DNA of 40,137 nucleotides. It comes from Rhodanobacteraceae bacterium (GTDB taxonomy: Bacteria > Pseudomonadota > Gammaproteobacteria > Xanthomonadales > Rhodanobacteraceae). Positions within the stretch are counted from its first letter, which is position 1. The number at the start of each line of letters is the position of its first letter. Below are positions 1 through 40,137 of this stretch, piece by piece. The stretch spans positions 1 to 40,137 of the forward strand of contig SCQS01000073.1 of assembly GCA_004299705.1 (NCBI GenBank). The letters run 5' to 3'. The position numbers were made by a program, and so were the translations under genes. The notes under the pieces were generated by a model. The model worked only from the letters and a program-made list of their open reading frames with translations, made no database searches and was not told the DNA's origin.

Positions 1-118
1 GCCTCAAGGGCTTCCGGCGCATCTTCTCGCGGTTCGAGAAGCTGGATGTGATGTTCCTCGGCTTCATCAACTTCGCGCTGATCGCCGATGGACTGCGTTT
101 AGTGTGAACACGCCCTAG
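1..118 (+). mobile_element. Right end of an IS5-like insertion sequence (cut by window edge)
   Basis: The first bases encode the conserved C-terminal end of an IS5-type transposase. About seven bases after its stop lies GAACACGCCC, a plausible terminal inverted repeat, followed by CTAG at 115-118. CTAG fits the YTAR-type target duplication known for the IS5 subgroup. The left half of the element is outside the window, so neither the matching inverted repeat nor the second CTAG can be checked. The exact boundary is inferred. Confidence 0.6.
3..107 (+). CDS. IS5-family transposase, C-terminal fragment (5' end outside window)
   Basis: The open frame that enters from the left edge ends with a stretch containing RRIFSRFEKLDVMFLGFI and then FALIADGLR. 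This is the typical tail of IS5-family DDE transposases (RFEKLDVMFLGF...ALI.DGLR). Only 34 residues lie in the window, so whether the upstream gene is intact is unknown. The catalytic DDE residues are not visible. It is probably a complete mobile element that happens to straddle the window edge. Confidence 0.7.
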   Translation, partial: LKGFRRIFSRFEKLDVMFLGFINFALIADGLRLV

Positions 119-143
119 TGTTGTAGGTAGCGGGGTATCAGAG

Positions 144-169
144 CGGCCATCCGCAGCCTGACTTTTCAC
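144..169 (+). repeat. 26-bp dispersed repeat, copy 1 (upstream of aroE)
   Basis: The 26 bases share 23 positions with 28030-28055, beginning CGGCCATCC and ending GCCTGACTTTTCAC. The other copy forms a GGCCA-TCCT-TGGCC hairpin, which has decayed here. It lies 20 bp before the aroE start codon, between that gene and the IS end. Confidence 0.6.
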
Positions 170-189
170 GAAGCTTTTACACTGCATCA

Positions 190-1044
190 ATGAGCGTCCC
201 TTATTACTCCGTCTTCGGCCACCCCATCGCGCACTCGTTGTCGCCGCGTCTGCACGCGCTGTTCGCCACGCAGGCCAGGATTGCGCTGGACTATGTCGCG
301 ATCGATGCCGCGCCCGCAGATTTCGAACGTTCGCTGCGATCGTTCTTCGATGCGGGCGGCCGTGGCGCCAACGTCACACTGCCGCACAAGGCCGCGGCGT
401 TCGCGCTGGCGGAGGTGCGGTCGCCCACTGCACGACGGCTGGGTGTCGCGAACGTGCTGACGCGCCTTGCTGACGGGCGCCTCGAAGCCGACAGCAACGA
501 TGGCGCCGGGATGCTGGCCGACCTCACCCGCTGCGGCGTGGATGCACACGGGCAAGAAGTGTTGCTGCTGGGCGCCGGCGGCGCGGCACGCGCGGCGGCA
601 TTCGCACTTCTGGACGCGGGCGTCGCACGCTTGACGGTCGCCAACCGCACCCTGGAGCGCGCGCAGGCGCTGGTCGATGCACTGGCCACGCCCGTAAAAG
701 CGTCGGCATTGCACTGGAACGATCTGGACGACGCGCCTGCGTTCGACCTCATCATCAACGCCACCTCGGCCGGTGTGCAGCACGCAACGCTGGCGTTGCC
801 GGTTTCGCTCGCGAACACGGATACGGTGGCCTACGACCTGAGCTACGGTGCGGCAGCCAAGCCGTTCGTGGGTTGGGCGCAGCGCACGGGTTGCAAAGCG
901 GCTTTCGATGGCCTTGGCATGCTGTTCGAAACCGCCGCCGCGTCGTTCGAACGTTGGCATGGCGCGCGGCCGGACGTCGAAGCGGCCTTGCAATCACTGT
1001 TGAGCGCGGGCCGACATCCCCCCGATGCTGCGCATCGTTGCTAG
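190..1044 (+). CDS. aroE: Shikimate 5-dehydrogenase AroE
   Basis: Reduces 3-dehydroshikimate to shikimate with NADPH in the cytoplasmic chorismate pathway. The 284-residue protein has the family's usual length. The substrate site is visible as SLSPR (16-20), the catalytic Lys in LPHK (Lys67) and Asp in SNDG (Asp104). The Rossmann NADPH site is GAGGAARA (about 128-135) followed by the NRT that contacts the cofactor phosphate (152-154). NATSAG and the C-terminal DGLGML helix are also present. The gene stands alone, between the IS end and a convergent carbonic anhydrase gene. The last nine or so codons and the TAG stop lie inside a dispersed hairpin repeat (from 1015), so the extreme C-terminus (PPDAAHRC) has probably been overwritten by repeat sequence. 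That region is not needed for catalysis. Confidence 0.95.
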   Translation: MSVPYYSVFGHPIAHSLSPRLHALFATQARIALDYVAIDAAPADFERSLRSFFDAGGRGANVTLPHKAAAFALAEVRSPTARRLGVANVLTRLADGRLEADSNDGAGMLADLTRCGVDAHGQEVLLLGAGGAARAAAFALLDAGVARLTVANRTLERAQALVDALATPVKASALHWNDLDDAPAFDLIINATSAGVQHATLALPVSLANTDTVAYDLSYGAAAKPFVGWAQRTGCKAAFDGLGMLFETAAASFERWHGARPDVEAALQSLLSAGRHPPDAAHRC

Positions 1045-1229
1045 GCTCGCGCATCGTGCGCTCGCCAAGCAACCCTGCCATCAGCATCCTGCCTCTGGCG
1101 TTCGAGCTGGCGCGAACCGTCACCGGCGGTTCGCAAGCGCCAGCTCTCACCCCTTCGTTCCGAAGGGGGTGAGTGGACCGTTAACCCCCTTCCTGCGGAA
1201 GGGGGTCGGCGCGCAGCGGCGGGGGGATG
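1015..1229. repeat. Multi-hairpin GC-rich repeat, copy A (compound)
   Basis: Two repeat units abut here. Bases 1015-1170 are a unit in reverse orientation. It begins with CATCCCCCC, contains a long imperfect hairpin (GGTTCGC/GCGCCAGCT region around 1100-1145) and ends in CCCCTTCGTTCCGAAGGGG. Bases 1184-1229 are a forward half unit: ACCCCCTTCC-TGC-GGAAGGGGGT, then CGGCGCGCAGCGGCG and GGGGGGATG. The same architecture recurs at 14279, 17325, 20006 and 21467. The reverse unit starts inside the last codons of aroE. Confidence 0.75.
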
Positions 1230-1232
1230 CAA

Positions 1233-1256
1233 GTCGCGCGCGGGCGCGCTCCTACA
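1233..1256 (-). repeat. REP element (GTAGGAGCGCGC type)
   Basis: On the minus strand this reads TGTAGGAGCGCGCCCGCGCG and then CGAC, a GTAG tetranucleotide followed by a GC palindrome. This is the standard form of REP sequences mobilised by RAYT transposases in xanthomonads and pseudomonads. The TAG of its GTAG is the stop codon of the carbonic anhydrase gene. No RAYT gene is in the window. Confidence 0.75.
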
Positions 1257-1779
1257 GGTATTCGTTCTTGAGTTTCACGTAGTGCGCGGCGGAATAGCGC
1301 AGCGCCTCGATCTCGTGCTCGGACAGCTTGCGCACGCAGCGTGCGGGGTTGCCGACCCACAGCTCGCCTTCGCCCACGATCTTGCCGGGCGTCACCAGCG
1401 CGCCGGCGCCGACGAAGGCGTGGCGCCGCACCACCGCGCCGTCCAGCACCGTTGCGTGCATGCCGACCAGGCAGCAATCCTCGATGGTGCAGGCGTGGAT
1501 CACCGCGCCGTGGCCGATGGTGACGTCCGCGCCGACGATGCAGGGCGAACCACCCGGTGTGTATGGGCCGTCGTGGGTCACGTGCACGACGGTGCCGTCC
1601 TGCACGTTGCTGCGCGCGCCCACGCGGATGCGCTCGACATCGCCGCGCAACACCGCACCGGGCCATATCGACACGTCGTCGCCCAGTTCCACGTCGCCGA
1701 TCACCGTGGCGGCAGGGTCAACGTAGACACGCGCGCCGAGCTTCGGGATGACGTTACGGTAGACACGCAGAGGCGTCAT
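1252..1779 (-). CDS. Gamma-class carbonic anhydrase family protein (YrdA/CaiE-like)
   Basis: A 175-residue left-handed beta-helix protein of the gamma carbonic anhydrase / acyltransferase-like hexapeptide family. Hexapeptide repeats run through most of the chain (VIGDVELGDDVSIWPGAVLRGD and similar). The three zinc-ligand histidines of the family are present at His66 (VVHVTH), His90 and His95 (IGHGAVIH), together with the RGD and VQDG motifs. Most YrdA-type proteins bind metal but have weak or unproven CO2 hydration activity, so the physiological role is open. The ATG at 1779 is preferred over an in-frame TTG six codons upstream. The TAG stop is part of a REP element. The gene is divergent from the aldehyde dehydrogenase, with 56 bp between the starts. 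Confidence 0.9.
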   Translation of the reverse strand: MTPLRVYRNVIPKLGARVYVDPAATVIGDVELGDDVSIWPGAVLRGDVERIRVGARSNVQDGTVVHVTHDGPYTPGGSPCIVGADVTIGHGAVIHACTIEDCCLVGMHATVLDGAVVRRHAFVGAGALVTPGKIVGEGELWVGNPARCVRKLSEHEIEALRYSAAHYVKLKNEYL

Positions 1780-1835
1780 TGCACTTCGTTTCGGCAAGCG
1801 TCACGATGGCGTCATCGTAACGTCCGCGCGCCTCG

Positions 1836-3236
1836 ATGGATACGCCACCCCCGGCTTTGAGCGACCTGTTGCACCGCCAGCGACTGGCTTGGCGTGCCCG
1901 CGCGCCGGACCGTGCGCAGCGCATGGACGACCTCGCGCGGTTGCGTGCCGCGTTCAAGGCCAGGCTGGAGGATTTCGCGCGTGTCGTGTCCGAGGATTTT
2001 GGCCGGCGTCCGCGCGCCGAAACGCTGCTGGCCGACGGCATGCCGGTGTTGCACGAGATCGACTACGCACGCAAACACCTCGAACGCTGGCTGCGTCCGC
2101 GTCGTGTTGCCGCCGACGCCACGTTCTTCCCCGCGCATTGCGAAATCGTCGTCAAGCCGCTAGGCGTGGTCGGCATCATCAGTCCGTGGAACTATCCCGT
2201 GAACCTCGCGCTGGTGCCGCTGGTCGATGCGCTCGCCGCCGGCAATCACGTGCTGCTGAAACCGTCGGAACACACGCCGCACACCTCCGCGTTGCTGGCC
2301 GAATTGCTCGCGGACGTGTTTCCGCCGGAACGCGTCGCGGTGGTGCAGGGCGGCGCGGACGTGGCTGCCGCGTTCGCGGCGTTGCCGTTCGACCATTTGC
2401 TGTTCACCGGTTCCAGCGCGGTTGGCGCCAAGGTGCTGGCCGCCGCCGCGCCCAACCTGACGCCGGTGACGCTGGAGCTGGGCGGCAAGTCGCCGGGATT
2501 GGTGGCGCCAGGTTGCGCGACGTCGCGCAATGTCGATCGCATCGCGGCGGGCAAGTTTTTGAACGCGGGACAAACCTGCATCGCGCCGGACTACGTGCTG
2601 GTGCACGAGGCGGAGCGCGATACTTTCGTTGCGCAGCTGCGCGGCTACGTCGCGCGACATTATCCGGCACTGCGCGATTCGCCCGATTACGCCAGCATCG
2701 TCAGCGATGCACAGCACGTGCGCCTGCGTGCCTGGCTGGACGAGGCGCGCGCGTCAGGCGCCGAAGTGGTTCCGCTGGCGGATGCCGATGACCCTGCGCG
2801 GCGCATCCTCGCGCCCACGGTGGTGCTGGGCGCGCCCGACACGACCACGCTGCTGCGCGAGGAAATCTTCGGGCCGATCCTGCCCGTCGTGACTTACCGC
2901 GAGTTCGACCAAGCCATCGAGTACGTCAACGCGCGTCCGCGGCCGTTGTCGCTGTACCTGTTCGACGGCGACCGCGTGCGCATCCGGCGCGTGCTCGATG
3001 CGTGCACCGCCGGCAGCGTCGCGGTCAACGACACACTACTGCAGTTCGTGCAATCGCGATTGCCGTTCGGGGGCATCGGGCCGTCCGGGATGGGTGCCTA
3101 TCACGGTCATGCGGGCTTCCTCGCGTTCTCGAAGCAGATGCCGGTGTTCCGCCAGGCGCGTTGGTCGGCGGCGGGCTGGCTGCGTCCACCTTACGGCCAG
3201 CGGGTCGAACGCCTGTTACGGTTTCTGCTGCACTGA
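1836..3236 (+). CDS. Coniferyl aldehyde dehydrogenase-type aldehyde dehydrogenase
   Basis: An NAD(P)-dependent aldehyde dehydrogenase of 466 residues that lacks the N-terminal extension of larger families, as in class 3 ALDH. It shows SPWNYP (116-121), KPSE (about 142), FTGSS (190-194), the general-base Glu in LELGGKSP (Glu214) and the nucleophile in GQTCIAPDY (Cys248). GQTCIAPDY with a LPFGGIGPSGMG.YHG tail is characteristic of coniferyl aldehyde dehydrogenases (CalB), which oxidise coniferyl aldehyde to ferulate. No other lignin-monomer gene lies nearby, so the in vivo substrate may instead be a medium- or long-chain aldehyde. The 3' end overlaps the convergent patatin gene by 21 bp. Confidence 0.9.
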   Translation: MDTPPPALSDLLHRQRLAWRARAPDRAQRMDDLARLRAAFKARLEDFARVVSEDFGRRPRAETLLADGMPVLHEIDYARKHLERWLRPRRVAADATFFPAHCEIVVKPLGVVGIISPWNYPVNLALVPLVDALAAGNHVLLKPSEHTPHTSALLAELLADVFPPERVAVVQGGADVAAAFAALPFDHLLFTGSSAVGAKVLAAAAPNLTPVTLELGGKSPGLVAPGCATSRNVDRIAAGKFLNAGQTCIAPDYVLVHEAERDTFVAQLRGYVARHYPALRDSPDYASIVSDAQHVRLRAWLDEARASGAEVVPLADADDPARRILAPTVVLGAPDTTTLLREEIFGPILPVVTYREFDQAIEYVNARPRPLSLYLFDGDRVRIRRVLDACTAGSVAVNDTLLQFVQSRLPFGGIGPSGMGAYHGHAGFLAFSKQMPVFRQARWSAAGWLRPPYGQRVERLLRFLLH

Positions 3237-5012
3237 CACTGACGCGTTGCGCAATATGTCGCGCGTGTGCCGATAGCCGATCTTGATCGCGCGATCGAAC
3301 TGGCGCCAATCGAGGAAGCCGATGTCGCGCATGTCCGGGCGTAGCAGCAGGTCGGCCAGCTCGCGGCGACGCGCGCTGCCGGTTTCCGAGTTGACCATGC
3401 CCGCGCGCACCAGGATCGAGAAAGTACTGGGCCGGCGGTGCAGGGTGCGCCGCTCGGTCCACAGCGTGGGCAGCGGCGGCGACGCGGGTTCGTCCACGCC
3501 GGCGCGCAGGGTGTCGTCGGCGCCGATGTCGACCGCGATGATCCGGCCGCGACCCGCTTCGGCCAGGACGTCGGTCGGCAGGTTGTTGATCACCGCGCCG
3601 TCCACGTAGACGTGGCCGCCGTGGAACAGCGGCGGCAGAATGCCGGGCACCGCGCTGGACGCGCGCAGCCAGCGCCACAGCAGGCCTTCGCGGTGCACCG
3701 CGGTGACGCCGAGGGTGAGGTCGGCGGAAACGCAGGCAAACGGGACGGGCAGGTCCTCGATGTCGATTTCGCCGAAGGCTTCGCGCAGCAGCAGCGTGGT
3801 GCGCGCGCCGCGGGTCAGGGCCACCAGCGGCAGGGTCCAGTCGCTGAACGGCTTGCCGTCGACCAGCGCGCGCCGGAATACCTCGCGCATCCTGGCGTCG
3901 CCCCATTCGTAGGCGACGCCGGCGCCGATGAGCGCGCCGACGCTGGTGCCAACCACGCTGTCGATGCTGATGCCGGATTCGCGCAAGGCCTGGATCACGC
4001 CGATCTGGGCGAAGCCGCGCGCCCCCCCGCCGGACAGCACCAGCCCGGTGCCATGCCCGGACAGCAGCCGCGCCAGCCGCGCAACATCGTCGCCGCGGCG
4101 CCAGTGATGGTGATTCAGCTCGTCGTCTTCAAGCTGAGCGCGCCAGGCCCGCGCCGCGCCGAAGACGAACGTGCCCGGTGGGTGTCGCAACACCAGGTGC
4201 CGGGGCCGGTGGTGCGCGTATTCGGCGGCCGCGGAAGATTCGCGCGTCCACGTGGCCGCCTCCGGCACGTTGCGATCGCTGATCGGATCGGGCCAAGCGG
4301 CGGGCTCGCGGCTGGCGTCCACCAACAGCAGCAACGCGTCGGCCTGGCGCCGGCACAGGCGGCGCCATTGCGCATCGCCGTCGGCGACGTACAGCACGAA
4401 GCGGGATTCCGCCTCGCGCGCGGTGAACCAGTCGGTGTCGCGGCCATGCCCCAACTGCGCGTCGATCAGCGCGCAGGCACCCCATGGCAGCAGTTCGCGT
4501 TGCAGCGACTCGGCGAAGGTGCGCGCGTCGGTGCCGACGTCGAACGGCAGGATCGCGAAGGTGCGTGGCGGGCTCGGGGCGTCGTCGTTCAGCAGATGCC
4601 GTACCGCGACCTGCGCCGCGCCCAGCATCGCCAACGGGTGGCGTTCGACCAGCTTCTCGAACGCCGCGCGGGAAAGCCGCAACACCTCGGAGTCGCGCAA
4701 CGCGCGCACGCTGTGGGTGCGCGGCTCGCCGCTGATGAGCCCGACTTCACCCAGCGTGACGCCCGCCGGAAGCACGCCCAGCATGCGCGGTGCGCCGCCC
4801 ATCCGCGGCACGCCGAACACGCCGAGACTGCCGGATTTCAGCACGTACAAGGCATCCGATTCCTCGCCACGCAGATACAGCGGCGCGCCGCCCGGAAGCC
4901 ACAGCCACGCCATCTCGTCCAGCAGCGCGTCGAGCTGGGACGGTTTGAGGTGCCCGAACACCGCCGTGTGTTCCAGCAATGCGTGCAAGTCCGGGGTCGA
5001 CCGCGTGGACAT
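3216..5012 (-). CDS. Patatin-like phospholipase with N-terminal cyclic-nucleotide-binding domain
   Basis: The 598-residue protein joins a Crp-type cyclic-nucleotide-binding domain (about 10-130, with GEVGLISGEPRTHSVRA resembling the phosphate-binding cassette) to a patatin lipase domain (about 322-500). The patatin catalytic dyad is visible: oxyanion loop GGGARG (328-333), nucleophile GTSVG (Ser357) and DGA (Asp471). This is the layout of bacterial NTE/RssA-like lysophospholipases. A middle region (150-300) resembles the vestigial second regulatory domain of that group. The first domain may bind a nucleotide or act only as a membrane regulator; its ligand cannot be read from sequence. It is divergent from oligopeptidase A (65 bp between starts), and its end overlaps the convergent aldehyde dehydrogenase. 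Confidence 0.9.
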   Translation of the reverse strand: MSTRSTPDLHALLEHTAVFGHLKPSQLDALLDEMAWLWLPGGAPLYLRGEESDALYVLKSGSLGVFGVPRMGGAPRMLGVLPAGVTLGEVGLISGEPRTHSVRALRDSEVLRLSRAAFEKLVERHPLAMLGAAQVAVRHLLNDDAPSPPRTFAILPFDVGTDARTFAESLQRELLPWGACALIDAQLGHGRDTDWFTAREAESRFVLYVADGDAQWRRLCRRQADALLLLVDASREPAAWPDPISDRNVPEAATWTRESSAAAEYAHHRPRHLVLRHPPGTFVFGAARAWRAQLEDDELNHHHWRRGDDVARLARLLSGHGTGLVLSGGGARGFAQIGVIQALRESGISIDSVVGTSVGALIGAGVAYEWGDARMREVFRRALVDGKPFSDWTLPLVALTRGARTTLLLREAFGEIDIEDLPVPFACVSADLTLGVTAVHREGLLWRWLRASSAVPGILPPLFHGGHVYVDGAVINNLPTDVLAEAGRGRIIAVDIGADDTLRAGVDEPASPPLPTLWTERRTLHRRPSTFSILVRAGMVNSETGSARRRELADLLLRPDMRDIGFLDWRQFDRAIKIGYRHTRDILRNASVSVQQKP

Positions 5013-5077
5013 GCCCGGATCGTAGCTTGATTTTGTCCGTGGGCAACGCCACGCTGGGGAATCCCCCGGAGCACGCC

Positions 5078-7153
5078 ATGTCCACCGACAACCCCTTGCT
5101 CAGCGCCGCCGCGCTGCCCGCTTTCTCGAAAATCCGCGCGCTCGACGTGGTGCCCGCGGTCGACGCGATCCTGGCCGATTACCAGACCGGCATCGACGCG
5201 ATCACCGCGCCCGCCGCGCCGCACGATTTTGGCCACGTGATGCTGGAGCAGGAACGCCTGGACCAGCGCCTGTCGCATGCGTGGGCGCCGGTGTCGCACC
5301 TGCACGCGGTGGCCGATACCAAGGAACTGCGCGCGGCCTACGAGCAAGCCGAGGAGAAGATCACCGATTTTGCGAGCGCACTGGGTCAGAACCGCGAGCT
5401 CTACGCAGCAGTACAGGCCGTCGCCGACGCGCCCGGCTTCGCGCAGCGCACGCGCGCCGAACGCGCGCTGGTCGAACATGCGCTGCGCGATTTCAAGTTG
5501 TCCGGCGTCGCGCTGGACGAACCCGCGCGCACGCGCTTCCGCGCAATCGCCAACGAGCTGGCCAAACTCACCACGGCGTTTTCCAACGCGGTGCTGGATG
5601 CCACCGACGCCTGGCACGAGCACATCGAGGACGAGCGGGACATCGCCGGCATTCCGGAATCCGGGCGTGCGGTGCTGCGCGAATACGCGCGCGAACGCGA
5701 GCTGGACGGCTGGCTGGTGACCTTGAAGCAACCCTCGGTGCAGGCGGTACTGACCTACGCCGACAACCGCAGCCTGCGCGAACGCGTGTATTGGGCCTAC
5801 CAGACGCGCGCGTCGGACCAGGGTCCGAACGCCGGCAAGTTCGACAACTCGGGGCGCATGGAAAGGATCCTCGCGTTGCGCCACGAGGCCGCGCAGTTGC
5901 TCGGTTTCGCCAACGCAGCCGAAGAGTCGCTGGCCACCAAGATGGCGCGGACGCCGGCCGAGGTGCTGGTCTTCCTGCGCGACCTGATCGCGCGCGCCAG
6001 GCCGGTCGCGCAACGTGAACTGGACGAACTGCGCGAATTCGCGCGCGTCGAGCTCAAGCTGCAGACACTGGAATCCTGGGACGTTGCCTACGCATCGGAG
6101 AAATTGCGGCTGGCCCGTTATGCGCTGGACGAGGAACAGCTGAAAGCGTATTTCCCGCTGCCGTCGGTGTTGCACGGCATGTTCCAGGTCGCCGGCAAGC
6201 TGTACGGCATCACGGTGGAACCCGCGCGCGAACGCGTGGACGTGTGGCATCCGGACGTGCGCTATTGCGAGGTGCGCGACGCCGAGGGCCAGTTGATCGC
6301 CGGGGTGTATCTCGATCTGTACGCGCGCTCGGGCAAGCGTGGCGGCGCGTGGATGGACGTGTGTCGCGCGCGCTTTCGCGATGGCGACCAGACGCAATTG
6401 CCAATCGCCTTCCTCACCTGCAATTTCGCGCCGCCCGCGGGCGGGCATCCGTCGTTGCTGACCCACGACGACGTGCAGACGATCTTCCACGAGTTCGGCC
6501 ATGGCCTGCACCACATGCTGACCCGCATCGACCTGCCGTCGATCGGCGGCATCGACGGTGTGGAATGGGATGCGGTGGAACTGCCCAGCCAGTTCATGGA
6601 GAACTTCTGCTGGAACCGGCAGGCGTTGGACCTGTTCGCGAAACATTGGTCGAGCGGCGAAAAACTGCCCGCTGAATTGTTCGACAAGATGCTGGCCGCA
6701 CGGCATTTCCAGGCCGGCATGTTCCTGTGTCGGCAACTGGAATTCGGCCTGTTCGACTTCCTGCTGCACGCCGACTATGACCCGGCGCGTGGCGCACGCG
6801 TGCTGGAGACGCTGGAAGCCGCGCGGCGCGAAGCCGCGGTGCTGCACCCGCCGGCCTGGCAGCGTTTCCCGCACGGCTTCACGCACATCTTCGCGGGCGG
6901 CTACGCGGCCGGTTATTACAGTTATCTGTGGGCGGAAGTGTTGTCGGCCGACGTGTTCGGTGCGTTCGAGGAGCATGCTCGTGAGAATCGGGCGGGCGAC
7001 GGTGGCGACGTGATCAGCGCGGATGTCGGTACGCGCTTCCGCGACGAGTTCCTGAGCGTCGGCGCCAGTCGTCCGGCGCTGGAAAGTTTCATCGCCTTCC
7101 GTGGACGTGCGCCGCAACCGGATGCGTTGCTGCGTTCCTACGGCCTGACCTGA
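5078..7153 (+). CDS. prlC: Oligopeptidase A (M3 zinc metallopeptidase)
   Basis: A cytoplasmic thimet-type oligopeptidase that degrades short peptides, including released signal peptides. The 691-residue length is standard. The zinc site is HEFGH (His471, Glu472, His475), with the third ligand Glu501 in the sequence VELPSQFMENF, and the C-terminal FxHIFAGGYAAGYYSYLWAEV block is intact. An open frame extends further upstream, but the ATG at 5078 is chosen because GGAG precedes it by about six bases and the encoded N-terminus (MSTDNPLL) matches the family. The antiporter gene follows after only 12 bp, suggesting co-transcription. No signal peptide is seen. Confidence 0.95.
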   Translation: MSTDNPLLSAAALPAFSKIRALDVVPAVDAILADYQTGIDAITAPAAPHDFGHVMLEQERLDQRLSHAWAPVSHLHAVADTKELRAAYEQAEEKITDFASALGQNRELYAAVQAVADAPGFAQRTRAERALVEHALRDFKLSGVALDEPARTRFRAIANELAKLTTAFSNAVLDATDAWHEHIEDERDIAGIPESGRAVLREYARERELDGWLVTLKQPSVQAVLTYADNRSLRERVYWAYQTRASDQGPNAGKFDNSGRMERILALRHEAAQLLGFANAAEESLATKMARTPAEVLVFLRDLIARARPVAQRELDELREFARVELKLQTLESWDVAYASEKLRLARYALDEEQLKAYFPLPSVLHGMFQVAGKLYGITVEPARERVDVWHPDVRYCEVRDAEGQLIAGVYLDLYARSGKRGGAWMDVCRARFRDGDQTQLPIAFLTCNFAPPAGGHPSLLTHDDVQTIFHEFGHGLHHMLTRIDLPSIGGIDGVEWDAVELPSQFMENFCWNRQALDLFAKHWSSGEKLPAELFDKMLAARHFQAGMFLCRQLEFGLFDFLLHADYDPARGARVLETLEAARREAAVLHPPAWQRFPHGFTHIFAGGYAAGYYSYLWAEVLSADVFGAFEEHARENRAGDGGDVISADVGTRFRDEFLSVGASRPALESFIAFRGRAPQPDALLRSYGLT

Positions 7154-7165
7154 CGCGGTGGACGG

Positions 7166-9010
7166 GTGGATACGCATTCCTGGCTCGCATCGGTATTGGT
7201 ATTCCTGGTCGCGGTGGTGATCGCGGTTCCGCTGTCGCGCAAGCTGAAACTGGGCTCGGTGCTGGGCTACCTCGCGGCGGGTGTGGTGATCGGGCCGTTC
7301 GGGTTGAAGTGGGTGCACAACCCGGAAGCGATCTCCGGCGTGTCCGAGCTGGGCGTCGCGCTGTTGCTGTTCGTGATCGGTCTGGAGCTGTCGCCGCAGC
7401 GCCTGTGGGTGATGCGGCGCGCGGTGTTCGGCGCGGGCGCGGCGCAGGTGTTCGGCACGGCGCTGGTAATCGCTTTGATCGCGATCTACGGATTCCACCT
7501 GCAGCCGATTGCCGCCGCCGTGGTTGGCCTGGGCCTCGCGTTTTCCTCCACCGCGTTCGGTTTGCAGATCCTCGCCGAGCGCCGCGAGTTGCAAAGCGCG
7601 CACGGGCGGCAGGCGTTCGCGATCCTGTTGTTCCAGGACCTGGTCGCGATCCCGTTGATCGCGGCGATTCCGCTCTTGGCCAGTCATGGCGAACTGCACG
7701 CGACGGGCCAGCCATTGTGGCTGTCAGCGCTGCGGGTCGCCGGCGTGATCGCGGTGGTGGTGGTGGGCGGTCGCTACGCATTGCGGCCGGTGTTCCGCGC
7801 CGTGGCCAAGGCCGGCTCGATCGAGGTTTCCACCGCGGTCGCACTGCTGGTGGTGATGGGCACCGCGTGGCTGATGCAACTGGCTGGCATCTCGATGGCG
7901 CTGGGCACCTTCCTCGCGGGCGTGCTGCTGGCCGACTCGGAATACCGGCACGAGCTGGAATCCAACATCGCGCCGTTCGAGGGCCTGTTGCTGGGCCTGT
8001 TCTTCATCACGGTCGGCATGGGCGTGAACCTGAAACTGCTGACGCTGCACCCGTGGATGGTGGTGGGCCTGGTGATCCTGCTGCTGGCCTGCAAGGCACC
8101 GGCGCTGGCCTTGATCGGCCGCCTGAATTCGCGCATGCGCGACGTCGATGCGGTCAAGCTGGTGGCGCTGCTCGCGGGCGGCGGTGAATTCGCGTTCGTG
8201 GTGTTCAAGCTTGCGACCGAGCATGGCCTGCTGACGCGCACCCAGAACCAGGTGCTGGTGCTGGTGGTGACGCTGGGCATGGTCGCGGTGCCGCTGCTGG
8301 TGCTGGCGGCGGCGAAACTGCCGGCACCGAAGACACCGCAGCGCGAGTACGACACCATCGATAGCGGCGCACCGCGGGTGGTGATCGCGGGTTTCGGGCG
8401 GGTCGGGCAGATCGTGGGACGCCTGCTGCGCGCGCGCGGCATTCCGTTCGTGGCGCTGGAGAACTCGATCGAGCAGGTCGATCTTTCGCGCCGTTTCGCC
8501 GGCACCAACATCTATTTCGGCGACCCCGCGCGCGCGGAAATCCTGCGCGCGGCCGGTGCCGGCAAGGCCGAGGTGTTCGTGCTGGCGACCGACGATCCGG
8601 ACGCCAACGTGCGCACCGCACGCGTGGTGCGGCGGTTGTTTCCGAACCTCAAGATCGTGGCGCGTGCCCGCAACCGGCAACACGCGTTCCGGCTGATGGA
8701 CCTGACTTCCGATCCCGACGACGTTGTGCGCGAGACGTTCTATTCCAGCCTGAAGATGGCGGCGCTCACGCTGAAGGCGCTGGGCATGGGCAAGGACGCG
8801 GCACGCGCCAGCGTGGAACTGTTCCGCGAACACGACGAGAAACTGCTGCGCGACCAGCATCTGGTGTACGACGACGACGTGGCGCTGCGCCAGACCACGC
8901 GCGAGGCCTACGAGGAATTGCAGGGCCTGTTCGAAGCCGACAGCGCGCCGAGCAAAGAGGCGGCTACTCCACCGGATGCGTCATCAACGGCGTCACCACC
9001 GGTGCGTTGA
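7166..9010 (+). CDS. CPA2-family monovalent cation:proton antiporter with RCK (TrkA-N) domain
   Basis: An inner-membrane potassium or sodium/proton antiporter of the KefB/KefC-like CPA2 family, 614 residues. About twelve hydrophobic segments fill residues 5-385. A soluble TrkA-N domain follows, starting with VVIAGFGRVGQIVGRLL (about 404-420), a Rossmann fold that binds NAD(H), and continues with GDPARAEILRAAG and the TDD motif. The GTG start at 7166 follows the oligopeptidase stop by 12 bp, and the N-terminus (SWLASVLVFLVAVVIAVPL) begins directly with the first membrane helix. No KefF/KefG ancillary gene is adjacent, so a glutathione-gated function is not supported. The 3' end overlaps the convergent ankyrin gene by 47 bp. 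Confidence 0.9.
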   Translation: MDTHSWLASVLVFLVAVVIAVPLSRKLKLGSVLGYLAAGVVIGPFGLKWVHNPEAISGVSELGVALLLFVIGLELSPQRLWVMRRAVFGAGAAQVFGTALVIALIAIYGFHLQPIAAAVVGLGLAFSSTAFGLQILAERRELQSAHGRQAFAILLFQDLVAIPLIAAIPLLASHGELHATGQPLWLSALRVAGVIAVVVVGGRYALRPVFRAVAKAGSIEVSTAVALLVVMGTAWLMQLAGISMALGTFLAGVLLADSEYRHELESNIAPFEGLLLGLFFITVGMGVNLKLLTLHPWMVVGLVILLLACKAPALALIGRLNSRMRDVDAVKLVALLAGGGEFAFVVFKLATEHGLLTRTQNQVLVLVVTLGMVAVPLLVLAAAKLPAPKTPQREYDTIDSGAPRVVIAGFGRVGQIVGRLLRARGIPFVALENSIEQVDLSRRFAGTNIYFGDPARAEILRAAGAGKAEVFVLATDDPDANVRTARVVRRLFPNLKIVARARNRQHAFRLMDLTSDPDDVVRETFYSSLKMAALTLKALGMGKDAARASVELFREHDEKLLRDQHLVYDDDVALRQTTREAYEELQGLFEADSAPSKEAATPPDASSTASPPVR

Positions 9011-12000
9011 GCTGGACCGCGCGGCGCGGCGTCAATTCCATCGCCAAGTCCACGTAGCCGAGCACGCGCGCGACATCGGCCGGCGTGCGTTGCATGCAGT
9101 CGCGCGCCTCGCGGTTGGCGCCGCGTTGCAGCAGCACCCGCGCGGGCTCGAACATCGCGTGCATCGCGCAGGCGTGCAGGGCGGTGACGCCATGCTGGTC
9201 GGCGTGGTCGATGTCGGCGCCCGCATCCAGCAGCACCGGCAGCAGCGCGCCCAGGTGGGTGCCGTCGCAGTCGTTGCCGGGCTTGATGTGCACGCCCAGC
9301 AGCACCAGCAGTGGCGTGGTGCCGGCGCGGTCGGCGGCGTCCACGGGCGGTGCGCCACGCAACAAAGCGTCGATCAGGCGTCGGCAGCGCAGGCTGTCGC
9401 GGCTGTCGAAGCAGAAACGCGTGGCCGCGTGCAGCGCGGTCTGGCCACGTGCGTCGGTGAGATCCGCGCGCGCGCCGAGTTCGTGCAGCACGCCCAGCAT
9501 GTCGGCGTGTCCAAGCGCCGCGGCGATCATCAGCGCGGTCACCTCGTCGGCGTGGCGCATGTCGACCGCGGCGCCGGCCGCGACGAGCGCGCGCACGATG
9601 TCGGGGTGGCGCGCGCTGACGGCGGCCGACAACGGCGAGGCGCCGGTTTCCACCGTGAGTCGCGGATCGGCGTGTGCGGCCAGCAGGCGCTGCACACTCT
9701 GCAGCGCGCCGGCACCGCTCGCGCGCAGCAGCGCTGTGGCGCCGCGACTGTCGCGCTGGTCCACCGGCAGACCGAGTTCCAGCAGGCGCGCGACCGCATC
9801 GGGATCGGCGGCAGCGGCCGGCAAATCGTCGCCGCGCAGCGGGCGCCGGGGCAGCGCCCAACCGTTCCAGCGCAGCCAGTATTCGAGCTTGGTCGCGTCG
9901 CGCGCCAGCGCGAGGCCCAGCGGGGTTTCACCGCTGGCGGCAGGGCTTTCCGGGTCGGCGCCGTAGGCGATCAGCGCCTGCACCAACGGCAGCACCGCAT
10001 CAGGCGCGCCGTCCAGCGCGGCGTGCAACGGCGTGGCACCGGCGCGATCACGCACGTTGGGGTCGGCACCGCGTGCGAGCAGCGCTTTCAACACCGGCAA
10101 CAACGCGGGACGGCTGGCGTGATGCAGCGGTGTGCGATCGCTCGCGTCCGCGCCGAAGGCATCGGCGCCGCGTTCCAGCATCGTCAGTGCGAGCGCCGCG
10201 CCATCGTGTGCGTCACCCAAACGCGCCAACGAGTGTGCAAAGCGTCCGGCGCCCGCGGGCGTGGCGCCGGCGTCGAGCAGCTGGCGCACGGCGGCGGCCG
10301 AGCCGGGCAAACGATCGAGCAGGGCATCGAACAGCCGGCTGCCGTCGTCGAGGCGCGCTTCGGCGTCGAGGCCCTGCTCCAGTAAACCATGTTCCAGCAA
10401 CCATGCGCGCGGCGCGGCATCGGCGTGTTCGGCGAGGTCGAGAAACAGCGCCGCGAGTTCGTGGGTCGGCCAAGTCGCGACCCGCGCCTCGAAGCGCGCG
10501 ACCACCGACCAATGCCCGAAGCGCAGGGCATCGAGCAAATGTTGTGGTGTGTCCGCGCCGGCTTCGGGTTGGCTGGCCTGCGAATGGCTGGTGGGCACCG
10601 CGGCGGCGGGATCCATCAACGCGACCAGATCCCAGCGTCCCGAGACGCCGGCCTGGTCGATGGCGCTGCGCCCATCACCGCCCTTGCGCGCGGGATCGGC
10701 GTCGAGTTCCAGCAACGCGCGCACGCATTCGGCGTTGGCGCGCGGCGACTGGCAAGCCAGCATCAGCGCGGTACGTCCGTGCTGGTCGGCGGCGTGCACG
10801 TCGGGGTGTTTTTCCGCAAGCAATTTCACGATGCCGGTGGCGCCGGCGCGCGCGGCTTCCATCAGCGGCGTGGTGCCGTAGCGGTCGGCCAGCTTCGCGT
10901 CGGCGTTGGCATCCAGCAACACTCGCGCGATTTCGATGTGGTTTTCGCGCGCCGCGTGCAGCAACGCGCTGGCGCCCAGCGCATCGACCGCGTTGACGTG
11001 TGCCTTGTGCTTGAGCAGGGTATGCACGCCTTCAGGATCGTCGTCGGCGATCCCGGCGGCGGCGGGCAATGCGGCATCGGCGTGCGCGCCGTGTTCCACC
11101 AGGAAACGCAGTACCGGCCAGTTCGCGGCGGCGGCGGCGGCGCCGAGCGGCGTGGCCTGTTCGCGGTTGCGTGCTTCCAGCGGCGCTTGCGCATCGATCA
11201 GGATCGCCGCGACCGCGGGTTCCGCGCACAGCGCGGCGTGGTGCAGCGGGGTGTTGCCGTCGGCGTCGGCGCGCGCCGGGTCCGCGCCGTTCGCGACCAG
11301 GCTGGTAACCATTTCCGGACGGCCCTCGTGGCAGGCACGCGTGGTCGCCAGCAATGGCGTGAGGCCGGCGTGGGCGCGATTGACGTCGGCACCCTTCCCG
11401 ATCAACGCGCGCAGCAGGCGCGTGTCGGTCAGTTCGGCCGCGAGCACCAGGGCCGAGCGCTGGTCGCGCGCACCCGCGGGCGGTGTCGCGTTGGGATTCG
11501 CGCCTTGCGTCAGCGCTTCCAACGCCGCGGAAACATTGCCCACGCGCGCGGCCGCCAACAGGTTTTCATCGAGCACCGACTGCGCGGGCGCGGCCGCTTG
11601 TGCGACGGCCGTGGGTGCCGGGATGGGCGTGGACTCGGCTGCGTGATCGTCGGACACATTGTCCATTTCATTCGCGAGCATGCCGTCGCCCGGAGGCATG
11701 GGGCGCGGTTCGGTCGGGCCCGGCGGCAGTGGATCGAGGCGCGCGCGTTGGCCGCTGCACAGCAGGCGCAAGGTGCGGTTCGCGACGATCAGCGAGCACG
11801 CCGGCAGCACCAGCACCGCGAACAGGAACAACGCGGCGGTGCGGATTTCGTCAGGGAAACTGGCACCGACCCCGGCCAGTGAAAGCGCGCCGAACGCGAT
11901 CGCCAGTTGCGCCAGCGAGGCCGGCAGGAAGTGCGTGAAAAACAGGTCGTGCCGTTGGGTCAGGTGACGCGCGAAGCTGATGCTGCGCGCCAACGCGGCG

Positions 12001-12449
12001 GTGATCCAGGAATGCTGCTCGCCCGCGGGGAACGCATCGTCCCATTCGAACACCAGGCCGAATACCGGCCACACGCGCCACAGCACCACCAGCGTGATCA
12101 CCAGTGCCACGCACAGCCCCAGCGTCGCCACCAGCGAGGGTGCCTCGGAAAGTGCCATCAGCGGCCAGGCCACCAGCACGAACACCACCGCGGTATGGAT
12201 GGCCAGTGCGATCAAGTGCGCCGAGCCGCGCCTGAGCGCGGTGCGCACGAACGTTTCCCCGCAGCCGAAACCGATCGCGTGGCAAACCGCCGCCATCGAC
12301 AGCGACGCGCCGATCAGCAGCAACAGCAGTGAATAACGTTCCCACGCGGGCGGAATCCAGATCGCGAGGAACACGGCGACCAGCGAGGGGATGAAACAGG
12401 GCAGTGAGCGGGTCAGCGGCGGCCGACGTCGGGACTTGGCTTGAGACAT
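8964..12449 (-). CDS. Large membrane-anchored ankyrin-repeat protein
   Basis: The 1161-residue protein begins with roughly six hydrophobic segments (about 18-235, e.g. YSLLLLLIGASLSMAAVCHA). A polar linker (about 236-290) leads to ankyrin repeats that occupy almost all the remaining ~870 residues. Many units match the consensus G.TPLH.A...G....V..LL..GAD, for example GNTPLHHAAL, YGTTPLMEAARAG, GATPLHAALDG and HGVTALHACAMHA. I estimate about twenty repeats in two blocks, separated by a less regular stretch (about 610-700). Ankyrin repeats bind proteins, so a membrane-tethered scaffold is the likely role, but no partner is evident. A TATACT -10-like box lies about 27 bp upstream of the start, at 12476-12481. 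Base composition matches its neighbours. Confidence 0.88.
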   Translation of the reverse strand: MSQAKSRRRPPLTRSLPCFIPSLVAVFLAIWIPPAWERYSLLLLLIGASLSMAAVCHAIGFGCGETFVRTALRRGSAHLIALAIHTAVVFVLVAWPLMALSEAPSLVATLGLCVALVITLVVLWRVWPVFGLVFEWDDAFPAGEQHSWITAALARSISFARHLTQRHDLFFTHFLPASLAQLAIAFGALSLAGVGASFPDEIRTAALFLFAVLVLPACSLIVANRTLRLLCSGQRARLDPLPPGPTEPRPMPPGDGMLANEMDNVSDDHAAESTPIPAPTAVAQAAAPAQSVLDENLLAAARVGNVSAALEALTQGANPNATPPAGARDQRSALVLAAELTDTRLLRALIGKGADVNRAHAGLTPLLATTRACHEGRPEMVTSLVANGADPARADADGNTPLHHAALCAEPAVAAILIDAQAPLEARNREQATPLGAAAAAANWPVLRFLVEHGAHADAALPAAAGIADDDPEGVHTLLKHKAHVNAVDALGASALLHAARENHIEIARVLLDANADAKLADRYGTTPLMEAARAGATGIVKLLAEKHPDVHAADQHGRTALMLACQSPRANAECVRALLELDADPARKGGDGRSAIDQAGVSGRWDLVALMDPAAAVPTSHSQASQPEAGADTPQHLLDALRFGHWSVVARFEARVATWPTHELAALFLDLAEHADAAPRAWLLEHGLLEQGLDAEARLDDGSRLFDALLDRLPGSAAAVRQLLDAGATPAGAGRFAHSLARLGDAHDGAALALTMLERGADAFGADASDRTPLHHASRPALLPVLKALLARGADPNVRDRAGATPLHAALDGAPDAVLPLVQALIAYGADPESPAASGETPLGLALARDATKLEYWLRWNGWALPRRPLRGDDLPAAAADPDAVARLLELGLPVDQRDSRGATALLRASGAGALQSVQRLLAAHADPRLTVETGASPLSAAVSARHPDIVRALVAAGAAVDMRHADEVTALMIAAALGHADMLGVLHELGARADLTDARGQTALHAATRFCFDSRDSLRCRRLIDALLRGAPPVDAADRAGTTPLLVLLGVHIKPGNDCDGTHLGALLPVLLDAGADIDHADQHGVTALHACAMHAMFEPARVLLQRGANREARDCMQRTPADVARVLGYVDLAMELTPRRAVQLNAPVVTPLMTHPVE

Positions 12450-12599
12450 GAGGGGGTATGCGGCGAGGACGGCCCAGTATAAGGAATGCGCATGTACGAG
12501 AAGTTAGGGCGCGGACCGCGGCGGTCGTCGAGGGCGGGTCAGTAGAATGGGTAGGTCCTCCGATCGGGCCGGACAGGGCAGAAGCAAAGAGCGGTTTTA

Positions 12600-12666
12600 G
12601 ACACGGATCAAAACGGATAGAACAAAGTCTGTTGCCTTATCCGTGTTCATCCCTGTGATCCGTGTC
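12600..12666. repeat. Nested inverted repeat with TCCGTGTTCATCC core
   Basis: GACACGGATCA (12600-12610) pairs with TGATCCGTGTC (12656-12666), and inside it ACGGATA (12613-12619) pairs with TATCCGT (12638-12644). The right half contains ATCCGTGTTCATCCCTGTGA, resembling the ATCCGTGTTCATCCGTG repeats scattered in many proteobacterial genomes. It is followed by an AAAAGCTTTT palindrome. It could be a decayed mobile hairpin or a structured leader; there is no T-tract to make it a standard terminator. Confidence 0.55.
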
Positions 12667-12781
12667 AAAAAGCTTTTGCAAAACACCGGGAAGCTTTCGC
12701 CCTGCCGGCACGGACGACTTCAGCGCTTCGCGCGATGCTCGTGGACGAACCGAGTGCAGCGTTGCTTGCCGGTGCGCCTAC

Positions 12782-12841
12782 TTGCGCCAACCCCGCCGGG
12801 GTGCGATAGTCGCCATAACAAAATTCATACAAACGTATGAA
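12782..12841 (+). promoter_or_regulatory. Candidate sigma-70 promoter and palindromic operator of the fadL-like gene
   Basis: A TTGCGC box (12782-12787) and GATAGT (12805-12810) are separated by 17 bp. Just downstream is a perfect inverted repeat, TTCATAC-AAAC-GTATGAA (12824-12841), in a locally AT-rich patch. A palindrome immediately after the -10 box is a classic repressor position, and its form suits a TetR-family dimer of the kind that controls fatty-acid genes. The regulator identity is inferred; no regulator gene is nearby. Confidence 0.5.
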
Positions 12842-12902
12842 AGACGCGCGCGGCGCGACCCGCAGCCATAAACCACAAAATCAATCGACCGGAGACTCAC
12901 CG

Positions 12903-14264
12903 ATGAACAAGCAACTGATTTCAGCGCCGAAAGTGGCGGGCCTCGCGTTGGCCGCCTTGAGCGTGGCCGTGGCCGGGGCGCTGGTGAGCCCGGCAGCGTC
13001 CGCGTCCGGCTTCCAGATCAGCGAAAACACCGCGCAGGCGCTGGGCCGCGCGTACGCGGGTCGCGAGGCGGCCGGCAACGACGCCTCGGTGGTGCTGAAC
13101 AACCCCGCCGCGATGGTCGATTTCAACACCTATGCGGTGCAGCTGGATGCCACCGCGATCAACGTCAGCACCCAGTTCCACGGCGGCGGCACCGACGCGA
13201 TCGGCCAGCCGCTGACGGGCGGCAATGGCGGCAACGGCGGTGGCGTCTACGCCGTACCGGCGATCAGCTTCATCGCGCCGATCGCCCAGAACTGGCGGAT
13301 CGGCTTCGGCATCGACGCGCCGTTCGGTCTCAAGACCCAGTACGACGCCGGCTGGGTGGGGCGCTATTCGGCGCTCAAGTCCAGCGTGAAGTCGATGGAT
13401 CTCGTGGGTTCGGTGGCCTGGGCGATCAACCCGCAGTTCTCGCTGGGCTTTTCGGTGATCGCGCAGAAGACCACCATCGACCTTTCCCAGGCGGTCGATT
13501 TGGGCGCGGTGCTGGCGGCCAACCCGGCGCTGCCGCCGGGCATGTTCCTGCCGCAATCGGCGGACGGCTTCGCCGAAGTGCGCGGCGACAACTGGAAGTG
13601 GGGCTGGCAGATCGGCGCCGAGTGGAAGCCGACCGCGCAGGACACCTTGGCGCTGGATTACCACGCCAAGATCAACCACCAGATCAACGGCAAGGCGTAC
13701 TTCACGGTGCCGGCCAACGCGCAGGCCATCTTCTCGCAGCTCGGCCCGCTGGCGCCGTTCCAGAACACCTCGGCGTCGGGCGCGTTCGCGACCCCGGCCA
13801 TGGCTTCATTGAGCTACTGGCACAAGACCGAAGGCCCGGTGTCGTGGGGCGCGGAACTCGGCTGGACTGGCTGGAGTTCGTTCAAGCAGCTGGCGATCAC
13901 GTTTGGCAACCCGGCGCAGCCACCCGAGAACATCCAGTACAAGTGGCGCAACACCTGGTTCGGCTCGGTCGGCATGGATTACAAGTTGAGCGACACCTGG
14001 ACGCTGCGCGGCGGCCTGGCCTACGACCAGACCCCGACCCAGAACTTCTCGCGCGACCCGCGCATCCCTGACGGCGCGCGCAAGTGGATCGCGCTGGGCG
14101 TCGGCTACACGCCGGTGCAGGACCTGACCCTCAACATCGGCTATGCGCACCTGTTCGTCAACAGCGGCGCCGTCAACGACATGAGCGCGACCGGCGACAA
14201 CCTGGTCGGCAGCTTCGACAACTCCGGCGACCTGCTGGGCATTTCGATGCAGTACAAGTTCTGA
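12903..14264 (+). CDS. FadL/OmpP1-family outer-membrane long-chain fatty-acid transporter
   Basis: A 453-residue beta-barrel of the FadL/TodX/OmpP1 family that passes hydrophobic compounds, typically long-chain fatty acids, across the outer membrane. The ATG at 12903 is preceded by a GGAG Shine-Dalgarno sequence; a longer open frame starts 22 codons earlier but would hide the signal peptide. The signal peptide has a positively charged start (MNKQLISAPK), a hydrophobic core and cleavage near SASA/SGFQ. The mature start SGFQISENTAQALGRAYAG.EAA is the FadL hatch signature, followed by NDASVVLNNPAAM. The chain ends in aromatic MQYKF, as expected for BAM-dependent barrels. It is monocistronic, with a downstream repeat and terminator. 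The exact substrate is unknown. Confidence 0.92.
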   Translation: MNKQLISAPKVAGLALAALSVAVAGALVSPAASASGFQISENTAQALGRAYAGREAAGNDASVVLNNPAAMVDFNTYAVQLDATAINVSTQFHGGGTDAIGQPLTGGNGGNGGGVYAVPAISFIAPIAQNWRIGFGIDAPFGLKTQYDAGWVGRYSALKSSVKSMDLVGSVAWAINPQFSLGFSVIAQKTTIDLSQAVDLGAVLAANPALPPGMFLPQSADGFAEVRGDNWKWGWQIGAEWKPTAQDTLALDYHAKINHQINGKAYFTVPANAQAIFSQLGPLAPFQNTSASGAFATPAMASLSYWHKTEGPVSWGAELGWTGWSSFKQLAITFGNPAQPPENIQYKWRNTWFGSVGMDYKLSDTWTLRGGLAYDQTPTQNFSRDPRIPDGARKWIALGVGYTPVQDLTLNIGYAHLFVNSGAVNDMSATGDNLVGSFDNSGDLLGISMQYKF

Positions 14265-14278
14265 CCACACGTTCCACC

Positions 14279-14379
14279 ACCCCTTCCAACGGAAGGGGGT
14301 CGCTGCGCAGCAGCGGGGGGATGAGCGCTCGGATGAGAAAGCCATCCCCCTCATTCCCCCTTCCTTTGGAAGGGGGAGG
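14279..14379 (+). repeat. Multi-hairpin GC-rich repeat, copy B
   Basis: A full unit in order: outer hairpin ACCCCTTCC-AAC-GGAAGGGGGT, inner hairpin CGCTGC-GCA-GCAGCG, then GGGGGGATG. A spacer leads to AAAGCCATCCCCCTCATT and a last hairpin CCCCCTTCC-TTT-GGAAGGGGGAGG. GGGGGATG and CATCCCCC can pair across the spacer. It lies downstream of the fadL-like stop and upstream of its terminator. Confidence 0.8.
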
Positions 14380-14402
14380 TACGCTCGAAGCGCTTTTTGA
14401 CA

Positions 14403-14432
14403 AACCCCGCCCTCGTGGCGGGGTTTTTGTTT
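14403..14432 (+). terminator. Rho-independent terminator downstream of the fadL-like gene
   Basis: AACCCCGCC (14403-14411) pairs perfectly with GGCGGGGTT (14417-14425) across a five-base loop and runs into TTTTGTTTG. It is the clearest intrinsic terminator in the window. It should end fadL transcripts that pass through repeat B and insulate the permease promoter. Confidence 0.88.
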
Positions 14433-14500
14433 GCCTGTTTGCCTGTTTGCCGCGAAAGATGCAACTCCGGCACGCGCATGGCATCGCGCAAGCCGCGAAC

Positions 14501-14536
14501 ACTGTCCGCAGTGTCCGGACAGTGTCCGCGGACACT
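14501..14536 (+). promoter_or_regulatory. Cluster of TGTCCG palindromes: candidate enhancer-binding-protein site
   Basis: Within 36 bp there are three overlapping dyads. ACTGTCCG (14501-14508) pairs with CGGACAGT (14516-14523). TGTCCGGACA (14512-14521) is a perfect 10-bp palindrome. AGTGTCCGCGGACACT (14521-14536) is a perfect 16-bp palindrome. The cluster ends about 64 bp before the -24 element of the sigma-54 promoter, which suits an upstream activating sequence for a bacterial enhancer-binding protein. The activator's identity is unknown, and no such gene is in the window. Confidence 0.7.
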
Positions 14537-14598
14537 CTTTTCGTGATGTGCCGCCGCGCAACAGACTGATTCTGAACGGTAATTCTAGACCGTGACGT

Positions 14599-14615
14599 CG
14601 GCATGGCGCTTGCAA
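14599..14615 (+). promoter_or_regulatory. Sigma-54 (RpoN) promoter of the permease operon
   Basis: The sequence CGGCATGGCGCTTGCAA matches the consensus TGGCACG-N4-TTGCW. The GG (14600-14601) and the GC (14612-14613) have the obligatory 12-bp register, and TTGCA is exact. Transcription would start near 14625, leaving a leader of about 108 nt to the first permease start codon. The nearby upstream palindrome cluster supports the call, since sigma-54 needs an enhancer-bound activator. Confidence 0.75.
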
Positions 14616-14732
14616 CCATTGATACGGGGAGGTGGTGCGGCGAGTGGGTGCGGACGGTCTGTCCAGTCGGCCCGGGTGTCGCGTGGATGACGCCATCGAG
14701 CGGAATGCGCTCCGGGCAAAGGAAGGACGTGC

Positions 14733-16043
14733 ATGATCGGGTACTACTTTGATTTGGCCTTGCGCAGCCTGAAGCGCAGTCCCGGCCTCACCGCGCTGAT
14801 GGTGCTGTCGATCGGCGTGGGCGTGGCGCTGGCGATGTCCACGTGGACGCTGGAACACCTGATGTCCGGCGATCCGTTCCCGCAGAAGTCGGCCGAGATT
14901 TATTTCCCGACCATCGACATGTGGGGGCCAGCGGCGCACGCGAAGGCGTCGAATAGCAATGATCCGCCGGACTTGCTGGATTACGGCACCGCCGAAGCGT
15001 TGCTGCGCGACCATCGCGCGACGTATCAGGCGGCGGTGTATGCGGTCATACCGACCCTCGTGCCCGCATCATCCGATGTGCATCCTTTCAGGGAGTTCGG
15101 TTTCGCGGTGTCGGGTGAGTTCTTCCCGATGCTCGACGTGCCCTTCCGCTACGGCGCGGGCTGGAGCACTGCCGCCGATGCGGCGCGTGCGCAGGTGGTG
15201 GTGATCAGCGGCGAGCTCAACGACAAGCTGTTCGGTGGCGCCGACAGTGTCGGCAAGGTGTTGCGCATCGACGGACGTGAGTACCAGGTGGTGGGCGTGT
15301 TGGGCGACTGGCAGCCGCACCCCGCGTTCTACGCGATTCCTTCCGTGGGCGCCCTGCTGCAAAACTCGCCCGGGCTGTTCGTGCCCTTCGACACCGCGAT
15401 CGCCGCGCAGATGCCCGACGACGGCGGCACGGACTGTTTCAAGTCGCCCGAGGATTCCGGTTTCGCGGGCTTCCTGCGTTCGAGCTGCGCGTGGATCAGT
15501 TATCTCGTACAACTCGATTCGCCCGCCGCGGCGCGACGCTACGAAAACTACCTCACGGGCTTTGCGCAGCAGCGCTTCAGCTGGAAGCCGAACGTACGGC
15601 TGTACGGACTGATGGCGTGGCTGGACCACATGCAAATCGCGCAGGGTACCTTCCAGTTCCTGAAACTGGTGGGCGTCGGCCTGTTGATCGTGTGCCTGGT
15701 GGACACCATCGGGCTGATGCTGGCGAAGTTCCTGCGCCGCTCGGGCGAAATCGGCATCCGCCGCGCGCTCGGTGCCACCCGCCGCGCGATCTACGCCCAA
15801 TTCCTCACCGAGGCGGGCCTGATTGGCGTCGCCGGCGGCGTGCTCAGCATCCCGTTGACCTGGCTCACCATGCTGTGGATGCGATCGAAGATGGCGGTGG
15901 GCTGGCAATGGCTCACGCAGATCAACGTGAACCTGCTCGCGTGGACGGTGGCCGTCGCGATCGTCGCTACCGTGCTGGCTGCGCTCTATCCCGTGTGGCG
16001 CGCGGCGCATGTGCAGCCCGCGTGGCAGATCAAGTCGAATTGA
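14733..16043 (+). CDS. MacB/FtsX-type ABC transporter permease (unit 1, protein a)
   Basis: A 436-residue inner-membrane permease with the MacB/FtsX topology. One N-terminal helix (about 18-40, LTALMVLSIGVGVALAMS) is followed by a large periplasmic MacB_PCD-like domain (about 45-300) and three C-terminal helices forming the FtsX domain (about 310-430). The cytoplasmic loop carries EIGIRRALGATRRAI, the conserved segment facing the ATPase. A good Shine-Dalgarno (AAGGAAGGA) precedes the ATG. It heads a four-gene operon behind a sigma-54 promoter. Its closest relative in the window is the third gene (17453), with the same start (GYYxDLALxSxKRxPxLTALMVL). No ATPase gene accompanies it. The substrate is unknown; this type of transporter usually extrudes peptides, lipids or antimicrobials, or drives mechanotransmission. 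Confidence 0.88.
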   Translation: MIGYYFDLALRSLKRSPGLTALMVLSIGVGVALAMSTWTLEHLMSGDPFPQKSAEIYFPTIDMWGPAAHAKASNSNDPPDLLDYGTAEALLRDHRATYQAAVYAVIPTLVPASSDVHPFREFGFAVSGEFFPMLDVPFRYGAGWSTAADAARAQVVVISGELNDKLFGGADSVGKVLRIDGREYQVVGVLGDWQPHPAFYAIPSVGALLQNSPGLFVPFDTAIAAQMPDDGGTDCFKSPEDSGFAGFLRSSCAWISYLVQLDSPAAARRYENYLTGFAQQRFSWKPNVRLYGLMAWLDHMQIAQGTFQFLKLVGVGLLIVCLVDTIGLMLAKFLRRSGEIGIRRALGATRRAIYAQFLTEAGLIGVAGGVLSIPLTWLTMLWMRSKMAVGWQWLTQINVNLLAWTVAVAIVATVLAALYPVWRAAHVQPAWQIKSN

Positions 16044-16053
16044 GGACACGGCC

Positions 16054-17319
16054 ATGAACCTTCCCCCCACCCTCGCCGCACTGCGCAAGCACAAGGCCGG
16101 CGTGTTCCTGATCGGCCTGCAGGTCGCGTTGACTTTGGCGATCACGTGCAACCTCGTATTCATCGTCACTACCAATGCCGGGTACATCCACCGCCCGACC
16201 GGACTGGATGAAATCAACCTGTTCCTGATCGGCCAGTCCTTCGCGAACGCGCCGGTCGGCGATGACGCGGCGGCGCTCGAAAAACTCGATTCAATGCAAC
16301 TGACCGACCTCGCCACCCTGCGTGGTCTGCCCGACGTGCAGGATGTGTCGCCGGTCAGCAGCATGCCGCTGACCGGCAGCACCAACAGCGCCGACGTGTC
16401 GTTGAAGCCGGCGCAGATGCATGGCCTTGCCAAAGCCGCCCTGTTCTGGGTGGATGACCAGATCATCCCGACATTCGGGTTGCAGCTGGTCGCGGGTCGC
16501 GACTTCACCAGCGCCGACGTGCGGCATCTCGACCCCAACAGCAAGACCGCGCCCCCGCTGGTGATCGTGTCGCAGGCACTGGCCCACAAGCTGTACCCGC
16601 ACGGCGATGCGGTCGGCAAGCCGATCTGGCTGAACCAGAATACCGCGCCCAGCACCATCGTGGGCGTGGTGGCACGGCTGTTCACTTCTTCGCAACAGGC
16701 CCACACGGCAGCCGCGTACTACACGATCCTGATTCCCGCGCGGATCGACGCCGCCACGACTTTGTACGCCGTGCGCACGCGCCCCGGCCGGATGCGGCAG
16801 GCAATGGACGCAGCACGCAAGGCGCTGTTCCGGGTCGATCCGCTGCGGATCATGCAGCCGAACGGAAAGTATTCGATCATGGGCCTGCACACGTTCGCCC
16901 AGATCCGCGCCAAGGGCTATGCGCTGGAAATCGCGCTGGTGCAAATCCTGACCGCGATCACGGTGATCCTGCTGCTGGTGACCGGTGTCGGGATCACCGG
17001 CCTCACCAGTTTCTGGGTCGGCCAGCGCCACAAGCAGATCGGCATCCGCCGTGCGCTGGGCGCGACGCGCGCCAACATCCTGCATTACTTCCAGATCGAG
17101 AATCTCATCATCGCCGGTGGCGGCTGCGTCGTCGGCGTGGTGCTGGCGATCGGCATCGATCTGATGTTGCTGAAGATGTTCCAGACCGACCACCGCATGC
17201 CGGTGTGGTACGTGGCGATCGGCGTGATCGTGATCCTGCTGCTGGGGCAACTCGCGGTATTCGCGCCGGCGCGGCGTGCGTCCAAGGTGCCGCCGGTGGT
17301 GGCGACAAGGAGCGTGTGA
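16054..17319 (+). CDS. MacB/FtsX-type ABC transporter permease (unit 1, protein b)
   Basis: A 421-residue permease of the same superfamily but a different subtype. Its N-terminus is LAALRKHKAGVFLIGLQVALTLA, with a helix at about 18-40. A periplasmic domain follows (about 45-290), then the FtsX block (about 300-415) containing FWVGQRHKQIGIRRALGATRANILHYFQ. The start is taken at 16054, 10 bp after the upstream stop; a longer frame overlaps the previous gene. The fourth gene (18768) is its paralogue, and the two share the terminal sequence VPPVVATRSV. With the preceding gene it forms a probable heterodimer. Repeat copy C begins a few bases after its stop. Confidence 0.87.
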   Translation: MNLPPTLAALRKHKAGVFLIGLQVALTLAITCNLVFIVTTNAGYIHRPTGLDEINLFLIGQSFANAPVGDDAAALEKLDSMQLTDLATLRGLPDVQDVSPVSSMPLTGSTNSADVSLKPAQMHGLAKAALFWVDDQIIPTFGLQLVAGRDFTSADVRHLDPNSKTAPPLVIVSQALAHKLYPHGDAVGKPIWLNQNTAPSTIVGVVARLFTSSQQAHTAAAYYTILIPARIDAATTLYAVRTRPGRMRQAMDAARKALFRVDPLRIMQPNGKYSIMGLHTFAQIRAKGYALEIALVQILTAITVILLLVTGVGITGLTSFWVGQRHKQIGIRRALGATRANILHYFQIENLIIAGGGCVVGVVLAIGIDLMLLKMFQTDHRMPVWYVAIGVIVILLLGQLAVFAPARRASKVPPVVATRSV

Positions 17320-17324
17320 TGTTC

Positions 17325-17431
17325 ACCCCCTTCCAACGGAAGGGGGTCGGCGCGAAGCGCCGGGGGGGATGTTGTTCCAGCGAAGCAGAAAGCCATCCCC
17401 CTCGATCCCCCTTCGCAAGCGAAGGGGGAGG
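17325..17431 (+). repeat. Multi-hairpin GC-rich repeat, copy C (inside the permease operon)
   Basis: The full unit has outer hairpin ACCCCCTTCC-AAC-GGAAGGGGGT, inner hairpin CGGCGC-GAA-GCGCCG and GGGGGGGATG. A spacer then leads to AAAGCCATCCCCCTCGAT and hairpin CCCCCTTCGC-AA-GCGAAGGGGG, ending AGG. The inner hairpin differs in sequence from copy B but keeps perfect self-complementarity. The terminal GGGGGAGG lies six bases before an in-frame ATG at 17438, so the repeat may supply a ribosome-binding site for the next gene. Confidence 0.8.
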
Positions 17432-17452
17432 TAATGAATGGGAGCGCGTGAC

Positions 17453-18766
17453 ATGTTCGGCTATTACCTCGACCTCGCACTGCACAGCTTCAAGCGCAAT
17501 CCGGCGCTCACGGCGTTGATGGTGCTCGCGATTGCCGTGGGCATCGGCGCGAGCATGACGACGCTGACCGTGCTGCACGTGCTTTCCGGTGATCCGTTGC
17601 CCGGCAAGAGCGCCGACATTTATTACCCGCAGATCGACCCGCAGGACGCGCGCGGGATGATGCCCGGCACGATGCCGCCGGAGCAGGTCACCCTGATCGA
17701 CGGGGTGAACCTGCTGCGGGCAAAGCGTGCGGATCGACAAGCCTTGATGTTCGGCGGCGCGGTGCCGATCCAGCCGGATTCCTCCACGCTGGATCCTTTC
17801 TACGTGGAGGCGCGCTTCACCACTGCGGACTTCTTCCCGATGTTCGATGCGCCGTTTCTTTATGGGCATGGCTGGAGCGCGGCCGATGACCAGGCGCGTG
17901 CCCGCGAAGTCGTGATCACGCGGCGGCTCGACGACAAGCTGTTCCGTGGCGCGGACAGCGTGGGCCGCACCTTGCAGATTGGCGGCACGACGTTTCGCGT
18001 TGTCGGCGTGCTCGATCGCTGGCGCCCCAACCCGCATTTCTACGACCTCGATACCGGGGAATACGATTATTTCGAGCAGGTGTTCCTGCCCCTGCAAACC
18101 GCGATGGAGCTGCATTTCGACCACAACGGTTCCAGCGACTGTTGGGGCAATGGCACGGGCGGCAGCAACTCGGCGGGAATCTATCCCTCGCCGCAGTGCG
18201 TGTGGCTGCAGTTCTGGGTGGAACTGGACAGTCCGGCGAAGGCCGCCGCGTACAAGCAGTTTCTGATCCACTATTCGGAGGAACAAAGGGCGCTGGGTCG
18301 CTTCCAGCGCGCGCCGAACGTGCGCCTCGACAACCTCATGCAGTGGCTGGCTTACGAGCAGGTGGTGCCGAGCGATGTGCGCTTGCAGGCGTGGCTGGCG
18401 TTCGGCTTCCTGCTGGTGTGCCTGGTCAATACCGTGGGCCTGATGCTGGCCAAGTTCCTGCGTCGCTCGAGCGAATTGAGCGTGCGCCGCGCGCTGGGAG
18501 CATCCAAGCGCGCGTTGTTCGCGCAATTGCTGACCGAGGCCGGCGTGGTCGGAATTGCGGGCGGTGTCGGTGGGCTGTTGCTGGCGTTGCTGGGGTTGTG
18601 GCTGGTCAGGCGACGACCGTCCGACTACGCGGCGTTGGCGCATCTGGACCCGGCGATGTTGGCGGCCACGTTCGCGCTCGCGCTCGCGGCCAGCCTGATC
18701 GCGGGGGTATTGCCCGCGTGGCGCGCCTGCAACGTTGCGCCCGCCTTGCAAATCAAGAGCAACTGA
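17453..18766 (+). CDS. MacB/FtsX-type ABC transporter permease (unit 2, protein a)
   Basis: A 437-residue permease paralogous to the first operon gene. It shares MxGYYxDLAL at the start and a helix at about 17-40. The periplasmic domain opens with SGDPLPGKSADIYYPQID, and C-terminal FtsX helices follow a SELSVRRALGASKRALFAQLLTEAG loop. The loop reads SVRRALGA where unit 1 has GIRRALGA. The start at 17453 is chosen by alignment to the paralogue and by GGAG nine bases upstream. An in-frame ATG at 17438 sits behind the GGGGGAGG of repeat C and would add five residues; either could be used. It follows unit 1 after a 133-bp gap filled by repeat C, and the next start codon lies one base after its stop. 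Confidence 0.86.
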   Translation: MFGYYLDLALHSFKRNPALTALMVLAIAVGIGASMTTLTVLHVLSGDPLPGKSADIYYPQIDPQDARGMMPGTMPPEQVTLIDGVNLLRAKRADRQALMFGGAVPIQPDSSTLDPFYVEARFTTADFFPMFDAPFLYGHGWSAADDQARAREVVITRRLDDKLFRGADSVGRTLQIGGTTFRVVGVLDRWRPNPHFYDLDTGEYDYFEQVFLPLQTAMELHFDHNGSSDCWGNGTGGSNSAGIYPSPQCVWLQFWVELDSPAKAAAYKQFLIHYSEEQRALGRFQRAPNVRLDNLMQWLAYEQVVPSDVRLQAWLAFGFLLVCLVNTVGLMLAKFLRRSSELSVRRALGASKRALFAQLLTEAGVVGIAGGVGGLLLALLGLWLVRRRPSDYAALAHLDPAMLAATFALALAASLIAGVLPAWRACNVAPALQIKSN

Positions 18767-18767
18767 C

Positions 18768-20000
18768 ATGGACATCCTGCCCATCCTGAAGACATTGCGT
18801 CGGCACAAGGTCATCCTCTGGCTGCTGACGATCGAGATCGCGCTGACCTGCGCGATCGTGTGCAATGGCGTGTTCCTGATCACGCAGCGCCTGCATCACA
18901 TGGACATGCCCAGCGGCATTGCGGAGCATGATCTGCTGCTGGTCCGGCAGGCGCCGATCAAACCTTCGCCGGATCGCTACGCGCGGGCGCGGGAGGATCT
19001 TGTAGCGCTGCGGCAGATCCCGGGTGTATTGGCGGTCGGCATGACGAACCAGGTGCCGTTCGGGTGGGCATCGTCCAACGGCAATGTCATGCTGAAGCCC
19101 ACGCAGGCGCACCGCACCCTCGGTGCCGGCACTTACTGGGGCGAAAACCTGGTGCAGGCGTTCGGCCTGCATCTGATCGCGGGGCGCGATTTTGCGCCGG
19201 GGGAGTACGTCGACGCCAGTACGGTGATCCATGCGCTTGCCACCGGCGGCGATCAATTGTTCCCGCTGCCGACCGTGATTACGCACGCCCTGGCCGAGCG
19301 CTTGTGGCCACATCAAAATGCCTTGGGCAAGCTGATCTACTTGTCTCCGCAGGCGAGCATGCGCGTCGTAGGTGTCGTGGCGGGACTGGCGCGATCCAAC
19401 GCCTACAACACCGCGACCGCGCAGTACTCGCTGCTGGCACCGCTGCGCTTTGGTGCAGGCAAGGACCAGATCTATCTATTGCGCACGCGGCCGCAGGATC
19501 GCCGGCGGGTCAGGGCGGCCGCCGTTGCCGCACTCAAGCGGATCGATCCCGAGCGCGTGATTACCCACGTGCAGACCTTCGATGAAGTCCGCGACCAGTT
19601 TTTCCAGAACGACCGTGCGATGGCCGGCATGCTGGTCGGCGTGATCGTGGCGGTGTTGCTGGTGACGGGGCTGGGCATCGTCGGGCTTGCCAGTTTCTGG
19701 GTCGGCCAGCGCCGCAAGCAGATCGGCATCCGCCGTGCGCTGGGCGCGACGCGCGCCGACATTTTGCGTTACTTCCAGACCGAGAATTTCCTGATCGTCA
19801 CCTTCGGCATCATCGTCGGAATGGTGCTGGCCTACGGCCTCAGCCTGTTGCTGATGCAGCATTACGAATTGCCGCGCCTGCCGCTGTCCTATCTGCCGAT
19901 CGGCGCGATCGCGCTGTGGCTTATCGGCCAGCTTGCGGTACTGGGCCCGGCGTTGCGCGCCGCAGCCGTGCCGCCGGTGGTGGCGACGCGGAGCGTGTGA
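18768..20000 (+). CDS. MacB/FtsX-type ABC transporter permease (unit 2, protein b)
   Basis: A 410-residue permease paralogous to the second gene. The N-terminus (LKTLRRHKVILWLLTIEIALTCAIVCNGVFL) contains the first helix. The periplasmic domain spans about 45-285, and the FtsX block contains FWVGQRRKQIGIRRALGATRADILRYFQ. One base separates it from the preceding stop, so the pair is surely co-translated. Over 96 nt spanning the conserved FtsX motif (19692-19787) it is 94% identical in DNA to the unit 1 gene (17008-17103), far more than elsewhere. Repeat copy D starts six bases after its stop. It is the last gene of the quartet; no ATPase or HlyD-type adaptor follows. Confidence 0.87.
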   Translation: MDILPILKTLRRHKVILWLLTIEIALTCAIVCNGVFLITQRLHHMDMPSGIAEHDLLLVRQAPIKPSPDRYARAREDLVALRQIPGVLAVGMTNQVPFGWASSNGNVMLKPTQAHRTLGAGTYWGENLVQAFGLHLIAGRDFAPGEYVDASTVIHALATGGDQLFPLPTVITHALAERLWPHQNALGKLIYLSPQASMRVVGVVAGLARSNAYNTATAQYSLLAPLRFGAGKDQIYLLRTRPQDRRRVRAAAVAALKRIDPERVITHVQTFDEVRDQFFQNDRAMAGMLVGVIVAVLLVTGLGIVGLASFWVGQRRKQIGIRRALGATRADILRYFQTENFLIVTFGIIVGMVLAYGLSLLLMQHYELPRLPLSYLPIGAIALWLIGQLAVLGPALRAAAVPPVVATRSV

Positions 20001-20005
20001 GGTTT

Positions 20006-20125
20006 ACCCCCTTCGGAACACGAAGGGGGCCGAAGACGCTTGCTGCAGGCAAGCGGCTTCGGGGGGATGGCATTGACGGGCGGAGAGCCATCCCCCTCAT
20101 TCCCCCTTCCTGCGGAAGGGGGAGG
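20006..20125 (+). repeat. Multi-hairpin GC-rich repeat, copy D
   Basis: The unit has outer hairpin ACCCCCTTCG-GAACA-CGAAGGGGG and an enlarged inner hairpin, CCGAAGACGCTTGC paired with GCAAGCGGCTTCGG around a short TGCAG loop (one mismatch). GGGGGGATG, a spacer, GAGCCATCCCCCTCATT and hairpin CCCCCTTCC-TGC-GGAAGGGGGAGG follow. Additional related palindromes (CCTTTCGC-AA-GCGAAAGG) continue to about 20190, next to the DUF4168 gene end. It immediately follows the last permease gene. Confidence 0.8.
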
Positions 20126-20206
20126 AAAGGCGGCCTTTCGCAAGCGAAAGGGGAAGAAAATCCCTCTTCCGGCGGGTGGGGCGGAAAGGGGAGGCAAACG
20201 AATCGC

Positions 20207-20638
20207 TTACGACGTGGGCGGTTTCGGTTGCTGCATCAGCTTGATCAGTTTGGTGCGAACCTTGCTGTCGGTTTGCGCGACCATCGCGATCTGCTCGTAG
20301 CGCTGCACCGAGAGATCGTTGCTGCGCACTGCGGCTTCCATTTCCTGTTCGGCAGACTTTTGCAGTTTGGTGCGGTCGCCCGCGCTTTTCGCCTGCGCGA
20401 TCTGCGGCTGCGCGGTCTGCTTGATGGTTTCCACTTCGCGGGCGGCTTGCGCGAAATGCTGCAGTTCCGCATCGGTCGGGGCCGGTCCGGTGTTGGTGTG
20501 CGCGGCTGCCTGATTCTGGCTCGGGGCCTGTTGCGGTTGCGCTGCCGGTTGCGTCTGGGCGAGCGCCATGGGTGCCAGCATGCCGACACCGAGCGCCACG
20601 GCCACGGCGGCGCCCACTCGGTGAAGTCGCGGATTCAT
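20207..20638 (-). CDS. DUF4168 exported protein
   Basis: A 143-residue protein with a signal peptide (hydrophobic core AAVAVALGVGMLAPMALA, cleavage after ALA, near residue 28). A Gln/Ala/Pro-rich linker (about 28-50) leads to a helical DUF4168 domain that starts with TDAELQHFAQAAREVETI and ends with a QQPKPPTS tail. The ATG at 20638 has AGAGGA six bases upstream; the frame extends further but without a better start. DUF4168 proteins are small periplasmic or secreted proteins of unknown function found in many proteobacteria and cyanobacteria. It is transcribed alone, convergent with the permease operon. Confidence 0.85.
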   Translation of the reverse strand: MNPRLHRVGAAVAVALGVGMLAPMALAQTQPAAQPQQAPSQNQAAAHTNTGPAPTDAELQHFAQAAREVETIKQTAQPQIAQAKSAGDRTKLQKSAEQEMEAAVRSNDLSVQRYEQIAMVAQTDSKVRTKLIKLMQQPKPPTS

Positions 20639-20704
20639 GGGGTTGTCCTCTTGCTGCGGATGGATGCGATGCCGATCGACACCACGCTCCAACCGTAGCG
20701 GGCC

Positions 20705-20732
20705 GTGCGGCGCGGGTTCAACCGCGCCGCAC
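20705..20732. repeat. Perfect 11-bp GC hairpin upstream of the DUF4168 gene
   Basis: GTGCGGCGCGG (20705-20715) pairs exactly with CCGCGCCGCAC (20722-20732) around GTTCAA. Neither strand has a T-tract, so it is not a standard terminator. It lies 67 bp upstream of the DUF4168 start codon, in its likely promoter or leader. A second small dyad, ATTCAG (20761-20766) with CTGAAT (20776-20781), lies nearby. Confidence 0.6.
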
Positions 20733-20862
20733 CCGAAGGTTCAGGTTGCGGTAGAGGACGATTCAGTCTTGCAGCCTGAATAGACTTGCCCTGCCACGAC
20801 AGGTGCTGGCGTGAGTCGGGGTCCACCTTGTTGCGGTGACGATCTCCGCCCTGTAGGGGTGC

Positions 20863-20876
20863 TATCAATAGTGATA
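20863..20876 (+). promoter_or_regulatory. Candidate operator of hicAB
   Basis: TATCA-ATAG-TGATA is an inverted repeat ten bases upstream of the hicA start codon. Toxin-antitoxin operons are commonly autorepressed through such sites by the antitoxin; here the HicB C-terminus resembles a ribbon-helix-helix DNA-binding domain. The assignment rests only on position and symmetry. Confidence 0.4.
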
Positions 20877-20886
20877 CCATGTTCGC

Positions 20887-21138
20887 ATGGACAGGATAGC
20901 CAGGTTGGTGCAGCGGATGCGTGATCCTCCGCGCAACGTTGGCTTTGCCGATCTCGCCAGGGTGTGCGACCACTGTTTCGGACGGCCGCGACAGCGAGGC
21001 ACCAGCCATCGCGTCTATCGCACCCCGTGGGCGGGCGATCCGCGCGTGAACGTCCAGCGTGGCGCCGCCGGGATGGCCAAGGCTTATCAAGTCAGGCAGG
21101 TATTGACCGCAATCGACAGGCTGGAAAGAGAATCATGA
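20887..21138 (+). CDS. hicA: HicA-type toxin (mRNA interferase)
   Basis: An 83-residue protein of the HicA/YcfA family, a small double-stranded-RNA-binding-like fold that cleaves mRNA when freed from HicB. The catalytic histidine motif is visible as RGTSHRVYRTP (His at about 41), near FADLARVCDHCFG. The C-terminal KAYQVRQVLTAI helix matches the family's V..VL..I ending. The stop overlaps the hicB start by four bases (ATGA), and the toxin-before-antitoxin order is usual for hicAB. It is slightly longer at the N-terminus than minimal HicA toxins. Whether the pair is active cannot be judged from sequence. Confidence 0.8.
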   Translation: MDRIARLVQRMRDPPRNVGFADLARVCDHCFGRPRQRGTSHRVYRTPWAGDPRVNVQRGAAGMAKAYQVRQVLTAIDRLERES

Positions 21139-21458
21139 ACGCTCGGCATTACACCTATCGCGTCATCTGGTCGGAAGAAGACAAGGAGTACGTTGGTCTG
21201 TGCGCCGAGTTTCCGGGTCTTTCCTGGTTGGCCGGTACGATGGAGGGCGCGCTCAAGGGCATCGCGCGCGTGGTGACAAGCGTGGTGAAGGATATGGAAA
21301 AATCGGGTGAGGTGGTGCCGGAACCGATCAGCGCGCGACGCTATTCCGGCAAGTTCCAGGTGCGTACCACGCCCGAACGCCACCGGTTGCTGGCGTTGCA
21401 GGCGGCCGAAGCAGGCGTCAGCATCAACCGGTTGGTCAATGACCGGCTGGCCGGTTGA
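21135..21458 (+). CDS. hicB: HicB-type antitoxin
   Basis: A 107-residue antitoxin. The N-terminal half carries the degraded RNase-H-like HicB fold: YTYRVIWSEEDKEYVGLCAEFPGLS, then a helix beginning EGALKGI. The C-terminal half (about 73-107, GKFQVRTTPERHRLLALQAAEAGVSINRLVNDRLAG) is a ribbon-helix-helix or HicB-type DNA-binding segment. It should bind HicA and repress the operon, probably at the palindrome before hicA. It overlaps hicA by four bases. Repeat copy E begins nine bases after its stop. Confidence 0.82.
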   Translation: MNARHYTYRVIWSEEDKEYVGLCAEFPGLSWLAGTMEGALKGIARVVTSVVKDMEKSGEVVPEPISARRYSGKFQVRTTPERHRLLALQAAEAGVSINRLVNDRLAG

Positions 21459-21466
21459 ACTGACGA

Positions 21467-21538
21467 CATCCCCCCGATGCTGGGCATTCGCGCTGCGCGC
21501 GCGTTCGCTTCGCTTCGCCCCTTTCGTTGGAAGGGGGT
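21467..21538 (-). repeat. Multi-hairpin GC-rich repeat, copy E (partial, reverse orientation)
   Basis: Read on the minus strand it starts ACCCCCTTCCAACGAAAGGGG, runs through a GC-rich CGAAGCGAAGCGAACGCGCG core and ends GGGGGGATG. The CATCCCCCCGATGCTG edge is shared with the reverse unit of copy A at 1015. It fills the gap between hicB and the end of putA, two convergent genes. Confidence 0.7.
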
Positions 21539-21545
21539 AAAAACT

Positions 21546-24500
21546 TCAATCCTGCAGCGTCAACAGGCTCGCATTGCCACCCGCGGCGGTGGTGTTGACG
21601 GTCAAGGTACGTTCGGTGGCGAAGCGCAACAGATAATGCGGGCCGCCGGCCTTGGGGCCGGTGCCGGACAGGTTTTCGCCGCCGAAAGGTTGCGCGCCGA
21701 CCACCGCGCCGATCTGGTTGCGGTTGACGTAGGCGTTGCCGACGCGCATGCGGCTGGCGATGTAATCGACGGTCTCGTCGATGCGGCTGTGGATGCCGAG
21801 CGTGAGGCCGTAGCCGGTGGCGTTGATCTGGTCGATCACCTTGTCGAGTTCGCTGGACTTGAAACGCACCACGTGCAGGATCGGCCCGAACACTTCGCGT
21901 TTCAGCACGTTCAGCGACGGGATTTCGTAGGCGCGCGGCGCAAAGAAGGTACCGTTGGCGCAGGACGCATCCAGCGGAATCTCGCGGATCTTTTTCGCTT
22001 CCCTGTCCATGCGCGCGGCGTGTTTCTGCAGCATCGCCAACGCGTCGTCGTCGATCACCGGGCCGACGTCGGTGGACAGCAGCGCCGGATCGCCGACCTT
22101 CAACTCGTCCATCGCGCCGCCCAGCATGTCGATGACCTTGCCGGCTACGTCGTCCTGCACGAACAGCACGCGGCTGGCCGAGCAGCGCTGGCCGGCGGAG
22201 TCGAACGCGGAGGTCACCACGTCCTTGACCAGTTGTTCGGGCAGCGCCGAGGAATCCGCGATCATCGCGTTCTGGCCGCCGGTTTCCGCGATCAGCGCCG
22301 CGATCGGCGCGTCGCGCCCGGCCAGCGCGCGGTTGATCGCGCGCGCGGTTTCGGTGGAACCGGTGAACGCCACGCCGGATACGCGCGCGTCGGACGTCAG
22401 CAGCGGACCGACCACAGCGCCATCGCCGGGCACGAACTGCAGCACGTCGGCGGGCACGCCGGCCTCGTGCAGCAACTTGACCATCGCGTGCGCGATCAGC
22501 GTGGTCTGCTCGGCCGGCTTGGCGATCACGCTGTTGCCGGAAACCAGCGCGGCGCTGATCTGGCCGGTGAAGATCGCCAGCGGGAAGTTCCACGGCGAAA
22601 TGCACACGAACACGCCGCGGCCGTGCAGTGACAATTCGTTGGTCTCGCCGGTCGGGCCGGGCAGTTGTTCCGGCTGGCCGAACAGGCGGCGCGCCATGGT
22701 CGCGTAGTAGCGCAGAAAATCGGCAGCCTCGCGCACCTCGGCGATCGAGGCGGGGATGGTCTTGCCCGCCTCGCGCACGCACATCGAGATGAACTCGCCG
22801 CGGCGCGCTTCCAGCTGGTCGGCGGCGTGCTCCATGATCGCGGCGCGGCTGGCGGCGGGCAGGCGATCCCATGCGGGTTGCGCGGCTTCGGCGTTGGCGA
22901 GTGCCTTTTGCACCGTCGCCTTGTCGGCGGCAACCCAACCGCCGACTTCCACGCGGCGATCGGCGGGATTGGTCACCTTGACGGCGTTACCGGCAGGCGT
23001 GGCGCCGGGCACCAGCGGTGCAGCGGTCCACGGACCGGGATGGCGGTTGGCGGCTTCGGCGAGGGCCGCAAGTTCGTTGTCGCTGGACAGATTGACGCCC
23101 ATGGAATTCTTCCTCAAGTCCCCGTACAGGTGCACGGGCAGCGGGATGCGTGGATGCGGTTTGGATGGATAAGCGCGCACGGTTTCGCAGGGGTCACCAA
23201 CCAGTTGCTGCATGGGCAGAAACTCGTCCACCACATGATTGATGAAACTGGTGTTGGCGCCGTTTTCGAGCAGCCGGCGCACCAGGTACGGCAGCAGATC
23301 CTTGTGGCTGCCGACCGGCGCGTAGACGCGGCAGGGCACGTTCATGTGTTCTTTGCCGATCACCTCGGCGTACAGCTCGGCGCCCATGCCGTGCAGGCGC
23401 TGGTATTCGTACGGACGCCCCTTCGAGATGTGCTGGATCGCGGCGATGGTGTGCGCGTTGTGGGTCGCGAACTGCGGATAGATCAGCGTGGCGCCGGCCT
23501 CGAACATGCGCCGCGCGCAAGCGAGATACGACACGTCGGTGTTGGGTTTGCGCGTGTACACCGGATAGCCGGCAAGGCCGAGTTCCTGCGCCAGCTTGAT
23601 CTCCGCGTCCCAGTACGCGCCCTTGACCAGCCGCACGCACCAGCGGCGGCCCGCCGCCTGCGCGGTTTCGGCCAGCCAGTCGATCACGAACGGCGCGCGC
23701 TTCTGGTAGGCCTGCACGGCCAGGCCGAATCCGTTCCAGCCTGCGAGCGACGGATGCGTGAACACCGCCTGCAGGATGTCCAGCGACAGTTCCAAGCGCG
23801 CGGTTTCCTCGGCGTCGATGGTCAGCGCGATGCCGCGCGCCATCGCCTGCTGCGAGAGTTCCAGCACGCGCGGCACCAGTTCGTCCAGCACGCGCGCGCG
23901 CTGGGCCACTTCGTAACGCGGATGCAGCGCCGACAGCTTCACCGAGATCGACGGCGCCTCCAGCACGTCGCCGGCCTTCGGGTGCTGGCCCAGCGCGTCG
24001 ATGGCGTCGTGGTAGGCCGCAAGGTAAACGTCGGCGGCGGATTGCGTGAGCGCGGCCTCGCCCAGCATGTCGAACGAATAGCGATAGCGATCGTTGCCGT
24101 TGCGCTGCGCGCGCAGCAGCGCCGACTTGATGTCGCGGCCCATGATGAATTGTTGACCCATGATGCGCATGGCCTGGCGCACCGCCAGCCGTACCAGCGG
24201 CTCCCCGGCGCGGTTGATCAGGCGGCGCAGCGCGGCCTGGTAGTCGCGGCGGGTGGCCTCGGGCACGTTGACGATGTGGCCGGTCAGCAGCAGGCCCCAG
24301 GTCGAGGCATTGACCAGCACCGATTTGCTGGTGCCTATGTGTTTCTTCCAATCGGCTTCGGAAAGCTTGTCGCGGATCAGCTTGTCGGCGGTGTCGCTGT
24401 CGGGGATGCGCAACAGCGCCTCGGCAATGCACATCAAAAGAATGCCCTCGCTCGAGGACAGGTCGTACTGCTGCATGAAGGCCGCGATCGCGCTGCGCTG

Positions 24501-24695
24501 GTCCTGCTTGGCGCGCACCTTCTTCACGAGTTCCGCGGCGTGGGCCTCGACGGCCTCGCGTTCGTCCGCGGGCAGGCTGGCGCGGTCGAGCATGTCGTCG
24601 ACGGCTTCGGTTTCGTCGCGCAGCCAGGCATTGGTGATGCGCGCGCGCGCGGCACTCGGCGGCGCGGGCAGTTCGGAAGAGATGATCGGGACCAT
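21546..24695 (-). CDS. putA: Bifunctional proline dehydrogenase / L-glutamate-gamma-semialdehyde dehydrogenase
   Basis: Oxidises proline to glutamate in two steps at the membrane surface: FAD-dependent proline dehydrogenase, then an NAD-dependent aldehyde dehydrogenase. The 1049-residue chain has a helical arm domain (about 1-120), the PRODH barrel (about 165-470, with NRAGEPLVRLAVRQAMRIMGQQF and the late YEYQRLHGMG substrate motif) and the P5C dehydrogenase domain (about 540-1020). The latter shows the general base in AETGGQN (near 803) and the nucleophile in SAGQRCSASR (near 838). There is no ribbon-helix-helix repressor domain and no extra C-terminal domain, so this is the short bifunctional PutA and cannot autoregulate as in E. 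coli. The ATG is reached through a GGGAGGT about 22 bases upstream, an unusually long spacing. It is divergent from the cox supercluster. Confidence 0.95.
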   Translation of the reverse strand: MVPIISSELPAPPSAARARITNAWLRDETEAVDDMLDRASLPADEREAVEAHAAELVKKVRAKQDQRSAIAAFMQQYDLSSSEGILLMCIAEALLRIPDSDTADKLIRDKLSEADWKKHIGTSKSVLVNASTWGLLLTGHIVNVPEATRRDYQAALRRLINRAGEPLVRLAVRQAMRIMGQQFIMGRDIKSALLRAQRNGNDRYRYSFDMLGEAALTQSAADVYLAAYHDAIDALGQHPKAGDVLEAPSISVKLSALHPRYEVAQRARVLDELVPRVLELSQQAMARGIALTIDAEETARLELSLDILQAVFTHPSLAGWNGFGLAVQAYQKRAPFVIDWLAETAQAAGRRWCVRLVKGAYWDAEIKLAQELGLAGYPVYTRKPNTDVSYLACARRMFEAGATLIYPQFATHNAHTIAAIQHISKGRPYEYQRLHGMGAELYAEVIGKEHMNVPCRVYAPVGSHKDLLPYLVRRLLENGANTSFINHVVDEFLPMQQLVGDPCETVRAYPSKPHPRIPLPVHLYGDLRKNSMGVNLSSDNELAALAEAANRHPGPWTAAPLVPGATPAGNAVKVTNPADRRVEVGGWVAADKATVQKALANAEAAQPAWDRLPAASRAAIMEHAADQLEARRGEFISMCVREAGKTIPASIAEVREAADFLRYYATMARRLFGQPEQLPGPTGETNELSLHGRGVFVCISPWNFPLAIFTGQISAALVSGNSVIAKPAEQTTLIAHAMVKLLHEAGVPADVLQFVPGDGAVVGPLLTSDARVSGVAFTGSTETARAINRALAGRDAPIAALIAETGGQNAMIADSSALPEQLVKDVVTSAFDSAGQRCSASRVLFVQDDVAGKVIDMLGGAMDELKVGDPALLSTDVGPVIDDDALAMLQKHAARMDREAKKIREIPLDASCANGTFFAPRAYEIPSLNVLKREVFGPILHVVRFKSSELDKVIDQINATGYGLTLGIHSRIDETVDYIASRMRVGNAYVNRNQIGAVVGAQPFGGENLSGTGPKAGGPHYLLRFATERTLTVNTTAAGGNASLLTLQD

Positions 24696-24839
24696 CGGGA
24701 AGACCGAAAACGTGACCTCCCATTGTACTTTCTATGTACCCCGCAGCCAATGATGCGTGACAGAAAAGACTTGCCTCGGCGGGCTATTCTTGCTGCACTG
24801 ACCCCTTGGCCTTATGATTCAAGGATTGCGGTACCGCGG

Positions 24840-25340
24840 ATGTCCATGATCACACGTCTTCCGGTGGCGGCTGAAGCCGGGCAGGTGACGCTGCTGCTGG
24901 CACCCAATCGGGCGCTCAGTCGACGGCAGATGCGCCAGCTGACGTGGGAACTGTGCATCGCGGCATTGCTGGTGGCGGGTTTTGCGGCGTGGGGTGGCGA
25001 TGTGTTTGCGCCGCTGTTCGCTTTGATCGAGATTCCCGTGTTGGCTGCGGCGTTGTGGTTGGTCTGGCGCAGCGGCGATCGCAGGGAACGCATCACGCTG
25101 GATACGGACCAGGTCCGCGTCGAGCGGCTTCCACCCAAGGGGCGTGCCACCAGCACGTTTCCGGTGGCGTGGACGCGGGTGCGGGTGCTTGATCGTGGCG
25201 ACGGCCACCGGCATGTGGTGCTGGCCGCGCAAGGACGCGAGCAGGAAGTGGGCGAATGCCTGGGTGACGATGAAAGGATGCAGTTGTCGCGGTGGTTGAG
25301 TTCCCTGCTGTCCGGCCGCAGTGGCTGGCGCGAAAGTTAG
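24840..25340 (+). CDS. DUF2244 integral membrane protein
   Basis: A 166-residue protein of the DUF2244 family. Two adjacent membrane helices (about 40-80: LCIAALLVAGFAAWGGDVFAPLFALIEIPVLAAALWLVW) are followed by a soluble beta-rich part (ERITLDTDQVRVERLPPKG...FPVAWTRVRV). DUF2244 proteins are of unknown function but often sit beside cytochrome oxidase genes, and here the gene is 24 bp upstream of coxB on the same strand. The ATG at 24840 is used; a second in-frame ATG lies two codons later. It probably opens the cox operon, with promoter sequence in the 144-bp gap shared with putA. Confidence 0.8.
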   Translation: MSMITRLPVAAEAGQVTLLLAPNRALSRRQMRQLTWELCIAALLVAGFAAWGGDVFAPLFALIEIPVLAAALWLVWRSGDRRERITLDTDQVRVERLPPKGRATSTFPVAWTRVRVLDRGDGHRHVVLAAQGREQEVGECLGDDERMQLSRWLSSLLSGRSGWRES

Positions 25341-25364
25341 TTAGAAAGACTACCCAAGGGCGCA

Positions 25365-26294
25365 ATGACGATGAGTTCCAGCAATTGCAGGCGGCGGATC
25401 ATGGGGGCGGCTGCCGCCCTGGGGGCAACGCTGGTGTCGGTGGCCGCCTTCGCCAATCCACACCCATGGCAGATCAACCTGACCAAGGGCGTCACGCCGG
25501 TTTCGCACCAGATCTGGGATCTGCACATGGCGGCGTTCTATGTGTGCGTGGCCCTCGGCGTGATCGTGTTCGGCGCGATGTTCATCGCGATCATCCGCTT
25601 CCGCAGGTCCAGGGGCGCGGTCGCGGAAACCTGGAGCCACAACACCGTGATGGAGGTCTGCTGGACGATCGTGCCGGTGCTGATCCTGATCGGCCTTGCG
25701 ACCCCGGCCACCATCCTCACCCGCGAGATGTACAACGCCACCGATTCGCAGATGACCGTCAAGGTCACCGGCTACCAGTGGTTGTGGCGCTACGACTACA
25801 TCAGCTACGACGGCAAGCCGATCACCAAGGTGCCGACCATCTATTCGCGGCTGGCGTGGAACAGCAACGCGGCGCGCCAGCTCGGCTCCGACATCAGTCC
25901 CTGGAGCATCGTCGACAAGCAGACCGGCTACCACGATTACCTGTTGAACGTGACCCACCCGCTGGTGATTCCGGCCGGCGTCAAGGTGCGTTTCCTGATC
26001 ACCGGCGGCGACGTGATCCACGGCTGGGGCGTGCCCGATTTCGGGGTCAAGAAGGACGCGATTCCCGGCATCATGAACGACGCATGGGCCAAGGTCGAGC
26101 AGCCCGGCATCTATCGCGGCCAGTGCTACGTGCTGTGCGGCCAGGATCACAGCGCGATGCCGATCGTGATCAAGGTGCTGCCGAAGACCGCGTTCAACAC
26201 ATGGCTCGCGACACAGGAAAACGCGGCGACGCTCGACAAGGCCGCGCGCACCGCCGAGGTGACGCCGTCGAAGCCGGCCCCGACCAAGGGTTGA
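25365..26294 (+). CDS. coxB: Cytochrome c oxidase subunit II (CuA subunit)
   Basis: Receives electrons from cytochrome c through the binuclear CuA centre and passes them to subunit I. The 309-residue protein has an N-terminal signal sequence (ending near AAFANP), two membrane helices (about 50-75 and 90-115) and a periplasmic cupredoxin domain. CuA ligands are visible: His219 (HGWGVPDFGVKKDAIPG), Cys254, Cys258, His262 and Met265. The loop reads CYVLCGQDHSAM where the usual motif is CxELC. The Glu whose carbonyl binds copper and whose side chain helps hold the Mg/Mn site is Val256 here. There is no C-terminal cytochrome c domain, so it is aa3-type rather than caa3. It precedes ctaD by 48 bp. 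Confidence 0.95.
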   Translation: MTMSSSNCRRRIMGAAAALGATLVSVAAFANPHPWQINLTKGVTPVSHQIWDLHMAAFYVCVALGVIVFGAMFIAIIRFRRSRGAVAETWSHNTVMEVCWTIVPVLILIGLATPATILTREMYNATDSQMTVKVTGYQWLWRYDYISYDGKPITKVPTIYSRLAWNSNAARQLGSDISPWSIVDKQTGYHDYLLNVTHPLVIPAGVKVRFLITGGDVIHGWGVPDFGVKKDAIPGIMNDAWAKVEQPGIYRGQCYVLCGQDHSAMPIVIKVLPKTAFNTWLATQENAATLDKAARTAEVTPSKPAPTKG

Positions 26295-26342
26295 TGCAAA
26301 CAGTTGTACAGGTAGCACAAGGCAATTCAGAGGATTCGCACC

Positions 26343-27953
26343 ATGTCCAGCACAGCGCAAGCCGTCCACTACGAAGAGCATCACCAGGGTTGGTTCGAAC
26401 GCTGGTTCATGTCCACCAACCACAAGGACATCGGCACGCTGTACCTGTCGTTCTCGTTCCTGATGCTGTTCGTGGGCGGCAGTTTCGCGATGCTGATCCG
26501 CGCCGAGCTGTTCGAGCCGGGCATGCAGCTGATGCAGCCCTACTTCTTCAACGAACTCACCTCGATGCACGGGTTGGTAATGATCTTCGGCGTGATCATG
26601 CCCTCGTTCGTGGGCCTCGCGAACTGGATGATCCCGATGCAGATCGGCGCGCCCGACATGGCGCTGCCACGTCTCAACAACCTGTCGTTCTGGATCCTGC
26701 CGTTCGCGTTCGTGCTGCTGCTCTCCACGTTCTTCATGCCGGGCGGCGCGCCGGCCGCGGGCTGGACGATGTACCCGCCGCTGGTGCTGCAGGGCGGCGA
26801 ATCGATCGCGTTCATGATCTTCGCGATCCACCTGATGGGCATTTCGTCCATCCTCGGTTCGATTAACATCATCGCCACCATCCTCAACCTGCGCGCGCCG
26901 GGCCTCGATCTGTTGAAGATGCCGATGTTCTGCTGGTCGTGGCTGATCACCTCGTTCCTGGTGATCGCGGTGATGCCGGTGCTGGCCGGCGCGGTCACGA
27001 TGATGCTGTTCGACCGCTTCTTCGGCACCAACTTCTTCAACGCGGCGGCCGGTGGCGATCCGGTGATGTACCAGCACGTGTTCTGGTTCTTCGGCCACCC
27101 CGAGGTCTACATCATGATCCTGCCGGCGTTCGGGATCATCTCGGAAATCGTGCCGACCTTCTCGCGCAAGCCTTTGTTCGGCTACAAGGCGATGGTGTAC
27201 GCGATCGCCTGCATCGCGTTCCTGTCGTTCATCGTGTGGTCGCACCACATGTTCACCGTCGGCCTGCCGCTGGGTGCCGAGGTGTTCTTCATGTTTTCGA
27301 CCATGCTGATCGCGGTGCCGACCGGCGTGAAGATCTTCAACTGGGTCGCCACGATGTGGCGCGGCTCGCTCAGCTTCGAAGTGCCGATGCTGTGGGCGAT
27401 CGCCTTCATCGTGCTGTTCTCGATCGGCGGTTTCTCCGGCGTGATGATGGCGCTGGTGCCGGCCGACTTCCAGTACAACCAGACCTACTTCATCGTCGCG
27501 CACTTCCACTACGTGCTGGTGGGCGGCGCACTGTTCTCGATCATCGGCGCGGTGTACTACTGGCTGCCGAAGTGGTCGGGCCACATGTATTCCAACTTCT
27601 GGTCCAAGCTGCATTTCTGGTCCTCGGCGATTTCGGTGAACGTGCTGTTCTTCCCGCAGCACTTCCTCGGCCTCGCCGGCATGCCGCGCCGCATCCCCGA
27701 CTACAACGTGGCGTTCGCGGACTGGAACATGGTGTCGTCGATAGGCGGCTTCTGGTTCGGCGCGACCCAATTGATCTTCGTGGGCGTGGTGATCCACTGC
27801 GTGTTCTTCTCCAAGGCCAAGGCCGCCTCGCGGGTGTGGGAACACGCCTACGGGCTGGAGTGGACGTTGCCCTCGCCCGCGCCGCACCACAGCTTCACGG
27901 TGCCGCCGGTGATCGACGACAGCCAGCTTGCGCACGGAGATATCAGTCATTAG
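26343..27953 (+). CDS. ctaD: Cytochrome c oxidase subunit I (heme a / heme a3-CuB)
   Basis: The catalytic proton-pumping subunit, 536 residues with twelve membrane helices. It shows type A1 heme-copper oxidase hallmarks. FFGHPEVY gives CuB ligand His252, Glu254 at the end of the D channel and the cross-linked Tyr256. SHHMF (about 301-302) supplies the other CuB ligands, and HFHYV (about 386) the two heme ligands. D-channel entrance residues GAPDMALPRLNN and the K-channel TGVK pair are present. A GAGGA Shine-Dalgarno precedes the ATG. An unusual repeat cluster begins right after the stop, before the next gene of the operon. Confidence 0.97.
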   Translation: MSSTAQAVHYEEHHQGWFERWFMSTNHKDIGTLYLSFSFLMLFVGGSFAMLIRAELFEPGMQLMQPYFFNELTSMHGLVMIFGVIMPSFVGLANWMIPMQIGAPDMALPRLNNLSFWILPFAFVLLLSTFFMPGGAPAAGWTMYPPLVLQGGESIAFMIFAIHLMGISSILGSINIIATILNLRAPGLDLLKMPMFCWSWLITSFLVIAVMPVLAGAVTMMLFDRFFGTNFFNAAAGGDPVMYQHVFWFFGHPEVYIMILPAFGIISEIVPTFSRKPLFGYKAMVYAIACIAFLSFIVWSHHMFTVGLPLGAEVFFMFSTMLIAVPTGVKIFNWVATMWRGSLSFEVPMLWAIAFIVLFSIGGFSGVMMALVPADFQYNQTYFIVAHFHYVLVGGALFSIIGAVYYWLPKWSGHMYSNFWSKLHFWSSAISVNVLFFPQHFLGLAGMPRRIPDYNVAFADWNMVSSIGGFWFGATQLIFVGVVIHCVFFSKAKAASRVWEHAYGLEWTLPSPAPHHSFTVPPVIDDSQLAHGDISH

Positions 27954-28055
27954 TTGTGCGATCGTCCATGATCGCTGCTCGATGAGACAGCAGGGCAGCG
28001 AACAGTCATCAGTAATGGCAACACCAACTCGGCCATCCTTGGCCTGACTTTTCAC
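27954..28055 (+). repeat. Palindromic repeat cluster between ctaD and the small membrane gene
   Basis: At the left edge GCGATC (27958-27963) and GATCGC (27970-27975) form a hairpin. The 22 bases 27954-27975 are repeated at 34066-34087, inside the end of ctaA, with one mismatch. At the right edge 28030-28055 contains GGCCA-TCCT-TGGCC and repeats the 26 bases found upstream of aroE (144-169). The cluster starts at the base after the ctaD stop and ends eight bases before the next start codon. Confidence 0.7.
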
Positions 28056-28062
28056 CAAAAGC

Positions 28063-28260
28063 ATGCTTCGACGCGACAAACGAGTGGACGAAAAGCAGAA
28101 AACGCAGGCCGACGAGGCCATGGATGAGCTGGAGCGCCGCAAGGCCGGTGCGCGCCGCACCGCGTGGATCATCGCCGCGATCGCGGCCGCGTTTTTCATC
28201 GCCAGTCTCGTGCATGGGCACTACGTGGGAATCCCCAATTGGGTTCCCCCGGGACACTGA
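28063..28260 (+). CDS. Small single-TM protein of the cox operon (hypothetical)
   Basis: A 65-residue protein lying between subunits I and III. It has a charged, probably helical N-terminus (residues 1-30, KTQADEAMDELERRKAGARR), one membrane helix (about 33-53, AWIIAAIAAAFFIASLVHG) and a short tail, HYVGIPNWVPPGH. I do not recognise a named family. Position and shape suggest an oxidase small subunit or assembly protein, as small ORFs often sit between ctaD and coxC or cox11. The slot where many proteobacteria carry cox11 is filled by this gene alone. There is no clear Shine-Dalgarno for the ATG; a GTG seven codons later is an alternative start. High ORF quality and tight placement make it likely to be real. 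Confidence 0.7.
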   Translation: MLRRDKRVDEKQKTQADEAMDELERRKAGARRTAWIIAAIAAAFFIASLVHGHYVGIPNWVPPGH

Positions 28261-28308
28261 TTGATTCAATAACCGAACGACCGAACGCCATCCACCGGGA
28301 TCCTTTCC

Positions 28309-29184
28309 ATGAGCCAACCTGACGCCAACGTCTATTACGTCCCGCACAAGAGTCGCTGGCCGATCGTCGCCACGCTCGGCATGTTCCTGTTCATGGTCGG
28401 GGCGGCGAACTGGTTGAACGGGCACGACACGGCCGGTCAGGTCATCCTGGCGCTCGGCGCGCTGACCATCGTCGGCATGATGTTCGGCTGGTTCGGCAAC
28501 GTGATCCGCGAATCGCTGAAGGGCACCTTCAATTCGCAGGTCGACACCTCGTTCCGGATGGGCATGATGTGGTTCATCATGTCCGAAGTGTTCTTTTTCG
28601 CGGCGTTCTTCGGCGGACTGTTCTACATCCGCACCTTCGTGGTGCCGTGGCTGGGTGGGCTGGGCGACAAGGGCGTGCTCACCAACGGCTATATCTGGCA
28701 GGGTTTCTCGGCGGCGTGGCCGACCAACGGCCCGGAAGCCATCGGCGGCGCCTTCAACGTCACCTCGCCGTGGCGCATCCCGCTGATCAACACCCTGTTG
28801 CTGCTGTCCTCGTCGATCACCGTCACGGTGGCGCACCACGCGTTGCGCGCCGGCAACCGCAAACGCCTGATCGGCTTCCTCGGCCTCACGATCGTGCTCG
28901 GCATCCTGTTCCTGTTCGGGCAGGCGATCGAGTACAGCGACAACTACCTGCACCTCAACATGACGCTGCACAGCGGCATTTACGGGGCGACGTTCTACAT
29001 CCTCACCGGCTTCCACTGCCTGCACGTCACCCTCGGCACCATCATGCTGATCGTGATGTGGCTGCGCTGCGTGCGCGGGCACTTCAACCGCGAACACCAT
29101 TTCGCGTTCGAGGCAGTGTCGTGGTATTGGCACTTCGTGGACGTGATCTGGCTGTGCCTGTTCCTGTTCGTGTACATCTTGTAG
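28309..29184 (+). CDS. coxC: Cytochrome c oxidase subunit III
   Basis: A 291-residue membrane subunit of the aa3 oxidase with seven predicted helices. It sustains proton uptake and stabilises subunit I. Conserved features are the MSEVFFFAAFFGGLFY helix with the buried Glu, SSSITVTVAHHALRAGNR, and the C-terminal FHCLHVTLGTIML ... AVSWYWHFVDVIWLCLFLFVYIL block. It is 48 bp downstream of the small membrane gene, in the same operon. It appears to end the structural-gene part; a GGGACTC-like repeat stretch follows. Confidence 0.96.
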   Translation: MSQPDANVYYVPHKSRWPIVATLGMFLFMVGAANWLNGHDTAGQVILALGALTIVGMMFGWFGNVIRESLKGTFNSQVDTSFRMGMMWFIMSEVFFFAAFFGGLFYIRTFVVPWLGGLGDKGVLTNGYIWQGFSAAWPTNGPEAIGGAFNVTSPWRIPLINTLLLLSSSITVTVAHHALRAGNRKRLIGFLGLTIVLGILFLFGQAIEYSDNYLHLNMTLHSGIYGATFYILTGFHCLHVTLGTIMLIVMWLRCVRGHFNREHHFAFEAVSWYWHFVDVIWLCLFLFVYIL

Positions 29185-29188
29185 AGCC

Positions 29189-29225
29189 GGACTCGGGACT
29201 GGGGATCTGGAAACTCGGGACTCGA
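29189..29225 (+). repeat. Degenerate GGGACTC-type heptamer repeats
   Basis: The run reads GGACTCGGGACTGGGGATCT and continues with GGAAACTCGGGACTCG. Such degenerate tandem heptamers are common in xanthomonad intergenic DNA. It lies just after coxC, in the 147-bp gap before the protease/TPR gene, and marks a border between cox genes and the inserted gene. No promoter is clear in the rest of the gap. Confidence 0.5.
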
Positions 29226-29331
29226 AAAAGCGTCGTTATTCCGGATTCCGCCCGCACACAGCTCGGATTTCGCATTCGGCGTAATCTTTCGTTGACCGAG
29301 GCACGGCTGTCCGCGGTACGGGGACCGATCG

Positions 29332-31134
29332 ATGCGTCACGAAGGATTGATTTGGCTGGCCGCCTGCGCACTGCTTGCATGCGCAGGACCCGCGTTGGCC
29401 ACGTGCACGCTGGCCAAATACGGCACGCTGTCCGTCGAGATGATCGGCGAGCGGCCCACCACGCTCGTCAAGGTCAACGGCGTGGTGACGCGTTTCACGA
29501 TCGACACCGGCGCGTGGTTCAGCTTCATGTCGCGCGCCAATGCCGAGGCGCTGGGACTGAAGCCTGTCCCCGCGCCATTCGGTTTTCGCATGGGCGGGAT
29601 CGGCGGCTCGGCCATTGCGGAAATCGCCACGATCAAGAATCTCGGCATCCTCGATACGGATTTGCACAACGTCGACTTCGTGGTCGGCGGCTCGGACGCA
29701 GGTGAAGGATCGCTGGGCGCCAATCTGCTCGATTTCGCGGATCTCGAAATCGACCTCGCGCACGGCAAGGTGACGCTGTTCAAACCGGATGGCTGCCGCA
29801 AGTCGGCGCTGGCTTATTGGGTCAAGGACGGCGACACCTACAACGTTGCCGACTTGCACCCCTCCTACAACTTGAATGACCGGCGCAGTTTTGTCGACGT
29901 GACGATCAATGGAAAAACGATCCGCGCGTTGCTGGACAGCGGTGCCGTCGCCACCCTGCTCGACCGGCGGGCTGCCAAACGCGTGGGCATCGATCTGCAC
30001 GGGCCGGGCGTGAGGCCGGGTGGCCGTATCCACGGCCTCGGTGAAAAGACGTATCAGTCGTGGATCGTGCCCATCGACAAATTTTCGGTCGGCACCGAAA
30101 CGATCCAGCACAGCGAGATGCTGGTGATGGACGGCAATTTCGGCGATGGTTCGAACGACATGATCCTCGGCGTCGATTTCATGCTGGCCCATCACATGTA
30201 CATCGCCAATAGCCAGCGCAAGCTCTACTTCACGTACAACGGTGGCCGCGTGTTTTCGCTGGATACTACCTCGATCGGAGCGCACGAGTCGGCCGCGGCG
30301 AACGGTGCAGGTGGCGAACCGAAGACGGCGACGGATTATGCGTTGCGCGGTCAGGCGCGCCTGGCGCGCGGCGAACTCGCGAACGCGCTTGCCGACCTGG
30401 ATGCGGCCATCCGGCTGGATCCCAGCAGTGCGGACGATCATTTGATACGTGCCCGCATCCTGCTCGCGCAGAAACACCCTGACGCGGCAATGGAAGACCT
30501 GGACAAGGCGCTGAGCCTCGATCCGAAAAATCTTGCTGCCTTGCTGCTGCGGGCGTCGCTGCGGCACCGGAAAAAAGATGCTGCGGGCGCAGCGGCGGAT
30601 CTCGCTGTGGCGCAAAAGCTCGCGCCAGCCGGTTCGATGCAGTCCCGTTATATCGCGTCGCTCTACGTCGCCATCGGCGAGCCGGCCAACGCCGTGCCTT
30701 TGCTGGACGCGTGGATTCATGTGCATCGCGACGACTCGTCGCTCGGCAGTGCGCTCAACGAGCGCTGCTGGGCCCGCGCCTTGGCCAACCAGGCGCTGAA
30801 AGACGCGCTGCACGATTGCCGGGACGCAATCAAGCGCGACGGCGACCGTGCGGCTTATCTGGACAGCCTGGGCATGGTGTATCTGCGGATCGGCAACTAC
30901 GCCGAATCGATCAAGGCATACCAGCAGGCCCTCGCGCGATCGCCCCACGCGGCGTGGTCACATTACGGCCTTGGACTGGCAGAATTGCACAGCGGGCAGA
31001 CCGATGCCGGCAGCGCCGAGTTGAAAATGGCGCGTTCGCTCGACAAGCAGATCGACGCGCGCGCCGCCAAGTTTGGCTTGGGAGCGCCAGTCGGATCGCC
31101 GGCCAAGGCGTCCAGTGCACAGCCTTCCAGGTAG
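29332..31134 (+). CDS. Double retropepsin-like aspartic protease fused to TPR repeats
   Basis: A 600-residue exported protein. A signal peptide (about 1-24, LIWLAACALLACAGPALA) is followed by two retropepsin-like modules. The first has VVTRFTIDTGAWFSFMS (Asp-Thr-Gly near 62) and the second ALLDSGAVATLLDRRAAKRVG (Asp-Ser-Gly near 204), each with a later hydrophobic-hydrophobic-Gly segment (SLGANLLDF and MILGVDFML). Having both DTG and DSG in one chain could build a pepsin-like active site within a single molecule. Residues from about 335 form TPR-like repeats (ALRGQARLARGELANALADLDAAIRLDPSSAD and several more). Family precedent is limited: clan AA proteases with TPR tails occur in proteobacteria but have no defined role. 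The gene interrupts the cox supercluster and is convergent with the DUF2909 gene. Confidence 0.85.
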   Translation: MRHEGLIWLAACALLACAGPALATCTLAKYGTLSVEMIGERPTTLVKVNGVVTRFTIDTGAWFSFMSRANAEALGLKPVPAPFGFRMGGIGGSAIAEIATIKNLGILDTDLHNVDFVVGGSDAGEGSLGANLLDFADLEIDLAHGKVTLFKPDGCRKSALAYWVKDGDTYNVADLHPSYNLNDRRSFVDVTINGKTIRALLDSGAVATLLDRRAAKRVGIDLHGPGVRPGGRIHGLGEKTYQSWIVPIDKFSVGTETIQHSEMLVMDGNFGDGSNDMILGVDFMLAHHMYIANSQRKLYFTYNGGRVFSLDTTSIGAHESAAANGAGGEPKTATDYALRGQARLARGELANALADLDAAIRLDPSSADDHLIRARILLAQKHPDAAMEDLDKALSLDPKNLAALLLRASLRHRKKDAAGAAADLAVAQKLAPAGSMQSRYIASLYVAIGEPANAVPLLDAWIHVHRDDSSLGSALNERCWARALANQALKDALHDCRDAIKRDGDRAAYLDSLGMVYLRIGNYAESIKAYQQALARSPHAAWSHYGLGLAELHSGQTDAGSAELKMARSLDKQIDARAAKFGLGAPVGSPAKASSAQPSR

Positions 31135-31154
31135 CGTTGAGCATCGCTGTCCAT

Positions 31155-31185
31155 TGCCGACCCGCGCATCGTCGCATGGTCGGCA
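31155..31185. terminator. Possible bidirectional hairpin between convergent genes
   Basis: TGCCGACC (31155-31162) pairs with GGTCGGCA (31178-31185) across a 15-base loop. It lies between the ends of the protease/TPR gene and the DUF2909 gene. It has no T-tract on either side, so termination is possible but weakly supported. Confidence 0.35.
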
Positions 31186-31219
31186 GGAGTTTGCGATAAT
31201 TGTCGTTTGACCCTCGTTC

Positions 31220-31444
31220 TCAGCGCACGTAAACCCCGTGCGGATGCAGCAGACCGGTGGCGATGCCGATCACGATCAGGACGATCAGCAGCAGCGCGAA
31301 CGCGACGCGGCGCGTGAGGGCCCATACCGTGCGATCGCTGCCCTCGTGATCCTTCATCATGAAATACAAGGCTTGGCCAAGCTCGAAAATCACCGCCAGG
31401 AACACGATGACCAGGACCACCTTGTATATGCTGGCGAATGACAT
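31220..31444 (-). CDS. DUF2909 twin-transmembrane protein
   Basis: A 74-residue protein made of two membrane helices (about 6-27, YKVVLVIVFLAVIFELGQALYF, and 45-65, VAFALLLIVLIVIGIATGLL). A charged loop (MMKDHEGSDRTVWALTRR) joins them. The layout matches the DUF2909 twin-TM family, which is regularly found next to SURF1 and cytochrome oxidase assembly genes in gammaproteobacteria and is of unknown function. It is divergent from SURF1; the 99-bp gap between the starts contains a mobile palindromic element. Confidence 0.8.
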   Translation of the reverse strand: MSFASIYKVVLVIVFLAVIFELGQALYFMMKDHEGSDRTVWALTRRVAFALLLIVLIVIGIATGLLHPHGVYVR

Positions 31445-31484
31445 GGGCTGGACGGGCGCGGAAACGCCGAGTATAGCGTTGCGG

Positions 31485-31562
31485 GAAATGGTGTCGGGTT
31501 CATTTTCCGCCGCCACGAAGCGCGCACTGGGTCTCGTTGGAAAATGAACCTGACACCATTTC
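31485..31562. repeat. 78-bp palindromic element spanning the SURF1 start codon
   Basis: The left arm (31485-31508, starting GAAATGGTGTC and ending TTCATTTTCC) and the right arm (31539-31562) are 24-base inverted repeats with one mismatch, around a 30-base loop. The motif GGAAAATGAACC...GACACCATTT recurs, from general experience, around IS200-like/REP-associated elements in gammaproteobacteria; this cannot be verified here. The right arm contains the SURF1 start codon (31544-31546). The layout (arms of 24-27, loop of about 30) closely matches the element inside ctaA. Confidence 0.8.
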
Positions 31563-32302
31563 GCATCCGGCGCCCCAGCGTGTTCGCGGTGCTGCTGACC
31601 GTGTTCGGTGTCGCGGTTTTCTGCGCACTGGGTGTGTGGCAGCTCCGGCGCGCGACCTACAAGGAAACGGTGCTGGCGCGTTTCCACCACGCCGCCGGTG
31701 CGCCGTTCATGAGCCTGGCAAGCGCGGTTGCCGATCGCAGGCCCAATGCCTATCCGCACGTGAAGGTCACCGGCAAGCTCGAAGGCCAACGGGTCTATCT
31801 GCTGGACGATCAGATGCGTTCGGGGCGGTTGGGCGTGATGGTGTTCGTGCCGTTCCTGCCCGAAGCCGGAACGCGCACCTTGCTGGTAAACCTGGGCTTC
31901 CTTGCCAAGATGGGACCAGACTCGACCACGCTGCCGGACATCCCGCCGATTCCTGGGCAGGCGGTCACGCTGACCGGCATCTACGCGCCGCCGCCGCTGC
32001 CGGGCCTGAAGCTGGGCGGCAATCCGCTGGTTCGCGAGAAAACCTGGCCCAAGCTGGTGACCTTCATCGACCTGGGCGAGATCGCGCGCGACCTGCACGT
32101 CAGCGTGTATCCGCATGTATTGTTGACCGATCCCGATCTGCACAGCGCCTACATCCGGAGCTGGACGGCCAACGTGATGCCGCCCGCGCGGCACCGCGCG
32201 TATGCGTTGCAGTGGTTCAGTTTCGCGATCGCCGCGATCGTGATGTTTTTCGTGCTGCATCGCGTAAAGCGCGATGACACCTCCGACTCGATACAGGAAT
32301 AG
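31544..32302 (+). CDS. SURF1-family cytochrome oxidase assembly protein
   Basis: A 252-residue inner-membrane protein that assists heme a insertion into subunit I. Two helices flank a periplasmic domain, at about 12-30 (FAVLLTVFGVAVFCALGVWQLRRA) and 222-243. Conserved family features are GVWQLRRA near the N-terminus, V.G......V.LLDDQ, the NLGFL strand and YALQWFSFAIAAIVMFFVL. The start codon and the first six codons (MNLTPF) are inside the right arm of a palindromic element, and only a weak GGA lies upstream. There is no alternative ATG before residue 56, so expression probably depends on sequence the element brought. The SCO-like gene follows after 5 bp. Confidence 0.92.
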   Translation: MNLTPFRIRRPSVFAVLLTVFGVAVFCALGVWQLRRATYKETVLARFHHAAGAPFMSLASAVADRRPNAYPHVKVTGKLEGQRVYLLDDQMRSGRLGVMVFVPFLPEAGTRTLLVNLGFLAKMGPDSTTLPDIPPIPGQAVTLTGIYAPPPLPGLKLGGNPLVREKTWPKLVTFIDLGEIARDLHVSVYPHVLLTDPDLHSAYIRSWTANVMPPARHRAYALQWFSFAIAAIVMFFVLHRVKRDDTSDSIQE

Positions 32303-32307
32303 ACACG

Positions 32308-32856
32308 ATGGATTTGCGCAACCGCCGCCGCCTGCAGGCCGGGTTGATCGTCGCGATATTCGCGGCGCCGGTGCTGGTGATGCTGGGACTCGCGCTGGCC
32401 GGCTGGGTGCCGCGTGGACGCAGCTACGGTCAGCACCTGCAACCGGAGCGTAATCTCGCGTCCATGCCGGTGCGGATGGCCGACGGCAAGCCATTCGCGT
32501 TCGACAACCATGCTGCGGTGTGGACGCTGGTCGCTTTGCCGGGCCCCGACTGCGCCCAGCGCTGCCTGCGCAAACTCGACATGGTGCACCGCGCACAGAT
32601 CACGCTGGGCCAGCACGCCGACAAGTTGCGCCTGTTGTACCTTGGCACGCCGCCTACCAGCGATGCGGCCAAGGGTTTTGCCGGGGTGTGGACGCTCGCG
32701 ACCACGCCTTCGCACGCGCTCGCCGACCTGCGCGCCGATGCGCGTGATTCGGTGAGCGCGGTACTCGTGACACCCGACGGCATGGCCCTGACGCGCTACG
32801 CCGCCGGCTTCGATCCCGAAGGCCTGCGTCAGGATCTGAAGAAAGTGGTGCACTGA
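32308..32856 (+). CDS. SCO-like thioredoxin-fold protein of the cox assembly cluster
   Basis: A 182-residue protein with an N-terminal membrane anchor (about 11-31, LIVAIFAAPVLVMLGLALAGW) and a periplasmic thioredoxin-like domain. It contains PGPDCAQRCLRKLDMVHRAQ. The CxxxC spacing is that of SCO copper chaperones (usual CPDVCP), but the late conserved SCO histidine is not seen, so copper binding would need another ligand or the protein may act as a thiol reductant. It sits between SURF1 and ctaA; the last base of its TGA is the first base of the ctaA ATG, implying coupled translation. Confidence 0.75.
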   Translation: MDLRNRRRLQAGLIVAIFAAPVLVMLGLALAGWVPRGRSYGQHLQPERNLASMPVRMADGKPFAFDNHAAVWTLVALPGPDCAQRCLRKLDMVHRAQITLGQHADKLRLLYLGTPPTSDAAKGFAGVWTLATTPSHALADLRADARDSVSAVLVTPDGMALTRYAAGFDPEGLRQDLKKVVH

Positions 32857-34265
32857 TGCAGTCGATTCCCTTGCCCTTGCGCACGCTGGCGTGGGTTGCT
32901 TGCGTGTTCGCGTTTTGCGTGATCGTGTTCGGCGCGTTCGTGCGCCTGTCCAATGCCGGACTGTCGTGCCCCGACTGGCCGACTTGCTACGGCCACATCA
33001 CCTGGCCGGTCAAGCCGGCCGCGGTGACCCGTGCCAACGACGCCTTCCCGAATCGCCCGGTCGAGTCCAGCCGCGATTGGCGCGAGCAAAGCCATCGCTT
33101 TCTCGCCGGCACGCTGGGCGTACTGGTGTTGGCCGAGGCGCTGGCGGCGGTGTTCGCAACCCGGCGGCGTCTCGGGCTGGTGATCGCGGCGGTGATATTG
33201 ATCGGTATTGGCATACCGTTGTACATGGCGAAGGACTATGTGTCATCCAGCGTGGTCGCCGCGATCGGCGAAGCGCTGCTGCTGGGCGTCACGATTTTCT
33301 GGCGCGGCGAAGGTTGGCGGCGGATCGCCGTGCTGGCGCTGGCGGTGGTGTGTTTCCAGGCACTGCTGGGGATGTGGACGGTGACGTGGCTATTGCTGCC
33401 GGCGGTGGTCACCGCGCATTTGCTGGGTGGCTTGCTGACCTTCGCGCTGCTGGCGTGGCTGGCGTGGCGGCTGCAGCAAAACCGGCAAAACCGGGGTCAG
33501 AGTCGTGTTTCGACGGGAAGCTTCGGTTTACCGAGTCACGACGCGAAACACGACTCTGACCCCGGTTTTGACCCCGGTTTTGGCCGCGGGTTGCGAGCCG
33601 TGATTATCATCGGCCTGGTCCTGCTGTCATGCCAGATTTTCCTGGGCGGCTGGACGTCCACCAACTACGCCGCACTGGCCTGCGGCATCGGCAAGTCGGC
33701 GTTTCCGACCTGTCTCGGGCAATGGTGGCCGACGATGGATTTCCAGCATGGGTTTATCCTGCTGCGCCACATTGGCGTGGATTATCAGGGCGGCATCCTG
33801 GATGCCGCGGCGCGCACCGCGATCCAGATGGTGCACCGGATGGGCGCGGTGGTGGTGTTCGTGTACCTGTTGTGGCTGGCGCACAAGGTCGGGCGTGCCG
33901 GCATGCGTTGGCATGCGCTGGCGCTGGTGCTGCTGCTGTGCGCGCAGGTGGCGCTCGGTATCGGCAACGTGACGCTGGGCCTGCCGCTGTGGATCGCGGT
34001 CGCGCATACCGGCGGTGCGGCGCTGTTGCTGTTCGCCTTGGTCGCCTTGCTGGCGCGCACGGAATTTGTGCGATCGTCCCTGATCGCGGCATCGCCGGAA
34101 GTACCAGCGTGTGCGGATGTCCTCGAATCAAGAACACCAGAACGGGCTTTACAGCCGCCGTCCATGGCCAAGCGCTCCGTCCCTGACTTCCCACAACAGC
34201 CGCTTCGTTCCGGATCACCTTCGTCCTCGGTTCCCGGCCCCCGGTCCCGGGTCCCGGTAAAATAG
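32856..34265 (+). CDS. ctaA: Heme A synthase (COX15/CtaA family), remodelled by repeats
   Basis: Oxidises the C8 methyl of heme O to the formyl group of heme A. Eight membrane helices are expected, and the four ligand histidines are present: His80 (EQSHRFLAG), His188 (TAHLLGG), His327 (VHRMGA) and His384 (AHTGGA). At 469 residues it is longer than typical bacterial family members, for two visible reasons. First, residues about 206-245, in the cytoplasmic loop between the two four-helix halves, are low-complexity ([16 protein letters not shown]...[11 protein letters not shown]) and encoded by a perfect 27-bp inverted repeat. Second, after the last helix (ending near LLARTEF, 404), about 66 residues are encoded by a dispersed palindrome and other intergenic-looking sequence. 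All catalytic residues lie outside these parts, so activity is plausible. Confidence 0.92.
33486..33581. repeat. Palindromic element inserted in frame within ctaA
   Basis: Bases 33486-33512 and 33544-33570 form a perfect 27-bp inverted repeat (left arm beginning CAAAACCGGGGTCAGAGTCG) around a 31-base loop. The right end carries a tandem duplication, GACCCCGGTTTT at 33558-33569 and 33570-33581. The left flank has CAAAACCGG twice. GGGGTCAGAGTC with AAA/TTT borders is, from general experience, typical of IS200/REP-type palindromes in gammaproteobacteria (not verified here). The element has no stop in the ctaA frame. Confidence 0.85.
34066..34087. repeat. GCGATC-GATCGC palindrome, copy 2, within the 3' end of ctaA
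   Basis: GCGATC (34070-34075) and GATCGC (34082-34087) flank GTCCCT. The 22 bases match 27954-27975 with one mismatch. There the repeat follows the ctaD stop directly; here it coincides with the point where ctaA homology ends and an atypical C-terminal extension begins. Further on, 34213-34262 consists of CGGTCCCGGGTCCCGG-like degenerate repeats still within the reading frame. Confidence 0.65.
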
Positions 34266-34269
34266 CCCG

Positions 34270-35235
34270 ATGTCCACCTTAGCTGGCCAGAAGCCTGTCG
34301 CAGCGGAGCATCGACTCTTCGCACTCGCCGGCCAATACCTCGCCGCCACCAAGCCGCGCATCGTCGCGCTGCTGGTGTTCACCGCCCTGATCGGGATGCT
34401 GCTCGCGGCGCCCGGCGTGCCGCCGTGGCGGGCGCTGGTGTTCGGGCTGCTCGGCATCTGGATGGCGTCGTCCTCGGCGGCGGCACTCAACCAGCTGATC
34501 GACCAGCGCATCGACCGGGTGATGGCGCGTACCGCGCACCGGCCGCTGGTCACCGGCACGCTCACCACCCGTCAGGTGCTGACGTTCGCCATAGTGCTGG
34601 GCGTGGCGTCGATGTTGATCCTGGGCCTCTTGGTGAACTGGCTGACCGCGCTGCTCACCTTCATCGGCCTGATCGGCTACGCGGTGATCTACACCGCGTT
34701 CCTGAAACGCGCGACGCCACAGAACATCGTGATCGGCGGACTGGCCGGCGCGATCCCGCCCTTGCTGGGCTGGGCCGCGGTGACCGGCATGCGCGCACCC
34801 AGCGATTGGGCCTACGGGTTGCTGCTGGTGCTGATCGTGTTTGCGTGGACGCCGCCGCACTTCTGGTCGCTGGCGATCTTCCGGCGCGAGGACTACCGGC
34901 GCGCCTGCATCCCGATGCTGCCGGTGGTGTACGGCGTCGAATACACCCGCTGGCACGTGCTGTTCTACACGATCCTGCTGGTGCTGGTGAGTTTCCTGCC
35001 CTGGCTCACCGGCATGAGCGGCTTGCTGTACCTCGGCGGTGCGGCGGTGCTGGGCATCGCCTATCTCTACTATGCGATCCGCCTGATGCGGCCTCCGGAC
35101 GAGCGCTTCGCGATGAGCGCCTTTGGCTATTCCATCGTGTACCTGATCGCGCTTTTCTGCTTCCTGCTGGCCGACCACTGGCTGGCCGCGCCGGCGGTGC
35201 ACGTGGGCGGCTACGTGCTGCGGCGGATCGGGTAA
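34270..35235 (+). CDS. cyoE: Protoheme IX farnesyltransferase (heme O synthase)
   Basis: Adds a farnesyl group to protoheme to make heme O, the substrate of heme A synthase encoded just upstream (4-bp gap). The 321-residue UbiA-superfamily protein has about nine membrane helices. The first Asp-rich prenyl-diphosphate/Mg site is [20 protein letters not shown]. The second conserved loop is visible as [42 protein letters not shown] is the usual N-terminal signature. The symbol ctaB is equally used. It is clearly intact, unlike the altered neighbour. Confidence 0.95.
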
Positions 35236-35318
35236 GCTGGCGCCGGCGTGCGGGCGGGTGCCGCACAGATGATGGGTGCGGGCGGGGCCCGGACCCCAAG
35301 CCGGGAGGTTGGCTGCGT

Positions 35319-37502
35319 TTGGACGTGATCCTGCTGGTGGTCGCGATCGTGGCGGCGTTGATCAGCATTGCGCTGGCGGCGTGGACGCTGCGCAAGCAGC
35401 GCGGCACCCTGCGCGAACTGCGTACCAGCCGCGAACGCTACATGCTGCTGGCCGAGTGCAGCAACGACGGTACCTGGGAATTCGACGTCATCCGGCGCCG
35501 CTTCAGTTTCTCGCGGCGCGTGCACGAACTGCTCGGCTACGACGAGCGCGAACTGGCGACCCCGGAAGACATGCAGCGGGTGATCCTGCCCGAGGACTAT
35601 CCGGCCGGCCGCGATGCGATCTACGCCCACATGGAGGCGCACCGCAACGACGAGCTGCGACGGGTGATGCGCATGCGTACCCGCGACGGCCGGGTGCTGA
35701 CCATCCTCGCACGCAGCGTGGTCCAGTACGGCAGGGACGGAAACCCGTTGCAGGTTCTGGGGTCGTATACCGACATCAGCGGCCGGCTGCGCGACGAGCG
35801 CCAGTTGCAGATCGCGGCCAGCGTGTTCGAGGCCAGCAGCGACGGCATCCTCATCAGCGACGCGGCCCAGCGCATCGTGTCGGTCAACGGCGCCTTCGTG
35901 CGCGTGACCGGCCACGCGCGCGAGGAATTGGTCGGCCGCACGGTGCGCGACATCCAGGTGCCTTCCGCCGCGACCCAGGCCTGCGCGCAGGCGCTGCGCG
36001 AGACGGACAAGTGGAGTGGCGAACTCGCGTGGCGTCGCCGCAACGGCGAGGGCAAGGCGCTGGACAGCTCGGTGGTGGCGGTGCGCGACGCCTCGGGCGA
36101 GGTCGCCTTCCACATCCACGTCTGCGTCGACACGGCCGAGTTGCGCTACGCGCAGGCGCGCATCCGCCACCTTGCCTATTTCGACTCGCTGACGGGCTTG
36201 CCGAACCGCACCCACATGCGCGGCCAGTTCGCGCAGGCGCTGGCCGCCGCGCGCCACGGTGCGCAGCCACTGGCGGTGACGTTTTTCGACCTCGACAACT
36301 TCAAGGAGATCAACGACACCGCAGGCCACAGCGTCGGCGACGACGTGATCTGCACGGTCGCGCAGCGCCTGAGCGAGAGCGTGCGCGAGGGCGACGTGCT
36401 GTGCCGGTTCGGCGGCGACGAGTTCCTGCTGCTGTTGCCCAACACCGATGCCGCGGCGGCCGAGGTCATGACCCGGCGCCTGCTGGAACGCATCTGCCAA
36501 CCGGTCGACGTCGAAGGGCGGCAACTCGACATCGCCGCCAGCGCGGGTTTCAGCATCTTTCCCGACGACGCCGGCGACGCCGAGAACCTGGTGCGCGAGG
36601 CGGACACGGCGCTGTTCCGGGCCAAGGCCGAGGGTGGCAACAGCGTGCAGCGCTTCCAGCCCTGGATGGGCGAGGCCGTGACCTGGCGCCACGACATGCT
36701 GGCGGCGCTGCGTGCGGCGGTCGTGCGCCAGCAGTTCGTGCTGCGTTATCAGCCGATCGTGGACGCGCGCGCCAACAGCATCCGCGGTTTCGAGGCGCTG
36801 TTGTACTGGAACCGCCCGGGCATGGGCGTGGTCGGGCCGAGCGCGTTCATCGGCCTGGCCGAGGAATCGCGCCTGATCGAATCGATCGGCGCATGGGTGA
36901 TCGAGGACGCCTGCCGGCAGGCGGCGGCGTGGAAGCGTGCGGGATTGCCCCCTTTCTACGTCGGCGTCAACGTGTCCGGCATGCAGTTGCGCGTTGCCGG
37001 CACGTTCCAGGCGGTGCTGGCCGAAGCCATGCAAAGGCACGGCGTCGGCAACGACGACCTGATGCTGGAGATCACCGAGCGGCACCTGGTGCAGGACGTG
37101 AAGGGTGGCCTGCCGATCCTGGAGGGCCTCACCGCCAGCGGCATCCGCGTCTCGATCGACGATTTCGGAACCGGCTATTCCAACCTCGAATCGCTCAAGA
37201 ACCTCACCGTCAGCCAGATCAAGATCGACCGCACCTTCGTGCGCAACCTGATGACCGAGTCCGGCGACCGTGCGATCGTGCGTTCAATCATCGCCTTGGG
37301 ACGCAGCCTCGGCCTGCAGGTCGTCGCCGAGGGCGTGGAAACCGCAGAGCAACTGCAGGTGTTGCGCGAATTCGGCTGCGACCTGTTGCAGGGGTTCCTG
37401 TATGCGCGCCCGCTGGACGTGGATCAGGTGCCCGCTTTCCTCACCGAACTTGCGGCCGGCAAGGCCGGGCAGACTGGCGAGCGTGGTCGCGTTGTGTTGT
37501 GA
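35319..37502 (+). CDS. Membrane-bound PAS-PAS-GGDEF-EAL cyclic-di-GMP protein
   Basis: A protein of about 727 residues with one N-terminal helix (VILLVVAIVAALISIALAAWTL). Two PAS domains follow (about 45-160, YMLLAECSNDGTWEFDV..., and about 165-285, IAASVFEASSDGILISDA...), then GGDEF (about 295-455) and EAL (about 470-715). The cyclase motif GGDEF (365-369) is intact, with an inhibitory RxxD site exactly five residues upstream (356-359). The phosphodiesterase domain retains E492AL, NVSG, EITER, DDFGTGYSN, KIDRTF and EGVET, but the Arg of EALxR is Tyr496. The start is uncertain: TTG at 35319 lies ten bases after GGGAGG, and GTG at 35325 is possible. It interrupts the cox assembly genes and may be transcribed with them. 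Confidence 0.9.
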   Translation: MDVILLVVAIVAALISIALAAWTLRKQRGTLRELRTSRERYMLLAECSNDGTWEFDVIRRRFSFSRRVHELLGYDERELATPEDMQRVILPEDYPAGRDAIYAHMEAHRNDELRRVMRMRTRDGRVLTILARSVVQYGRDGNPLQVLGSYTDISGRLRDERQLQIAASVFEASSDGILISDAAQRIVSVNGAFVRVTGHAREELVGRTVRDIQVPSAATQACAQALRETDKWSGELAWRRRNGEGKALDSSVVAVRDASGEVAFHIHVCVDTAELRYAQARIRHLAYFDSLTGLPNRTHMRGQFAQALAAARHGAQPLAVTFFDLDNFKEINDTAGHSVGDDVICTVAQRLSESVREGDVLCRFGGDEFLLLLPNTDAAAAEVMTRRLLERICQPVDVEGRQLDIAASAGFSIFPDDAGDAENLVREADTALFRAKAEGGNSVQRFQPWMGEAVTWRHDMLAALRAAVVRQQFVLRYQPIVDARANSIRGFEALLYWNRPGMGVVGPSAFIGLAEESRLIESIGAWVIEDACRQAAAWKRAGLPPFYVGVNVSGMQLRVAGTFQAVLAEAMQRHGVGNDDLMLEITERHLVQDVKGGLPILEGLTASGIRVSIDDFGTGYSNLESLKNLTVSQIKIDRTFVRNLMTESGDRAIVRSIIALGRSLGLQVVAEGVETAEQLQVLREFGCDLLQGFLYARPLDVDQVPAFLTELAAGKAGQTGERGRVVL

Positions 37503-37517
37503 TACACCGTTGCCGGC

Positions 37518-38504
37518 ATGCGTCGCATGCGCGGCGATGTGCGTGCGCTGGACGATGCCTTGAACTTCTTGCTCGATTTCCTCCGCTGGTGGATCCCGTA
37601 CGAACCATCGGCCACCGTGGTGGTGGTGTTCGCGGCCACGGTGTGGCTGTATTGGCGCGGCGCGCGGCGTTCGCCGATGACCGTGCCGTGGCACCGGCAG
37701 CTGTTTTTCTGGGTCGGCTTGCTGATCGTGTATGTCGGTTTGCACACGCGGCTCGACTACTACGCCGAGCACGAATTCTTCATCCACCGCATCCAGCACG
37801 TGGGCCTGCACCATATGGGTCCGTTCCTGATCGCGCTGGCGTATCCCGGTGTCACCATGCGGCGCGGACTGCCGGTGCGTTTCCGCACGCGCTGGTTGAA
37901 ACCCGCGCTGCAATGGGCGCCGGTACGCCTGTTGCTGGACGTGCTGCTGCATCCGTTCGTCGCGGCGCTGATGTTCGTCGGCCTGATTTACCTGTGGCTG
38001 TGGCCGTCGGTGCATTTCGACGCGATGCTGGATTGGCGGCTGTACCACCTGATGAACTACAGCATGGCCGCGGACGGCATGCTGTTCTGGTGGCTGATCC
38101 TGGATCACCGTCCACGCCCGCCGGCGCGGCTGTCGCCCGGTGTGCGCGTGTTCGTGGCGCTGGCGGTGATCCTGCCGCAGATCCTGATCGGCGCCTACAT
38201 CAGTTTCACCAAGACCGACCTGTACCCGATCTACAGCCTGTGCGGCCGCGCGTTCGCGGGCATCCCGCCAATCGTGGACCAGCACATCGGCGGGCTGATC
38301 CTGTGGATCCCTGGTTCGATGATGAGCGTGCTGGCGGCGTTGATCGCGTTCGGGCATTGGCTGCGGCTGGACAGCAAGGGCCGCCTGCCGCGCAACCGCA
38401 AGGCGCGCGAAGCCATGCGTGCCCGCGCGCTGGCGGCAGTCGCAGCTCAATCGGAAGTGGAAGGTCCGACCGCGTTGGCCGGCAGTACCGAAAAATCGAC
38501 CTGA
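37518..38504 (+). CDS. CtaG_caa3-type cytochrome c oxidase assembly protein
   Basis: A 328-residue polytopic membrane protein (six to seven helices) of the Caa3_CtaG family, unrelated to Cox11 although also called CtaG. The family signature is seen in EFFIHRIQHVGLHHMGPFLIALAYP (helix with HxxQH), with later LYHLMNYSMAADGMLFWWLILD and DQHIGGLILWIPG. Family members are needed for assembly of caa3/aa3 oxidases and probably deliver copper to CuB. With no Cox11 in the window, this protein is the likely CuB route here. The ATG at 37518 is used; another in-frame ATG lies three codons on. The 3' end overlaps the convergent copper chaperone gene by 58 bp. Confidence 0.88.
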   Translation: MRRMRGDVRALDDALNFLLDFLRWWIPYEPSATVVVVFAATVWLYWRGARRSPMTVPWHRQLFFWVGLLIVYVGLHTRLDYYAEHEFFIHRIQHVGLHHMGPFLIALAYPGVTMRRGLPVRFRTRWLKPALQWAPVRLLLDVLLHPFVAALMFVGLIYLWLWPSVHFDAMLDWRLYHLMNYSMAADGMLFWWLILDHRPRPPARLSPGVRVFVALAVILPQILIGAYISFTKTDLYPIYSLCGRAFAGIPPIVDQHIGGLILWIPGSMMSVLAALIAFGHWLRLDSKGRLPRNRKAREAMRARALAAVAAQSEVEGPTALAGSTEKST

Positions 38505-38911
38505 AGGGTCGCGCCACTCGCGAAGTGCAGCGTCATCGGCACCTTGTCGCCCGGCTTGATCGATCGGATCGGGCCGGACAGCATGATGTGGTAGCCGCCC
38601 GGCGCCAGGCTTGCGCGGCCGTGCGCAGGGGCGTCGATGTGCGTGACCTTGACCATGGTGCTGTCCTGGTCCGCGAGCCGCGACTGCATCAGCATGACGT
38701 CGCGGTAGTCGGGGCTGCTCGAGCCGACCAGCCGGACCGGTGCATCGCCGTCGTTCACGATCACCGCGTAACCCGCCGCCGGCAGGTTGACGGGTAGCCA
38801 GCGAATCCAGGCGTGTTCGATGCGCACGTTCGCTGGTGCCGGTGTTGCTGCGATCGCCGTGCTGCCGATTGCGAACAGGAACCCCGCCAGCAAGGGGATG
38901 CCGCGTCTCAT
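38447..38911 (-). CDS. PCuAC-family periplasmic copper chaperone
   Basis: A 154-residue exported protein (signal peptide RGIPLLAGFLFAIGSTAIA, cleavage near 21) with the cupredoxin-like PCuAC/DUF461 fold. PCuAC proteins hand Cu(I) to SCO and the CuA site. The C-terminal copper motif LAPGGYHIML (HxM) is present, as is the Met of STMVKV. The first ligand motif, usually an HxM-like HEM, reads MLM here, so that ligand set may be Met-only. It overlaps the upstream SCO1 gene by four bases (ATGA), indicating a two-gene copper-delivery operon. The 3' end overlaps the convergent CtaG gene. Confidence 0.85.
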   Translation of the reverse strand: MRRGIPLLAGFLFAIGSTAIAATPAPANVRIEHAWIRWLPVNLPAAGYAVIVNDGDAPVRLVGSSSPDYRDVMLMQSRLADQDSTMVKVTHIDAPAHGRASLAPGGYHIMLSGPIRSIKPGDKVPMTLHFASGATLQVDFSVLPANAVGPSTSD

Positions 38912-39513
38912 GACGTCTGCCTCAACAGGATGTCGAGATCGTGCACCATCTCGTCGACGGTCGAGCCCGGCGTTGCCAGCAAGCGGATGCGTCCCTGCGG
39001 GCCGAAAATGTAGATGGCCGAACTGTGGGTGACCTCGTAATCGCCATTCGCCGGGATCGGTTTCTGGATTTCGTAAATGGCGCGGTAGCGCTTGACCAAG
39101 CTGTCGAGCGCGTTGGAATCTCCCCGCAGTCCGACGAATCGCGGGTCGAACGCGGTGACGTACTGGTGCAGCACCGGCACCGTGTCGCGCGCCGGGTCCA
39201 CCGTCACGAACAGCACCTGGATACGGTCGGCCGCCTGCTTGCCCAGTCGCTGCAACACCGTGTGCAGGTGCACCAGCGTCAACGGACACACGTCGGGGCA
39301 ATGGGTGTAGCCGAAATACAGCATCACGATCTTGCCGCGGTAGTTCGCGGCCGTGACCGGTTGGCCCAAGTCGTTGGTCAACTGGAACTTGAGGTCGGGC
39401 ATGTGCCCGCTGACGTCGTCGAGTTGCCATTGCGGGTGCGCGGTGCAGGCGGCGAGCGCGAAGACAGCCGCGGCAAGCATCAGCCAGCGCAGCGTGAAAC
39501 GATGAACGGACAT
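38908..39513 (-). CDS. SCO1/SenC-family copper chaperone (lipoprotein)
   Basis: A 201-residue SCO protein that metallates or reduces the CuA site of subunit II. A lipobox (LAAC, Cys near residue 21) after a hydrophobic stretch predicts an inner-membrane lipoprotein. The copper motif is YTHCPDVCPLTL with Cys-x3-Cys, and the third ligand is His in VTHSSAIYIFG. Thioredoxin-fold strands (KIVMLYFGY and VLFVTVDPARDT) are present. The ATG at 39513 is preferred to one ten codons upstream (39543) because it gives a compact lipoprotein signal. It is followed by the PCuAC gene with a four-base overlap. Confidence 0.9.
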   Translation of the reverse strand: MSVHRFTLRWLMLAAAVFALAACTAHPQWQLDDVSGHMPDLKFQLTNDLGQPVTAANYRGKIVMLYFGYTHCPDVCPLTLVHLHTVLQRLGKQAADRIQVLFVTVDPARDTVPVLHQYVTAFDPRFVGLRGDSNALDSLVKRYRAIYEIQKPIPANGDYEVTHSSAIYIFGPQGRIRLLATPGSTVDEMVHDLDILLRQTS

Positions 39514-39579
39514 GGATGACGACCGAAGCTGCAAGGCTTCCATGATACTGCGGATGCTCCCCTGCACTGGGCGGTGTGT

Positions 39580-39897
39580 TCAAGCCGAACGTTGCAGCCG
39601 CGCGAGGAATACGCGCATTTCTTTCGCGGCCTGCACGTCGCCGTGTGCGTCCGCGACCGCGATGCCTTGCCTCCACGCGGCGGCGGCCGCGGCTGCATCG
39701 CCGGTTTCGAGGCAGGCTTTGCCCAGCAATTTCCACGCCGCGGAATAGCGCGCGTCGAAGTCGAGCGCCGCGCGCAGTTGCACGATGGCTTCGGTGACTT
39801 CACCTGCGTCGAGCAGCGCTGCGCCCAGCGAGTAGCGCAGCAATGCACCGTCGCGGGATCCTCCAAGCTGTGACTTCAGCACGTCGATGCGATCCAT
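39580..39897 (-). CDS. Small TPR-repeat protein
   Basis: A 105-residue soluble protein composed of about two and a half TPR units (LLRYSLGAALLDAGEVTEAIVQLRAALDFDARYSAAWKLLGKACLETGDAAAAAAAWRQGIAVA). It has no signal peptide. Its ATG shares a base with the TGA of the upstream gene, so the two are translationally coupled. TPR proteins of this size act as adaptors; the partner is unknown but may be the upstream product. It ends 66 bp before the SCO1 start codon, so it could be co-transcribed with the copper-delivery genes. Confidence 0.75.
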   Translation of the reverse strand: MDRIDVLKSQLGGSRDGALLRYSLGAALLDAGEVTEAIVQLRAALDFDARYSAAWKLLGKACLETGDAAAAAAAWRQGIAVADAHGDVQAAKEMRVFLARLQRSA

Positions 39898-40137
39898 CAG
39901 TGCACCGACGCGTACCGCCAATAACCCGGCCCCGGCAACAGCACGGTGGGCACCGCGGGTTCCGGCGGTTGCTGGCCGCGCCGCAGCATCGCCAGCGTCG
40001 GTGCGTTCCAGATCACCATCCACACGCCGCGGTACGGCTGCACCAGGCGCGCATAGCGCAGGTCGGCGGCGTCGAGGTGTTCGGGGTAGGCGATTACCAG
40101 CGCGTGGGGGTGCCGGGTCGCGAAGTCCTGCAGCGAT
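39897..40137 (-). CDS. C-terminal part of an unidentified protein (5' end outside window)
   Basis: An open frame enters from the right edge and ends with TGA overlapping the TPR start. The visible 79 residues include ALVIAYPEHLDAADLRYARL, YRGVWMVIWNAPTLAMLRRG and a proline-rich PPEPAVPTVLLPGPGYWRY ending. I do not recognise the family from this fragment. A C-terminal soluble tail of a membrane glycosyltransferase is conceivable but unsupported. Coding on this strand is likely because the frame stays open to the edge and is coupled to the next gene. Confidence 0.55.
   Translation of the reverse strand, partial: SLQDFATRHPHALVIAYPEHLDAADLRYARLVQPYRGVWMVIWNAPTLAMLRRGQQPPEPAVPTVLLPGPGYWRYASVH

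Follow-up and report, generated by a model that had tools for sequence, protein, structure and literature searches.

The window, by which we mean the whole 40,137-nucleotide stretch analyzed here, is contig C66 of a 3.6-Mb genome (G000) and carries four permease genes on the forward strand, arranged as two type 1/type 2 pairs. Permease 1 (14733–16043, type 1), permease 2 (16054–17319, type 2) and permease 3 (17438–18766, type 1) pass the Pfam cut-offs for both MacB_PCD and FtsX; permease 2 was scanned in a longer form, and an alternative in-frame ATG upstream, at 16009, is possible. Permease 4 (18768–20000, type 2; scanned as the open reading frame from 18735) matches FtsX and falls 0.2 bit under the MacB_PCD cut-off, leaving three of the four with both matches. 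The quartet thereby has the MacB periplasmic core and FtsX domain of MacB-type ABC exporter permeases, and permease 1 matches MacB (5nik) at 2.6e-11 over its own C-terminal part. None of the genome's 42 ABC ATPase matches lies on the window contig.

A PutA gene lies downstream of the quartet; in another genome (G005), a permease pair resembling those of the window, and preceded by a promoter of the type described below, adjoins a PutA-like gene, as judged by eye. Upstream is a FadL-type gene (open reading frame 12837–14264, family Toluene_X), whose transcripts more likely end at a probable intrinsic terminator on the forward strand (14402–14426, a 10-pair stem followed by a T run) than at the palindrome described below. 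The reverse strand upstream of the FadL-type gene encodes an ankyrin-repeat protein of 1161 residues whose N-terminal part is hydrophobic (8964–12449), and similar short stretches rich in CCCCCTTCC and GGAAGGGGG flank the permease operon (14281–14380 and 20003–20180).

Probable control region of the quartet

The core of the putative promoter is a forward-strand -24/-12 element, CGGCATGGCGCTTGCA, at 14599–14614. Direct reading places GG at 14600–14601 and GC at 14612–14613 with ten bases between them, the GG-N10-GC arrangement of sigma-54-dependent promoters. A 16-position matrix trained on 76 non-redundant promoters from other loci (two from the same genome, the window itself excluded, each less than 75% identical to one another and to the window) ranks this position first over both window strands, at 14.3 bits with a runner-up at 9.7. 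The score lies below the training-site median of 21.5, the training sites having been pre-picked for good consensus. The bare GG-N10-GC pattern is frequent, and 30 window sites match 9 of 12 consensus positions. Transcription is predicted to start at 14625 on the forward strand, 12 nt past the GC, by what we take to be the usual sigma-54 promoter geometry. No sigma-70-like site was found in 14200–20250, an absence which says little because shuffled sequences yield just 0.9 such sites on average.

Upstream, three TGTCCG half-sites (at 14503, 14512 and 14523) form an enhancer-like cluster at 14503–14536, which includes TGTCCGGACA at 14512–14521 and a perfect 16-bp palindrome, AGTGTCCGCGGACACT, at 14521–14536; the palindrome also satisfies a loose terminator rule. 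Sixty-three bases separate the end of the palindrome from the first G of the -24 element, and the last TGTCCGCGGACA dyad starts 77 bp before that GG. This dyad has one exact copy in the window; five further matches carry two mismatches, and 15 of 100 shuffles contain an equal number of matches. Between the cluster and the -24/-12 element lies an IHF-like box, CAACAGACTGATT (14559–14571), located 41 bp upstream of the -24 GG and agreeing with 8 of the 9 fixed positions of YAANNNNTTGATW, presumably the IHF consensus. The preliminary description of this DNA had reported both the GG-N10-GC register and the TGTCCG cluster with its palindrome; both are borne out by direct reading, and the first also by the top matrix score.

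Recurrence in the genome and its relatives

The genome encodes exactly one RpoN (PF04552 match, 1.2e-66) and contains four copies of TGTCCGCGGACA, on the window contig and on contigs C11, C27 and C44. The window, C11 and C27 copies belong to intergenic clusters with a -24/-12 element at 77, 77 and 78 bp, respectively, from the start of the last dyad, and these three promoters face the window quartet, an adaptor operon and a pcm-tolC pair. The C44 site lacks a -24/-12 element and was rejected as a promoter of this type, nor do the lone TGTCCG words within the C11 cluster resemble promoter sites. At C27, the promoter faces pcm and a TolC-type gene, and a TetR gene (TetR_N, TetR_C_7) points away from it.

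The C11 promoter starts a cluster encoding an adaptor, an ATPase, a 99-residue protein that matches no Pfam family and ten FtsX-type permeases. An HlyD-type adaptor and a TolC-type channel are encoded away from the quartet and preceded by the same promoter type. The C11 ATPase is a separate 243-residue protein, in contrast to E. coli MacB, in which the ATPase is fused to the permease. After the last permease come a MazEF-like toxin-antitoxin pair, assigned by eye (L026:10765–11348), an NtrC-type response regulator that we call bEBP-A, and a kinase. One C11 permease is split into two frames of 290 and 148 residues (L026:12822–14153), reflecting either a frameshift or an assembly error; counting it once, the genome has 14 paired permeases, ten in C11 and four in the window. 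In a comparison with all ten C11 permeases, window permeases 1 and 2 are nearest to one C11 pair, at 55% identity each (c15588 and c14087). Permease 3 is 52–53% identical to c9717 and c12596, and permease 4 is 46–48% identical to c11222, c5496 and c8243; by identity, pair 3–4 is nearest to the next C11 pair along (53 and 48%), with another pair equal by score. Judging by these identities, the quartet may possibly have arisen as a copied segment of the C11 array.

Across 148 genomes of the order, TGTCCGCGGACA is present in 95 and a reversed control motif in 18. When a -24/-12 element is also required at 62–72 bp from the dyad, 68 genomes (the present one included) retain a match and the reversed control retains none (0/148). 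All 68 fall among the 88 genomes of the window's family (G000–G087), which appears to be Rhodanobacteraceae; the joint pattern occurs in 0 of the 60 genomes of the order outside it. Adaptor loci give a similar picture: 35 were found and 32 examined, leaving out one truncated locus (L093) and two with 22–28% identity (L095 and L096). Of these, 30 have TGTCCGCGGAC upstream, followed by a -24/-12 element, and 27 have the perfect 12-mer; some belong to the same organisms as the surveyed genomes, so that locus and genome counts are not independent. In one locus (L063) the dyad promoter sits farther upstream of the adaptor, in another (L092) about 111 bp separate the dyad from the -24/-12 element, and a third (L065) is cut by a contig end.

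The spacing within the 76 matrix promoters is narrow. The dyad-to-GG distance is 77 bp in 20, 78 in 16, 79 in 19, 80 in 17, 81 in three and 82 in one, so that 72 fall at 77–80 bp; because the promoters were selected by a range of 72–83 and a good -24/-12 consensus, only the clustering within that range is informative. In 46 of the 76, the highest-scoring IHF-like match falls at -42 or -41, and 48 reach an IHF-like score of at least 7 of 9, as compared with about 11 expected. One pcm-tolC promoter (L230) has its -24/-12 element about one helical turn closer, at +66. Activator-type sites at a conserved distance, as befits a sigma-54-dependent promoter, are thus found both in the genome's other promoters and in relatives. 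The upstream enhancer and the sigma-54 promoter proposed in the preliminary description both gain support from this comparison, and its suggested search of related genomes for the motif near -24/-12 elements, together with NtrC-family and FtsX-type genes, gave a positive result. The region upstream of the quartet very probably acts as a sigma-54 promoter whose enhancer is common to many related bacteria.

A looser form of the arrangement extends farther. A half-site survey covered the adaptor loci of 27 of 30 chosen genomes, the other three (G009, G038 and G068) having no close adaptor; the 27 include families f2, f3, f4 and f12 as well as genera in which the perfect dyad is absent, and many lack the perfect motif. 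At least two TGTCCG/CGGACA half-sites precede the best -24/-12 element in 23 of the 27 loci, and the half-sites total 84 against 1.5 expected from shuffles (the gene start assumed for L157 probably lies downstream of the true one, which does not affect the -24/-12 element and half-sites read there). Since half-sites precede so many of these elements, the TGTCCG half-site seems older or more widespread than the perfect dyad. Against the main reading stand the missing joint pattern in the 60 genomes outside the family, the window's own -24/-12 element, which is weaker than most, the four exceptional adaptor promoters (L172, L177, L180 and L181), where half-sites number fewer than two, and the poor -24/-12 scores of L177 and L178.

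The genes behind such promoters are diverse. Among 36 loci chosen for holding the motif, a fitting -24/-12 element was found at 34 sites in 33 loci, and none at L219, L223 and L233. First downstream genes, classified by eye, are an adaptor operon at one site, permease pairs at eight, pcm-tolC at four, a small membrane peptide followed by trmL-, ubiJ- and ubiB-like genes at seven, an alpha/beta hydrolase at three, a beta-lactamase-family gene at two, DUF4097 with a two-component pair at two, and NlpC/P60, DUF899 and DUF4440 at one each; four are not clearly assignable. A family scan of eight first proteins covered two of the beta-lactamase family and one each of the hydrolase, small peptide, DUF4097, NlpC/P60, DUF899 and DUF4440 types; the DUF4097 match is just above its cut-off, and the scanned small peptide has no Pfam family. 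A 57–71-residue peptide with a hydrophobic start recurs as first gene at L232, L236, L240, L243, L247, L249 and L250. Dyad sites at L229, L237, L238 and L245, which lie inside a gene or lack a clear target, were rejected as regulon members. The suggestion that the site could define a regulon of its own is supported comparatively, with a membership wider than the permeases first envisaged and including the adaptor, the ATPase, pcm-tolC and others.

Candidate activator and competing explanations

The best candidate for the activator, judged from sequence comparison, is bEBP-A (G000:C11:116404–117744), which closes the adaptor cluster together with the kinase. It has the REC, sigma-54 AAA+ and Fis-type HTH domains and the GAFTGA loop of an NtrC-type regulator (some orthologs read GAYTGA), and its receiver domain carries a loop, DMNFSADTTSGEEG, that is alignable to PDB 2qr3. 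Of the 88 family genomes, 83 have an ortholog with E below 1e-160, and the recognition helix reads SRQALYRR in 46 of 47 orthologs, G135 having TRQSLYRR; L101 yielded no protein and is left out. Of the 68 joint-pattern genomes, 63 (the present one included) have both bEBP-A and a site among the matches listed. In 47 of these 63, bEBP-A is preceded, at 6.2–38 kb and in the same orientation on its contig, by a motif promoter (median 17 kb, among the matches listed); in the other 16, many of them drafts, the matches listed include no such site upstream of bEBP-A on its contig, a point against this association. The quartet is probably switched on via one dedicated two-component regulator encoded elsewhere, and the comparative evidence favors the earlier proposal of such a distant activator, bEBP-A being encoded on C11 and not on the window contig.

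Several genomes depart from this association. G009 has no close match to bEBP-A, the kinase or the adaptor, which counts against bEBP-A; its pcm-tolC promoter nonetheless keeps the dyad, the IHF-like box and the -24/-12 element, pointing to a recent loss, an incomplete draft or another factor at work there. In two drafts bEBP-A was not found, together with the kinase in G015, which has the adaptor and motif, and alone in G002, which has the adaptor, motif and kinase. G038 lacks the system and retains a kinase remnant of 58 residues at 86% identity (G038:C1:1745354–1746298) some 0.75 kb away from a surviving copy of the motif, which fits joint loss.

The genome encodes eight full bEBPs, and among the seven besides bEBP-A only one, bEBP-B, has a similar recognition helix (ISRQSLYRRL); the other six were set aside as activators, their helices being different. 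A sigma-54 regulon in which this paralog, or both proteins, activates the window promoter appears unlikely. The operon of bEBP-B does have a TGTCC-N6-GGACA dyad before a -24/-12 element, so that bEBP-B might share sites, but the dyad spacing differs in that promoter, the loop of bEBP-B reads GAFTDA instead of GAFTGA, and only one of the 20 genomes searched yielded a close ortholog (72% identity), although joint-pattern promoters are present in 17; in 14 of the 20, the best match to bEBP-B was bEBP-A itself. The paralogous system (L028:5399–11986, on G000:C51) comprises an ATPase, a large permease, bEBP-B and a two-helix kinase, and its promoter carries TGTCCATAATCGGACA and TGGCACGCAACTTGCC.

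Two further explanations were weighed. The TGTCCG dyads could be operators of the TetR-family (AefR-like) repressor encoded beside pcm-tolC, with incidental -24/-12 elements: in all six pcm-tolC loci examined, which belong to one genus, the TetR gene and pcm-tolC diverge from either side of the dyad, and the TetR gene is retained in G009, where bEBP-A was not found. This would leave the fixed distance of the dyad to a conserved -24/-12 element and an IHF-like box unexplained, and among 70 motif sites (adaptor and motif loci, the window and C11), 67 of them with a called upstream gene, a TetR-like upstream gene occurs at only four, all pcm-tolC; we consider repression of this kind very unlikely. 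Chance would require a GC-rich palindrome or terminator-like hairpin to lie beside a fortuitous GG-N10-GC, and both the frequency of that pattern (the 30 window sites at 9 of 12) and the palindrome's passing of the loose terminator rule speak for it; a like arrangement precedes related operons in many genomes and the control matches none, which makes coincidence scarcely credible. The sigma-54 promoter with bEBP-A as its predicted activator is the reading that we develop below.

A proposed sigma-54 exporter circuit

We think it quite likely, on the sequence evidence, that 14503–14614 controls a satellite permease operon belonging to a sigma-54 regulon, and that the regulon is governed by the following circuit. 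A two-helix membrane kinase would phosphorylate the neighboring response regulator bEBP-A, which would then bind the TGTCCG dyads as an oligomer; IHF would bend the DNA between the enhancer and the -24/-12 element, allowing the GAFTGA loop of bEBP-A to contact RNA polymerase-sigma-54, with ATP hydrolysis opening the promoter. One signal would also turn on the adaptor-ATPase-permease cluster and pcm-tolC, and the window pairs would consequently be produced at the same time as the locally missing ATPase, adaptor and outer-membrane channel. All would assemble into a single MacAB-TolC-like exporter, in which the window pairs would serve as alternative permease modules; use of the C11 ATPase by the satellite permeases is our inference. 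The likeliest guess for the exported substance is a peptide or another envelope-active compound. Hydrophobic stretches at residues 13–31 and 35–53 of the kinase are separated by a near-zero loop, and the same two-helix, almost loop-free build is shared by intramembrane-sensing kinases; it leaves room for sensing of the exporter itself.

The combination of sigma-54 with an enhancer, an NtrC-type activator and IHF-type bending is a machine of a known kind. NtrC, ZraR and DctD-type systems share with the present one a -24/-12 element, upstream dyads, a REC-AAA+-Fis HTH regulator with GAFTGA and, between dyads and promoter, an IHF-like site; they differ from it in the ABC exporter regulon as target, the TGTCCG enhancer and the receiver loop. 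The resemblance to MacAB-TolC lies in the MacB_PCD and FtsX permeases and in the presence, behind promoters of this type, of an HlyD-type adaptor and a TolC-type channel, whereas here the ATPase is separate and type 1 and type 2 permeases are paired, ten of the permeases forming one array and others lying apart as satellites. Bce-type modules of Firmicutes, which sense peptides, likewise encode a two-helix kinase with a very short loop together with FtsX-type permeases; unlike in those modules, the activator here would work on sigma-54, and an adaptor and TolC are involved. A bolder and rather doubtful extension would be a sigma-54 exporter regulon of interchangeable parts, in which one ATPase, adaptor and TolC are common to paired permeases that were copied with their enhancer to new places, and a kinase with almost no outside domain may read exporter activity, as a sigma-54 counterpart of Bce flux sensing.

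Control of COG0577 FtsX-like permeases by sigma-54 has been predicted in silico, with such promoters enriched in gamma-Proteobacteria, Opitutia and Bacteroidia (PLoS One 2025; PMC12316311). Sigma-54 promoters preceding ABC permease genes of the same kind are therefore common to that prediction and the present system, and the preliminary view that MacB-like permeases are no textbook RpoN regulon has to be qualified, control of FtsX-like permeases having already been predicted there. The enhancer motif, cognate regulator, tolC link and satellite operon are not described in the accessible part of that paper (PMC12316311). The literature covered, which excludes most subscription journals, yielded no description of this enhancer, regulator, pcm-tolC link or satellite permease operons, and the exact 12-mer TGTCCGCGGACA appeared there only in one unrelated paper on a human gene.

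For a regulon widespread in one family, apparently Rhodanobacteraceae, the analysis supplies a precise enhancer motif, the geometry of the promoter and a candidate activator; a looser form of the promoter precedes adaptor genes in other families of the order. A general prediction, that sigma-54 acts on FtsX-type permeases, becomes a testable circuit, and one that offers a route to scattered genes whose products may cooperate, among them permease modules, tolC and accessory genes.
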